Shown here: positions 1 through 46,077 of the stretch, in pieces
How positions within the stretch are numbered: position 1 is the stretch's first letter
Layout: each line of letters opens with the position of its first letter
Virus record (IMG/VR): IMGVR_UViG_3300030107_004688
Span: 1-46,077 of that record
Length of the DNA: 46,077 nucleotides
Strand: one strand, 5' to 3'
Source of the DNA: a virus
Translations under genes and position numbers: made by a program
Notes under the pieces: generated by a model
Databases searched by the model: none
What the model saw: only the letters and a program-made list of their open reading frames with translations
What the model was told of the DNA's origin: nothing

Positions 1-54
1 ACTCAAACAGAAGCTAATAACGCAGCCGTTGCGATGGCGATTGCACTTGGTTGA
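1..54 (+). CDS. 3' end of the gp17-like tail fibre gene (partial)
   Basis: The first 54 bases are in frame and identical to the last 18 codons of the tail fibre gene at 44160-45719, including the TGA stop. The rest of this copy lies off the left edge. With the repeated gene that follows, this shows that the window starts inside the tail-fibre region and that its right end runs back into the same place. It is a fragment only and carries no separate function. Confidence 0.9.
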   Translation, partial: TQTEANNAAVAMAIALG

Positions 55-373
55 TATTAAAGGATAATTATGGCAAACACGTTTAAAAATAAAACTTCAA
101 AAGGAGTAGGTACATCCTTAACTCAAATAGGGTCTTATGCTGTAGCTGCGGATACACAAACTACAGTTATTGGACTCTCAGTTTCTAATATAACTGGTAG
201 TTCTGTAGATGTAGATGTTCAGCTTTCCAGTAATGCTGGCTCAGATACTAATGATATAAGAATCGTCAAGGGTATACCTGTTCCATCAGGATCAACAGTT
301 GTTTTAATCGGAGGTGATCAAAAGCTCGTAATGGAAACTGGAAACTTATTAAAAATAAAATCATCAGCCGCAT
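1..373 (+). repeat. Left copy of the imperfect end repeat
   Basis: This stretch aligns to 45666-46077. The first 70 bases or so are identical, the middle has scattered mostly synonymous changes, and the right copy has an extra 39 bases (13 codons). The last part of the alignment is again almost identical. An imperfect terminal overlap of this kind is expected where an assembler closed a circular or terminally redundant genome across two strain variants. A real tandem duplication of the small gene is the alternative. Confidence 0.85.
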
Positions 374-414
374 CTAGTTTAGATGTAGTAATGAGCATTC
401 TGGAGATTACATAA
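70..414 (+). CDS. Small tail-associated protein, variant A
   Basis: This 114-residue protein directly follows the tail fibre gene and starts 15 bases after its stop, with AGGA upstream of the ATG. It is rich in Ser, Thr, Val and Gly and has alternating beta-strand-like segments (TVIGLSVSNI, VDVDVQLSS, STVVLIGGDQ). It has no Cys, no membrane segment and no signal peptide. It probably folds as a small beta-sandwich on the tail or fibre. A second, longer allele begins at 45735 and has a 13-residue insertion near residue 22. Its stop overlaps the next start (TAATG), so it is coupled to the LamG-like gene. No named family was recognised; a structural role is inferred from position. Confidence 0.75.
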   Translation: MANTFKNKTSKGVGTSLTQIGSYAVAADTQTTVIGLSVSNITGSSVDVDVQLSSNAGSDTNDIRIVKGIPVPSGSTVVLIGGDQKLVMETGNLLKIKSSAASSLDVVMSILEIT

Positions 415-1610
415 TGGCCTATTTAGGAACACCACCAAGATCAAGAGTATTATCAAGTGCAGATATAGATCCCGGTTCTGTATCACTTGATGACATTAGC
501 TTTACTGATCAACCAGCAAGCATGAATATCTCAGGTAACATTGATAAACACACCATGAGATTAGCTGATCAAGTTGTAGTTAATGGTGATTTAGATATAA
601 CAGACAACCTTATACTCTCAAAGATATCAGATGATGGGAATGCCATAATCCTAACTAACGATAGCAGTACACGAACCATTGAGGGAGCAGGAGGGAGTCT
701 TGAGGCCAGTACACTTACGCAAACACCGAATGCCTCACTCACTGGAATGACTGGTGAAATTGGAAGTGCTGTTACTGGTACTTTAGGAAGTGGATTTACA
801 ATAGGTACTGCTGTAAAATTTTCTGATTTTCCTACTCCTAATTTAAATCTAGCAGATGGAGATGGAAACACAAGATCACCAGTAGCTAGAGATAATAAAA
901 CTTGGTGGTATGGTGATTTTGGAGATGCCGCAGGAACAGGTACATGGGCAAACAGTGGTACTGTTCTTACTAATGTGGCTACTGGAACTAACAGATCTAG
1001 TGAAACATTGCCAATATCTACTGTTCAAAGAAAAACAACAGATAATCTTGGAGCATCTTATGCTGAACCTTCAGGTGAAACACAAGCAGTACGGAGAGAT
1101 CCTGCTGATGGTGATCCTTTTCTATTAGGTAGTGCAGGTATGACAATGGGTTGTTTATTTAAAAATATGCACTCTGGAACAGACACTTCTGGAATAATAT
1201 ATTATGGACAAAATACTCAAGGGATGCACTTTTATACACGAACAAATTATAATGCACATGGACAAATTCTGGTCGGAGGTGATACAGATTCAGGTGATGA
1301 TTGGATTACTTGCACTAAAATAAATACACAAGCGAATGGTTGGGCATTTTTTGTAGTTGCAGAAGGTGTAACTGGTTCACTTCATTGTTCTTATAATGGT
1401 AGTGCTTATGATTTAGTAAGAGCCAGAGGAACATTAACTAACCCCAACGCATGTGCATTTGGACTATTTGGTGATTTATATGATGATAATCCTTCTCTTC
1501 ATAAATTTGCAACTTGTTTTTGGTATGAAGGAATAATGTCTGAAGAACTTATTCGGGCAGAGTATAGATTTATCAAAAATAAATGGTCTAATATTACAGA
1601 TTTACCATAA
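414..1610 (+). CDS. Tail/receptor-binding protein with LamG-like C-terminal domain
   Basis: 398 residues. The N-terminal half has short repeated beta elements (NGDLDITDNLILSKI, GAGGSLEAS, TGTLGSGFTIGTAV) like the trimeric stalks of phage fibres. The C-terminal half, from about residue 160, looks like a concanavalin A-like/laminin G sandwich. It ends in the characteristic segment FWYEGIMSEELIRAEY followed by a KNKW end, seen in many phage LamG-type proteins. Such domains bind surface sugars, so a role in host recognition is likely. The start overlaps the previous stop by one base (TAATG). The family call rests on pattern recognition; the glycan partner is unknown. Confidence 0.75.
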   Translation: MAYLGTPPRSRVLSSADIDPGSVSLDDISFTDQPASMNISGNIDKHTMRLADQVVVNGDLDITDNLILSKISDDGNAIILTNDSSTRTIEGAGGSLEASTLTQTPNASLTGMTGEIGSAVTGTLGSGFTIGTAVKFSDFPTPNLNLADGDGNTRSPVARDNKTWWYGDFGDAAGTGTWANSGTVLTNVATGTNRSSETLPISTVQRKTTDNLGASYAEPSGETQAVRRDPADGDPFLLGSAGMTMGCLFKNMHSGTDTSGIIYYGQNTQGMHFYTRTNYNAHGQILVGGDTDSGDDWITCTKINTQANGWAFFVVAEGVTGSLHCSYNGSAYDLVRARGTLTNPNACAFGLFGDLYDDNPSLHKFATCFWYEGIMSEELIRAEYRFIKNKWSNITDLP

Positions 1611-1620
1611 AGGATAAAAT

Positions 1621-2247
1621 ATGCCAGATTTAATTATCAAACCCACAGCAACTAGCGGAAATAAGTTAATCCTGAAGGATCAGGCAGGAGGAGCAGTCCT
1701 AACAACGGCAGACTCAGGTGCTACTGCGGCTAATGTAACTCATTCTACTGGCTCAATAGGTTCTGGTGTTACAGGATTTACAGGGATTAAAGAAGTAGAT
1801 CAATGGAGGATAACTTCATCAGCATCAATAAGTGGTGATGGTTGGGTTCCATTAACAGCAAATTGGGAAAGATGCGATACTTCTATGACTAAAATTGGAA
1901 CAGGGATGACAGAAGCATCAGGTGTATTTACTTTCCCTTCAACTGGAATATGGTATGTAAGTTTTCAAACTATGTGTAATGCGGCAGGCGGAGCAAGAAA
2001 TGTATGTATTGGGAATTTAGAACTAACAACAAATAATTCAGCATATAGTGCAGTAGTAGCATCACAATTTAATATGCAAGATGATGGTGCTAGGGCAGGG
2101 TGTCATGTTAATGCTATTATTGATATTACTGATTTAAGTAATATGAAGGTAAGAGGACAAGTATATGGTTCTAATACTATAACTGTTTATGGTGATACTG
2201 GTGAAACACAAACAGGCTTTACATTCCTCAGATTAGGAGATACATAA
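1621..2247 (+). CDS. Tail protein with C1q/TNF-like jelly-roll domain
   Basis: 208 residues. The N-terminal 35 residues (MPDLIIKPTATSGNKLILKD, then a GGAVLTTADSGA element) form an adaptor-like segment that recurs in altered form in the gene at 2574. From about residue 60 the chain looks like a C1q-type jelly roll: a SGDGWVPL entry strand, FTFPSTGIWYVSFQ in the middle, and an aromatic end TGFTFLRLGDT. C1q-like domains form trimers and serve as distal tips of fibres. The stop overlaps the next ATG (TAATG), which couples it to the small chaperone-like gene. Confidence 0.7.
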   Translation: MPDLIIKPTATSGNKLILKDQAGGAVLTTADSGATAANVTHSTGSIGSGVTGFTGIKEVDQWRITSSASISGDGWVPLTANWERCDTSMTKIGTGMTEASGVFTFPSTGIWYVSFQTMCNAAGGARNVCIGNLELTTNNSAYSAVVASQFNMQDDGARAGCHVNAIIDITDLSNMKVRGQVYGSNTITVYGDTGETQTGFTFLRLGDT

Positions 2248-2570
2248 TGGATATAAACGGAAGATATGATCATATTGAAGATGTATTAGTTTATCTTCAT
2301 TCTGGACAATGGTTTGGTTGGTCAGATAGTAAGAATAAAGTTTATGCAAATTTGATTATACATGATGATTCAAAAAATAAACCAACAGAAAAAGAATTAA
2401 CAGATGCCCTAGCAAAGCAACAGTCAGACTTTGATGCATTAGAATATTCCAGAAAAAGAGCTTCTGAATACCCAAGTATCGTAGACCAGCTAGATGAGAT
2501 TTACCATAATGGCATAGACTCTTGGAAGGCCATTATCAAACAAACTAAGGATAAATACCCGAAAGGATAA
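2247..2570 (+). CDS. Putative tail-fibre assembly chaperone, copy 1
   Basis: 107 residues. The C-terminal half is a charged helical segment: EYSRKRASEYPSIVDQLDEI, then W and a KTKDKYPKG end. The RxxxYPSxxxQLDxI pattern is frequent in small proteins encoded next to phage tail fibres and thought to help them fold or attach. A paralogue sits at 5434-5730 with the same R-K-R-x-x-E-Y-P-S-I core. Both copies are translationally coupled to the fibre-like gene just upstream, which supports a partner role. The chaperone function is inferred and not visible from catalytic residues. Confidence 0.6.
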   Translation: MDINGRYDHIEDVLVYLHSGQWFGWSDSKNKVYANLIIHDDSKNKPTEKELTDALAKQQSDFDALEYSRKRASEYPSIVDQLDEIYHNGIDSWKAIIKQTKDKYPKG

Positions 2571-2573
2571 GAT

Positions 2574-3158
2574 ATGGCAGATTTTGACATTAAACCAGCA
2601 AGCGGAACTGGGAACTCTCTCAGGCTTAAAAACGAATCAGGAAATATAGTTCTAAGTTCAGGCAATGGAACAAGTTCTTCTAGTTGGGGTACTGTTCCTC
2701 CTGCTGGAACAATTATTCAGACTGTTCAAGAAGTTTTAACTAGTACAGTCACAAAAGCTACTAGTGCTAGTTATCAAGATATGGGTTTATCAAAATCAAT
2801 AACATTAACTAGTTCCACTAATAAAGTATTAATTTCTGTTGATTTAAATGTAGGTGGTGGTAACGATACATATGTTCATTTTAAAATTCAACGTAATGGA
2901 ACAGATTTAACTGTTGGAGATGCTAGAGATAGTTGTACTAGATGTATGTTTATGGTTAATGTCGATAATGAACATGGGGAAAATAGAACTTATTCTGCTG
3001 GAACAACTTTTTTAGATACTCCGGGTGCTACAAGTGTAGAATATAAATTATGGGGGCATTGTGTTGGAGACTTTTACCTTAATAGATGTAAAACAGGAAG
3101 TGATTCTAATAGAGGTGCCAGTATAAGTATGATTACCCTACAAGAAATAGTTGTTTAA
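2574..3158 (+). CDS. Receptor-binding tail protein, beta-rich, with duplicated adaptor
   Basis: 194 residues. The N-terminus (MADFDIKPASGTGNSLRLKN, then GNIVLSSG) matches the adaptor segment of the 1621-2247 protein: both share I-K-P, G-N-x-L-x-L-K and a following V-L-x-S/T. The rest is a beta sandwich (VLISVDLNVGGGNDTYVHFK, IQRNGTDL, TSVEYKLWG) similar to distal domains of marine phage tail proteins. Three cysteines near the middle (about 114, 117 and 158) are unusual for this phage. The start is three bases after the previous stop, with AAGGAT as ribosome-binding site. It is probably an alternative or additional host-range tip. Confidence 0.65.
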   Translation: MADFDIKPASGTGNSLRLKNESGNIVLSSGNGTSSSSWGTVPPAGTIIQTVQEVLTSTVTKATSASYQDMGLSKSITLTSSTNKVLISVDLNVGGGNDTYVHFKIQRNGTDLTVGDARDSCTRCMFMVNVDNEHGENRTYSAGTTFLDTPGATSVEYKLWGHCVGDFYLNRCKTGSDSNRGASISMITLQEIVV

Positions 3159-3180
3159 TACGCAATAGAAGGATTAACTC

Positions 3181-4599
3181 ATGTACATAGGAAACGATTT
3201 AAGTCGAGGTAGATCAGAGACATACTACTACACATCCACATCTGGCGGTGAAACCTCAATAACAACTGATTCAAGTGGAAAAACAATCAATTATACTGTT
3301 GGTTGGGTTAGTGTGTTTTTAAATGGTGTACGCTTGCATGACTCAGACTTCACAGCAACCACAGGTAATTCAATCACAGGTCTTGCGGCTCTGACTCAGG
3401 ATGATGTAGTAATTATCGAAGCACAGCATACATTTAGTTCAAGTGATGCAGTACCATCGACAGGAGGAACATTCTCAGGGAACGTAAGTTTCGGAGATAA
3501 TAATATAACCAATGTAGGTTCAATAGCCTTAGATTCTATATCTGCTGATGGTACTAGTATTACATTAAGTAGTAATACAACAGCATCAGGGAATTTAACA
3601 ATTACTGGTGATCTTGTTCCTTCTTCACAATTTAGTAACAGAAATGTAATTTATAATGGAGGAATGCAAATATATCAACGTGGTGCTGGATCACCAGCAA
3701 CTAATAATGGTGGATTTGCTTTAGATAGATGGAGGTATTCAACATGGGGTTCTCCGGGGGTAGTAGATGTAACACAAGATTCTGATGTACCAAGTGGTCA
3801 AGGATTTAGTTCATCATTAAAGATGGATGTAACAACCGCAGATGCTTCTCCAGCAGCAGGAGATTCAAATGGTATTTCGATGAAGTTTGAAGGTCAGGAT
3901 TTACAAAGATTTGCTAAAGGAGTATCTGGTGCAAAAGCAAGTACTGTTTCTTTTTGGGTTAAATCTCCTAAAACTGGTATTCATATAGTTTGGCTTTACG
4001 ATAATGATAATAACAGACAAATATCAAAATCTTATACTATAGCAAGTGCAAATACATGGGAAAATCATTCTGTAACTTTTGCTGGTGATACTACTGGTGC
4101 ATGGGGGAATGATGTAAATGAGTCTGCACAACTTACTTTTTTAACAATGTCAGGAACAAGTTTTACTTCTGGGACATTAGCAACATCTTGGGCAAGTTAT
4201 GATGCTACACACAGGGCAGTAGGACAAGTAAACTGTATGGATCATGTTGATAATAATTTTTACTTAACAGGAGTTCAATGGGAAGTAGGAAGCAATGCAA
4301 CTCCCTATGAGCATCGGAGTTATGGGGATGAGTTAGCAAGGTGCCAGAGGTATTATTTACAGTTTGATGGTGGAGGACAACATATCCCCTATGTGAATAT
4401 GTGGGCAAGTTCATCAAATCAAAGAGGACAGATGATGTTCCCTTGTCAAATGCGAGCTAATCCAACATGGAGTGATACAAGCACTTATAATGAGGGTAGT
4501 GCAACTTTTAATCAATATCCTAGAAAGGATGGAGCAATCTTTTATGCTACTGATTATATTTCTTCTACTGGAATAATTAAATTTACTGCAGAATTATAA
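3181..4599 (+). CDS. Tail fibre-like protein with carbohydrate-binding-module-like domain
   Basis: 472 residues. The first 90 residues (MYIGNDLSRG, GWVSVFLNGVRLHDSDFTAT, DDVVIIEA) match the attachment domains found at the head of many marine phage fibres. A repeat-rich stalk follows to about 150. From NVIYNGGMQIYQRG onward the chain resembles a jelly-roll carbohydrate-binding module, with FALDRW, VSFWVKSPKTG and the conserved GVQWEVGSNATPYEHRSYGD followed by ELARCQRYY. These segments are characteristic of phage tail proteins annotated as putative tail fibres. A terminal globular region of about 85 residues completes it. Likely a complete fibre distinct from the gp17-like one. Confidence 0.7.
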   Translation: MYIGNDLSRGRSETYYYTSTSGGETSITTDSSGKTINYTVGWVSVFLNGVRLHDSDFTATTGNSITGLAALTQDDVVIIEAQHTFSSSDAVPSTGGTFSGNVSFGDNNITNVGSIALDSISADGTSITLSSNTTASGNLTITGDLVPSSQFSNRNVIYNGGMQIYQRGAGSPATNNGGFALDRWRYSTWGSPGVVDVTQDSDVPSGQGFSSSLKMDVTTADASPAAGDSNGISMKFEGQDLQRFAKGVSGAKASTVSFWVKSPKTGIHIVWLYDNDNNRQISKSYTIASANTWENHSVTFAGDTTGAWGNDVNESAQLTFLTMSGTSFTSGTLATSWASYDATHRAVGQVNCMDHVDNNFYLTGVQWEVGSNATPYEHRSYGDELARCQRYYLQFDGGGQHIPYVNMWASSSNQRGQMMFPCQMRANPTWSDTSTYNEGSATFNQYPRKDGAIFYATDYISSTGIIKFTAEL

Positions 4600-4608
4600 A
4601 AAAGAATT

Positions 4609-4818
4609 ATGGATATAAAAAAATGTAAATATGTAAATAATGTAGATGTAGAAGGTAAAAAAATACCTGACTCTGCTGAAACTATTAACTTAACAGTTAT
4701 TGAAAATGGTAAAGATGTACTTTGGACTGTCCCAATTTCAGAAGATAATACTGACTATGCAGAAATAATGAGACAAGTCGATGCAGGAGAACTTACCATT
4801 GAACCAGCAGATGAATAA
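4609..4818 (+). CDS. Small conserved phage protein (tail cassette)
   Basis: 69 residues, acidic. The pattern VLWTVPISEDNTDYAEI followed by GELTIEPADE resembles a short protein commonly seen next to fibre genes in marine phages, where a WxVPxxxxNxxYxxI core precedes an acidic end. No catalytic or membrane features are visible. It lies nine bases after the fibre-like gene, with a weak ribosome-binding site (AAAAGAATT). A role in fibre assembly or attachment is inferred from context only. Confidence 0.6.
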   Translation: MDIKKCKYVNNVDVEGKKIPDSAETINLTVIENGKDVLWTVPISEDNTDYAEIMRQVDAGELTIEPADE

Positions 4819-4840
4819 TAAAAACCAACGGAGTAAATAA

Positions 4841-5437
4841 ATGACAAGAGCAAGAATACTCGCAGATTATGTGGCAGGAGGTACAACTGCGGCAGAGTTT
4901 GATTACCTAGATGGACTTACTTCTACGGCAGTAGGTATTAATGATACACAGACTCTAGCAAATAAGACTCTGGCATCAACAACGACTTTCCCTGCTTCTC
5001 ATATTATTCAAGTTGTTTCAAATTCAAGTGCAGGAGATGCAAATTCTAGCTCAGAATTTATTTCATACTGTACTTGTGGGATAACAGTTAAAAAAACTGG
5101 CTCAAAAATATTAGTAATTGGGAATCCACAATTTTATACAGATACGCAAGGTGCAACGAACTTTTTACGATTAAAATACAAAACAGGATCATTAACTAGA
5201 ACTACTACAGTAAGTGATTATGCAGATTTTGCAGCCAATGAACGATGGATGGGTCAGGCGGGGGGTGGATCAAATGCGTGGCAACAGGGATTAGTATTGA
5301 GTTTGTGGACACATGGTCAAAGTGCTGACACCCAGATTCATATTGTAGTTTCAAGTCAACCTAGTACTGGTTCTTCACACAATAACAATTCTACAAATGC
5401 AAGAAGTGAAATGACATTAATGGAGGTGATGCAATGA
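4841..5437 (+). CDS. Putative tail fibre/tip protein
   Basis: 198 residues. The N-terminus (TRARILADYVAGGTTAAEFD, then YLDGLTS and TQTLANKTLAS) is the typical short adaptor found on phage tail tips and baseplate-associated fibres. From about residue 50 a beta-rich domain follows (HIIQVVSNSSAG, KILVIGNPQFYTDT, TQIHIVVSSQ), ending in MTLMEVMQ, as in other marine tail proteins whose final strand is hydrophobic. ACGGAG lies before the ATG. The last codon overlaps the next start (ATGA), pairing it with a chaperone-like gene just as 1621-2247 is paired with 2247-2570. Confidence 0.65.
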   Translation: MTRARILADYVAGGTTAAEFDYLDGLTSTAVGINDTQTLANKTLASTTTFPASHIIQVVSNSSAGDANSSSEFISYCTCGITVKKTGSKILVIGNPQFYTDTQGATNFLRLKYKTGSLTRTTTVSDYADFAANERWMGQAGGGSNAWQQGLVLSLWTHGQSADTQIHIVVSSQPSTGSSHNNNSTNARSEMTLMEVMQ

Positions 5438-5730
5438 TAATTAATTCACGATCACAAGCAATTAGAAACCTTTATAATAATGTAGTTACTATTGATGGTG
5501 ATGATGCGTTTGATAAAGATCACAAAAAAATTACTTTAGATGAATCTTCTATCACTACAGAGATTAAAAGGATTGAAGATGAATATGATGCACAGGAGTA
5601 TGCCAGAAAAAGACAGGCAGAGTACCCAAGCATTGAAGAACTTGTAGTAGCACTCTACGATACTGACGATAAATCTGCCATTGAAGCTAAACGTGCAGAA
5701 GTTAAAAAGAAATATCCGAAACCCTCATGA
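5434..5730 (+). CDS. Putative tail-fibre assembly chaperone, copy 2
   Basis: 98 residues; paralogue of 2247-2570. The shared core is QEYARKRQAEYPSIEELVVA, followed by a charged helix ending KKYPKPS (copy 1 ends DKYPKG). A strong GGAGG lies just upstream, and the ATG overlaps the upstream TGA. The N-terminal half differs from copy 1, as expected if that part contacts a different fibre. The duplication suggests that two fibre-plus-chaperone modules were stacked in this cassette. Function is inferred from family resemblance and pairing. Confidence 0.6.
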   Translation: MIINSRSQAIRNLYNNVVTIDGDDAFDKDHKKITLDESSITTEIKRIEDEYDAQEYARKRQAEYPSIEELVVALYDTDDKSAIEAKRAEVKKKYPKPS

Positions 5731-5912
5731 AAATCAAACTAACTTTAGAATCTGGTCTAGAAGCAGACTTTATTCCTGATTTTAAGTTAGATAACCATTC
5801 TCAAATAGATAAGGTAAAATGGAATTTTCCTAATAAACAACCAAACAAAGATCCACAATTAATAGACTTAGAAGCTCATATATTAGGAGAAGATGAAAAA
5901 GATAAAATATAG
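5727..5912 (+). CDS. Hypothetical small protein
   Basis: 61 residues, soluble, charged (D, K and E rich at the C-terminus: GEDEKDKI). The start overlaps the previous stop (ATGA), and its 3' end overlaps the next gene by 20 bases. No family was recognised. An N-terminal beta segment (MKIKLTLESGLEADFIPDFK) and a WNFPN element are visible. It sits at the boundary of the tail and lysis blocks and could belong to either. Confidence 0.5.
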   Translation: MKIKLTLESGLEADFIPDFKLDNHSQIDKVKWNFPNKQPNKDPQLIDLEAHILGEDEKDKI

Positions 5913-6279
5913 TTTAATAGCATTAGGATTATTTATAGCTACTATAGCATACAGCGAACCTCATGGTTTAGATGTTATAGCACAAAATAATAATCCTTAC
6001 CCATCGCATACTTCTTCAACACAGACAGCAGTAGACGATGTAATAACCATTCTCCTAGATCAAGGCTTTGCAGGAGCAATAATTGTGATCTTGTTTCTTT
6101 GGACTTACAGAACAGACAAAGCAAACAGAGCAATTCAAAAAGAAAACTTTGATAAGTTTGTGCAAATAAGTGCAGAGTGTTCTGGTCACATGGCAGGAGT
6201 AAGTGCAAGACTTGAGAATATCGAAAGAGAATTAGAAGCAACCAAACAATTAGAAATGTTACAAGTAAGAAAGGGATAA
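5893..6279 (+). CDS. Two-segment membrane protein with coiled coil (holin/spanin-like)
   Basis: 128 residues. Residues 4-20 form a hydrophobic signal-like segment ending at AYSEP, and residues 54-69 (GFAGAIIVILFLWTYR) form a second membrane span. The C-terminal third is a charged, heptad-like helix (SARLENIERELEATKQLEML). This layout resembles BhlA/UviB-like holins, in which one span is followed by a helical tail. It lies 0.5 kb upstream of the M15 peptidase, consistent with a lysis role. An inner-membrane spanin is an alternative. AGGAGA lies just before the start, inside the overlapping upstream gene. Confidence 0.6.
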   Translation: MKKIKYSLIALGLFIATIAYSEPHGLDVIAQNNNPYPSHTSSTQTAVDDVITILLDQGFAGAIIVILFLWTYRTDKANRAIQKENFDKFVQISAECSGHMAGVSARLENIERELEATKQLEMLQVRKG

Positions 6280-6280
6280 T

Positions 6281-6454
6281 ATGATTGGACTATTAGCACC
6301 AATAATATCAGGAACAGTAAAAACACTTTGTATGAGTATGCTATCTGAAAAGCTTTTAAAGGAGGTGATACTGATCCTTCTTGAGCGACTTGTGAAGAGT
6401 ACAAAGAATGACATCGATGATCAAATTCTTGAAAGTTATAAAAAGAATATGTAA
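6281..6454 (+). CDS. Small amphipathic protein of the lysis block
   Basis: 57 residues starting MIGLLAPIISGTVKTLCMSM and ending ILESYKKNM. AAAGGG lies before the ATG, one base after the previous stop. The N-terminus is hydrophobic with Gly and Pro, and the middle (KLLKEVILILLERLVKSTK) is amphipathic, so it probably associates with membranes. Similar short proteins occur near holins in marine phages. It may be a holin-like or antiholin-like partner of the preceding gene, but no specific family is certain. Confidence 0.55.
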   Translation: MIGLLAPIISGTVKTLCMSMLSEKLLKEVILILLERLVKSTKNDIDDQILESYKKNM

Positions 6455-6462
6455 GAGGTAGT

Positions 6463-6786
6463 ATGAAAATGTATGTTTTACTTGTAGTCTTTTCAATTAT
6501 ATTCTTTTATGCTGCTTTTAAACAAACTACTGCAAGTGAATTAAAGTTTGATTCTCAGAACGTCAGAGAGATTTGGCAAGCCTGTTCAATGCAATTTAAA
6601 ATGATTTCACCATACATGCCACAGGAAACCAGAATGTATTTGTGTGATTGTTATACAGACCAAATGAGAATTAAGTTTACACCAGAACAAGTAAAAGGAC
6701 TAACTTCTGAAAAAGCAAAGATACTAGGAGAAGAAATGAAAACCTTGTGTCCTATACCTACACCTCAACCTACAATAGATACCTAA
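6463..6786 (+). CDS. Secreted/periplasmic small cysteine-containing protein
   Basis: 107 residues. Residues 3-19 (MYVLLVVFSIIFFYAAF) form a signal peptide or anchor. The mature part has four cysteines (CSMQF, then CDCY, and CP near the end), a pattern fitting disulphides in the periplasm. The end is Pro/Thr-rich (PIPTPQPTIDT). It lies between the holin-like genes and the M15 peptidase, and its stop shares one base with the peptidase start. An outer-membrane or spanin-like role is possible. No LipoP-style lipobox is evident and no family was recognised. Confidence 0.6.
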   Translation: MKMYVLLVVFSIIFFYAAFKQTTASELKFDSQNVREIWQACSMQFKMISPYMPQETRMYLCDCYTDQMRIKFTPEQVKGLTSEKAKILGEEMKTLCPIPTPQPTIDT

Positions 6787-7169
6787 TGGGAGCAACCAGT
6801 AAAAACTTTAGTGAATCAGAATTAGCTTGTAGCTGCTGCGGAAAGAATGAGATGACTCAGGAAACTGTAGATGCCCTACAAGCACTCAGGGAATCCATCG
6901 GTAAACCTCTTAGATTGAGTTCAGCTTATAGATGTCCTAAACATAATAGTAAGGTTAGTTCTACAGGAAAGACAGGTCCACATACTACTGGAAAAGCAAT
7001 TGATATAGTATGTAGTGGTAAGGAAGCTTGGGAACTACTTTCCTTTGCTATGATCCGTTCTAAGGTATGGAAAGGAATCGGAATTAGTCAAAAAGGAAAA
7101 CACGAATCCAGATTCATTCATCTGGACACAATCGAAGCAGATAATAGACCCTGGATTTGGAGCTATTAA
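6786..7169 (+). CDS. M15-family zinc peptidase (endolysin)
   Basis: 127 residues from ATG 6786. It resembles the peptidase M15/YcbK-like fold, which cuts peptide bridges of peptidoglycan. Visible features are a CSCCGK segment at 15-20, SSAYRCPKHN at 45-54, the zinc ligands H66 and D73 in GPHTTGKAIDI, and H112 in FIHLD. It has no signal sequence, so it would depend on the holin-like protein to reach the wall. The start is taken at TAATG, overlapping the upstream stop; a GTG at 6747 would add 13 residues that look like read-through. It probably replaces the T7 gp3.5 amidase, which is absent. Confidence 0.85.
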   Translation: MGATSKNFSESELACSCCGKNEMTQETVDALQALRESIGKPLRLSSAYRCPKHNSKVSSTGKTGPHTTGKAIDIVCSGKEAWELLSFAMIRSKVWKGIGISQKGKHESRFIHLDTIEADNRPWIWSY

Positions 7170-7547
7170 ATGGCTTATAGCGAGAAAGTTTTGGAGCATT
7201 ATGAAAGACCAAAAAATATTGGTAGTATGGATAGTGGGAGTAAGTCTACTGGTACTGGTCTTGTGGGTGCTCCTGAATGCGGAGATGTTATGAAGCTCCA
7301 GATAGAAGTTAAGGACAATAAGATTGTAGATGCAAAATTTAAGACATTCGGATGTGGATCAGCAATAGCTTCTTCTTCTCTTGTTACCGAATGGGTAAAA
7401 GGTAAAACTCTAGAAGAAGCCCAAACTATCAAGAATACAGAAATTGTAGAAGAACTTTCACTTCCTCCAGTAAAGATACATTGTTCTGTACTAGCAGAGG
7501 ATGCAATTAAAGCAGCTATAAATAACTACAAAGAAAAATATGTGTAA
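7170..7547 (+). CDS. iscU: IscU-type iron-sulfur cluster scaffold
   Basis: 125 residues, full length and strikingly close to bacterial IscU from MAYSEKVLEHYERPKNIGS onward. All ligands are present: C37 and D39 in APECGDVMK, C62 in FGCGSAIASSS, and H104 with C105 in KIHCS. The HscA chaperone recognition motif LPPVK is intact at 98-102. The cellular protein accepts sulfur from IscS and iron, builds [2Fe-2S] clusters and hands them to apo-proteins. Here it starts immediately after the peptidase stop, with GGAG eight bases upstream, and is followed by a cysteine-rich minigene and the small terminase. No iscS, iscA or hscA accompanies it, so it would have to plug into the host machinery. Confidence 0.95.
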   Translation: MAYSEKVLEHYERPKNIGSMDSGSKSTGTGLVGAPECGDVMKLQIEVKDNKIVDAKFKTFGCGSAIASSSLVTEWVKGKTLEEAQTIKNTEIVEELSLPPVKIHCSVLAEDAIKAAINNYKEKYV

Positions 7548-7587
7548 ATGTAAAGATTGTAAATGTAACCCTTGTAAGTGTAAATAA
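7540..7587 (+). CDS. 15-residue six-cysteine peptide (MCKCKDCKCNPCKCK)
   Basis: An open frame of 15 codons reads MCKCKDCKCNPCKCK, with cysteines at 2, 4, 7, 9, 12 and 14, i.e. three CXC units spaced by two residues. This spacing is metallothionein-like and could bind a soft metal ion or a small metal cluster. The ATG lies inside the last codons of iscU (ATGTGTAA, eight-base overlap), and the stop is one base before the small terminase ATG. The frame therefore fills the gap exactly. The upstream AAAGAAAA is a weak ribosome-binding site, so coupling to iscU is likely. It is too short to be certain by sequence alone. Confidence 0.5.
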   Translation: MCKCKDCKCNPCKCK

Positions 7588-7588
7588 T

Positions 7589-7819
7589 ATGGAAGAAACA
7601 GATAAATTAAATTCTCTCTTTGATGCAGTTACCGAAGAGTTACTTACTAAAATCAAATCTGGAGAAGCAAAACCAGCAGACTTAGCTGTAGCTGTAAAAT
7701 TTCTTAAAGATAATAACATAACATGTGTTCCTACTGATGGTAATTCTTTAGAAGAGCTTATGAAGAGTATGCCATTTAGTGCTGAAGATAAAATTCCTTA
7801 TAATTCGTTTAAATCATGA
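7589..7819 (+). CDS. terS: Small terminase subunit (T7 gp18-like)
   Basis: 76 residues, all-helical and acidic, with TEELLTKIKSGEAKPADLAV followed by AVKFLKDNNI. This is the recognisable core of small terminases in marine T7-like phages. It recognises the DNA concatemer and passes it to the large subunit. It lies 150 bases upstream of the large subunit, as expected. T7 gp18 is a little longer (89 residues). The start follows the CXC minigene by one base; no strong Shine-Dalgarno is seen, so re-initiation after the minigene or iscU is likely. Confidence 0.8.
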   Translation: MEETDKLNSLFDAVTEELLTKIKSGEAKPADLAVAVKFLKDNNITCVPTDGNSLEELMKSMPFSAEDKIPYNSFKS

Positions 7820-7860
7820 AAAAAAAGAAAAAAAAGATTCCGAAATACATTCATAAATAA
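7816..7860 (+). CDS. Possible 14-residue polybasic peptide
   Basis: The frame MKKKKKKIPKYIHK overlaps the small terminase stop as ATGA and ends with TAA before the hairpin gap. Nine of fourteen residues are Lys or His. Such a peptide could bind DNA or the procapsid, but it may equally be an accident of the A-rich sequence. No ribosome-binding site is visible. It is listed because the four-base overlap matches the style of the other genes here. Confidence 0.3.
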   Translation: MKKKKKKIPKYIHK

Positions 7861-7915
7861 AAAGTTTTAACCCTCCTAATAGATTATCATTCAAATCTCC
7901 TTTCTTCCTTTACAG

Positions 7916-7939
7916 AGCGATCTGAGCACTCTCAGAGCT
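7916..7939 (+). other. Hairpin upstream of the large terminase
   Basis: TCTGAG and CTCAGA form a six-base stem with a CACT loop. AGC/GCT pair outside it past a two-base GA bulge. No T-run follows, so it does not look like a simple terminator. It sits about 30 bases before the terminase start, where no Shine-Dalgarno is present. An RNase III or other processing site, as in T7 mRNAs, is a reasonable guess. Confidence 0.55.
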
Positions 7940-7967
7940 AATCCCTTAATTATAGCCTAAATCATAT

Positions 7968-9650
7968 ATGAAAAACAGAAAAGAACCTAAAAATCCACTT
8001 CTGGACTTTAGGAACTTTGTTTTTTTGGTTTGGGAACACTTAACTCTCCCTGAACCAACTCCTGTTCAATACGATATTGCTGACTATTTACAAAATGCTC
8101 CCAAGAGAGCAGTCATTGAAGCATTTCGTGGAGTTGGAAAAAGTTACATAACTTCTGCTTTCGTTTGCTGGAAGTTACTCCTTGATTCTGAAACTAAAGT
8201 CTTGGTTGTTTCAGCTTCTAAAGTCAGGTCCGATGACTTTTCAACCTTTACACAGAGATTGATAAATGAATTACCTATTCTTCACCACCTTAAATCACGA
8301 GAAGGACAGAGACAAAGCAAGGTAGCTTTCGATGTCGGTCCATGTCAAGCTAGTCACAGTCCCTCTGTTAAGTCAGTTGGGATTACAGGACAGTTGTCTG
8401 GATCTCGTGCAGATATAATTGTAGCTGATGACGTTGAAGTTCCAAATAACTCAATGACTCAGACTATGCGTGATAAACTTTCAGAAGCAGTTAAAGAATT
8501 TGATGCTGTACTAAAACCAGATGGCAGTATTGTCTATCTTGGTACACCTCAAACAGAAATGAGTCTTTATGAAACACTTCCTGAAAGAGGTTATGAAGTC
8601 AGAATCTGGCCCAGTAGATACCCAGACGAAAAACAAGTTCTTAGGTATTCCAATAAACTTAGTCCATTTATTCAAGATCGTCTTGATCGTGGCTATAATG
8701 TTGGAGATCCTACTGATCCATTACGCTTCGATGCCGAAGACCTATTGGAGCGAGAACTCTCCTACGGAAAATCTGGCTTCGCACTTCAATTCCAATTAGA
8801 TACATCACTCTCAGATGCAGATAAATATCCACTAAAACTATCTGATCTTATCATAATGGGTGTTGACTCTGATAAAGCTCCTGAGAAGCCTGTATGGACT
8901 AGAGATCCTAGAAATAAACTTACTGATCTCCCAAATGTAGGACTTCCAGGAGACTTCTTTTATTCACCAGAAACAAAACTAGGAGATTGGATTCAATATT
9001 CTGGTTCTGTTCTTTCTATAGATCCAAGCGGTAGAGGAAAAGATGAAACTGGATATGCAGTAGTTAAGATGTTGAATGGTTTTCTCTACGTTACTGAGTG
9101 TGGAGGACTTAGAGGAGGTTATAAGGATACTAACCTTAAATCTCTCTCAGTAATTGCTAAAAGAAATAATGTAAACCTCATCCTTATCGAGTCTAACTTT
9201 GGAGATGGGATGTTTATGGAACTCCTGAAACCAGTTCTCAGGAAAATTCACAATGTAACCATAGAGGAAATAAGAAGTAATGTCCAAAAAGAAAAGAGGA
9301 TTGTGGATACTCTTGAGCCTGTCATGAATCAACATAGACTTGTGATTGATCCAAAGGTTATTGAGAATGACTACAAGACAGTTCAGGAGTATCCTGTGGA
9401 ATCCCAAGCTCGATATATGCTTTTCCACCAGATGACAAGGATTACTAAGGACAAAGGTGCTTTGATCCATGACGATAGACTTGATGCTCTCCAAATGGCA
9501 GTCCAATACTGGGTAGATTTCATGGCAGCGGATGCTGAGATTGAGATACGAACACGAAAAGATGAACTTTTTGATATGGAAATTGAAAAGTTTATGAATG
9601 GTGTCTTGAATAATAATAAAAACATAGATTCTTCTCCTACTTGGATGTGA
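7968..9650 (+). CDS. terL: Large terminase subunit (T7 gp19-like)
   Basis: 560 residues, close to the T7 size. This is the ATPase-nuclease motor that cuts and packages DNA into the procapsid. The Walker A-like loop AFRGVGKSY is at 52-60, and Walker B ADIIVADDVE at 148-157. The RNase H-like nuclease acids are in SIDPSGRGKDETG (D352), LILIESNFGDG (E408) and HDDRLDALQMA near 515. The start ATG 7968 lacks a Shine-Dalgarno and is preceded by the AT-rich CTTAATTA leader shared with the capsid and gp11-like genes. In T7-type genomes this gene is close to the right end, which places the natural terminus just downstream. Confidence 0.95.
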   Translation: MKNRKEPKNPLLDFRNFVFLVWEHLTLPEPTPVQYDIADYLQNAPKRAVIEAFRGVGKSYITSAFVCWKLLLDSETKVLVVSASKVRSDDFSTFTQRLINELPILHHLKSREGQRQSKVAFDVGPCQASHSPSVKSVGITGQLSGSRADIIVADDVEVPNNSMTQTMRDKLSEAVKEFDAVLKPDGSIVYLGTPQTEMSLYETLPERGYEVRIWPSRYPDEKQVLRYSNKLSPFIQDRLDRGYNVGDPTDPLRFDAEDLLERELSYGKSGFALQFQLDTSLSDADKYPLKLSDLIIMGVDSDKAPEKPVWTRDPRNKLTDLPNVGLPGDFFYSPETKLGDWIQYSGSVLSIDPSGRGKDETGYAVVKMLNGFLYVTECGGLRGGYKDTNLKSLSVIAKRNNVNLILIESNFGDGMFMELLKPVLRKIHNVTIEEIRSNVQKEKRIVDTLEPVMNQHRLVIDPKVIENDYKTVQEYPVESQARYMLFHQMTRITKDKGALIHDDRLDALQMAVQYWVDFMAADAEIEIRTRKDELFDMEIEKFMNGVLNNNKNIDSSPTWM

Positions 9651-9676
9651 TTAAGTTAACATAATAAACAATTCTC

Positions 9677-9689
9677 CTACTCTAGATAT
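9677..9689 (+). promoter_or_regulatory. Candidate phage RNA polymerase promoter, copy A
   Basis: CTACTCTAGATAT occurs here, 26 bases after the large terminase stop, and again with all 13 bases at 17864; a 10-base version is at 26039. All three sites lie in intergenic gaps, as single-subunit polymerase promoters do. This copy is where T7 has its right-end promoter phiOR. GGG follows at 9690, a plausible start. The assignment is inferred from repetition and position. Confidence 0.6.
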
Positions 9690-9697
9690 GGGCTAGT

Positions 9698-9829
9698 TTG
9701 AAGTATATAGTACATACAAGACTCCGTTATAAGACTTCTGATGGATACAGAGGTGTTATAGTTGAGATAAAGGAGAAACCACCAGAAGAAAAGAAGAAAC
9801 CTAAATATTTTCAGAAAAATTCTGAGTAG
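9698..9829 (+). CDS. Possible 43-residue basic protein at the gp19.5 position
   Basis: From a TTG at 9698 the frame reads MKYIVHTRLRYKTSDGYRGV then a Lys/Glu/Pro-rich tail (EKPPEEKKKPKYFQKNSE). It has a coherent beta-like N-terminus and ends with TAG. There is no ATG or Shine-Dalgarno, and an in-frame stop lies shortly upstream. T7 has a small gene, 19.5, at the same place after the terminase and the phiOR promoter. The position and the protein-like composition support it moderately; the function is unknown. Confidence 0.45.
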   Translation: MKYIVHTRLRYKTSDGYRGVIVEIKEKPPEEKKKPKYFQKNSE

Positions 9830-9834
9830 GTGTA

Positions 9835-9850
9835 ATCGATAGTGATCGAT
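9835..9850 (+). other. ATCGAT inverted repeat
   Basis: Two ATCGAT copies flank AGTG and form a six-base stem. TTTTAC follows a few bases later. It lies right after the small gene at 9698 and could stop late transcription weakly or serve as a protein-binding dyad. Both readings are speculative. Confidence 0.4.
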
Positions 9851-9977
9851 GATTTTACCCCATTCAATATTGCACGAACCATTTTTAAAAATCTGCCATT
9901 TTTTTTAAATTCTGCACCTTGAAATTACAAAATCTCAGCACCTCTTGGAACACCTTTTAAAATTCTCAAAATAATCT

Positions 9978-10057
9978 TGATTTATTCTGATTTATTCTGA
10001 TTTGTTTTAAGGTGTTTTGATTCATTCTAATTCATTATGATTTGTTCTGAGATTTTG
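9978..10057. repeat. Eight tandem 10-bp phased units (TGATTTATTC type)
   Basis: Starting at 9978 the sequence reads as consecutive ten-base units: TGATTTATTC twice, TGATTTGTTT, TAAGGTGTTT, TGATTCATTC, TAATTCATTA, TGATTTGTTC, TGAGATTTTG. Most begin TGATT or TAATT, so the T-rich tracts recur once per helical turn. Phased T tracts bend DNA. The array lies in the large non-coding stretch between the terminase and the first early gene, where T7 has its terminal repeat and short repeat arrays. A packaging, terminal-processing or early-promoter role is inferred. Confidence 0.75.
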
Positions 10058-10078
10058 AGCTTGTTTTTGTGTTTTTTG

Positions 10079-10105
10079 TATCTATATGTTTTTTTGGTAT
10101 AGATA
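10079..10105. other. TATCTATA/TATAGATA dyad in the early leader
   Basis: Perfect eight-base inverted repeat with an 11-base T-rich spacer. It sits in a very AT-rich part of the early leader, where -10-like boxes are abundant. It could be an operator, a hairpin in RNA, or part of an early host-type promoter. A shorter AATTC-TTTT-GAATT dyad follows at 10131-10144. Nothing else was seen between 10106 and 10198. Confidence 0.45.
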
Positions 10106-10198
10106 TTGTTTATCTTATTTATACAAATTTAATTCTTTTGAATTGAATTTTTATTTGTAGCATTTGCAAGGGATTTGAGAATTGGCTCAAAATATCAC

Positions 10199-10227
10199 TT
10201 GACATGTTTTACAAACTTTAGTAGTTT
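10199..10227 (+). promoter_or_regulatory. Candidate host sigma70-type early promoter
   Basis: A perfect -35 box TTGACA at 10199-10204 is followed after 17 bases by TAGTTT, a weak -10 match (three of six). It lies about 60 bases upstream of the first early gene. T7-like phages use host RNA polymerase for this region, so a promoter here is expected. Other -10-like boxes are present upstream, and the real start may use one of them. Confidence 0.5.
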
Positions 10228-10277
10228 TAGAGCACCTCAGAAAATTGTTTTTGAGGCTTTCAAAATTAACTTTAAAT

Positions 10278-10294
10278 AAAAGAGGTAACAATGG
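10278..10294 (+). repeat. Repeated early-gene leader AAAGAGGTAACAATGGC, copy 1 of 3
   Basis: The same 17 bases, containing the ribosome-binding site GAGG, the spacer TAACA and the start codon with Gly/Ala-type second codon, recur at 10766-10782 and 11123-11139. Variants with GAGGATAAA precede the next two genes. Identical leaders on unrelated proteins suggest a shared strong early translation signal. Confidence 0.7.
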
Positions 10295-10674
10295 CTTATT
10301 CATTAGATTTCAAAACAAGTGAAGTTTGGAAAGGTGATAATCATATCTTAGGTTCAGATTACAGAGCGGAATGTTTAAATGTAAAAGCTTATCAAGCTTA
10401 TATGACAGACCCAACAAAACAGTCTGATTCATTTTTCAGAAAGCAAAACGGAAAATGTAGAATTTGGAGTAAAGAGGAAGTAAGAAAGGAAAATATAAAA
10501 AGAAAGCTTTTGAAGCCTACATTTAAAGAATATCTTTCAATCAAATGGAATGAGTTCAAAACAGAATGGAATAACGAACAACGTAATCCGTTTTGGTTTA
10601 AATGTTTATTTATTGGTTCTTGCTCAGTTTCAATTATTGCAAGCATCATGATGGTTTTATTTCCTAACATGTAA
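10291..10674 (+). CDS. First early protein, hypothetical, C-terminal membrane anchor
   Basis: 127 residues, basic, with one hydrophobic segment near the C-terminus (FKCLFIGSCSVSIIASIMMV). The body is rich in Lys, Trp and Tyr and carries five Cys. No family was recognised. It is the first gene after the early promoter region, has the GAGGTAACA leader and is followed by a strong terminator. This is where T7 places host-takeover functions such as gp0.3. A role in disarming the host is an inference from position only. Confidence 0.6.
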   Translation: MAYSLDFKTSEVWKGDNHILGSDYRAECLNVKAYQAYMTDPTKQSDSFFRKQNGKCRIWSKEEVRKENIKRKLLKPTFKEYLSIKWNEFKTEWNNEQRNPFWFKCLFIGSCSVSIIASIMMVLFPNM

Positions 10675-10708
10675 ATTTTTCACTGGTTCAGATTGAATCA
10701 GTTAATAT

Positions 10709-10751
10709 ATAGCCGTATAAGCTTCAGATTGGCTTGTACGGCTATTTTTTT
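10709..10751 (+). terminator. Rho-independent terminator after the first early gene
   Basis: A 14-base stem (ATAGCCGTATAAGC with GCTTGTACGGCTAT, one T-G wobble) with a nine-base loop is followed by seven T. This is a textbook intrinsic terminator in an otherwise AT-rich region. It separates the first early gene from the rest, and read-through or an internal promoter must supply the later early genes. Confidence 0.9.
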
Positions 10752-10765
10752 GTCTAATCTATACT

Positions 10766-10782
10766 AAAGAGGTAACAATGGC
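10766..10782 (+). repeat. Repeated early-gene leader, copy 2 of 3
   Basis: Identical to the leader at 10278. It lies 15 bases after the terminator's T-run and provides the ribosome-binding site and start of the gene at 10778. Confidence 0.7.
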
Positions 10783-11113
10783 TAAACTTTCAAGAGAACG
10801 CAAGCAAGAATTAATTAAGCTTTTAAAATCTTATTTCAAAAAAGATTCAACAGCATTTTGTAATTTAAAAAATGTTTCAAAAAATGGAGATTACAGAAAC
10901 ATCCAAATTTTATCATGTAAGAAAAACAGAATTTATAATTTATCTTATGCTGTTGCTGAATTATGCGGATTTACATTTAAAAGCAATACTAATTCTGTAG
11001 GTGTAAGAGGTGGTGGAATGGATATGGGATTTCATATAGTCAATACATTATCACATTATCTTTATTCTAATAAAGAACGAGGAGAATATTATATTAATTC
11101 ACAATGGATTTAA
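10778..11113 (+). CDS. Early protein with conserved GGGMDMGFHIV motif
   Basis: 111 residues. The C-terminal half carries RGGGMDMGFHIVNTLSHYLY, a motif I recognise from uncharacterised proteins in many tailed phages. It follows a beta-rich N-terminal half (NVSKNGDYRNIQILSCKKNR, IYNLSYAVAELCGF). The conserved combination suggests a small globular domain shared across phages, but its function is not known to me. Basic N-terminus, no membrane segment. It lies just downstream of the terminator and shares the 17-base leader of its neighbours. Confidence 0.6.
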   Translation: MAKLSRERKQELIKLLKSYFKKDSTAFCNLKNVSKNGDYRNIQILSCKKNRIYNLSYAVAELCGFTFKSNTNSVGVRGGGMDMGFHIVNTLSHYLYSNKERGEYYINSQWI

Positions 11114-11122
11114 TCTTAATCA

Positions 11123-11139
11123 AAAGAGGTAACAATGGC
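11123..11139 (+). repeat. Repeated early-gene leader, copy 3 of 3
   Basis: Identical to the leaders at 10278 and 10766. It provides the ribosome-binding site and start of the gene at 11135. Confidence 0.7.
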
Positions 11140-11521
11140 ACATTCAAACACTAAGGTCAAACAAACATCCAAAAGTTTCAGAATTTGGATTGAAGGTAAA
11201 AAGCTTATTGATTCAGGATTCAAACCAAATGCAAGATATAACATTGAATATTTGGTAAAAACAAAAACTATAATTCTTGAAATTGCAGAAAATGGTAAAA
11301 GAAAGGTGAGCAACTCAAAACGAAATGGAATTGATAGACCGATAATTGATCTTGAAAGCAAGAAAATTGGTATTTTATATGAGGAAGGAAAATTGCTTTT
11401 AGTATCTTATTTAAAGCATAAAATTATAATACAAGAAAAACAGGAAAATATATCTTTGCCACATCCAACTTTTACAATTCCAAAAAAGAAAAATATATTT
11501 CAAACTTTATTTGGAGTTTAA
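11135..11521 (+). CDS. Early protein, possibly SymE/AbrB-like
   Basis: 128 residues. Residues 14-75 (SFRIWIEGKKLIDSGFKPNA, then EYLVKTKTIILEI, KRKVS and RPIIDLES) resemble a small swapped-hairpin fold seen in SymE-like or AbrB-like proteins and in proteins linked to phage cytosine methylases. The remainder is beta-rich and basic, ending in an aromatic tail. It lies two kilobases upstream of the methyltransferase in the same early operon. DNA or RNA binding is plausible. The similarity is from memory of motif order only, so the call is tentative. Confidence 0.45.
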   Translation: MAHSNTKVKQTSKSFRIWIEGKKLIDSGFKPNARYNIEYLVKTKTIILEIAENGKRKVSNSKRNGIDRPIIDLESKKIGILYEEGKLLLVSYLKHKIIIQEKQENISLPHPTFTIPKKKNIFQTLFGV

Positions 11522-11543
11522 AATTTAATCAAAAGAGGATAAA

Positions 11544-11660
11544 ATGGGAAAATGTAAGCTATGCGGAACTAATAAAAGCGTAAAATACAAATTTAAAAAA
11601 GATGATTATTGTAATCGTTGTATAGTTCATATTTGGAAAATTAATAGAAAGAGAGGATAA
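11544..11660 (+). CDS. Small zinc-ribbon-like protein
   Basis: 38 residues: MGKCKLCGTNKSVKYKFKKD, DYCNRCIVH and a basic end. Two CXXC pairs (C4/C7 and C23/C26) make a minimal zinc ribbon. AAAAGAGGATAAA precedes the ATG, and the next gene begins one base after the stop. Small zinc-binding early proteins often bind nucleic acid or host polymerase, but no target is evident here. Confidence 0.6.
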   Translation: MGKCKLCGTNKSVKYKFKKDDYCNRCIVHIWKINRKRG

Positions 11661-11661
11661 A

Positions 11662-12438
11662 ATGGAATTACTTGGAACAAACTCAAATCCAAAACTAATG
11701 ACAGAACATTCAGCAGAATTTGAAAAGCTTTTAAATCAATTAAATAAGAAGTATTTTCAAATCAAATCAGAATTTAAGGGTACTATAACTGGAGGTGTTT
11801 CACTTGCACCAAATAAGCAAAACGGATTGAATGTTGATTTATGTGGAGGACATTCGACAAAAGCTTGTAGAAAGGGTTGCTTATTTGTTCAAGGTCGAGG
11901 CAGAATGAAGCCAGTAGAAAATGCAAGAATCAAAAAAGCTGTATTTTTCATAAAAGAAAATAAACAGTTTGTAAGTCAATTAATTACTGAATTAGCAAAA
12001 CTTGAAAGGAGAGCAAAAAAGAGAAATATTAAGCCATGTGTTAGATTAAATGTACTTTCTGACATTAAATGGGAAAATATCAAACATGATGGAAAAACAG
12101 TTTTTGAACTTTTTCCAAATATAGAATTTTACGATTATACAAAAAACTGGAAAAGGGATGTTTCAAATATTCCAAATTATACTCTGACTTATTCAAAATC
12201 AGAAGAGTATGAAATTAACCAAATTCCTGGAATGCTACAAGCTCAGAAAAACGTAGCTATGATTTTCAGGAATGAAATACCAAAAAGCTTTAGTATTGGA
12301 GAAAATAAAATGGAAGTAATTAATGGTGATGTTCATGATTTAAGATTCATGGACAAAAAAGGTGTAATCGTAGGATTAACTGCAAAGGGATCACTCAAAA
12401 AAGATAAAGATGTTGAGGGATTTGTATATGATAACTAA
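11662..12438 (+). CDS. Gp88-like phage protein (DUF7227-type)
   Basis: 258 residues. The order of motifs matches a family known as phage gene product 88: GGVSLAPNKQNGLNVDLCGG, KACRKGCLFVQGRGR, RLNVLSDIKWE, a FYDYTKNW element, and YTLTYSKSEEYE. Three cysteines (C61, C69, C73) cluster in the N-terminal third and look like metal or Fe-S ligands. The biochemical activity of the family is not established. Spacing of one base from the zinc-ribbon gene suggests coupling. A Cys-cluster enzyme together with phage IscU in one genome is noteworthy, though no link is shown. Confidence 0.65.
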   Translation: MELLGTNSNPKLMTEHSAEFEKLLNQLNKKYFQIKSEFKGTITGGVSLAPNKQNGLNVDLCGGHSTKACRKGCLFVQGRGRMKPVENARIKKAVFFIKENKQFVSQLITELAKLERRAKKRNIKPCVRLNVLSDIKWENIKHDGKTVFELFPNIEFYDYTKNWKRDVSNIPNYTLTYSKSEEYEINQIPGMLQAQKNVAMIFRNEIPKSFSIGENKMEVINGDVHDLRFMDKKGVIVGLTAKGSLKKDKDVEGFVYDN

Positions 12439-12460
12439 TTCCTGGAACCAGGATAACTAA
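12430..12460. repeat. GATAACTAA direct repeats around a TCCTGG/CCAGGA palindrome
   Basis: Nine-base direct repeats (12430-12438 and 12452-12460) flank TTCCTGGAACCAG, in which TCCTGG pairs with CCAGGA over two bases. The left repeat includes the stop of the gp88-like gene. The inverted core is too tight for a good RNA hairpin, which favours a DNA-binding site. Confidence 0.5.
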
Positions 12461-12475
12461 CATTAGGAGAACAAA

Positions 12476-12673
12476 ATGATTACTGAATATAACAAAATTA
12501 ATTCAAAGTTGGCTAGAGCTAACTCAGAATTTAAACATGAAAAAGTAGAAAATAAGTTTTGCCATAGAACAAGAAATAATGCATCTATGAAAAGTTTTAA
12601 AAAGGAGTTTAATAGAGCACAGAGAGCCTATGGTAAGTCTGTTGTTAGACTTGCTATGAATGGCGTAATTTAA
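12476..12673 (+). CDS. Hypothetical small basic protein
   Basis: 65 residues, basic, helical-looking (KKEFNRAQRAYGKSVVRLAM). AGGAGAACAAA precedes the ATG, a ribosome-binding cassette used by at least six genes here. No family was recognised. A nucleic-acid-binding role fits the charge but is not shown. Confidence 0.55.
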   Translation: MITEYNKINSKLARANSEFKHEKVENKFCHRTRNNASMKSFKKEFNRAQRAYGKSVVRLAMNGVI

Positions 12674-12693
12674 ACCTATAAGAGGAGAACAAA

Positions 12694-12909
12694 ATGGAAT
12701 GGAAAAATATCACTAAAGAAATAATAATTCAAGAAAGGATAGAATTTGGAAATGTCCGATACTATCCAATAAATGAGCTTGGAAAGAAATTTGCTCATCT
12801 GTTAGGAACTAAAACATTAACTATTGAAGCTTTAGATTTCATAGTTGAGGAACTTGGAATTACTGTAAATTTTAAACAAAGTGAATTAAAAAAATGGAGG
12901 ACATTATGA
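12694..12909 (+). CDS. Hypothetical early protein
   Basis: 71 residues, with a balanced charge and a FAHLLGTKTLTIEALDFIVE helix-rich centre. The leader AGGAGAACAAA is the same cassette as its neighbours. The stop overlaps the next start as ATGA. Function unknown. Confidence 0.55.
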   Translation: MEWKNITKEIIIQERIEFGNVRYYPINELGKKFAHLLGTKTLTIEALDFIVEELGITVNFKQSELKKWRTL

Positions 12910-13100
12910 AAAAAACATTGACAAATTCAAGAAAATTAAATAAGCTATTTAGTACAGCATCAGATGAAGAGGTCAAAACAGAAATGCCTTTAGGCTTTAA
13001 TGTAGTAATTGACATTAGAGGAAGTAGAGGAGAAGAGAAAGATAGACAACAAATGAGAATGTACTCAAGTCTAGATGAAAATTGGTCAGGACATCGATAA
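12906..13100 (+). CDS. Hypothetical small basic protein
   Basis: 64 residues from ATG 12906, chosen because TGGAGG lies six bases upstream and the start overlaps the previous stop. An ATG at 12894 would add four residues but lacks a ribosome-binding site. The middle (GFNVVIDIRGSRGEEKDRQQ) is strand then charged helix. No family was recognised. Confidence 0.5.
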   Translation: MKKTLTNSRKLNKLFSTASDEEVKTEMPLGFNVVIDIRGSRGEEKDRQQMRMYSSLDENWSGHR

Positions 13101-13110
13101 GGAGAACAAA

Positions 13111-13281
13111 ATGTATACAAATGAATTAAATGAAATTTGGTATGCGTTACATACTAATATCGAAGCTGAGGAGTATAAAAGATGGGATGATTTATGTACA
13201 GCTATGGCTTTCATTGAACAAGCTTTAGGACATGAAGATTTCCAAGCTGAAGACCCTATAGACCTAAATAAGGAGAACTAA
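13111..13281 (+). CDS. Hypothetical small acidic protein
   Basis: 56 residues from ATG 13111, which has the AGGAGAACAAA cassette; an upstream in-frame ATG at 13075 overlaps the previous gene and has no such signal. The protein is acidic and helical (MYTNELNEIWYALHTN, WDDLCTAMAFIEQALG). It ends one base before the methyltransferase start, so the two are probably co-translated. Function unknown. Confidence 0.55.
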   Translation: MYTNELNEIWYALHTNIEAEEYKRWDDLCTAMAFIEQALGHEDFQAEDPIDLNKEN

Positions 13282-14409
13282 ATGGAAACAATTAAATGGA
13301 GTAGCTTTGCAACTGGAATTGGTGCTCCAGATGAAGCAGTTAGAAATATGAATTGGGAATGTGTCGCATATTCAGAAATCGATGAGTACCCAAAGAAATA
13401 TTACAAAAAACGTAACCCTAAAACAGGAGAGGATTTAGATGACTTTAGCAAACTTACAGATGAAAGAATCAGAAACATTAGAGGACATCGTGTTGCAGTT
13501 GCATCATTGCCATGTCAAAGCTTCTCAATCTCTGGAAACAGGAAAGGTTTTGAAGATGATAGAGGAAACCTTTTCTTTGACTTCCTCAGAATTATCAGAA
13601 TTACAAGACCTGACTATTTGGTCATGGAAAATGTCAAAGGGCTTTGCAATCACGACAAAGGGAAAACTCTTGCCACGATTGAAGCTGAGTTGGAAAAATT
13701 GGGCTATCAGATCGAATGGTCTATCCTTAATAGCAAAGATTTCGGAGTCCCACAAAACAGAGAAAGAATATATCTCATTGGTAGACATTCTAGAACCAAA
13801 CCCAGAGGAGCATTTTTTCCTCTCAGAAAGGGTAACAAAGAAAATCCTGGGAGAGTCGGGCAAGATTTGTCATACTGTTTAGATGCAAATTATCATAAAG
13901 GAACAAATACAACTTTAAAGGGTAGAAGACAATTAATTCAAATCAACAAACCTAAACACTCAAATGATAGAGTATATGATCCTAAAGGTATTTCTCCTAC
14001 ATTAAACACTATGCAAGGAGGAAATAGGCAACCATTTATTCTAACAGAAAGGAGAACTGAAGAAGCAAAGAAAATAAGAAGAGAACATAAGGCAAAAACT
14101 GGTAAAGACTTTTCACCTAGAAGAGGTAAAGAGGTAGTACCAAGAAAAGATGGTCTTGTAGGAACTTTAACTACATCACCAACTATAGAACAAACATTAG
14201 TGGATGAGAATGCAAAGATAAGAAGACTTACTCCATTAGAATGTTGGAGACTTCAAGGGTTTCCAGATGAGTGTTACCATTTAGCTAATGAAATACTCTC
14301 AAATACAAGACAGTATAAGGCTTTAGGTAACGCAATTACAGTTCCAGTTTTTCGGGCTATTGCAGAAAGATTGGAGGAACTTATAAATCCAGGAAAGGAG
14401 GATAAATGA
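13282..14409 (+). CDS. DNA cytosine-5 methyltransferase
   Basis: 375 residues. The conserved motifs are in order: I FATGIGAP (9-16), IV PCQSFS with catalytic C78, VI ENVKGL (116-121), VIII QNRERIYLIG (158-167) and X ALGNAITVPV near the C-terminus. A variable target-recognition region lies between VIII and X. It uses S-adenosylmethionine to methylate cytosine in DNA. No partner restriction enzyme was seen, so protection against host restriction is the likely job. It lies in the early operon and ends with an ATGA overlap to a small membrane peptide. The recognition site cannot be read from the sequence. Confidence 0.93.
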   Translation: METIKWSSFATGIGAPDEAVRNMNWECVAYSEIDEYPKKYYKKRNPKTGEDLDDFSKLTDERIRNIRGHRVAVASLPCQSFSISGNRKGFEDDRGNLFFDFLRIIRITRPDYLVMENVKGLCNHDKGKTLATIEAELEKLGYQIEWSILNSKDFGVPQNRERIYLIGRHSRTKPRGAFFPLRKGNKENPGRVGQDLSYCLDANYHKGTNTTLKGRRQLIQINKPKHSNDRVYDPKGISPTLNTMQGGNRQPFILTERRTEEAKKIRREHKAKTGKDFSPRRGKEVVPRKDGLVGTLTTSPTIEQTLVDENAKIRRLTPLECWRLQGFPDECYHLANEILSNTRQYKALGNAITVPVFRAIAERLEELINPGKEDK

Positions 14410-14510
14410 TAGAATACTTAATTTGGAAGCATCTCATGTTAATTGTTTTTACATGGGTAACAGTAGCCCATTGGGGAGAACCTCATGGGTTTGAGTGGAT
14501 AACCTACTAA
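14406..14510 (+). CDS. 34-residue membrane peptide
   Basis: MIEYLIWKHLMLIVFTWVTV then a short aromatic end (AHWGEPHGFEWITY). One hydrophobic span covers roughly residues 4-21. The Shine-Dalgarno GGAGG lies ahead of the ATG, which overlaps the methyltransferase stop. A second micro-membrane gene follows at 14522. A role at the host membrane is possible; function unknown. Confidence 0.6.
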   Translation: MIEYLIWKHLMLIVFTWVTVAHWGEPHGFEWITY

Positions 14511-14521
14511 TGGAGGTTATC

Positions 14522-14620
14522 ATGAGAACACTAGGAATTAGGGTGATGGTCACCTTAATGTTGTACAGTTACATTTCATTTTTTACGCAATGGAATGTAT
14601 TTTTAATTAATCTATTTTAG
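14522..14620 (+). CDS. 32-residue membrane peptide
   Basis: MRTLGIRVMVTLMLYSYISF followed by FTQWNVFLINLF. The whole chain is hydrophobic apart from two N-terminal Arg. GGAGG is eight bases upstream. It ends within the ribosome-binding site of the next gene. Tandem membrane micropeptides after a methyltransferase are unusual; exclusion or host membrane functions are possible. Confidence 0.6.
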   Translation: MRTLGIRVMVTLMLYSYISFFTQWNVFLINLF

Positions 14621-14629
14621 GAGAACAAA

Positions 14630-14890
14630 ATGAAAGTTAAATTCATGGTAGAAGGAAAAGCAATAGAAGTTCAAGAAGAACTTGTAAAATACTTTGTAGA
14701 TTCTAAATACCTCAGATCATCTTTGCGTAGGATTCCATTTTCCCAAGAGAACTTGGAAACTGCAAAGGCATTTGCAAAGATCATCTATAAGAATAGACCT
14801 TTGCGTGTACGTTGGAGAGGTACTAGGAAGCACCATCCAGACCACACAATTAAGTCTGAAGCTACTCATTTTGATGTATACGTTAGGTAG
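14630..14890 (+). CDS. Hypothetical early protein
   Basis: 86 residues, basic. An N-terminal beta element (MKVKFMVEGKAIEVQEELVK) precedes a helix and a basic patch (RPLRVRWRGTRKHHPDH). AGGAGAACAAA cassette. No family was recognised; RNA or DNA contact is possible from charge. Confidence 0.55.
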   Translation: MKVKFMVEGKAIEVQEELVKYFVDSKYLRSSLRRIPFSQENLETAKAFAKIIYKNRPLRVRWRGTRKHHPDHTIKSEATHFDVYVR

Positions 14891-14891
14891 C

Positions 14892-15140
14892 ATGGGCAAG
14901 GGTATTAAAAATAGAGGAACTAGGATTCACAAAGTCAAAACTAAATACAACCGAAAAACGGAGGATAATGTGAGTGTATTTTATTGCAACTCTTGTGATC
15001 AGCTTGTAGATTCAGATGAAGCTCCTAGTTTCGTCTATTTCTCAAATGATCGTACTTGGAAATGTGAGAACTGTCTAGAAAAAGATGGAGAACTTAACCT
15101 TTTAGAAGGAGATTCTTCATGGCTCAACGATGGTTTATAA
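14892..15140 (+). CDS. Small zinc-ribbon protein
   Basis: 82 residues from ATG 14892, or 56 from GTG 14970, which has a much better ribosome-binding site (GGAGG five bases upstream). Two CXXC pairs, FYCNSC and WKCENC, form a zinc ribbon. The first 26 residues in the longer form are very basic. The C-terminus is acidic (DGELNLLEGDSSWLNDGL). The 3' end overlaps the next gene by 22 bases. A nucleic-acid or polymerase partner is likely, but unknown. Confidence 0.6.
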   Translation: MGKGIKNRGTRIHKVKTKYNRKTEDNVSVFYCNSCDQLVDSDEAPSFVYFSNDRTWKCENCLEKDGELNLLEGDSSWLNDGL

Positions 15141-15349
15141 TGTTACCTGATATTTTCCACTTCTTCACAATATGGGGTTTTGGTGTACTGACAGGATTTT
15201 TTATATGTGTTATGTTTGTACTACTATATTGTTGGGGAGGTGGAGAAATCATGATTAAAATGGTTAATGCTAAAGATGCACAAAAATATCTCAGAGGGGA
15301 AGTATCCAATCTAGAAAAGGAATCTGACTGTAAATCAGAGGTCGTATGA
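15119..15349 (+). CDS. Small membrane protein overlapping a tRNA gene
   Basis: 76 residues. A hydrophobic stretch at about 11-40 (FHFFTIWGFGVLTGFFICVM, then FVLLYC) spans the membrane, and the rest is soluble. GAAGGAG precedes the start. The last 18 codons or so lie inside the tRNA-Tyr gene that begins at 15296, so the C-terminus (GEVSNLEKESDCKSEVV) is encoded by tRNA sequence. The protein may have been extended into the tRNA, or the tRNA inserted. Function unknown. Confidence 0.55.
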   Translation: MAQRWFIMLPDIFHFFTIWGFGVLTGFFICVMFVLLYCWGGGEIMIKMVNAKDAQKYLRGEVSNLEKESDCKSEVV

Positions 15350-15381
15350 CTTAGTGAGTGCAAATCTCACCTTCCTCACCA
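15296..15381 (+). tRNA. tRNA-Tyr (anticodon GUA), class II, CCA encoded
   Basis: The acceptor stem GGGGAAG pairs with CTTCCTC and is followed by A and encoded CCA. A three-base D stem (TCC/GGA), anticodon stem TCTGA/TCAGA with loop CTGTAAA, variable-arm stem GTC/GAC and T stem GTGAG/CTCAC are all intact. The layout matches bacterial tRNA-Tyr, including the long variable arm. The loops are unusual: the D loop lacks the GG pair (it has AG), and the T loop is TGCAAAT, with G for T55. It overlaps the preceding membrane-protein gene by 54 bases and ends 21 bases before the RNA polymerase start. Confidence 0.9.
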
Positions 15382-15402
15382 AACCTTTAAAAAGGAGGAA
15401 TT

Positions 15403-17850
15403 TTGAAATCAGAAAACATATTTGAAATCCAGAAAAGCTTAGAAGAAGAAATGGTTTATACTGGAATTGAAAAGTTTCAGAAGCAAGTAAGAGATGCTAA
15501 ACGTAAAGGTTCAGAATCTATTACTCTTCATGGAATCTTACTGATGAAAAGGACAGTAACTACTCTCAGTAAAGCTATTCACACTCATATAACTGAGGAA
15601 GTAGCAAAACCAGGAAGAATGAAATCAGTAAGTCCTTTCCTGGCAATGCTTGATAATGATGTAGCATCTTTTATTTCTCTCAGAGCTTTAATGGATGGAA
15701 TATCTCATTCTCAGAAACTTATGAATCTATCCCATCAGATAGGACAGGCATTATCTGATCAGGTACGATTCAGTATGTGGGAGGATAAGGACAAGGATTA
15801 CTTCCAAATGTTAGTGAAAAAGATAGGAAAAATATCTGCTTCCAGACATTACAGAAGATATGGATTAATCCGTACTGCATCCTATAAAATGGGAGAAGAA
15901 ATACCAGTTTGGACTCAGTTAGAACGAACTAAGGTAGGACAACTTATGATTGATCTGATCATTCGATCCACAGGATTAATCAAACTAGGTTCTACTAGAA
16001 CTACAGGAAAAAAGTATTCCTCATATACTATCGTTCCAACTCAGGAAACCTTAGATATGATTCAAGATATAATTAATCAAGGAGAATTAATGTCTCCTGC
16101 ATATCTACCAATGGTTACAACTCCTAAGAATTGGACTAACCCTAACAATGGAGGTTATTTAAGTCACAGATTACCATTCATTAAGGAAACTTATAAGAAT
16201 GTCAAGAATGATATTCCATTTCATAATATGGATATGGAATTTGAATGTGTAAATTCTCTTCAAAATACCAAGTGGAAGATAAACACAAGAGTTCTAGAGG
16301 TAATGAAGGAAGCATGGGATCAAGGTAGAATTATAGGCTCAATGCCTGATCGTAATGAGCTTGATCTTCCTGCAAGAGTAGTTCCGAAAGACCTCAAGAA
16401 AAAAGATATGGATGAGGAAACAAAACTAAAGTTAAAAGGTTGGAAGGTAAAAGCTACCAAAGTATACGAAGAAAATATTAGAAGAAAGTCTCAACTCTTA
16501 CAATTTATGAGAACTCTTAATTTAGCTAATAAATTCAAGGACTTTGAGCAGATTTATTTTCCGTATCAAGCTGACTTTAGAGGAAGAAAATATACTGTAT
16601 CTTCTTTCCTTACTCCTCAAGGTACAGAATACGCAAAATCTCTCCTGACATTCGGAGAAGGTTTACCAATAGAGAATCAGGAACAAAAAGATTGGCTTGC
16701 TATTCATGGTGCAAACTGTGCAGGAGTAGACAAAGTTTCTTTTTCTGAAAGAATCCAATGGGTCTTGGATAATGAGGAGCATATTATCAAATCTGCGGAA
16801 CTTGGATTGGATTATGATTGGTGGACACAATTTGATGATGCTTGGCAGTTCTTTGCATTCTGCTCAGAATGGGCTGTATTGAAAAGAAAAGGTCTAGGGG
16901 TACTCAGCTATCTCCCGATAGCTTTAGATGGCTCTAACAATGGTTTACAGCATTATTCAGCTATGTTGAGATGTCCTATCGGAGGTAAAGCAACAAACTT
17001 AACAAAAGAATCATCTCCACAGGACATTTACCAGGAAGTTGCAGATGTAGTATTTCGGGAAACCAAAAAACTAGCTTCTTTGGATGATCCCATAGCAAAA
17101 GTATGGCTTGAATCTGGTCTTATAAATCGTAAGATGACAAAAAGACCAGTAATGGTTGTTCCTTATGGTGGAACTAGGTTTAGTGCAATGGTTTATGTTG
17201 AAGAATATGTAGAAGATCAATTCAGGAAAGGAGAAAAACTCAGAATCCCTGAGAATGAATCTCTATCTAAGTACATAAACTGGATTACTACCTTAGTTTG
17301 GGATGCCATAGGAGAAGTTGTAGTTTCTGCAAGAGAAGCTATGACTTGGATAAGAGATGTAAGTTCTGAGCTTTCCAAAAAAGGTTATCCTGTAATTTGG
17401 AAAACTCCAACTGGACTTTATATCTACCAACATTACAAGGCTTTTAAATGGAGACAAATAAACACTACCATTGATGGTAAGCTCCTCAAGCCTGTAATTT
17501 ATGAAGAGGATGGTAAAAAGATAGATGTACTCAGGTCAGTAAATGGATCAGCACCTAACTTTGTACATTCTCTGGATGCCTCAGCACTAACCCTAACTGT
17601 GCATCTATGTAATAAGGAGGAAATAAGTAGTTATGCAATGATCCATGACAGTTATGGAACTCATGCAAAAAATACTCCTAAGATGGCAAAGCTTCTAAGA
17701 GAAGCATTCGTAGACATTTATAAGAACAATGATGTCTTGGATGACTTTTATAAAGCTGCTTTGGAAGTATTGGATGAAGTTCCTGAACCTCCTAAGATGG
17801 GAAATTTAAATATTCATGAGGTGTTAAGATCACCTTATTTTTTCTGTTAA
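15403..17850 (+). CDS. T7-like single-subunit DNA-dependent RNA polymerase
   Basis: 815 residues. The catalytic residues are all visible and correspond to T7: D509 in LPIALDGSNNGLQHYSAM (T7 D537), K580 and Y588 in KRPVMVVPYGG (K631, Y639), and D749 in MIHDSYGT (D812). It transcribes the late phage genes from its own promoters. The start is TTG at 15403, chosen because AAGGAGG lies just upstream and no ATG is nearby. It is shorter than T7 gp1 (883), mainly in the N-terminal region. The tRNA-Tyr just upstream may help define the mRNA 5' end when it is processed. Confidence 0.97.
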   Translation: MKSENIFEIQKSLEEEMVYTGIEKFQKQVRDAKRKGSESITLHGILLMKRTVTTLSKAIHTHITEEVAKPGRMKSVSPFLAMLDNDVASFISLRALMDGISHSQKLMNLSHQIGQALSDQVRFSMWEDKDKDYFQMLVKKIGKISASRHYRRYGLIRTASYKMGEEIPVWTQLERTKVGQLMIDLIIRSTGLIKLGSTRTTGKKYSSYTIVPTQETLDMIQDIINQGELMSPAYLPMVTTPKNWTNPNNGGYLSHRLPFIKETYKNVKNDIPFHNMDMEFECVNSLQNTKWKINTRVLEVMKEAWDQGRIIGSMPDRNELDLPARVVPKDLKKKDMDEETKLKLKGWKVKATKVYEENIRRKSQLLQFMRTLNLANKFKDFEQIYFPYQADFRGRKYTVSSFLTPQGTEYAKSLLTFGEGLPIENQEQKDWLAIHGANCAGVDKVSFSERIQWVLDNEEHIIKSAELGLDYDWWTQFDDAWQFFAFCSEWAVLKRKGLGVLSYLPIALDGSNNGLQHYSAMLRCPIGGKATNLTKESSPQDIYQEVADVVFRETKKLASLDDPIAKVWLESGLINRKMTKRPVMVVPYGGTRFSAMVYVEEYVEDQFRKGEKLRIPENESLSKYINWITTLVWDAIGEVVVSAREAMTWIRDVSSELSKKGYPVIWKTPTGLYIYQHYKAFKWRQINTTIDGKLLKPVIYEEDGKKIDVLRSVNGSAPNFVHSLDASALTLTVHLCNKEEISSYAMIHDSYGTHAKNTPKMAKLLREAFVDIYKNNDVLDDFYKAALEVLDEVPEPPKMGNLNIHEVLRSPYFFC

Positions 17851-17863
17851 TAATTCTTTTTAC

Positions 17864-17876
17864 CTACTCTAGATAT
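17864..17876 (+). promoter_or_regulatory. Candidate phage RNA polymerase promoter, copy B
   Basis: Identical 13 bases (CTACTCTAGATAT) to 9677. It lies 13 bases after the RNA polymerase stop and upstream of the replication genes, where T7 has class II promoters. AAGAAAGG follows as a possible ribosome-binding site for the next gene. Confidence 0.6.
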
Positions 17877-17889
17877 AAGAAAGGAAAAT

Positions 17890-18111
17890 ATGAAAGATAT
17901 AGAATATCAAGCAATAGAAATATTAAAATCAGGAGAACCTTTACCTGTAGATATTTATATTGAACTTACTAATTCTGGAATAGATCCAGAATATCTTATT
18001 AACCTATTTTTTAAAAAGGAGGATATAGAAGAAGAATATGAAGATGATGGATTAGATCCTATTCAAATGGAAATAATAAATCAATTTAAATCGTATCAAT
18101 ATACTGTATAA
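17890..18111 (+). CDS. Hypothetical small acidic protein
   Basis: 73 residues, strongly acidic (KKEDIEEEYEDDGLDPIQME). AAGGAAA lies upstream. It is the first gene after the RNA polymerase and promoter copy B. T7 has small proteins such as gp1.1 to gp2 in this interval, including an inhibitor of host RNA polymerase (gp2), which is also small and acidic. A similar role is possible but without sequence support. Confidence 0.55.
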   Translation: MKDIEYQAIEILKSGEPLPVDIYIELTNSGIDPEYLINLFFKKEDIEEEYEDDGLDPIQMEIINQFKSYQYTV

Positions 18112-18138
18112 TATATAATATATAATAAGGAGAACAAT

Positions 18139-18708
18139 ATGGCAGTAACTAAAATGGTTTCGCCCAAAGCAAAATGTAAATGGGTAAATGTAAAAAGACC
18201 ACATCCTGATTATGATGTGTATCAGATTAATCTTTTGCTTCCTGCTAAGTCAAAGCAAGCAAAGGATTGGATGGCTCAGATTGATAACTGGATTGCTGAG
18301 GAAGTTAAGTCTTCAGGAAAAAAGCCTTCTGAGTATGTTCCATACAAGGAAGATGGAGATGATATCATCTTCAAGTTCAAGCAGAAAGCTAGTATCAGAG
18401 GGAAAAATGGAGAGTCTCGTGATGTTAAGATCATGGTAGTTGATTCTCAGATGAAGCCCTGTAATGTTGATATTGGTTGGGGATCAACAGTCAAAGTATC
18501 TTATTCTCCTATTCCCTATACTGTAAATGGGAAGTCAGGAGTTACCATGTATTTCAATGCAGTTCAGGTTATTGATCTGGTTGAATACGAAGGTTCTGAT
18601 ACTTCAGGATTCGCTAAGGAAGAAGGTTTTATATCGGAAGAACCTTCTGAGAATCCTTTTGTAACCAGCGAAGATGAATCTACTTCTGACGATGAAGAAG
18701 ACTTTTAA
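18139..18708 (+). CDS. Single-stranded DNA-binding protein (T7 gp2.5-like)
   Basis: 189 residues. An OB-fold-like core (CKWVNVKRPHPDYDVYQINL, PYTVNGKSGVTMYFNAVQVI) is followed by an acidic tail ending DDEEDF with a terminal Phe. The acidic tail and aromatic end are the hallmark of gp2.5 and contact the polymerase and helicase. AAGGAGAACAAT precedes the ATG. It coats single strands at the replication fork and promotes strand annealing. The 3' end overlaps endonuclease I by 17 bases. Confidence 0.88.
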   Translation: MAVTKMVSPKAKCKWVNVKRPHPDYDVYQINLLLPAKSKQAKDWMAQIDNWIAEEVKSSGKKPSEYVPYKEDGDDIIFKFKQKASIRGKNGESRDVKIMVVDSQMKPCNVDIGWGSTVKVSYSPIPYTVNGKSGVTMYFNAVQVIDLVEYEGSDTSGFAKEEGFISEEPSENPFVTSEDESTSDDEEDF

Positions 18709-19060
18709 TCGTTATAGGTCTGATTTAGAGGGTCTGGTTGCAGATCAACTGGAAAAGCAGAGAGTCAAGTATATCTTTGAACCTCACAAAATAGAGTATG
18801 GAGTTCCAAAACGATATACTCCAGACTTTCTGCTTCCGAATGGTATCTTAATAGAAGTCAAGGGATGGTTTAAAGCTGAAGATCAGAGAAAACACAGACT
18901 TATAAAGCAACAACATCCCGAATTAGACATTAGATTTGTATTTCAAAAACTAAGTAAAAAAGTTCAAGGAGGAAGGTTCACTTGTAAAGAGTGGTGTGAG
19001 AAGTATGATTTTCTATATGCCGAATCAATAGTTCCTAACTCTTGGATTCATGAAAAATAA
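18692..19060 (+). CDS. Endonuclease I (T7 gp3-like Holliday-junction resolvase)
   Basis: 122 residues from ATG 18692, which lies inside the SSB tail; an upstream ATG at 18674 would add six residues. The signature YTPDFLLPNGILIEVKG, followed by KHRLIKQQHPELDIRFVF, closely matches T7 gp3. The catalytic D45, E55 and K57 are present. The enzyme cuts branched DNA and breaks down host DNA to supply nucleotides. It is about 27 residues shorter than T7 gp3, mostly at the C-terminus. The stop overlaps the first stem of the structured RNA at 19059. Confidence 0.93.
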   Translation: MKKTFNRYRSDLEGLVADQLEKQRVKYIFEPHKIEYGVPKRYTPDFLLPNGILIEVKGWFKAEDQRKHRLIKQQHPELDIRFVFQKLSKKVQGGRFTCKEWCEKYDFLYAESIVPNSWIHEK

Positions 19061-19143
19061 AACTGGTGAGGTAGGTGTAGAGGGGAAACTAATAATATAA
19101 GGCATTTTTTGCCATCACTTATTAGCATCGTGTAACCAGTTTT
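19059..19143 (+). ncRNA. Candidate nested-stem RNA before the primase gene
   Basis: Three perfectly nested pairings are visible: AAAACTGGT with ACCAGTTTT (outer, nine bases), CTAATAA with TTATTAG (seven) and GGCA with TGCC around a T5 loop (four). The asymmetric left loop of 21 bases is purine-rich (GAGGTAGGTGTAGAGGGG). The whole fills the gap between endonuclease I and the primase-helicase, and AAAGGGG for the latter follows at once. It may be a cis element controlling the downstream gene or a processing site. It is not a match to any riboswitch I know. Confidence 0.55.
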
Positions 19144-19160
19144 CTAATTAAAGGGGAATT

Positions 19161-20789
19161 ATGGGAGAACAAGAATCTACTTGCATCTCCCATGCTCCAT
19201 GTCCTAGATGTGGTTCAGCAGATAACCTAGCAATCTACGATGATGGGCATGGTTGGTGTTTTACTCCAGGATGCGGTTACAGACAGAAAGGAGATAACGA
19301 AAATAACACTAAACAAGAGGAGAATTATTCAATGGATTTAGTAAAAGGAGAACGTCTTCCACTTAAAAAGCGTGGTATCAATCAAGCTACTGTGGACAAG
19401 TGGGGATATGAAACAGGAACTTTCAAAGGTAAGAAAGTTCAGATTGCAAATTACAAAAAAGATGGACATGTAATCGCTCAAAAGTTACGTTTTCCTAACA
19501 AGGACTTTCTATTTCTTGGTAACACTAAGGAAGCAGGATTATACGGAAAGCACCTTTGGGAAAAAGGTAAGATGATTACGATTTGTGAGGGAGAACTAGA
19601 TGCAATGTCTGTTTCTCAGGCACAAGGAAATAAATGGCCTGTTGTATCTATTGCAACTGGAGCTGCTGGAGCTAGGAAAGCAATCCAGAATGACTTAGAA
19701 TACTTGGAAAATTTTGAATCAGTTATTCTAATGTTTGATCAGGATGAAGCAGGACAGAAAGCTGTGGATGAATGTGTCCAGTTGTTTAGTCCAGGAAAAG
19801 TGAAGATAGCAACTCTTCCACTTAATGATCCTAATGAGATGATCAAGGAGGGAAGAGGAGCAGATATAATAAGTGCTATATGGGGAGCAAAATCCTATAG
19901 ACCTGACGGAATCATAGACGGAAAAGATACTTGGGAATTAGTATCAACTTCTCAGAAATCTGAATCCGTTCCTTATCCTTTTAATGGCTTGAATAATATG
20001 ACACAAGGCATTCGTAAAGGAGAGATAGTAACCATTACCGCAGGATCAGGTATAGGTAAGAGTCAGTTATGTAGAGAAATAGCTTACTCATTAATTCTCC
20101 GTAACCAGAAGGTAGGTTACTTAGCTCTTGAGGAGAACACAAAACGAACTGCACTTGGATTTATAGGTTTGTACTTAAATAAGCCAATTCATTTACAGAA
20201 TGTAGAATACACTAAAGAGGAGTTGAAAGATGGATTTGATAACGTATTGGGAACTGGTAATTTGTTTATGTATGATCATTGGGGGAGTATGGAAATCTCC
20301 AATCTTTTCAACAAGGTACGATACCTCGTTAAGGGAATGGGATGTACTCACATTATCCTTGATCATATCACCATTATATTATCTGGTTTGGAAGGTGGTG
20401 ATGAGCGTAGAATGTTAGACTTTGTAATGACTAAGCTGAGAAGTTTAGTTGAGGAAGTCCAATGTTCTTTGGTTCTTGTTTCTCATCTCCGTAGACCCAC
20501 AGGAGATAAAGGTCACGAAGAAGGAGTAAGAACATCATTAAATCAACTTAGAGGATCTCATGGTATCGCTCAACTTTCAGATATTGTAATTGGATGTGAG
20601 CGTAATCAGCAAGATGAGGAAAATTCTGATCTAACTACAGTTAGAATATTAAAGAATCGTTGGACAGGAGAAACTGGTATTGCAGATACTCTTCATTATT
20701 CAAAAGAAACAGGGAGAATGACCGAAGCTGCTTCAAAAGAAGAAGCTAAATCTTATGGATTTGAAAAGGAGGAAAAGGAGGATTTCTAA
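19161..20789 (+). CDS. Primase-helicase (T7 gp4-like)
   Basis: 542 residues. The N-terminal zinc finger has C14/C17 (CPRC) and C33/C38, a CX4C in place of T7's CX2C. TOPRIM motifs follow in CEGELDAMSVSQ and ILMFDQDEAG. The C-terminal RecA-like helicase has Walker A GSGIGKS at 295-301 and a Walker B-like IILDHITI near 405. It makes RNA primers and unwinds DNA as a hexamer ahead of the polymerase. AAAGGGG precedes the ATG. T7 makes a shorter helicase from an internal start; an ATG at codon 58 could do that here but has no strong ribosome-binding site. Confidence 0.95.
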   Translation: MGEQESTCISHAPCPRCGSADNLAIYDDGHGWCFTPGCGYRQKGDNENNTKQEENYSMDLVKGERLPLKKRGINQATVDKWGYETGTFKGKKVQIANYKKDGHVIAQKLRFPNKDFLFLGNTKEAGLYGKHLWEKGKMITICEGELDAMSVSQAQGNKWPVVSIATGAAGARKAIQNDLEYLENFESVILMFDQDEAGQKAVDECVQLFSPGKVKIATLPLNDPNEMIKEGRGADIISAIWGAKSYRPDGIIDGKDTWELVSTSQKSESVPYPFNGLNNMTQGIRKGEIVTITAGSGIGKSQLCREIAYSLILRNQKVGYLALEENTKRTALGFIGLYLNKPIHLQNVEYTKEELKDGFDNVLGTGNLFMYDHWGSMEISNLFNKVRYLVKGMGCTHIILDHITIILSGLEGGDERRMLDFVMTKLRSLVEEVQCSLVLVSHLRRPTGDKGHEEGVRTSLNQLRGSHGIAQLSDIVIGCERNQQDEENSDLTTVRILKNRWTGETGIADTLHYSKETGRMTEAASKEEAKSYGFEKEEKEDF

Positions 20790-20790
20790 T

Positions 20791-22530
20791 ATGGAAAATA
20801 TAATCTTAGACATAGAAACTGATGGTCTTTTAGATACATGTACTAAGGTACATTGTCTGGTTATGAAAGTAGAATCTACTAATCATATAGAGGTAGCTAC
20901 TACTGATTCAGAAATAAAGAAAGCAGTACATAAATTAAGAACTAGTCATATCATAGGACATAACATTCTAGGATTTGACTTGGAAGTATTAAAACGATTT
21001 TATGGTTTAAGTGTGCCTATAGATCAGGTAACTGATACACTTATTCTATCTCGTTTAATTTATTCTGACATCAGAAATGAAGATGCTTCAGTTCGTAGAT
21101 TAGAACCTCGTTTATGGGGATCTCATTCTCTGGAAGCGTGGGGATATCGTCTTGAACATTACAAGGGAGAATTTGGTAATGAAATAGAAGACTTCCAGGA
21201 ACTCTCCCAAGAGATGATAGACTACTGTAAGAACGATGTTGAACTCACGGATATTTTATGGAAAAATTTAAAGTCAAAATTACCATCAGAAAAATCCATA
21301 CGTTTGGAACATAGTATTGCCGACATTTGTTTTCAGCAGGAAAAAACTGGGTTTAGTTTTGATGAAGAAAATGCTATCAAATTATACTCCAAACTATCCA
21401 AGAGAAGAGATGAACTATCTGAAGAACTTAAAAAAGTCTTTGGAACATGGCTTATCAATGAAGGACTTAGAAGGAATGAACTCTATACCAAGATAAAAAT
21501 TATAGAGTTTAATCCGAACTCAAGGCAACACATAGCTAAGAGACTAAAAGAACTAAGAGGTTGGAAACCTAAAGAGTTTACTCCTACTGGTGAACCTAAA
21601 GTTGATGAGAGTATTCTTAGGAAATTAGATTATCCAGAAGCTAAGTTAATGTCTGAATATCTAATGATTAATAAACGCATTGGTCAACTTGCAGAAGGTG
21701 ATCAAGCTTGGCTTAAACTCGTAAAGGAGGGGAGATTACATGGCAGAGTCAACACGATGGGAGCATCGACTTCAAGGGCATCTCATTCGCATCCAAACCT
21801 CGCTCAAGTACCAAATACAAATGCACCCTTTGGGAAAGATTGCAGGGCTTTATTTATTCCGACTAGAGGACAGAAACTATTGGGAGTTGATGTCTCTGGT
21901 CTTGAGTTGCGTTGCTTATCGCATTATCTTGCTAAGTATGACAATGGTGAATATGGTAAGAAACTTCTGGAGGAGGACATACATACTGTTAATCAGGAAG
22001 CTGCCGGATTATCTACGAGGGATCAGGCGAAAACATTCATATATGGTTTTCTGTATGGTGCAGGAGATCAAAAGATCGGTGAAATCGTGGGGAAAGGAAG
22101 GCGAGAAGGGAACTCATTAAAGAAAAAATTCTTATCTCAACTTCCTGCATTGAAATCACTAAGAGAAGCTGTTCAAAAGAAAGCAGTAGAACAAGGTACT
22201 ATAAGAGGATTAGATGGTAGACTTGTTCCTGTTAGATCTAAACACGCAGCTCTCAATACACTCCTACAATCAGCAGGAGCTATTATTTGTAAACAATGGG
22301 TAGTAGAATTACATTCTCTACTTAATAAAAAAGGCTTCAAACGTGGTGAAGATTACGATCAAGTAGCTTTTGTCCATGATGAAGTTCAACTTACAGTAAA
22401 GGAGAACTATGCAGAAGAAATCGGTAGAATTTGTGTCGAGGCAATTACCTCTACAGGAGTTGGATTTGGACTCCGAATCCCACTCTCAGGAGAGTACTCC
22501 ATCGGGAATAATTGGGGAGAAACACATTAG
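20791..22530 (+). CDS. DNA polymerase, family A (T7 gp5-like)
   Basis: 579 residues from ATG 20791, which has AAGGAGG upstream. The 3'-5' exonuclease carries D7 and E9 (LDIETDGL), HNILGFDL and the third motif near YCKNDVEL. Polymerase motif A is VDVSGLELRC (D367), motif B RDQAKTFIYGFLYGAG (R410, K414, Y418, Y422) and motif C VHDEVQ (D530). The Tyr at 418 matches T7 Y526. It copies phage DNA with the host thioredoxin as likely clamp; the thumb loop is reduced compared with T7's 704 residues. The 3' end overlaps the PD-(D/E)XK gene by 122 bases. Confidence 0.96.
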   Translation: MENIILDIETDGLLDTCTKVHCLVMKVESTNHIEVATTDSEIKKAVHKLRTSHIIGHNILGFDLEVLKRFYGLSVPIDQVTDTLILSRLIYSDIRNEDASVRRLEPRLWGSHSLEAWGYRLEHYKGEFGNEIEDFQELSQEMIDYCKNDVELTDILWKNLKSKLPSEKSIRLEHSIADICFQQEKTGFSFDEENAIKLYSKLSKRRDELSEELKKVFGTWLINEGLRRNELYTKIKIIEFNPNSRQHIAKRLKELRGWKPKEFTPTGEPKVDESILRKLDYPEAKLMSEYLMINKRIGQLAEGDQAWLKLVKEGRLHGRVNTMGASTSRASHSHPNLAQVPNTNAPFGKDCRALFIPTRGQKLLGVDVSGLELRCLSHYLAKYDNGEYGKKLLEEDIHTVNQEAAGLSTRDQAKTFIYGFLYGAGDQKIGEIVGKGRREGNSLKKKFLSQLPALKSLREAVQKKAVEQGTIRGLDGRLVPVRSKHAALNTLLQSAGAIICKQWVVELHSLLNKKGFKRGEDYDQVAFVHDEVQLTVKENYAEEIGRICVEAITSTGVGFGLRIPLSGEYSIGNNWGETH

Positions 22531-22957
22531 AGAATCTCAAGGTAAAGCTAATCAAACTATCGGCTTGGCAGGAGAATCTTTAGTACAATATATATTACAT
22601 CGTTGGCATTACGAAGTATTTAAACCTTGTAATCCAAGTAGTAGATGTGACTTTGTAGTTTGTAATGGAGATTCATGGACTACAATACAAGTTAAAGCTA
22701 CAGAGAAAAAAGATTCAGTAAGTTTAAGAAGAGAAAAAGGAGGAAGAAAAGGTCAAAAGAAAAGAGAACAATATCGTTATACTGAAAAAGATTTTGATTT
22801 TTTATTCACAGTAAAGTTTCCAAAAATTTATGTTATACCTTTCTCTGCATTAAAAGGTAAGGGAGAAATAACACAAACTGTAATGTTAAAAGATTACGAG
22901 GATTACGCATACGATCTAACTAATCTTGAGACATATAACAATCCACCACAATTATAA
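22409..22957 (+). CDS. PD-(D/E)XK-type nuclease
   Basis: 182 residues from ATG 22409, preceded by AAAGGAGAACT within the polymerase gene, so the first 40 codons run in another frame over the polymerase 3' end. The conserved part starts near residue 48 with an AGESLVQYILHRWHYEVF helix, then RCDFVVCNGDSWTTIQVKAT, holding the D and the Q-x-K pair of a PD-(D/E)XK fold. A basic loop follows (REKGGRKGQKKREQYR). It may resolve branches or cut DNA like the group I intron-type nucleases of the same fold. A shorter product from a non-ATG start near 22530 is possible. Confidence 0.65.
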   Translation: MQKKSVEFVSRQLPLQELDLDSESHSQESTPSGIIGEKHIRESQGKANQTIGLAGESLVQYILHRWHYEVFKPCNPSSRCDFVVCNGDSWTTIQVKATEKKDSVSLRREKGGRKGQKKREQYRYTEKDFDFLFTVKFPKIYVIPFSALKGKGEITQTVMLKDYEDYAYDLTNLETYNNPPQL

Positions 22958-22965
22958 GAGGATAT

Positions 22966-23766
22966 ATGAAATATTCAGCTAGAGTAGCAGTAATAGATGC
23001 AGACATTCTACTTTATAAAGCTTGTCGAAGTGCGGAAGAAGAAGTAGATTGGGGAAATGATCAATGGTTATTATGGTCTGACTTAGATACAGTAAAACAT
23101 ATCATAGATGATCAAGTAGATTCATTGGTAGAAGATATGAATGCAGACAGAACTATTCTTTGTTTTTCTGATAAAGAAAATTTCAGGAAACATATTAATC
23201 CTGAATATAAAGCTAACCGAAAAGGAGGTAGAAAACCTATCTGCTTTAAAGCAGCTTTAGAATATTGTAAAGAACAATATCCATACAGACAATTTACAAA
23301 CCTAGAAGCAGATGATGTAATAGGAATTATTGCTACTACAGAAAATGATAATGAATATGTAATTGTTAGTGAAGATAAAGATCTTTTGACTATTCCAGGA
23401 TATCATTGGAATGAAAAAACGAAAGAAATATATTACATAGATATTGAGGAAGCTGATTTTAATTTTTATTACCAGACTTTAATAGGGGATGCTGTAGATA
23501 ATTATAAAGGCTGTCCTAATGTGGGTAAAGTTAAAGCTACAAAACTTTTAACTGAAGCTCAAAAAGAAGGAAAAGATCTTTGGGAAACTGTAGTAAATAG
23601 ATTTGAAGAAGCAGGATCAACCAAAGAAGAAGCTATACTAAATGCTCGTATGGCTAGAATACTCAGGAAGTGTGAGTATGATAGGAAAAATAATAAAGTT
23701 ATCTTATGGAAAGATAATAAAATAATTCATGAACCTAATCTATGGAGAACAAATGACAAATTATGA
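22966..23766 (+). CDS. 5'-3' exonuclease, FEN-like (T7 gp6-like)
   Basis: 266 residues. The acidic residues that bind two metal ions are visible in VIDADILLYK, FTNLEADDVIG, SEDKDLL and IGDAVDNYKGCPNVG, the last containing a helix-hairpin-helix element. It removes RNA primers and digests host DNA. Length is near T7 gp6 (300). GAGGATAT precedes the ATG, and the gene follows the nuclease by eight bases. The stop overlaps the DUF3310 gene. Confidence 0.9.
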   Translation: MKYSARVAVIDADILLYKACRSAEEEVDWGNDQWLLWSDLDTVKHIIDDQVDSLVEDMNADRTILCFSDKENFRKHINPEYKANRKGGRKPICFKAALEYCKEQYPYRQFTNLEADDVIGIIATTENDNEYVIVSEDKDLLTIPGYHWNEKTKEIYYIDIEEADFNFYYQTLIGDAVDNYKGCPNVGKVKATKLLTEAQKEGKDLWETVVNRFEEAGSTKEEAILNARMARILRKCEYDRKNNKVILWKDNKIIHEPNLWRTNDKL

Positions 23767-24076
23767 TTTTGGTAGAGGTGATCAAGAAAATATAAAGAAA
23801 CTTCAAGCGAGAAATAATACACCTGTTGTATTAAAAGATGAATTAAATACTTCTCGATTTGAAAAAGAGGAAGTAACTAATCCGAAACATTATGATAAAG
23901 TTGGATTTGGTATTCAACCTTTAGAATATATTATTGCAAATGAATTAGATTTCTTAGAGGGTAATGTAATTAAATATGTTTCTCGTTATCCTCATAAAGG
24001 AGGAGTAAATGATTTATTAAAAGCTAGAACCTACATTGAAAAACTTATTGAAAGAGAGAGGATCAAAAATGAATAA
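23753..24076 (+). CDS. DUF3310 protein (T7 gp1.7-like)
   Basis: 107 residues from ATG 23753, which has GGAGAACAA upstream. The core NPKHYDKVGFGIQPLEYIIA, FLEGNVIKYVSRYPHKGG and DLLKARTYIEKLIE matches DUF3310, a helical family widespread in phages. T7 gp1.7, a related protein, has been reported to be a nucleotide kinase. Here it sits immediately before the ribonucleotide reductase, and the two overlap by eight bases, so a role in nucleotide supply fits. Confidence 0.85.
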   Translation: MTNYDFGRGDQENIKKLQARNNTPVVLKDELNTSRFEKEEVTNPKHYDKVGFGIQPLEYIIANELDFLEGNVIKYVSRYPHKGGVNDLLKARTYIEKLIERERIKNE

Positions 24077-25988
24077 ATTACCTACACAATATCAGGAGTA
24101 TATACATTTAAGTCGTTACTCAAGATGGTTACCTGAAGAAAAACGAAGAGAAACTTGGGAAGAAACTGTGTCTCGATACTTCAAATTCTTTACAGAACAT
24201 CTAAAAGAAAATTTTTCCTATGAAATACCTATTGGTACTTACATAGAATTGGAAGAAGCTGTACTAAATCTAGAGGTAATGCCTTCCATGCGTTGCCTCA
24301 TGACAGCAGGACCCGCCTTAAAGAAAGAAAATATTGCAGGATATAATTGTGCATATACTCCAGTAGATAATGTAAAATCTTTTGATGAAATTTTATATGT
24401 ACTTATGAATGGAACAGGAGTAGGTTTTTCTGTAGAAACTCAGCATATTCACAAACTTCCTTTTGTTCCTGGAGAGCTACATCCTACTGATACTATTATA
24501 AAAGTTAGAGATTCTAAACTTGGTTGGGCTAAAGCGTTCCGTGAATTACTTTCACTTTTATGGACAGGCTTAATTCCAACTTGGGATGTATCGGAAGTCA
24601 GACCAGCAGGATCAGTACTCAAGACATTTGGAGGAAGAGCATCAGGTCCTGAGCCATTGGTTTCTTTATTTCAATTTACTATAGAAAAATTTAAAGGAGC
24701 AACAGGTAGAAGACTCCGTGCATTAGAGTGTCACGATATTGTATGTAAAATTGCAGAGTGTATTGTGGTAGGAGGAGTTAGAAGGAGTGCTCTTCTTTCT
24801 CTTTCAGATCTTGGAGATGATGAACTCAGGAATTGTAAGAGTGGAGAGTTTGGATATGAAAACTCCCAAAGATATCTAGCAAATAACTCAGCAAACTATC
24901 ATGAAAAACCAGACTTAGGAACATTCTTAAAGGAATGGAGAAGTCTTTATATGTCTAAGTCTGGTGAGCGTGGTATTTTTTCCTCATTTAATGCTAAAAA
25001 ACACACAGAAAAATTAGGAAAACGAAGAAATACTGAGTATGAGTTTGGTACTAATCCTTGTTCTGAAATAATTCTTAGACCTAGAGAGTTCTGTAATTTA
25101 ACAGAGGCAGTAATAAGACCTGAAGATTCTTGGAAAGATATAGAACGTAAGGTCAGACTAGCTACAATTCTAGGAACATGGCAAAGTACCCTTACTAATT
25201 TCAGGTATATTTCTAACAAATGGAAATCAAATTGTGATGAAGAAAGACTACTTGGTGTTTCATTAACTGGAATTATGGATAATAAACTAACCAATGGTCA
25301 TGAATATAACCATGAAAGATTAGCTAGTAAATTAGAAACTCTTAAAGAAACAGCAGTATCAGAAAACGAGGAAGTAGCAGATGAAATAGGTATTAATCCT
25401 TCAGCTGCTATTACTGCAATTAAACCTAGTGGAACAGTAAGTCAATTAGTTGACTCTGCTTCTGGTATACATACAAGACATAATCCGTACTATATCAGAA
25501 CTGTTAGAGGAGATAAGAAAGATCCGATATCTAAGCTAATGGTAGATCAGGGAATTCCTTATGAAGATGATGCAGTTAAACCTGAAACTGGATATGTATT
25601 TTCTTTTCCTATGCAGTCTCCTAAAAATGCAGTATATAGAAATGATCTTTCAGCAATAGATCAGCTAGTTCTACATTCAGTTTATTCAGAAGCTTTTACT
25701 GAACATAAAGTATCTCAAACAATCTCAGTAAAAGAAGATGAGTGGCTAGAAGTAGGAGCATTTGTATATCGAAACTTTGATTCTATATCAGGAGTTTCAT
25801 TCTTACCTTATTCTGACCACATTTATAAGCAAGCACCCTACCAAGACTGCTCTGAAAAAGAGTATAAATCCCTCTTAAAAAAGATGCCTACCTTAGACTG
25901 GACCAAACTTTCTGAATATGAAAAGGATGATTTTACTACCTCTTCCCAAGAGCTTTCTTGCTCAGGGGGAGCATGTGAAATTACCTAA
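24069..25988 (+). CDS. nrdJ: Class II (adenosylcobalamin) ribonucleotide reductase
   Basis: 639 residues from ATG 24069, with GAGAGGAT upstream. The N-terminal RYSRWLPEEKRRETWEETVS is typical of the monomeric B12-dependent reductases of marine phages. Active-site residues are C94 (YNCAYTP), and N329, C331 and E333 (NPCSE), with C342 in FCNLTEAV. The C-terminal CSGGACEIT carries the reducing pair. It converts ribonucleotides to deoxyribonucleotides without oxygen and depends on host or environmental B12. No B12 riboswitch-like leader was seen. With DUF3310, endonuclease and exonuclease it completes a nucleotide-supply set. Confidence 0.93.
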   Translation: MNKLPTQYQEYIHLSRYSRWLPEEKRRETWEETVSRYFKFFTEHLKENFSYEIPIGTYIELEEAVLNLEVMPSMRCLMTAGPALKKENIAGYNCAYTPVDNVKSFDEILYVLMNGTGVGFSVETQHIHKLPFVPGELHPTDTIIKVRDSKLGWAKAFRELLSLLWTGLIPTWDVSEVRPAGSVLKTFGGRASGPEPLVSLFQFTIEKFKGATGRRLRALECHDIVCKIAECIVVGGVRRSALLSLSDLGDDELRNCKSGEFGYENSQRYLANNSANYHEKPDLGTFLKEWRSLYMSKSGERGIFSSFNAKKHTEKLGKRRNTEYEFGTNPCSEIILRPREFCNLTEAVIRPEDSWKDIERKVRLATILGTWQSTLTNFRYISNKWKSNCDEERLLGVSLTGIMDNKLTNGHEYNHERLASKLETLKETAVSENEEVADEIGINPSAAITAIKPSGTVSQLVDSASGIHTRHNPYYIRTVRGDKKDPISKLMVDQGIPYEDDAVKPETGYVFSFPMQSPKNAVYRNDLSAIDQLVLHSVYSEAFTEHKVSQTISVKEDEWLEVGAFVYRNFDSISGVSFLPYSDHIYKQAPYQDCSEKEYKSLLKKMPTLDWTKLSEYEKDDFTTSSQELSCSGGACEIT

Positions 25989-26006
25989 TAAATTCAGTAA
26001 CTAATA

Positions 26007-26061
26007 ATTAACCCTTTGTTTTAGTATATACAAAATTACTACTCTAGAAGAAAGGGTTAAT
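26007..26061. repeat. Inverted repeat enclosing promoter copy C
   Basis: Perfect 11-base arms ATTAACCCTTT and AAAGGGTTAAT enclose 33 bases that contain the promoter-like motif. A single-stranded or RNA hairpin would bring the arms together. It lies between the reductase and the structural genes. The arm pairs could act as a transcription regulator, terminator or processing site. Confidence 0.65.
26039..26048 (+). promoter_or_regulatory. Candidate phage RNA polymerase promoter, copy C
   Basis: CTACTCTAGA matches copies A and B over ten bases, then diverges (AGAAAGGG). It lies in the gap before the virion genes, where a strong late promoter is needed. The position in the loop of an inverted repeat is distinctive. 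Confidence 0.55.
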
Positions 26062-26077
26062 ATTATTAGGAGATTAA

Positions 26078-26266
26078 ATGATTGGAGCATACAATATTTC
26101 AGAAGATCTTATAGATTGGCTCAAAGATACCTTCCCTAATAAATTACCTACTGATAAATCTTGTAGTATAGAATATATTAGATTCCTTCAAGGACAACAA
26201 GAAGTTATAAATGTTATTAATTCAACTTATAAAGAGAGTTTAGACGATGTGTATACCAACAGGTAG
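26078..26266 (+). CDS. Hypothetical small protein, first of the late block
   Basis: 62 residues, acidic, with FLQGQQEVINVIN near the C-terminus. A TTAGGAGATTAA leader precedes the ATG. Small proteins with this FLQGQQxVI pattern occur before the portal in other marine T7-like phages. It overlaps the next gene by 20 bases. Function unknown, perhaps a minor head or tail component. Confidence 0.55.
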   Translation: MIGAYNISEDLIDWLKDTFPNKLPTDKSCSIEYIRFLQGQQEVINVINSTYKESLDDVYTNR

Positions 26267-26408
26267 TAGTTCTCCTAAGAAAGTTGAGTTAGATCCTATT
26301 ACTGCTTTAGCAGGAAAAGGTATTAAACATGAAGACCCTCGATTTCAAGCTAATAAACAGAGGAAAAAAAGAATGAATCTAAGAATTACAAAACCAAAAG
26401 CTGCATAA
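26247..26408 (+). CDS. Small MC-start virion-like protein
   Basis: 53 residues: MCIPTGSSSPKKVELDPITA, a polar middle and a basic end (QANKQRKKRMNLRITKPKAA). It starts inside the previous gene and resembles small proteins with Met-Cys starts and basic tails that lie before the portal in cyanophage and pelagiphage genomes. The C-terminal RKKRMNLRI is like the end of gp7.3-type tail proteins. Probably a structural component; no enzyme features. Confidence 0.55.
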   Translation: MCIPTGSSSPKKVELDPITALAGKGIKHEDPRFQANKQRKKRMNLRITKPKAA

Positions 26409-26423
26409 AATTATAAAGAGGAT

Positions 26424-26900
26424 ATGTTAAAACTTGTAAGTCAAAGAAAAATAAAAGAGAACTGGAAAACCTACAAGGAACAAGTTAAAGAAGCAATGGT
26501 TTCTACAGATGGAGGATTAGCTTTCTTTAAAGACAACACAGAAGAAACATTAAAAGGAATTTATTCTAGATTAATGAATCCATTTAGTCATCAGATGCAT
26601 TTATGGATTGATGATGACGATGAGTATTTATTACTAACACATATACAAGTTTGTGAGTTTACAGAAACAAAAACTTTATTATTATTTTCTTTAACTCGTA
26701 CTAAAGATGTGGATAAAGAAACTATAATTCAACGATGGGTAGATGGTTATCCCATTATATCCACTTTTGCATTACAAAACGATTGCAAAGGAATTACTGC
26801 ATTTACTGATCTTGACTATTTCGTTCAGGTAGCAAAGAAATTAGCAAAATTAGTAAACAAAGAAATTATAATCCGCTACCAATACTACGTTCCGTTATGA
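26424..26900 (+). CDS. Hypothetical protein near the portal
   Basis: 158 residues with alternating strands and helices (MHLWIDDDDEYLLLTHIQVC, TLLLFSLTRTKDVDK, WVDGYPIISTFALQ). The layout resembles a GNAT-like fold, but no acetyl-CoA motif (RxxGxG/A) is visible, so an acetyltransferase call is not supported. GAGGAT lies before the ATG, and it overlaps the next gene by four bases. It may be a virion or head-assembly component. Confidence 0.5.
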   Translation: MLKLVSQRKIKENWKTYKEQVKEAMVSTDGGLAFFKDNTEETLKGIYSRLMNPFSHQMHLWIDDDDEYLLLTHIQVCEFTETKTLLLFSLTRTKDVDKETIIQRWVDGYPIISTFALQNDCKGITAFTDLDYFVQVAKKLAKLVNKEIIIRYQYYVPL

Positions 26901-27538
26901 AAATATATACCAAAATAATCTATGAGTGGTTAGATGGTAAATTGGTAGAACAATCCTCAGACTCTTTTGAATACGAAGGTGACCTTACTCTATGCGGAGG
27001 AGGTGGAGGAGGTGGAGGAACTATTGCTCAAACAATAGATAAAGCAGATGATTTTGCCACAGATCCTATTGGTACTACAACTGATGCAATAAGTAATGTA
27101 GGAGAACAAGTAGACGATGCAATAACAGATCCAGTAGGAACAGTTACAGATACAGTAGGAGATGCTCTACAAACTGGTGCAGATTCATTATCTGGAGAAA
27201 TAGAAAATGTAGCTACCACAGCTACTACTAATCTTGCTCCTGTTACCGAAGCAGTATCAAGTATGGGAACAGGATCAGGAGGAACATTAGGAGATCTTGC
27301 AGGAGGAGCTGCTTATTATGGAAATTTAGTAACAGAAAATGTTAGTGGAGCAGTAGATTTTATTGGAGAAAAAGCTCAAGAACTTAGTAATTTTATTAAT
27401 CCTGCATCAGGAGGAGAGATAGTTCAATTAGATAAAAAAGATGCTTTTAAAGGAGCAAAAATTAAAAAGGATAAAAAAGATTTAGGAGTAAATAAAGCTA
27501 AACAAAGAGCTAGATCATCCTTGAGAATCAGTAAATAA
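26897..27538 (+). CDS. gp7.3-like tail/virion protein with polyglycine tract
   Basis: 213 residues. The N-terminal segment IIYEWLDGKLVEQSSDSFEY plus EGDLTLC recurs in many marine phage virion proteins. It is followed by eight consecutive Gly after the Cys. The centre is a helix-rich, low-complexity region of TDPIGT and TDPVGTVTD repeats. The end is basic (KAKQRARSSLRISK), like the C-terminus of T7 gp7.3, a tail protein. A stop-start overlap (TAATG) links it to the portal. It probably helps link head and tail or is ejected with the DNA. Confidence 0.6.
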   Translation: MKIYTKIIYEWLDGKLVEQSSDSFEYEGDLTLCGGGGGGGGTIAQTIDKADDFATDPIGTTTDAISNVGEQVDDAITDPVGTVTDTVGDALQTGADSLSGEIENVATTATTNLAPVTEAVSSMGTGSGGTLGDLAGGAAYYGNLVTENVSGAVDFIGEKAQELSNFINPASGGEIVQLDKKDAFKGAKIKKDKKDLGVNKAKQRARSSLRISK

Positions 27539-29160
27539 TGGCTTACAAAAAAAAGAAACAAACAAAAACTTCTATTAATATAGAAGCAGAATATCCAGAT
27601 GAAGGAGAAGTAAAATCAAAATATTCTAGATACCTAACTGACAGAGATAATTATCTCCGAAGAGGTAGAGAAGCTTCTTTATTTACTATTCCTACCTTAC
27701 TTCCTCAAGAAGGTTTTGAAAGTTCCTCAGAAATAACTACACCTTATCAATCTATAGGAGCAGAAGGAGTAAATAATTTAAGCTCTAAGCTTCTTATGTC
27801 TTTACTTCCTCCTAACGCACCCTTCTTTCGTTTAGTAGTTGATAATGCTGAACTGGAAGCTATGTTAGCTGAACAAAAGTCTCAAGCAGAAGAAGGTCTT
27901 GCAAAGATTGAACGTATGGTAATGCAAGAAATAGAAGTTAGAGGACTTAGAGTTCCTGTATCTGAAGCATTAAAACAACTTATTGTTACAGGAAATGTGC
28001 TTCTTTATTTACCTCCTAATGATCAAATAAGAGTATTTCGTTTAGATCGTTATGTAGTTAAACGAGATGCAATGGGTAATGTATTAGAAATTATTACAAA
28101 AGAATCATTATCTCCATTGTCTCTTCCAGAAAGAGCTAAGGAACTTATTGCTGATCCAGATTCAGATACTCCTACAAAAAATCATGATTTATATACTTGT
28201 GTAAAATGGACAGGAAGAAACTGGATGATCCATCAAGAAATAAATGGAGGAATAGTTCCAGGATCAGAAGGTAGTTTTCCTAAAAATAAATGTCCTTATA
28301 TTGCACTAAGATTTATTGCAATGGATGGAGAAGATTATGGTCGTGGATATGTAGAAGAATATTTAGGAGATTTAAAATCTTTAGAATCATTAACTCAATC
28401 CATTGTTGAAGGTTCTGCCGCAGCAGCAAAGGTTTTATTTCTTGTAAGACCCAATGGAACTACTAGAGTTAAGACACTTGCAGAGTCTCCGAATGGTGCA
28501 ATAGTCACAGGAGATGATAACGATGTATCTTCTCTACAACTTGGTAAGTCTCAGGATTTTAATGTAGCACAACAAACGATACAAATGTTACAGACAAGAC
28601 TTTCCAGAGTGTTCTTAATGAACTCTTCAATTAGAAGAGATGCAGAACGAGTTACCGCAGAAGAAATAAGGATAGCACATCAGGAACTAGAGATTGCATT
28701 AGGTGGAGTTTACTCAGTTCTTTCTCAAGAATTTCAATTACCTTTGGTAGAACTTCTAATGAATAAAATGGAGAAAGAAAAGAAAATTCCTGAGTTACCT
28801 AATGAAGGATTAAAACCTCTTATAATTACAGGAGTAGAAGCTCTTGGTAGAGGAGAAGATCTAAATAAACTTGGAATGTTTTTACAACAACTAAGTCCAT
28901 TAGGACCACAAGTAATACAGGAATTGAATGTTGAAGATTATATAACAAGACTTGCAGGATCTCTTGGAATTGATACTGAAGGACTTGTTAAATCTCCAGA
29001 GCAGAAACAAGCTGAAATGGAAGCAGCTCAGGCACAGCAACAAATGATGATGAATCAACAAATGATGGGTAAAATGGCAGAAAAAGCCACTCCAGAAATG
29101 GTTAAGGGAATGAGCCAACAAGGTATGGATCAAGCACCTTCTCCAGAAATGACTAACTAA
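27538..29160 (+). CDS. Portal / head-tail connector (T7 gp8-like)
   Basis: 540 residues, the size of T7 gp8 (536). Recognisable stretches include YSRYLTDRDNYLRRGREASL, TPYQSIGAEGVNNLSSKLLM, SLLPPNAPFFRL and the RVFLMNSS-(IRRDAERVTAEEIR) region typical of the family. The C-terminus is Gln/Met-rich. The dodecameric ring sits at one capsid vertex, and the scaffold gene follows directly. The start overlaps the previous stop (TAATG). Confidence 0.95.
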   Translation: MAYKKKKQTKTSINIEAEYPDEGEVKSKYSRYLTDRDNYLRRGREASLFTIPTLLPQEGFESSSEITTPYQSIGAEGVNNLSSKLLMSLLPPNAPFFRLVVDNAELEAMLAEQKSQAEEGLAKIERMVMQEIEVRGLRVPVSEALKQLIVTGNVLLYLPPNDQIRVFRLDRYVVKRDAMGNVLEIITKESLSPLSLPERAKELIADPDSDTPTKNHDLYTCVKWTGRNWMIHQEINGGIVPGSEGSFPKNKCPYIALRFIAMDGEDYGRGYVEEYLGDLKSLESLTQSIVEGSAAAAKVLFLVRPNGTTRVKTLAESPNGAIVTGDDNDVSSLQLGKSQDFNVAQQTIQMLQTRLSRVFLMNSSIRRDAERVTAEEIRIAHQELEIALGGVYSVLSQEFQLPLVELLMNKMEKEKKIPELPNEGLKPLIITGVEALGRGEDLNKLGMFLQQLSPLGPQVIQELNVEDYITRLAGSLGIDTEGLVKSPEQKQAEMEAAQAQQQMMMNQQMMGKMAEKATPEMVKGMSQQGMDQAPSPEMTN

Positions 29161-29180
29161 CCTTTTAAAGAGGAAACTCA

Positions 29181-29978
29181 ATGGCAGAATTTCAACAAAT
29201 AAGTACACACGAAGAAGCTCCACCACCTCCTGAAGGAACAAAGGAGCATGAACAAGCTATGGTTCAACTAGCAGAGGAAGCTGGTGCAGTAGAACGAGAT
29301 GATGAACAACCAGCGTGGTTACCTGATAAGTTTGAAAGTCCTGAAGATATGGCGAAAGCCTATCACGAATTAGAAAAAAAGTTATCATCTAATTCGGAGT
29401 CTGTGACGGACAGCGATGAGGGTACACCACCTCCGCAGACTCCTCAATTAAATGCTGATGAAGCTAAAAAAACTTTAGCTGATCAAGGATTAGATTATGA
29501 TAAATATTATAATGAGTACTTAGAAAATAATACTCTTTCTGAAGAATCATACAAAGAATTAAATGAAAAAGGTATGAGTACAGAAATGGTAAATTCATGG
29601 ATAGATGGACAGCAAGCTATATCAGATCAATTACAAAATATAGCATTTAATTCTGTAGGAGGAGCAGAACAATATCAAACAATAATTGATTGGGCAGGAA
29701 AATCCTTAGCTCAAAATGAAATAGATTCTTTTAACAGGGCATTAGAGAGTTCTAATCCAGACGATAGTTTATTTGCGATTAAATCTCTTAATGCTAGATA
29801 CAAAATGGAACAAGGTAGTTCCCCTAACCTTTTACAAGGATCAACTGGTGGATCTTCAGCCGAAGCATTTACATCGCTAGCTCAAATGTCTGAGGCAATG
29901 AAAGATCCTAAATACCATACTGATCCGGCTTTTAGGGATGAAGTAACTAGGAAACTAGAATCTTCTAACCTAATGTAA
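29181..29978 (+). CDS. Scaffold / capsid assembly protein (T7 gp9-like)
   Basis: 265 residues, acidic and low in hydrophobic residues. The N-terminal third is Pro/Glu-rich with EEAPPPPEGTKEH and WLPDKFESPEDMAKAYHELE, a motif shared by gp9-like scaffolds. The rest is helical (SYKELNEKGMSTEMVNSWID). The C-terminal AEAFTSLAQMSEAMKDPKYH element, followed by DEVTRKLESS, matches the end of the family that contacts the capsid. AAAGAGGAAA precedes the ATG. It is released after assembly. Confidence 0.88.
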   Translation: MAEFQQISTHEEAPPPPEGTKEHEQAMVQLAEEAGAVERDDEQPAWLPDKFESPEDMAKAYHELEKKLSSNSESVTDSDEGTPPPQTPQLNADEAKKTLADQGLDYDKYYNEYLENNTLSEESYKELNEKGMSTEMVNSWIDGQQAISDQLQNIAFNSVGGAEQYQTIIDWAGKSLAQNEIDSFNRALESSNPDDSLFAIKSLNARYKMEQGSSPNLLQGSTGGSSAEAFTSLAQMSEAMKDPKYHTDPAFRDEVTRKLESSNLM

Positions 29979-30042
29979 TACGGAAGAACACACGAGAAAA
30001 TTATTGCCCTCTGAGGAGGATAACTTTAATTGAGGTACGATG

Positions 30043-30060
30043 TAGTTATAGCCGTAACTA
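30043..30060 (+). other. Hairpin in the capsid leader
   Basis: TAGTTA and TAACTA pair over a TAGCCG loop. The 132 bases 29979-30110 have no other support for a gene; a TTG-start 18-codon frame follows GAGGAGG but with poor spacing. The capsid ATG has no Shine-Dalgarno. This hairpin plus the CTTAATTAA motif at 30094 is the same arrangement seen before the terminase and gp11-like genes. Confidence 0.45.
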
Positions 30061-30110
30061 AATTCGTGCTAGGTAAAACTAGTTAAACTTAACCTTAATT
30101 AAATTAAATT

Positions 30111-31247
30111 ATGTCCGCAACTAATTATGTTGGTCACAGATCTGGTATGGTCAATGCGGCTAATAACTCTAGAGCGTTATTTCTAAAGTTATATGCCGGA
30201 GAGGTCATGACCGCCTTTCAGACCAAAAACATAATGATGAACTATACGAGAACCCGAAATATTTCAAAGGGTAAATCGGCTCAGTTTATCATGACAGGAA
30301 AACACAGGACTGCTGGATATCATACTCCTGGAAATGAGATTATCCCAGCAGCAGGAGCTAAACATACAGAGAGACTTGTCACTATTGATGATCTCTTAAT
30401 TGTGAATCAATTCATCCCTAATATTGATGAAGCGATGGCTCATTATGATATACGTTCAGTCTATTCTTCAGAAGCTGCTTATGGATTAGCTTATGCCGCT
30501 GATAAGAATATTCTCAGAATGGCTATTAAAGCCGCTTTAACAACTTCTAAAGCTACAGCAGCAGATCTTGTTCAAGATAACGTAGCATGGGATGATGAAG
30601 ATTTTACAACAAACGTGGCATACGCTGCAAACCTTGCTAACTCTGTAAAATCCATGTATTTTATGGAAGGAGTTATTGAAGCTAAACGTCTTCTTGAGGG
30701 TGCAGGAGCACCTTTAGATGATTTAGTATGTGTTTGTGCAACAGATATTTACTATCACATGTTTAAATCTCAAACCAACTCTGAAACTACTGCTAACTTG
30801 CACCTATTTAATCAAGATGTAGGTGGAAGTGGTTCAGTTAAAGATGTAGATCTCCCAAGTATTGCAGGAATTCCAGTAGTTAGAACTCCTCATATTGGAA
30901 CAGGTGGTTCTGGTGGTTGGGCAACTAATCTTTGGACTATGAGTGGTTCAGGTGGTTCTCGTGCTGGTGCAGTTCCGGCTGCCGATGCACCATTAGGATC
31001 TGCTGAATCTAATAGAGCAACTGTTTATGATCTTCCTGCTGGTGCTGTTTATGGCGGTGCAGGAGAGCAAGTTCGTGCTCTTATCATGAACAGAGATGCA
31101 GTAGCAACTGTGAAACTCTTAGATCTTTCGGTTGAGACAGATTATATGGTCAATCGTCAGGGAACTCTAATTGTTTCCAAGTATGCAATGGGTCATAACA
31201 TACTACGACCAGCAATGGCTGTAGCACTTACTGCACCTGTTAGTTAA
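30111..31247 (+). CDS. Major capsid protein (T7 gp10-like)
   Basis: 378 residues. RALFLKLYAGEVMTAFQTKN, KGKSAQFIMTGKHRTAGYHT and PGNEI near the start match the N-arm of gp10. The body is an HK97-type fold, with FMEGVIEAKRLLEGAGAPLD and a C-terminal AGAVYGGAGEQVRA region. T7 gp10A has 344 residues, so this capsid is slightly longer. An AU-rich leader in place of a Shine-Dalgarno precedes the ATG. Two hairpins downstream end its transcript. No frameshift product like T7 10B is visible. Confidence 0.95.
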   Translation: MSATNYVGHRSGMVNAANNSRALFLKLYAGEVMTAFQTKNIMMNYTRTRNISKGKSAQFIMTGKHRTAGYHTPGNEIIPAAGAKHTERLVTIDDLLIVNQFIPNIDEAMAHYDIRSVYSSEAAYGLAYAADKNILRMAIKAALTTSKATAADLVQDNVAWDDEDFTTNVAYAANLANSVKSMYFMEGVIEAKRLLEGAGAPLDDLVCVCATDIYYHMFKSQTNSETTANLHLFNQDVGGSGSVKDVDLPSIAGIPVVRTPHIGTGGSGGWATNLWTMSGSGGSRAGAVPAADAPLGSAESNRATVYDLPAGAVYGGAGEQVRALIMNRDAVATVKLLDLSVETDYMVNRQGTLIVSKYAMGHNILRPAMAVALTAPVS

Positions 31248-31255
31248 CCTTTTTT

Positions 31256-31294
31256 GTGGGATGTAGTTTATCCTCTTGCTATGTCCCACGTTTT
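31256..31294 (+). terminator. Capsid transcript terminator
   Basis: An 11-base stem with two wobbles (GTGGGATGTAG with CTATGTCCCAC) and a 12-base loop is followed by GTTTT. It lies nine bases after the capsid stop, where T7 has its T-phi terminator. Incomplete termination would still allow gp11-like expression. Confidence 0.85.
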
Positions 31295-31330
31295 GTAGAG
31301 GGGTGACAGTAGTTCTCCATACCCCTCTAC
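31295..31330 (+). other. Second hairpin after the capsid gene
   Basis: A perfect ten-base stem (GTAGAGGGGT with ACCCCTCTAC) with a 16-base loop begins directly after the first terminator. No T-run follows, so it may be an RNase III site or mRNA stabiliser rather than a terminator. It lies 32 bases upstream of the gp11-like gene. Confidence 0.75.
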
Positions 31331-31362
31331 TCTCCTTTCCTCACTTTAATTAATCCTCAAAT

Positions 31363-31992
31363 ATGGCTGTATCAAAGACTACTAAATTAGATGCTATTAA
31401 TTCCATGCTTATTGGAATCGGAGAAGCTCCTGTAAATACACTTAACTCAGGACTTCAAGAAGCTGAAGTAGCTGCCATACTCCTTGATAATGTATCTCGT
31501 GAAGTCCAATCAGCTTGTTGGTCTTTTAATACCGATTTACGTTATACACTTACTCCTAATACTGCAAAAGAAATTGTCCTTCCTAGTAATACTTTAGTAA
31601 TAGACACTACAAAATTAAAAAGAGATTATAATACAGATGTAATAGAACGTAAAAGTAGACTGTATGATAGAACAAAAAATAGTTATGAATTTGATGGTGA
31701 TGTAGAAGTAGATATTACATACCTTTTTGATTTTGAAGAACTACCAGAAGTAGCTAGACGATATATTACATTAAGAGCAGGAAGAAAATTCCAAGAAAAC
31801 ATACTTGGTTCAAGTGAAATGACTCAACTTCAATTTAAAGATGAACAAGCTGCTTTAATAAACTTGAGAGATTTTGAATCTCAATCAGCAGATTATAATA
31901 TATTTGATAATTATGATACTTATGCAGCTGTAGATAGAGGTTTAAGTTCTCCTGTAAATACCTTAGATACTCAAAGAAGATTATATTCCTGA
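31363..31992 (+). CDS. Tail tubular protein A (T7 gp11-like)
   Basis: 209 residues (T7 gp11: 196). It begins TKLDAINSMLIGIGEAPVNT, a hallmark start, and has VQSACWSFNTD, the typical segment with a Cys-Trp. The centre has paired strands and RYITLRAGRKFQENI is a conserved helix. It forms the dodecameric gatekeeper ring under the portal. The ATG lacks a Shine-Dalgarno and is preceded by CTTTAATTAA. The next gene starts one base after the stop. Confidence 0.92.
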   Translation: MAVSKTTKLDAINSMLIGIGEAPVNTLNSGLQEAEVAAILLDNVSREVQSACWSFNTDLRYTLTPNTAKEIVLPSNTLVIDTTKLKRDYNTDVIERKSRLYDRTKNSYEFDGDVEVDITYLFDFEELPEVARRYITLRAGRKFQENILGSSEMTQLQFKDEQAALINLRDFESQSADYNIFDNYDTYAAVDRGLSSPVNTLDTQRRLYS

Positions 31993-31993
31993 T

Positions 31994-34732
31994 ATGCCTT
32001 TTATTTCTAGTTCCATACCTAATTTAATTAATGGTATTTCTCAGCAACCAGCAGAAATTAGATTAGCTTCACAAGCAGAAAGACAAGTGAATGGTCTAAG
32101 TTCTGTAGCTAGAGGTCTTGAAAAACGACCCGGAACTGAACATAAAGCAAAATTATCTAGTACCGCAGAATCAGATTCTTTTATTCATAGTATACGAAGA
32201 GATAGAGATGAAGAATATACTATGGTTTGTAGTAGGACTTCAGGAGGAAATAAGACTCTTGAATTATATGATAAGGATGGAACTGCTGTTCCTGTAAAAT
32301 CTGCACCAACTTCTAATGCTTCCACTTCTACAAATGATATTACAAATTCAAATTTATCCTATCTAGAAACAACTTCAGTAAAAGATAATATAGTTGCAAC
32401 TACTGTAGCAGATACAACTTTTCTTATTAATAAAACAGTTACAGTAAATAAAGCAGATGCAGATGGAGAAGTTTCAGGAGAAGGAATTTCAACATATTTA
32501 TCTAAAAAAGGATCAGATAATTTAGTTAGTACTTGGGCAAATGGTTATGAAGGATTTATTTTTGTAAAAGTTGGAGATTATAGTTCAAAATATGTAGTAC
32601 ATTTAACAGTAGAAGGAGGTTCGTTAAATGGAAATACATATAAAATAGGATATCAGACTCCGGCATCTAATGTTTCTCTTAATCAATCACACATAGGAAC
32701 AATGAATATTGCTGATGTGTTGATGTATGGAAGCACTAAATGTACTGGAAGTCATTGGAATACTTTTGATAGTACTGAACCTGCGGAAGGTTTTGGTGGT
32801 AGAAAAATAGAAGCTGATAAAGATGAAAATGGAGCTGCTGCAGCAGGAACAGGAGCAGACAAAGGATACTTTGATGGGTTTACTACTGGAACAGGAACAG
32901 ATGCTATGGAAGATGTACCAGATCTTCCTTTTACATTTTCATTAGAAAAAAGTTCAAGTGTAATTATTATAAAAAGTACTCAACCATTTAGTATAAAAAC
33001 TTTTGATTCTCATGGTGGAAAAGATTTAATAGGTGTTACAGATTCTACAACATCGTTTACAAATTTACCCGGAACTGGAATTCCTAATAATTACATTGTA
33101 AAAATTGCAGGAAGTGGTACAGCAACTCAAGATGATTTTTATGTTAAATATGTTTTAGCTGACACAGTTTGGAAAGAAACGATAGGTCCTTCTTTAGAAA
33201 CAGGATTTGATATTAGTACTATGCCTCATCGTTTAATAAGAGTGTATGATGAACAAACTCCAGCAAATAAATATTTTCTTTATGAACCAGTAAAAGAAGC
33301 TGCTGCTAGTAATGGCGTAGGAGCACGTTTTGGATGGTCTTCAAGGAAAGCAGGAGATGATGATAGTAACCCTTTTCCATCATTTACAGGAGGTAAGATT
33401 AATGATATATGTTTTCATAAAAACCGTTTTGGAATCCTTAGTGATGAAAATATTATATTTTCCGTTTCAGGAAACTTCTACAATTTTTTTCCAATTTCTG
33501 TAATGACAGGATTGGATAGTAATCCGATTGATATTTCCGTATCTAATAATGAAGTTTCTATTCTTAAACACGCTGCAGCATTTGACCAAAGCTTACTGCT
33601 CTTCTCAGACTTTCAACAATTTAGTTTAAATAGTAGTGATGGTGCATTTACTCCTTCTAATGTATCCGTAGATGTTGTAACACAATTTGAAAGTACTGCT
33701 CAAGCTCCTCCTGTATCTTCTGGTAAATTTGTTTATTTTCCATTTCAACGTGGAGAATATGCAGGAGTAAGAGAATATTATGTTGATGTAGGATCTTCAG
33801 ATTCTAATGATGCTACAGATATAACTGCCCATGTTCCTCAATATATAAAAGGAACTATTAGTAAAATGGTAGTTAGTTCTACTGATCAAATGATAGCAGT
33901 ATTGAGTACTGATGATACTAAAAGAGTTTATGTTTATAAAAACTTTTGGAGAGGTCAGGAAAAAATACAAAACTCTTGGAGTCATTGGACATTTGATGGA
34001 GATGTATTAAACTGTGCATTCTTAGGATCAACTTTAAAGCTACTTATAAAAAGATCTGATGGTTTATATTTAGAAGATATTAACCTAAGCTTAGATTCCG
34101 CAGAAGCAGTTATGGAAGACGATACAGCAGTTCTTTTGGATAGGAGAGTTAAATTAACTTATGCTTCAAGTTTTACTCTTTCAGCTTCTAATCTTCCTTA
34201 CTATGCAAATAAACCTAGTAATATGGTTTATGTTACAGACAACGCAAGAAAGCTTACTACAGAAGCACAGATAAATGAATATTTATCAGATTCAAGTAAT
34301 CAAGATAACGTAGTATACGCAGGAATCCCATACACCTTTGAATATGAATTCTCAAGATTTATTCATAAGGAAAACGAACTTCCTATACAAACTGCAAAAC
34401 TGCAAATTAGAAATATTAATTTACTCTACAATAAAACTGGATTCTTTAATGTAAAAGTAAATGTAACTCCAGGAACTATTAAGATTCCTGATGGATCTGG
34501 AGGAACTACTACTGTTACTCCTCGTACAAACTACTCTAAGAACTTCTCAGGAATGCTCACCAACACTTCTTCATTTGGTGAATATAAATTGCTTTCAGGA
34601 ACATTCAAAAGCTCCGTCATGACAAATAGTTCTAATTGTAATATTATATTAGAGAATAATGAATATTTACCCTGTGCCTTTCAGAGTGCAGAATGGGAAG
34701 GGTTCTTACACAAAAGAAGCCAAAGAGTTTAA
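31994..34732 (+). CDS. Tail tubular protein B (T7 gp12-like)
   Basis: 912 residues (T7 gp12: 794). Start SSSIPNLINGISQQPAEIRL is the standard opening of this family (LINGISQQP). Beta-rich throughout, with RVYVYKNFWRGQEKIQNSW and the GDVLNCAFLGSTLKLLIKR sequence in the second half. Six copies form the nozzle below gp11. The extra length is mostly an insertion near residues 270-310, with GGRKIEADKDENGAAAAGTG. Its stop is immediately followed by the gp13-like ATG. Confidence 0.95.
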   Translation: MPFISSSIPNLINGISQQPAEIRLASQAERQVNGLSSVARGLEKRPGTEHKAKLSSTAESDSFIHSIRRDRDEEYTMVCSRTSGGNKTLELYDKDGTAVPVKSAPTSNASTSTNDITNSNLSYLETTSVKDNIVATTVADTTFLINKTVTVNKADADGEVSGEGISTYLSKKGSDNLVSTWANGYEGFIFVKVGDYSSKYVVHLTVEGGSLNGNTYKIGYQTPASNVSLNQSHIGTMNIADVLMYGSTKCTGSHWNTFDSTEPAEGFGGRKIEADKDENGAAAAGTGADKGYFDGFTTGTGTDAMEDVPDLPFTFSLEKSSSVIIIKSTQPFSIKTFDSHGGKDLIGVTDSTTSFTNLPGTGIPNNYIVKIAGSGTATQDDFYVKYVLADTVWKETIGPSLETGFDISTMPHRLIRVYDEQTPANKYFLYEPVKEAAASNGVGARFGWSSRKAGDDDSNPFPSFTGGKINDICFHKNRFGILSDENIIFSVSGNFYNFFPISVMTGLDSNPIDISVSNNEVSILKHAAAFDQSLLLFSDFQQFSLNSSDGAFTPSNVSVDVVTQFESTAQAPPVSSGKFVYFPFQRGEYAGVREYYVDVGSSDSNDATDITAHVPQYIKGTISKMVVSSTDQMIAVLSTDDTKRVYVYKNFWRGQEKIQNSWSHWTFDGDVLNCAFLGSTLKLLIKRSDGLYLEDINLSLDSAEAVMEDDTAVLLDRRVKLTYASSFTLSASNLPYYANKPSNMVYVTDNARKLTTEAQINEYLSDSSNQDNVVYAGIPYTFEYEFSRFIHKENELPIQTAKLQIRNINLLYNKTGFFNVKVNVTPGTIKIPDGSGGTTTVTPRTNYSKNFSGMLTNTSSFGEYKLLSGTFKSSVMTNSSNCNIILENNEYLPCAFQSAEWEGFLHKRSQRV

Positions 34733-35209
34733 ATGTATTATAAGGATCATGTGAAGCCTTTTGAACCTTCTTATATTGATCTTTTAGGAGATAATATATG
34801 TGAGGTAGATAAAGATGAAGTATATGCAACCTCTGGACAAGCTCCTAAAGAAGCAATAACTACTTCTATAATAAGAAGTGACCAGTTAATATGTTATTTT
34901 AATAAAGATAAATTACTAGGTATTGGAGGAGTAGCTTTAGAAGATAATGGGGATGGAATTCCGTGGTTTTTAAGAACTAATTATTTTACTTCTTGGAGAA
35001 AGAAAAATAAAAGAAGTTTTCTCAAAAGTAGTAGGTCTTGGATAGAACACATGGGAGAAAAATACCCTTCAATGTATAACTATGTAGACAAAAGAAATAA
35101 AGAATCGATTACTTGGCTCAAACATTTAGGATTTCAGTTTACACAAACTGTAGAACATTACGGATTTCTTAGGATTCCTTTTATTAAATTTGAAAAATAT
35201 AACGGATAG
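34733..35209 (+). CDS. Internal virion protein A (T7 gp13-like, GNAT fold)
   Basis: 158 residues (T7 gp13: 138). GIGGVALEDNGDGIPWFLRT and KYPSMYNYVDKRNKESITWL then HLGFQFTQT match the DUF2833 family, which has a GNAT-like fold but no known acetyltransferase role in phage heads. It ends within four bases of the gp14-like gene. It is needed for a proper internal core in T7. Confidence 0.8.
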   Translation: MYYKDHVKPFEPSYIDLLGDNICEVDKDEVYATSGQAPKEAITTSIIRSDQLICYFNKDKLLGIGGVALEDNGDGIPWFLRTNYFTSWRKKNKRSFLKSSRSWIEHMGEKYPSMYNYVDKRNKESITWLKHLGFQFTQTVEHYGFLRIPFIKFEKYNG

Positions 35210-35212
35210 ATA

Positions 35213-35797
35213 ATGGACCCATTCACTATAATGATGGTTGCCAAAGGCACACAAGCTGTAATGAACCATCAAGCTCAGAACGCTGCTGCTGCAGCTCAAA
35301 GAGCTATGAAGTATAAGCAGGATCTAGCAACTAAACGTGCTTTGAGAATTAAAGCAGGATTTGCTCGTCAAGCTATTTCAGATACAGATCGAATGAGAGT
35401 TAGAAATCTAGATATTAAATCTGATATTGGTGTTTCTTCTGCTTTAGCTAGAATGAAAGCTACTGCTTCTATGAAAGCTTCTGGATTACCTGAAGGAGCA
35501 AGTACAGATGGTTTATTACGACAAGCTCAGAATAGTGTCCTTAATAAAACTACTAAGATGTTACAAGATTTAGAGATGAAAGCATCTCAGTTAGATTTTA
35601 GAGATCGTGAAATACAGCAAGGAATGGATATGGCGTGGTTACAAGCACAACACGCTATTGACAGTACTTCTTATGCTCAAGGTCCCGGAGCAATGGGATT
35701 AGGTATGGGATTAGCAGGAGCTGCATTAGATGCTTATACATTTGGTCAGAAAACAGACTCTAAGGTAGTTAAAGATATAGATTCTTATTTAGCATAA
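35213..35797 (+). CDS. Internal virion protein B (T7 gp14-like)
   Basis: 194 residues (T7 gp14: 196). Long alpha-helical segments (AAAAQRAMKYKQDLATKRAL, a GVSSALARMKATAS region) and a C-terminal Gly/Ala-rich hydrophobic stretch (GAMGLGMGLAGAALDAYTFG) match gp14, which forms a pore in the outer membrane during ejection. Position between the gp13 and gp15-like genes supports the call. Confidence 0.75.
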   Translation: MDPFTIMMVAKGTQAVMNHQAQNAAAAAQRAMKYKQDLATKRALRIKAGFARQAISDTDRMRVRNLDIKSDIGVSSALARMKATASMKASGLPEGASTDGLLRQAQNSVLNKTTKMLQDLEMKASQLDFRDREIQQGMDMAWLQAQHAIDSTSYAQGPGAMGLGMGLAGAALDAYTFGQKTDSKVVKDIDSYLA

Positions 35798-35810
35798 AAG
35801 GTAAAAAGTA

Positions 35811-38800
35811 ATGTCAGAATTTTCTACAGCAAATTATAATATAAATCGGTTTGATAAAACTGCTTCTGTACCGACTGCTCAAGTAGACAAACAAGCTGAA
35901 ATGCAAACTGCAAATAAGTGGAAACAAATTGCAGATGGTATTGGAATGTTTGCTGATAAAGGAGGAGAAGCATATGCTGCTAAATTAAATAGAGATCGAA
36001 GAGATGAAGCTGAAGCAAGAAGAAAAAAAGCAGAAGCCCAACAAGAAGAAAATATTCAAAAAAATTTAGCTTTAATAAAAGCTGAAAAAATATATACTGA
36101 AACAGGAGGTGCTAAATCTTGGCATGAATTAAATGAAGAAGAAAAAGATTTTCAAGTAGAATCTAATAAAATGGGGATGCAAGCACCCGGAGTAGGTAAA
36201 ATAACGCTTTCTGAAGCAGATAAAAAAAATAAATTTTTAAAAGAAGCTTATCAAACTAAAAGAACCGCAGCAATATTAAAAAAACATCAGGCTAATTGGA
36301 ATGAAGTAGCTCCTAATTTAGTTGATAAAGTTTATGAAGAATGGTATGCTCAAAGAAATACTGAAGGAGGAGAACCTAATTGGTCAAAATATTCTACTGC
36401 TAAATTAGAAATATACAAATTAGAAAGAGCAGAAGAGCATCTTGTAGGACTACCTATGTTAGGAGAAGCTAGAAAATTAGTTCCCGAAAATGATACTAAA
36501 TATTTATCTGCAACATCAATTAAACAAACAGAATATGATGAAGAACTTATTGATAAATCTATTCAAGCAGGATTAGATAATGCACTTCTTGTTAGAGAAG
36601 GTAATGATGAACCAGAAGAAGATTTAAGTTCTGCTAAAGAAATTGATGATGTTATAGAATCTATTGCCTACCAAAAAAATGAAAAAGGAGAAAAAATAGT
36701 AATTTATGACAAGATTAGAGTACAAGAACAATTACTTGATGATTTAACTTTTAAATTAGATAAAGTTACTGATCCTGATGATCCTTTATTTAAAGTTGTT
36801 AAATCATTACAATCTAAACGAGGAAAATCTTTTTTTGATAGAAGAGGAGGAAATCCTCCTATTGGTAAACAATGGAAAACTTGGTGGAAAGCCGCTATAA
36901 AAAAAAGATCTGATTTAAGAAAAACTAAGATATCTAATAATAATGCTGCAAATAAACAAGAAATAGTTAAAGCTAAACAAACTTCAACTAGTCATTTAAT
37001 ACTAGCTAAATCGGCTTTAACAGTAAAAGACCCAACTCCTGAAGAAATTAAAAAGGCTCAAGAATCAGGAAGTGAGATACCTTTATCTAGATTAGATGCT
37101 TTAAGATCTTCTTTAATTCGATTAAGAGCAAATGCACATCCTTTTACAGTAGCCGCAGGAGATTATGGAGATAAATTTTCTCAAACTGAAGCATCTCTTG
37201 TAGAAGCAATTAGGAAATTAGATCCTACAGATCCCACATTTAATGTGCCTGATAATCCTAAAGCTGTAGAACAAACAAATAATTTTAAAAAAGAAATTTC
37301 TACTATGTCTCCTGAAGAAATAAGAGAGCTTAGAATAGAATTAGCAAAAAAACCCAGTCTTCCGTGGGTAGCTACAATGCAAGAAAATGCTTTAGATGAA
37401 AGAGAAACAGAAATAACGGAAGAATTAAATCAAAAAAAGAAAGCACTTGAGTTAGCTAATGCTGGTAATCTGGCTAAAAATAAAAGATTTGAAGAAAAGA
37501 GTAAAAAATTAGCTATAAAAGAAAGAGAAAATTTAATGGGTTATACAAAATCAGCAGATGTTAAAACTAATTTAGAAGCTATTCTAAAAAGAAAAGATTT
37601 ACGCCCAGAAGAAATTGCTTCACTTGATGAAAAATTTAAAACAAAATTAAAAAAATTAGAAGATAAAGAAGGAGCAGATAGAGATAGTAAGGCTTTTACA
37701 GGATATTTTAAAGAAGTTACTACCTATAAAGAAGGTGAATTTCCTAGTCAATCAGAAATTAATGATTTAGAAGGTAAAATAAATAATCATAAATGGTATG
37801 GTACAGAAAGACAAAGACAACTTACTGGATTACTAGCCGCTATGAAAAAAGGTAAAGGTGCTTACGAGAAAAAAATAAAAGATATAAGAAGAGATAATAA
37901 ATTTCTAAGTAAATACAATAAAAAAACAGGAGTAGAACAGGAAAAAATAGATACAATTGTTGCAGAAGTAGCTACTAAGAAAAAATCTTATAAAGATGCT
38001 ATTAAAGAATTAAAAGAAAATAAAGATACTTTTCTTGAAGATAATTCAGATCTTATTTCAGAAGGAGAAGGATATAATGTTAAACTAGATCATGATGAAT
38101 TATTTGAAAAAGGAATTAGTTCTATTCTAGCAGAACGGAGTGAGGTAGAGATAGCAGAAGAGAAAAGAAATTGGGAATTAGCAGCTCAAAAAAATTCTAA
38201 AATGAGAGAAGAGAAAAAATCAACTCTTTTAGCAAAATTTAATGCAGTTTTAGAAGATCCTAAATTACTTGAAGAAAAAGAGTATGAAAATATTATGGAT
38301 GATATATGGAATGCAAAAGAGATAGAAGTTTATAGTAATGGAAAAAGTCAACCTTCAGTATCTTTATTTGATTCTGAAAAAATTCTAAAATTGGAACGTA
38401 GTCTTAGAATAGCTAAGAAAGATAAATCTGATCCTACTAAAGTTATTTCTGATCCTTTTATTTTAAAAAATGTTCTAACAGCACAAGAAAAAATAAGATC
38501 CGCAACAGGTGATACTAAAGTTAAATTAATTGATAAGGCTATAGATGAGTTAGATGAAGCATTTGATAATAATAAAATTTCATGGAGTCATTATAAAACA
38601 GAAAAACAAGCTTTAGAAAAATCTTATCAAACAGGAGAACCTGACACAAGAGATCCATATAAACAAGGAGATGATGCTCTTAGATTATATTTTTCTAGTA
38701 TTGAAAGTATTTATACTAGTAATAAAAAATATCTTAATAAAGAAGGTCTTAAAGCAGGAGTATTATATTCAAACTTAAACCAAGAATTTTCTAGAATATG

Positions 38801-39266
38801 GGAAGATATTGAATGGCCTGAAGATGCCACAAATCAGGAAAAAGCTTCTAAAGCTAGATCTATAGCAAATTCATTATTAAAAGTTTATGATTATAAATCA
38901 GGAGAAAAACATCCGGGTGGAGAAGTATTAAATAATCATATTAAAATGTTTAAAATGAAAAAAGCAGATTTAAGAACATATTTAAGATCAGATGAATATA
39001 AAGCTTTTAAAGCTGGAAAAAAAGCAGTTGATAAACCTGATATTGATAGTACTAGAGATGAAAAAGAAAAAACTAATTTTCAAAAATCATTAGAAAAACC
39101 TGATACTATTTTACAACAATTAAATAGTAATATATACATTTCTCCTTCAGATGATCCTGAAGAAGAATTAGGAATTGGAGGAGTAATTGCACATTGGGCT
39201 AAATCAAAATGGGAAGGCGAACAATTTGTATATGATCCATTTAGGGTAGAAGATCCCTCATCATAA
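35811..39266 (+). CDS. Internal virion protein C (T7 gp15-like)
   Basis: 1151 residues, much longer than T7 gp15 (747). The whole protein is charged and helical, rich in Lys and Glu, with many coiled-coil-like runs (LNRDRRDEAEARRKKAEAQQ). Sequence similarity to T7 is faint; the call rests on position between the gp14 and gp16-like genes. gp15 forms the periplasmic tube and connects to gp16 during DNA entry. The start is preceded by AAAAGGTAAAAAGTA. Extra length may mean a longer periplasmic span or extra core layers. Confidence 0.75.
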   Translation: MSEFSTANYNINRFDKTASVPTAQVDKQAEMQTANKWKQIADGIGMFADKGGEAYAAKLNRDRRDEAEARRKKAEAQQEENIQKNLALIKAEKIYTETGGAKSWHELNEEEKDFQVESNKMGMQAPGVGKITLSEADKKNKFLKEAYQTKRTAAILKKHQANWNEVAPNLVDKVYEEWYAQRNTEGGEPNWSKYSTAKLEIYKLERAEEHLVGLPMLGEARKLVPENDTKYLSATSIKQTEYDEELIDKSIQAGLDNALLVREGNDEPEEDLSSAKEIDDVIESIAYQKNEKGEKIVIYDKIRVQEQLLDDLTFKLDKVTDPDDPLFKVVKSLQSKRGKSFFDRRGGNPPIGKQWKTWWKAAIKKRSDLRKTKISNNNAANKQEIVKAKQTSTSHLILAKSALTVKDPTPEEIKKAQESGSEIPLSRLDALRSSLIRLRANAHPFTVAAGDYGDKFSQTEASLVEAIRKLDPTDPTFNVPDNPKAVEQTNNFKKEISTMSPEEIRELRIELAKKPSLPWVATMQENALDERETEITEELNQKKKALELANAGNLAKNKRFEEKSKKLAIKERENLMGYTKSADVKTNLEAILKRKDLRPEEIASLDEKFKTKLKKLEDKEGADRDSKAFTGYFKEVTTYKEGEFPSQSEINDLEGKINNHKWYGTERQRQLTGLLAAMKKGKGAYEKKIKDIRRDNKFLSKYNKKTGVEQEKIDTIVAEVATKKKSYKDAIKELKENKDTFLEDNSDLISEGEGYNVKLDHDELFEKGISSILAERSEVEIAEEKRNWELAAQKNSKMREEKKSTLLAKFNAVLEDPKLLEEKEYENIMDDIWNAKEIEVYSNGKSQPSVSLFDSEKILKLERSLRIAKKDKSDPTKVISDPFILKNVLTAQEKIRSATGDTKVKLIDKAIDELDEAFDNNKISWSHYKTEKQALEKSYQTGEPDTRDPYKQGDDALRLYFSSIESIYTSNKKYLNKEGLKAGVLYSNLNQEFSRIWEDIEWPEDATNQEKASKARSIANSLLKVYDYKSGEKHPGGEVLNNHIKMFKMKKADLRTYLRSDEYKAFKAGKKAVDKPDIDSTRDEKEKTNFQKSLEKPDTILQQLNSNIYISPSDDPEEELGIGGVIAHWAKSKWEGEQFVYDPFRVEDPSS

Positions 39267-39278
39267 TTTTGGAGTTTA

Positions 39279-42200
39279 ATGAAAAATTTACCTCAACATA
39301 TTGAAAAGCTAGAAGGTGCAGCTGAGGCATTAACAGGAAATGAACCAATTCCTGCGGTTTTACCTGATGAAGTTTCTCAAGATGAAACACCTCCTATAAC
39401 TGAAGAACAAGCTTTAATTCCAGGAGATATACTTTCAACTGATGGTATTGCATCTAGAGATCTTATAGAACAAGAAGTTCTTAATGATCCTGAATATCAA
39501 AATATAAATAATGAATACGATTTTCAACAGGAAGTTAAAAGAAGAAGAGAATATAGAGCTAAAAAATTAGAACCTCAAAATATTCCCGGAACTCCTATAG
39601 TACCTAATATACCAAAAGGTGCGACACAAACTGAAAGAGAGTTACTTACAGATAAACTTTTTAATACTTTCTTAGCAGTTACAGAACATGAGAATGGGTT
39701 TCAATATGCAGATATGTTAATTAATAATATTATCTCAGAAACAAATGATTTTGGAAAAGGAGAATTATATGAACATGTAAAAGTTACAGATCTTTTACCT
39801 AGATTATTAGAAGTTTATCCTGATATTGATAGAGTTGAAGATCCTACAAATAATACTCCTCGTGATGTTAGTCCTACAGCAGAAAAATTAAAAAACTTTT
39901 TAAAAGAATTAAAAGACAGAGAAAACCATCCTTTATTATGGTTTGGAAAAGATGCTGTTAATGTAACAGGAGAATCTTTTAAAGAAGGTTTAATTGAAGC
40001 TCCTCAACATTTAGGACTAAAACTTATTGGTTTAATGTCAAAAACTGCTGAATGGGGTATTGGAGATGTTGTAAAAGACCAATATAAAATGGAAGGTCTT
40101 TCAGAAGAAGAAGCTGAAAAAAGAAAAAAAGAATTTTTTGATTTATCAGGATATTTTTGGCAACCAGATTTACCTGATACATTATTAGGTCAATTAGCTT
40201 TATCTGGTGGAGAATTTGGACTTGCTTATGCTACAGGAACACGTTTATATAATGCTGTAGCTGCTCCTATGAAAGCTATTTTTCCAGAAATAGCAGGAAT
40301 GATAGGAACTTCAACTGGCTTATCAACTCCGGGAGGAGCAATGGCAGCTAAAGAAGTTATGGGTGGAACTCTTATTGGTTCTAAAGAAGAAAGATTAGCG
40401 AGAGTTCTACAAATGTTAGGAGTAGGGGGAGAAGGTCCTCGTGGAAATTGGATTGATGATATAGCAGGATCAGAAGATGATAATATTTTTGAAGATCGTT
40501 TAAAACAATTTGTAGATTCTGTATATACAGGAGTAGGAATGTCTACTTTAGCTCCTTTAATAATGATGACAGGAAAAGCAGGATATCATGCAACTAAAGG
40601 ATCTGCCAAAAAAGCAGATAAATTATTAAAACATGGAGCAAGTTTTGCTACTAGACTTTTTCATAATTATCCTGTAGAAGATGCTATGAGAATGGATCTT
40701 GGTGGTCCTAAAGCAGTTAAACTTGATGAAGTAAAAAGAATTTTAGACCAAGCTAATGAGGCAATTTTCGGAGAAGCTACTACAGAAAGTGGTAAAAATC
40801 TTGTTAAAAAAATGAAAAATCTTATTAAGAAAGGAACTGGAGGAACACCTGAAAAAATAGATACAACAGTTTCCGATATGCTTAGAAATAAAGGATATCA
40901 ATTAGGAGATGATTCAATACAACCTATTATTAAAACAGAAACAACTTCATTTTTACAGCCTATTAAAGGTAGAAATATGGAAGAAGTTATTATTGATTCT
41001 GTTAAATTATTAGAAGGTGAACCTCTTCATTTTAAAAAAATTCTTGAACAAAATGAAAAATACTTTCCTGGTTTATTTAATCTTAAAAATATAAATGATA
41101 CAAATAGAAAACAAGCTATAGCTGAAGCAGCAGTACTTTATACTAATATTATGGAGAACCAAATAAAATCACATGGAGAAACTGTTCTAGATGGTATTAA
41201 AGTTAGAGAAGAACTAGAATTTATGTTTGGTGATCAATTAGATACATATTTTAAAGAATTTGCTGGTACAACCGATGTACTTCCCGGAACTTTATACGCA
41301 TTAAGACAATATGTAGTAGAAGAAAGTATTCCATATATGGCAAGTACTAAAGCTGTAGCAGCAGCAGCAAAACAAGTAGCTGAAGGTACATTAAAGTCTG
41401 TAGATAAAAAACTTCTTTTAAGATATTATATTGATACAGTAAGATTCTTAGATATATTAGGAGCAGAAGTTAAATTTTCTGGTAATATTGGTAGAACTTT
41501 AGAATCTTTAAAAGCTGGTGTCGGTGTAACTGACGATCTTTTAGATAATATTATATTAGGAGCTAAAGATGGTTCTTTAGAAGGAGAAGATTTACTAATA
41601 AATGTAGCTCAAACAGTAGATAAATATACAGATATCACTCAATTAATAAATGGAGCTAAACCTAAAGGTAAAATTTTTACTTTATTTCAAGGTATTAATT
41701 CTTGGTCAGTTTCAGGATTATTATCAGGTATAAAAACTTTAGCAGCAGGTCCTTTAGGATACACAACTTATACAGCCCTTAAAACTGGAGAAAATTATCT
41801 TGCTGCTGGATATAATAAAGCAGGAAAATTAATTTATAAAGCTACTTCTAGAGTTGATCCAAAAACAGGAAGAAGAGTAGGAGGAAATAAAATTGCTAAA
41901 TATCTATTAGGAACTGGTAAAGGAGTTACTAAAGCACAAGCAGATGCTTATTCCTTTGGATTAACTCAAGCTTTTTTAGAAGTTTTAGGAGGTACAGGAT
42001 ACTTTCAAGCAAAAGCAGGATTAACTGCACAAGCAGGAAAAGAAATTGTAGAAAGATCCCCTTTTGGAGAAGGATGGAGAGTTATGAAAAGTTTAGATTT
42101 AGGAGATCAAAGTAGCAAACATGAAATGATTAAAATGTTTGAAGGATCTACGGATGTTATAACTCTACCTATTGTTGGAGATATGGTAATGGCTAAAGGT

Positions 42201-44144
42201 GTGAATGGAGCTGCTATTGAAAAACTATTAGGTTTAGATAAACAAGGATTACAAGGACACTTAGCTCCTTTTCTTAAAATGTTAGCTAATGGAGCAGGAT
42301 TTCTTAATAGTGCTAATGCTCGTATAATAATGTCTCAAGATGGATTCCTGAGAACTATAACAGAAAGAGCAGAAATGCACATGAATGCTATGATGAAAGC
42401 GGAAAATAAACTTAGAGTACAACTTAGAGATAATCCTGATTTTCAAAAATCCTTAGAGTTTAATGAAGAATCTTTATTTAATGAGTACTTTTCTCAAGTA
42501 AGAAATTTTAGAAATTCTCCTGATATGATTGAAAAGGGGAAAGAAGCTGCTAGAGTTGCTGTAATGCAACAAAGAAAACGTGGTGGATATATAAGTAAAA
42601 TTGAAAATTTCAAAACTGATATTGGAGATACAGTAGGAGATATCCCTGCAAATTTAGCACGAAGTTATGTTGCTAGTAAGTTGTCATTTATTAGAACAAT
42701 GGCAAATATTTACAAACAAACTTTAACAGAAAGAGGTCTTGTAAAGCTTTCAAAAGGATTAGGACTTAGTAGAAAAGAAGCAAGAAAATTTGCAAATGAC
42801 GAAAAATTTAAACAATTTACATTAGCTCAAACAACTACTGGATTATTACTATTAAGTGCAGGAATTGGTGCTGCAAATCATTGGTTTGATACTGAAGAAA
42901 AAGAAATATATATGGAAGGAGTAGATACTGGAGATGAACATATTAGATCTAAAGGTGGTTCTTATATTTCTATGTCAATAGGTAAACCTTATGGACCACA
43001 AATTATAGTTAGAGATCTAAATTCTGGTAAAAAAACTTTTATTCCTATAGAAAGACTAGATATGGGGAAAGCTCCACTCGTTTTAGGAGCTATAATGGGA
43101 TCTACTTATAGACAGTTCTTAGAAGCAAATGCAAAAGTAAAAAGTAAAACTGTAGCTCTTCAAGGACAAAGAGAAGCTGATGAATTATATTTTAAATTTG
43201 CTAGAGCAATGGGAGACTTTCTTATGGATCTTCCTACAGCACAAGGAATCAAAGATACTGCCCATAATATGATACCTACAATGGGTCCAGAATGGAGACC
43301 GGGAAAAGAACTAGCTGATTTTTTGACATGGATAGGTAATCCTGTAACTACAGGAGGAGCAAGTATGTTTGCTTCAATAAAAAAAGCAGGAGAAGATGTT
43401 CGATTTCAAAGATATCAAGATCAAGAAACATACATGGAAGGATTTGAAGGAGGACATGAAGAACAAAGATATGAAACTAAAGGAGGAACTTTTGAATATT
43501 TGACAGATGCAGGAGAAATTACAGAAATAGGTAAAAAACTTGGTATTCTTCAAACTTTCTGGAATAGAATGAAAGATTTACATGAAAGAACATCTATAAT
43601 TGATATGAGAGATCCAGAAAATCCTGTTGTAGGACAGGATCTATATGCAATGGTAGATCCAGAAGGATATTTATTAAAGTATTTGCCAGATGAAACTGTA
43701 TCTAAATTATCTACAGCATTACAATCAATATCTCTTCCTTTCTATCCAATGACAGAAAGAAGTACACCTACTACAGATTTAATAATTGCATTTGGAATTG
43801 ATTATGATCATCCTAATGATTGGAATCATTATAATAATTATAATCTTTCTCCTGAACAAAAATATCATTGGGCAGTACTTGCAGGAAGAAAAAATAAAGA
43901 ATATTTTAGTGATTCTGAATGGCAGGAATTTCTTTTACAAGATAGATTAGGATATTTTGAAGAAAATTTTGATAAAATGGAAGAAAAAAATGATATAAAA
44001 CTTGAAATAGAAGATATAATAGATGATAATAGAAGAGAAGCTTTAGAGGAGATGCTTGCTCATGAACGAAATAGATCGGCAGAAATATATTTTGATAATG
44101 CTGCATCTCAACTTCCTGCTGAACATTCTCAAGCAGATTTATAA
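39279..44144 (+). CDS. Internal virion protein D (T7 gp16-like)
   Basis: 1621 residues (T7 gp16: 1318). The N-terminal 150 residues are acidic and do not show the lytic-transglycosylase E-S motif of T7 gp16. Hydrophobic stretches are present near 855 (SGLLSGIKTLAAGPLGYTTY) and near 1200 (FTLAQTTTGLLLLSAGIGAA), fitting a protein that crosses the inner membrane on ejection. The middle is helical; the end is acidic. The position before the tail fibre matches T7. TTTGGAGTTTA precedes the ATG. Confidence 0.8.
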   Translation: MKNLPQHIEKLEGAAEALTGNEPIPAVLPDEVSQDETPPITEEQALIPGDILSTDGIASRDLIEQEVLNDPEYQNINNEYDFQQEVKRRREYRAKKLEPQNIPGTPIVPNIPKGATQTERELLTDKLFNTFLAVTEHENGFQYADMLINNIISETNDFGKGELYEHVKVTDLLPRLLEVYPDIDRVEDPTNNTPRDVSPTAEKLKNFLKELKDRENHPLLWFGKDAVNVTGESFKEGLIEAPQHLGLKLIGLMSKTAEWGIGDVVKDQYKMEGLSEEEAEKRKKEFFDLSGYFWQPDLPDTLLGQLALSGGEFGLAYATGTRLYNAVAAPMKAIFPEIAGMIGTSTGLSTPGGAMAAKEVMGGTLIGSKEERLARVLQMLGVGGEGPRGNWIDDIAGSEDDNIFEDRLKQFVDSVYTGVGMSTLAPLIMMTGKAGYHATKGSAKKADKLLKHGASFATRLFHNYPVEDAMRMDLGGPKAVKLDEVKRILDQANEAIFGEATTESGKNLVKKMKNLIKKGTGGTPEKIDTTVSDMLRNKGYQLGDDSIQPIIKTETTSFLQPIKGRNMEEVIIDSVKLLEGEPLHFKKILEQNEKYFPGLFNLKNINDTNRKQAIAEAAVLYTNIMENQIKSHGETVLDGIKVREELEFMFGDQLDTYFKEFAGTTDVLPGTLYALRQYVVEESIPYMASTKAVAAAAKQVAEGTLKSVDKKLLLRYYIDTVRFLDILGAEVKFSGNIGRTLESLKAGVGVTDDLLDNIILGAKDGSLEGEDLLINVAQTVDKYTDITQLINGAKPKGKIFTLFQGINSWSVSGLLSGIKTLAAGPLGYTTYTALKTGENYLAAGYNKAGKLIYKATSRVDPKTGRRVGGNKIAKYLLGTGKGVTKAQADAYSFGLTQAFLEVLGGTGYFQAKAGLTAQAGKEIVERSPFGEGWRVMKSLDLGDQSSKHEMIKMFEGSTDVITLPIVGDMVMAKGVNGAAIEKLLGLDKQGLQGHLAPFLKMLANGAGFLNSANARIIMSQDGFLRTITERAEMHMNAMMKAENKLRVQLRDNPDFQKSLEFNEESLFNEYFSQVRNFRNSPDMIEKGKEAARVAVMQQRKRGGYISKIENFKTDIGDTVGDIPANLARSYVASKLSFIRTMANIYKQTLTERGLVKLSKGLGLSRKEARKFANDEKFKQFTLAQTTTGLLLLSAGIGAANHWFDTEEKEIYMEGVDTGDEHIRSKGGSYISMSIGKPYGPQIIVRDLNSGKKTFIPIERLDMGKAPLVLGAIMGSTYRQFLEANAKVKSKTVALQGQREADELYFKFARAMGDFLMDLPTAQGIKDTAHNMIPTMGPEWRPGKELADFLTWIGNPVTTGGASMFASIKKAGEDVRFQRYQDQETYMEGFEGGHEEQRYETKGGTFEYLTDAGEITEIGKKLGILQTFWNRMKDLHERTSIIDMRDPENPVVGQDLYAMVDPEGYLLKYLPDETVSKLSTALQSISLPFYPMTERSTPTTDLIIAFGIDYDHPNDWNHYNNYNLSPEQKYHWAVLAGRKNKEYFSDSEWQEFLLQDRLGYFEENFDKMEEKNDIKLEIEDIIDDNRREALEEMLAHERNRSAEIYFDNAASQLPAEHSQADL

Positions 44145-44159
44145 AAAGGAAAATAAACA

Positions 44160-45719
44160 ATGCCAGACTTAGCAAGACGAGGACCATTTAGTTATGATAG
44201 TCTAAGTAGAACAAGTGGTGATTACACCTTAACTAATTCTAAGTTTAATGCTGATAATGGTGAGATCTTAGAAGTCATCGTAAATGGTGTAAAGATAGAA
44301 GGAGATGGTTCTGTAGCAAATGGAACGGATGCTGCAGCTAAAGATCCTGCACATGGTTTCTATGTAGACAGTCTTACTTCTCCTACAAAAATAACACTAG
44401 TTTCTAATCCCGGTTCAGGAACAATAAAGATCTATAGACTCTCTAATCGTACTTCAGCTTCAGTAGACTTTGCTCCCGGATCTGTAATCAGAGAACAAGA
44501 CTTAGATAACAGTACCAACCAGACTCTTCACGTTGCTCAGGAAGCGATTGATATAGCTCTTAATGGTGTTGTACTTGATAATGATGATAAATGGAATGCA
44601 AGTAGTAAAGTAGTTAAGAGTGTTGCTGATGGTGTTGCAGATAACGATGCAGTAAATAAAGGACAATTAACTGCTACAGAAGTAACTACATTAGCTTATA
44701 GAAATACAACTAATGACTATAAACTAGAAGCAAAGGATTGGGCACAATTAATTACTTCTCAAGTAAAGGCTTATTCTGATGGATCAGTAACAGGAAGTTT
44801 TCTTGAGGATTCTGCAAAGAACTGGGCTTCAGGAATAACATCAGCTGCACCTTCTGCTGGTTCTGCTAAAGAATGGGCTATTGGTGGAGAAGGTACTGTA
44901 GGTACAGCCGTTGCAGGAGGAGAATATTCTGCTAAAAAACATGCACAAGATGCATCTACATCTGCAACAGCCGCTTCAGCATCAGAGACAGCCGCAGCAG
45001 CTAGTGAAGCCTCTGCGAATGCTTCTGCCAATGCAGTAGCAAGTGTTATAGATAATTTCTATGATAAGTACTTAGGAGCAATGGCAGATGATGCCACTCA
45101 AGGTACTAATCCTACACCTACAGGAACTTGGATTAAGAATTCATCTTCTATTACAGTATCAGCTAATACAAATATAAAGGTAGGACAAGTTGTAACAGGA
45201 ACAGGAATTCCGGCAGGAGCAAATGTATTATCAATAGACGGAACTACAGTAGTTATTTCAGATAATATGGATGCCGCTGGAACTGGTGTAAGTCTTACAT
45301 TTACTGGTTATGGTGTATATGGTACATTTAATGGTACTAAAGATGGTCCTGCTACTGATAATGACAATGGAGCACTAGCAGATGGAATGTTGTACTTTAA
45401 TACAACTGATGATGTAATGATGGTTTATGATACCACATCTAGTAAGTGGAAACAGTTACAACCTACTACATCAGAAATGACAGCTATTCAGACATGTCAT
45501 ACTAATATTAGTAGTATTAATGACTTTATAGATAAATATAGGATTGCTAGTTCTGCACCGGGATCTGATAATGACGATGGTGACTTATACTATAATACTT
45601 CAACGAACCAACTTAATGTTTACGATGGTTCTAGTTGGTCAGCTATTGGTCTTACACAGGCTCAAACTCAAACAGAAGCTAATAACGCAGCCGTTGCGAT
45701 GGCGATTGCACTTGGTTGA
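44160..45719 (+). CDS. Tail fibre protein (T7 gp17-like N-terminal domain)
   Basis: 519 residues. The first 160 residues (RRGPFSYDSLSRTSGDYTLT, VIREQDLDNSTNQTLHVAQE) match the phage T7 tail-fibre N-terminal domain that binds the tail. A collagen-like or Ala/Ser-rich stalk follows (ASTSATAASASETAAAASEA), then two similar Thr/Gly-rich beta modules ending LGLT-type strands (YDTTSSKWKQLQPT; YNTSTNQLNVYDGSSWSAIG). The last repeats are like pre-trimerisation repeats in other fibres. Its end recurs at the left edge of the window, followed by variant small genes. Confidence 0.88.
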   Translation: MPDLARRGPFSYDSLSRTSGDYTLTNSKFNADNGEILEVIVNGVKIEGDGSVANGTDAAAKDPAHGFYVDSLTSPTKITLVSNPGSGTIKIYRLSNRTSASVDFAPGSVIREQDLDNSTNQTLHVAQEAIDIALNGVVLDNDDKWNASSKVVKSVADGVADNDAVNKGQLTATEVTTLAYRNTTNDYKLEAKDWAQLITSQVKAYSDGSVTGSFLEDSAKNWASGITSAAPSAGSAKEWAIGGEGTVGTAVAGGEYSAKKHAQDASTSATAASASETAAAASEASANASANAVASVIDNFYDKYLGAMADDATQGTNPTPTGTWIKNSSSITVSANTNIKVGQVVTGTGIPAGANVLSIDGTTVVISDNMDAAGTGVSLTFTGYGVYGTFNGTKDGPATDNDNGALADGMLYFNTTDDVMMVYDTTSSKWKQLQPTTSEMTAIQTCHTNISSINDFIDKYRIASSAPGSDNDDGDLYYNTSTNQLNVYDGSSWSAIGLTQAQTQTEANNAAVAMAIALG

Positions 45720-46077
45720 TATTAAAGGATAATTATGGCAAATACGTTTAAAAATAAAATTTCAAAAGGAGTAGGAACATCTTTTTTCCATATTGGTGCT
45801 GCTAATCCTATTTCAGGTGGAGGATCCCAAACTGGAGCTTATACTGTAGGTGCAGAAACACAAACTACAGTTATTGGACTTTCAGTTTCTAATGTAACTG
45901 GTAGTTCTGTAGATGTAGATGTTCAGCTTTCTAGTGCTGCTGGTTCAGAAACTAATGATGTAAGAATTGTTAAGGGTATACCTGTTCCATCAGGATCAAC
46001 AGTTGTTTTAATCGGAGGTGACCAAAAGCTCGTAATGGAAACTGGAAACTTATTAAAAATAAAATCATCAGCCGCAT
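45666..46077 (+). repeat. Right copy of the imperfect end repeat
   Basis: Aligns to 1-373, with 39 extra bases within the small gene and scattered substitutions. The first 70 bases, covering the fibre 3' end and spacer, are identical. It ends at the position homologous to base 373, so both copies stop abruptly at the edge, as expected when an assembly graph is cut at a variable node. Confidence 0.85.
45735..46077 (+). CDS. Small tail-associated protein, variant B (partial)
   Basis: 114 complete codons and the first base of the next are present before the edge. It is the allele or paralogue of the gene at 70-414. Residues 1-14 and the C-terminal half match; residues 17-40 (FFHIGAANPISGGGSQTGAY and onwards) replace LTQIGSYAV and carry a 13-residue insertion with a Gly-Gly-Gly-Ser loop. 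Differences downstream are mainly synonymous. Variation is thus focused on one exposed loop, as in a host-interaction or immune-recognition surface. The true 3' end lies outside the window. Confidence 0.85.
   Translation, partial: MANTFKNKISKGVGTSFFHIGAANPISGGGSQTGAYTVGAETQTTVIGLSVSNVTGSSVDVDVQLSSAAGSETNDVRIVKGIPVPSGSTVVLIGGDQKLVMETGNLLKIKSSAA

What the first reader, a model, noticed from the sequence alone, without database searches (positions are those of the whole stretch)
15296..15381. tRNA-Tyr overlapping a membrane gene and abutting the RNA polymerase gene
Seen: a full class II tRNA with encoded CCA overlaps the 3' end of a gene by 54 bases and stops 21 bases from the RNA polymerase start, next to its ribosome-binding site. 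Its tertiary-contact bases are odd (AG for GG in the D loop, G for T55). Inference: RNase P and 3' processing of the tRNA would cut the early transcript and create the 5' end of the polymerase mRNA, coupling tRNA release to polymerase expression. Alternatively, the element is a decoy or a former attachment site.
Basis: partly seen in the sequence, partly recalled or inferred. Interest (0 to 1): 0.75.

Follow-up and report, generated by a model that had tools for sequence, protein, structure and literature searches.

The report
Working phage tRNA-Tyr, accidentally beside polymerase
A T7-like virus carries one genuine tyrosine tRNA gene that related viruses swap among themselves and keep just ahead of their RNA polymerase region; its contact with the polymerase gene in this virus comes from a recent gene loss and is most likely not a dedicated switch.

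Summary
It is a functional-looking tRNA: 19 distinct relatives keep 99.6% of stem pairs, with both-side changes in 8 pairs. The 'odd' bases are not decay: A18/G55 is a coupled alternative to G18/U55. In 188 distinct tRNA-Tyr sequences every G55 goes with AG, and T55 nearly always with GG. In 28 related viral records the same tRNA-Tyr lies 851-2101 nt upstream of the phage RNAP, never adjacent. Identical copies sit in phages whose RNAPs are only 42-58% alike, so it is an exchanged cassette held in the pre-RNAP region. The contact with RNAP is unique to this window: a 1.1-kb methyltransferase gene is missing, with the breakpoint in the Shine-Dalgarno sequence. Coupling of tRNA processing to RNAP expression is therefore not a conserved mechanism, although here excising the tRNA would set the RNAP mRNA 5' end. 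Decoy and attachment-site readings are contradicted. Best function: extra tRNA-Tyr early in infection, perhaps against host tRNA-Tyr depletion. New member of a known kind; moderate interest.

The parts
15296..15381 (+). tRNA-Tyr(GTA), class II, encoded CCA (15379-15381), discriminator A73 (15378)
   Evidence: ARAGORN; Rfam 46.5 bits; covariation
15313..15314 (+). D-loop A18-G19 (usual: G18-G19)
   Evidence: invariant in the tRNA clade; linked to G55
15330..15332 (+). anticodon GTA in an ordinary CTGTAAA anticodon loop
   Evidence: invariant loop
15359..15365 (+). T-loop TGCAAAT with G55 at 15360 (usual: T55)
   Evidence: clade-wide
15119..15349 (+). small hydrophobic (membrane-type) ORF, 76 aa, whose last 17 codons and stop lie in the tRNA
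   Evidence: same ORF overlaps the tRNA in L003-L005, but sits directly before RNAP and ends without a tRNA in L006, L008 and L018
15382..15402 (+). 21-nt spacer with Shine-Dalgarno AAGGAGGA (15392-15399)
   Evidence: the deletion breakpoint maps to 15391-15399
15403..17850 (+). T7-type single-subunit RNA polymerase, 815 aa, TTG start (ATG in the relatives read)
13282..14409 (+). C5-cytosine methyltransferase upstream of the tRNA; about 44% identical to the different MTase that relatives carry between tRNA and RNAP

Best explanation
15296-15381 is a functional phage tRNA-Tyr in the early region of an uncultured T7-like (autographivirus-type) phage. It belongs to a tRNA-Tyr lineage exchanged between related phages and kept 0.9-2.1 kb upstream of RNAP. 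It is most likely co-transcribed with the early genes, excised by host RNase P and 3' nucleases, and used as ordinary tRNA-Tyr whose elbow is held by A18-G55 instead of G18-U55 (inferred from covariation; no structure). It most likely keeps tyrosine decoding going when host tRNA-Tyr becomes limiting early in infection, for instance when a host defence destroys it (inferred by analogy). Its contact with RNAP here is a by-product of losing the methyltransferase gene between the two, with the breakpoint in the Shine-Dalgarno sequence. RNAP mRNA made from the early transcript then probably starts just after the tRNA in this phage alone, without evidence of selection for that arrangement.
For: tRNA real. 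Stem covariation: 99.6% of cells paired, 31 both-side cells against 9.6 in shuffles. A18/G55 coupling: 69 of 69 G55 tRNA-Tyr have AG; of 119 T55, 114 show GG in the D-loop window and 4 of the other 5 show it just outside the scored positions. Over 1,339 phage and bacterial tRNAs with T or G at 55: T55 with GG 1255, without 7; G55 without GG 71, with 6 (four of the tRNA-Tyr read GGAG). Conserved pre-RNAP slot: 28 records, gap 851-2101 nt, median 1299, same strand, RNAP 41-93% identical to the window's. Exchange: one identical 86-nt tRNA in seven records whose RNAPs are as little as 42-44% identical. Adjacency by loss: window 14406-15399 matches L003 3874-4866 (94%), window 15391-19000 matches L003 5988-9593 (91%), the 1.1-kb MTase between is absent, and the two blocks overlap in AAAGGAGGA; L002 matches at 97.9% from 15391 on and has the MTase. 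Counter-defence precedent: T5/SP15 tRNA-Tyr rescues phage from retron-Eco7, which degrades host tRNA-Tyr (PMC11555353).
Against: No expression data. The host is unknown, so neither host tRNA-Tyr supply nor a tRNA-Tyr-cutting defence could be tested. Several relatives lack the tRNA (for example the 43-44 kb records behind L011 and L017), so it is not essential. The junction rests on one metagenomic contig.
Confidence: 0.7

Rival explanations
1. tRNA punctuation of the polymerase gene: tRNA excision creates the RNAP mRNA 5' end and thereby sets RNAP level or timing, and this is what the arrangement is for.
For: Only 21 nt separate CCA and start codon, so little room for a separate promoter. In thermodynamic folding the tRNA 3' strand CTTCCTC can pair with the RNAP Shine-Dalgarno when upstream RNA is attached, and the cloverleaf wins once the 5' end is at 15296. 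The start codon has become TTG while the relatives read use ATG.
Against: Unique to this window. In relatives the same tRNA precedes the Shine-Dalgarno sequences of unrelated genes at similar short spacing, so the spacing is generic. The anti-Shine-Dalgarno strand is lost in the clade members whose acceptor ends CTTGCCC. Energy differences are only 0-5 kcal/mol, and the Shine-Dalgarno stays largely paired even in the processed RNA.
Confidence: 0.12
2. Plain translation supply: the tRNA tops up Tyr decoding for phage genes, with no defence involved.
For: It is a complete tRNA with an ordinary anticodon loop and reads both Tyr codons.
Against: Tyr is 3.5% of early, 4.0% of middle and 3.5% of late codons, so there is no late enrichment, and phage genes prefer TAT (TAC 20-27%). 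Supply alone does not explain why one isoacceptor is repeatedly exchanged and kept early. Host unknown, so not excluded.
Confidence: 0.3
3. Attachment site or its remnant, as proposed for the tRNA-Leu beside the integrase in temperate T7-like phages LUZ100 and pelagiphages (PMC10134795).
For: Same genomic slot upstream of RNAP; a tRNA-less relative (L017) has an integrase at that place.
Against: No PF00589 integrase in the window or in any tested tRNA-bearing relative; the one relative with an integrase lacks the tRNA. Compensatory changes span the 5' and 3' halves, which an att core would not need. The GTGCAA T-loop in tRNA-Tyr matched only 38 stretches in 84,980 genomes, mostly Patescibacteria.
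Confidence: 0.04
4. Decoy or degenerate tRNA.
For: Non-consensus 18 and 55 bases.
Against: Those bases are coupled and shared with the chromosomal tRNA-Tyr of Patescibacteria; identity-type features (G1-C72, A73, GTA, long variable arm) are intact and the stems covary.
Confidence: 0.04

Closest known systems
Phage T5 / SP15 tRNA-Tyr (PMC11555353)
   Same: phage-encoded tRNA-Tyr(GTA); proposed use: replace host tRNA-Tyr
   Different: there one gene of a large tRNA-rich region with a strong own promoter; here a single gene inside the early region, A18/G55 type, no defence tested
tRNA-Leu near the integrase in LUZ100 and temperate pelagiphages (PMC10134795)
   Same: tRNA just upstream of RNAP in T7-like phages
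   Different: there beside an integrase (on the opposite strand in LUZ100); here same strand as the genes, no integrase, tRNA-Tyr, functional covariation
Bacterial tRNA-mRNA operons such as E. coli thrU-tyrU-glyT-thrT-tufB, and mitochondrial tRNA punctuation (own knowledge)
   Same: a tRNA upstream of an mRNA on one transcript; excision gives the mRNA a new 5' end
   Different: here the neighbour gene changes from phage to phage
RNase III sites before T7 gene 1 (own knowledge)
   Same: RNA cut near the start of the RNAP gene in an early polycistronic transcript
   Different: different enzyme and element; in relatives the cut would lie 0.9-2.1 kb away

Membership tests
tRNA (Rfam RF00005), tRNA-Tyr | cloverleaf over the family gathering score | tested here: met
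   46.5 vs 29 bits
tRNA (Rfam RF00005), tRNA-Tyr | GTA anticodon, long variable arm, G1-C72, A73, CCA end | tested here: met
tRNA (Rfam RF00005), tRNA-Tyr | stems preserved by compensatory change | tested here: met
   8 of 24 pairs with both-side changes, 99.6% of cells paired
tRNA (Rfam RF00005), tRNA-Tyr | G18-G19 with U55-C56 elbow contacts (usual, not universal) | tested here: not met
   A18-G19 with G55-C56; a coupled natural variant also found in chromosomal tRNA-Tyr, so it marks a variant rather than excluding it from the family
tRNA (Rfam RF00005), tRNA-Tyr | mature, charged and used in translation | not testable with these tools
   needs RNA from infected cells
tRNA-type phage attachment site | integrase gene nearby | tested here: not met
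   no PF00589 in the window or tested tRNA-bearing relatives
tRNA-type phage attachment site | identity with a host tRNA 3' half | tested here: inconclusive
   GTGCAA-type tRNA-Tyr in genome contigs is nearly confined to Patescibacteria, all clearly different sequences, but the host is unknown
tRNA-punctuated mRNA (RNAP) | tRNA-gene adjacency conserved in relatives | tested here: not met
   0 of 28 relatives; no other contig
tRNA-punctuated mRNA (RNAP) | RNAP mRNA 5' end at the tRNA 3' end | not testable with these tools
   needs 5'-end mapping
Anti-defence phage tRNA | restores infection under a tRNA-cutting defence | not testable with these tools
   host and its defences unknown

The most novel reading that the evidence does not exclude
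In this phage lineage RNAP expression has become dependent on tRNA maturation: until RNase P frees the tRNA, its 3' strand (CTTCCTC) masks the RNAP Shine-Dalgarno, and excision exposes it and sets the mRNA 5' end, with the TTG start tuning the output.
Probability: 0.08. Interest if true: 0.6.

Novelty: new member of a known kind. Interest (0 to 1): 0.33.

Why it matters
It shows that a striking gene contact can be the scar of a gene loss, and separates that from what is conserved: one tRNA isoacceptor, tRNA-Tyr, exchanged between T7-like phages and repeatedly kept in the pre-RNAP region. That fits the current idea that phage tRNAs answer host tRNA depletion and makes it testable. The G55-A18 linkage gives a clean covariation case for the tRNA elbow in phages and Patescibacteria.

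Tried and rejected
Attachment site: integrase search, genome scan for the T-loop type, search for a tRNA fragment in integrase-bearing L017 (only 9-11 nt chance matches). Decoy: covariation. Polymerase coupling: comparative gap table, junction scan (none), folding with and without upstream RNA (ambiguous, not conserved). Codon-demand reading: Tyr share flat across early, middle and late genes. Promoter scan 9600-15600: fewer sigma-70-like sites than the shuffle mean, uninformative. A search for a repeated phage promoter motif found only ribosome-binding-site cassettes. Host identification: nearest cultured RNAP is only 38% identical; terminase is about 60% identical to Roseobacter phages and LUZ100; no host call made. 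Literature search for an A18/G55 pair found nothing explicit.

Full report
OBSERVATION. The tRNA is real and at the stated place. ARAGORN reports one tRNA in 46,077 bases, tRNA-Tyr(gta) at 15296-15381. Rfam scores it 46.5 bits against a gathering score of 29. The ORF 15119-15349 ends 54 bases inside it, the RNAP ORF starts with TTG at 15403, and the Shine-Dalgarno AAGGAGGA lies at 15392-15399. The RNAP is T7-type. The window is a virus record, with 34% G+C. Its core gene order is that of T7-like phages: terminase, then many small ORFs, then RNAP, single-strand binding protein, endonuclease, primase/helicase, DNA polymerase, exonuclease and head genes. Its nearest cultured relatives are distant: RNAP at most 38% identical.

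IT IS A FUNCTIONAL-LOOKING tRNA. A pattern scan of 2.9 million viral contigs for tRNA-Tyr with the GTGCAANTC T-arm gave 75 stretches. About 30 of these form the window's own tRNA lineage. In 19 distinct sequences 99.6% of paired cells are standard pairs; 8 pairs change on both sides (shuffle mean 4.3) and 31 cells do (shuffle mean 9.6); sliding the partners destroys the signal. Changes occur in acceptor, D, anticodon, variable and T stems, so both halves of the molecule are under structural selection.

THE ODD LOOP BASES ARE A COUPLED PAIR. Among 188 distinct tRNA-Tyr sequences from the fetched loci, every one of 69 with G55 carries AG in the D-loop (four read GGAG). Of 119 with T55, 114 show GG in the scored D-loop window; of the other five, four show GG just outside it. 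Over distinct tRNAs of all kinds, G55 goes with absence of GG in 71 of 77, and T55 with GG in 1,255 of 1,262. The G55 type also occurs in chromosomal tRNA-Tyr of Patescibacteria and a few other genomes. The simplest reading is that A18-G55 replaces the G18-Psi55 contact (described in PMC4810234). This is inferred from covariation only; I found no paper that states it. The D-loop classification is by a simple text rule, checked by eye for the exceptions. The G55 and T55 sets were fetched by patterns that fix position 55 but leave the D-loop free, so the D-loop association is not built in.

POSITION IN RELATIVES. In 28 other records that hold both this tRNA lineage and RNAP, the tRNA is on the same strand 851-2101 nt upstream of RNAP (median 1299); in the window it is 21 nt. 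RNAP in these records is 41-93% identical to the window's. One identical 86-nt tRNA occurs in seven records whose RNAPs fall as low as 42-44% identity to each other. That indicates horizontal exchange into the same slot. The genes directly after the tRNA differ between phages, and mostly start 16-30 nt after the CCA behind a generic GGAG-type cassette. The same cassette type precedes many other genes of the window, so closeness to a ribosome-binding site is not special to RNAP. Several relatives have no tRNA at all, including two near-full-length records of 43-44 kb.

HOW THE CONTACT AROSE. The window and L003 are collinear here except for one gene. Window 14406-15399 matches L003 3874-4866 (94%), and window 15391-19000 matches L003 5988-9593 (91%). 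Missing from the window is the C5-methyltransferase gene of L003 (Pfam DNA_methylase). The two blocks overlap in AAAGGAGGA, the Shine-Dalgarno. L002, 97.9% identical over 3,611 bp starting exactly at 15391, has the methyltransferase before RNAP. L006, L008 and L018 also have the methyltransferase between tRNA and RNAP. So loss in the window's lineage is the parsimonious direction. The window has another C5-methyltransferase further upstream (13282-14409). No other viral contig shows tRNA directly before RNAP. The 54-base overlap with the small hydrophobic ORF is older: L003-L005 share it. In those phages excising the tRNA truncates that ORF's mRNA, so one transcript can give either the tRNA or the full-length protein (inference).

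FUNCTION. Shown: intact conserved tRNA, exchanged, kept in the region before RNAP. Inferred: early transcription by host RNA polymerase, RNase P excision, use in translation. Tyr codons are 3.5, 4.0 and 3.5% of early, middle and late codons, so there is no sign of special late demand. T5-like phages use a tRNA-Tyr against retron-Eco7, which depletes host tRNA-Tyr (PMC11555353); the ordinary anticodon loop here gives no hint of a cleavage-resistant anticodon. I put replacement of depleted host tRNA-Tyr somewhat ahead of plain supply, and mark both as untested.

COUPLING TO RNAP. In this phage an early transcript reaching RNAP contains the tRNA, so maturation would leave an RNAP mRNA starting near 15382. 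Folding shows that the tRNA 3' strand can cover the Shine-Dalgarno when upstream RNA is present, but the energy differences are small, the processed leader is itself mostly paired at the Shine-Dalgarno, and the complementary strand is not conserved. I leave this as an unexcluded minor possibility.

LIMITS. The junction rests on one metagenomic contig. The host is unknown. No expression data exist here. The relatives were sampled by a tRNA pattern and by RNAP peptides, so more distant arrangements may be missed.

Noticed in passing
window 15403-15405: RNAP starts with TTG in the window while the relatives read (such as L002-L005) start with ATG at the same place; the change lies next to the deletion breakpoint.
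   Followed up: partly
L022 4125-4152, L023 10135-10211 (-), L076 70-97, L083, L066, L058, L032, L026, L073, L089, L093: Three types of stem-loop element lie upstream of the tRNA-Tyr in relatives; exact scans of 2.9 million viral contigs found them 12 of 12 times only beside this tRNA lineage, across divergent RNAPs. In the first type (GTAGRGTAG...CTAYYCTAC) the stem shows compensatory change. No Rfam family in the six loci scanned; one type overlaps a coding region.
   Followed up: partly
L017 (record G009 9069-9527): A relative with 71% identical RNAP carries a tyrosine integrase upstream of RNAP, where others carry the tRNA-Tyr, and has no tRNA.
   Followed up: partly
L074 2312-3077: Same tRNA-Tyr lineage on a 61.6-kb contig, followed directly by a serine-recombinase (Resolvase) gene.
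   Followed up: partly
window 7170-7547: NifU/IscU-like Fe-S scaffold gene just upstream of the terminase gene, about 70% identical to copies in phage C48C1 and Acinetobacter phage MD-2021a.
   Followed up: partly
window 1-373 and 45665-46077: The record's ends repeat each other (1-116 and 124-373 against 45665-45780 and 45828-46077) with an indel, so it is probably a complete circular assembly or carries a tail-region repeat.
   Followed up: no
window 10709-10745: Strong terminator-like hairpin (15 pairs, T tail) between the first two early ORFs.
   Followed up: no
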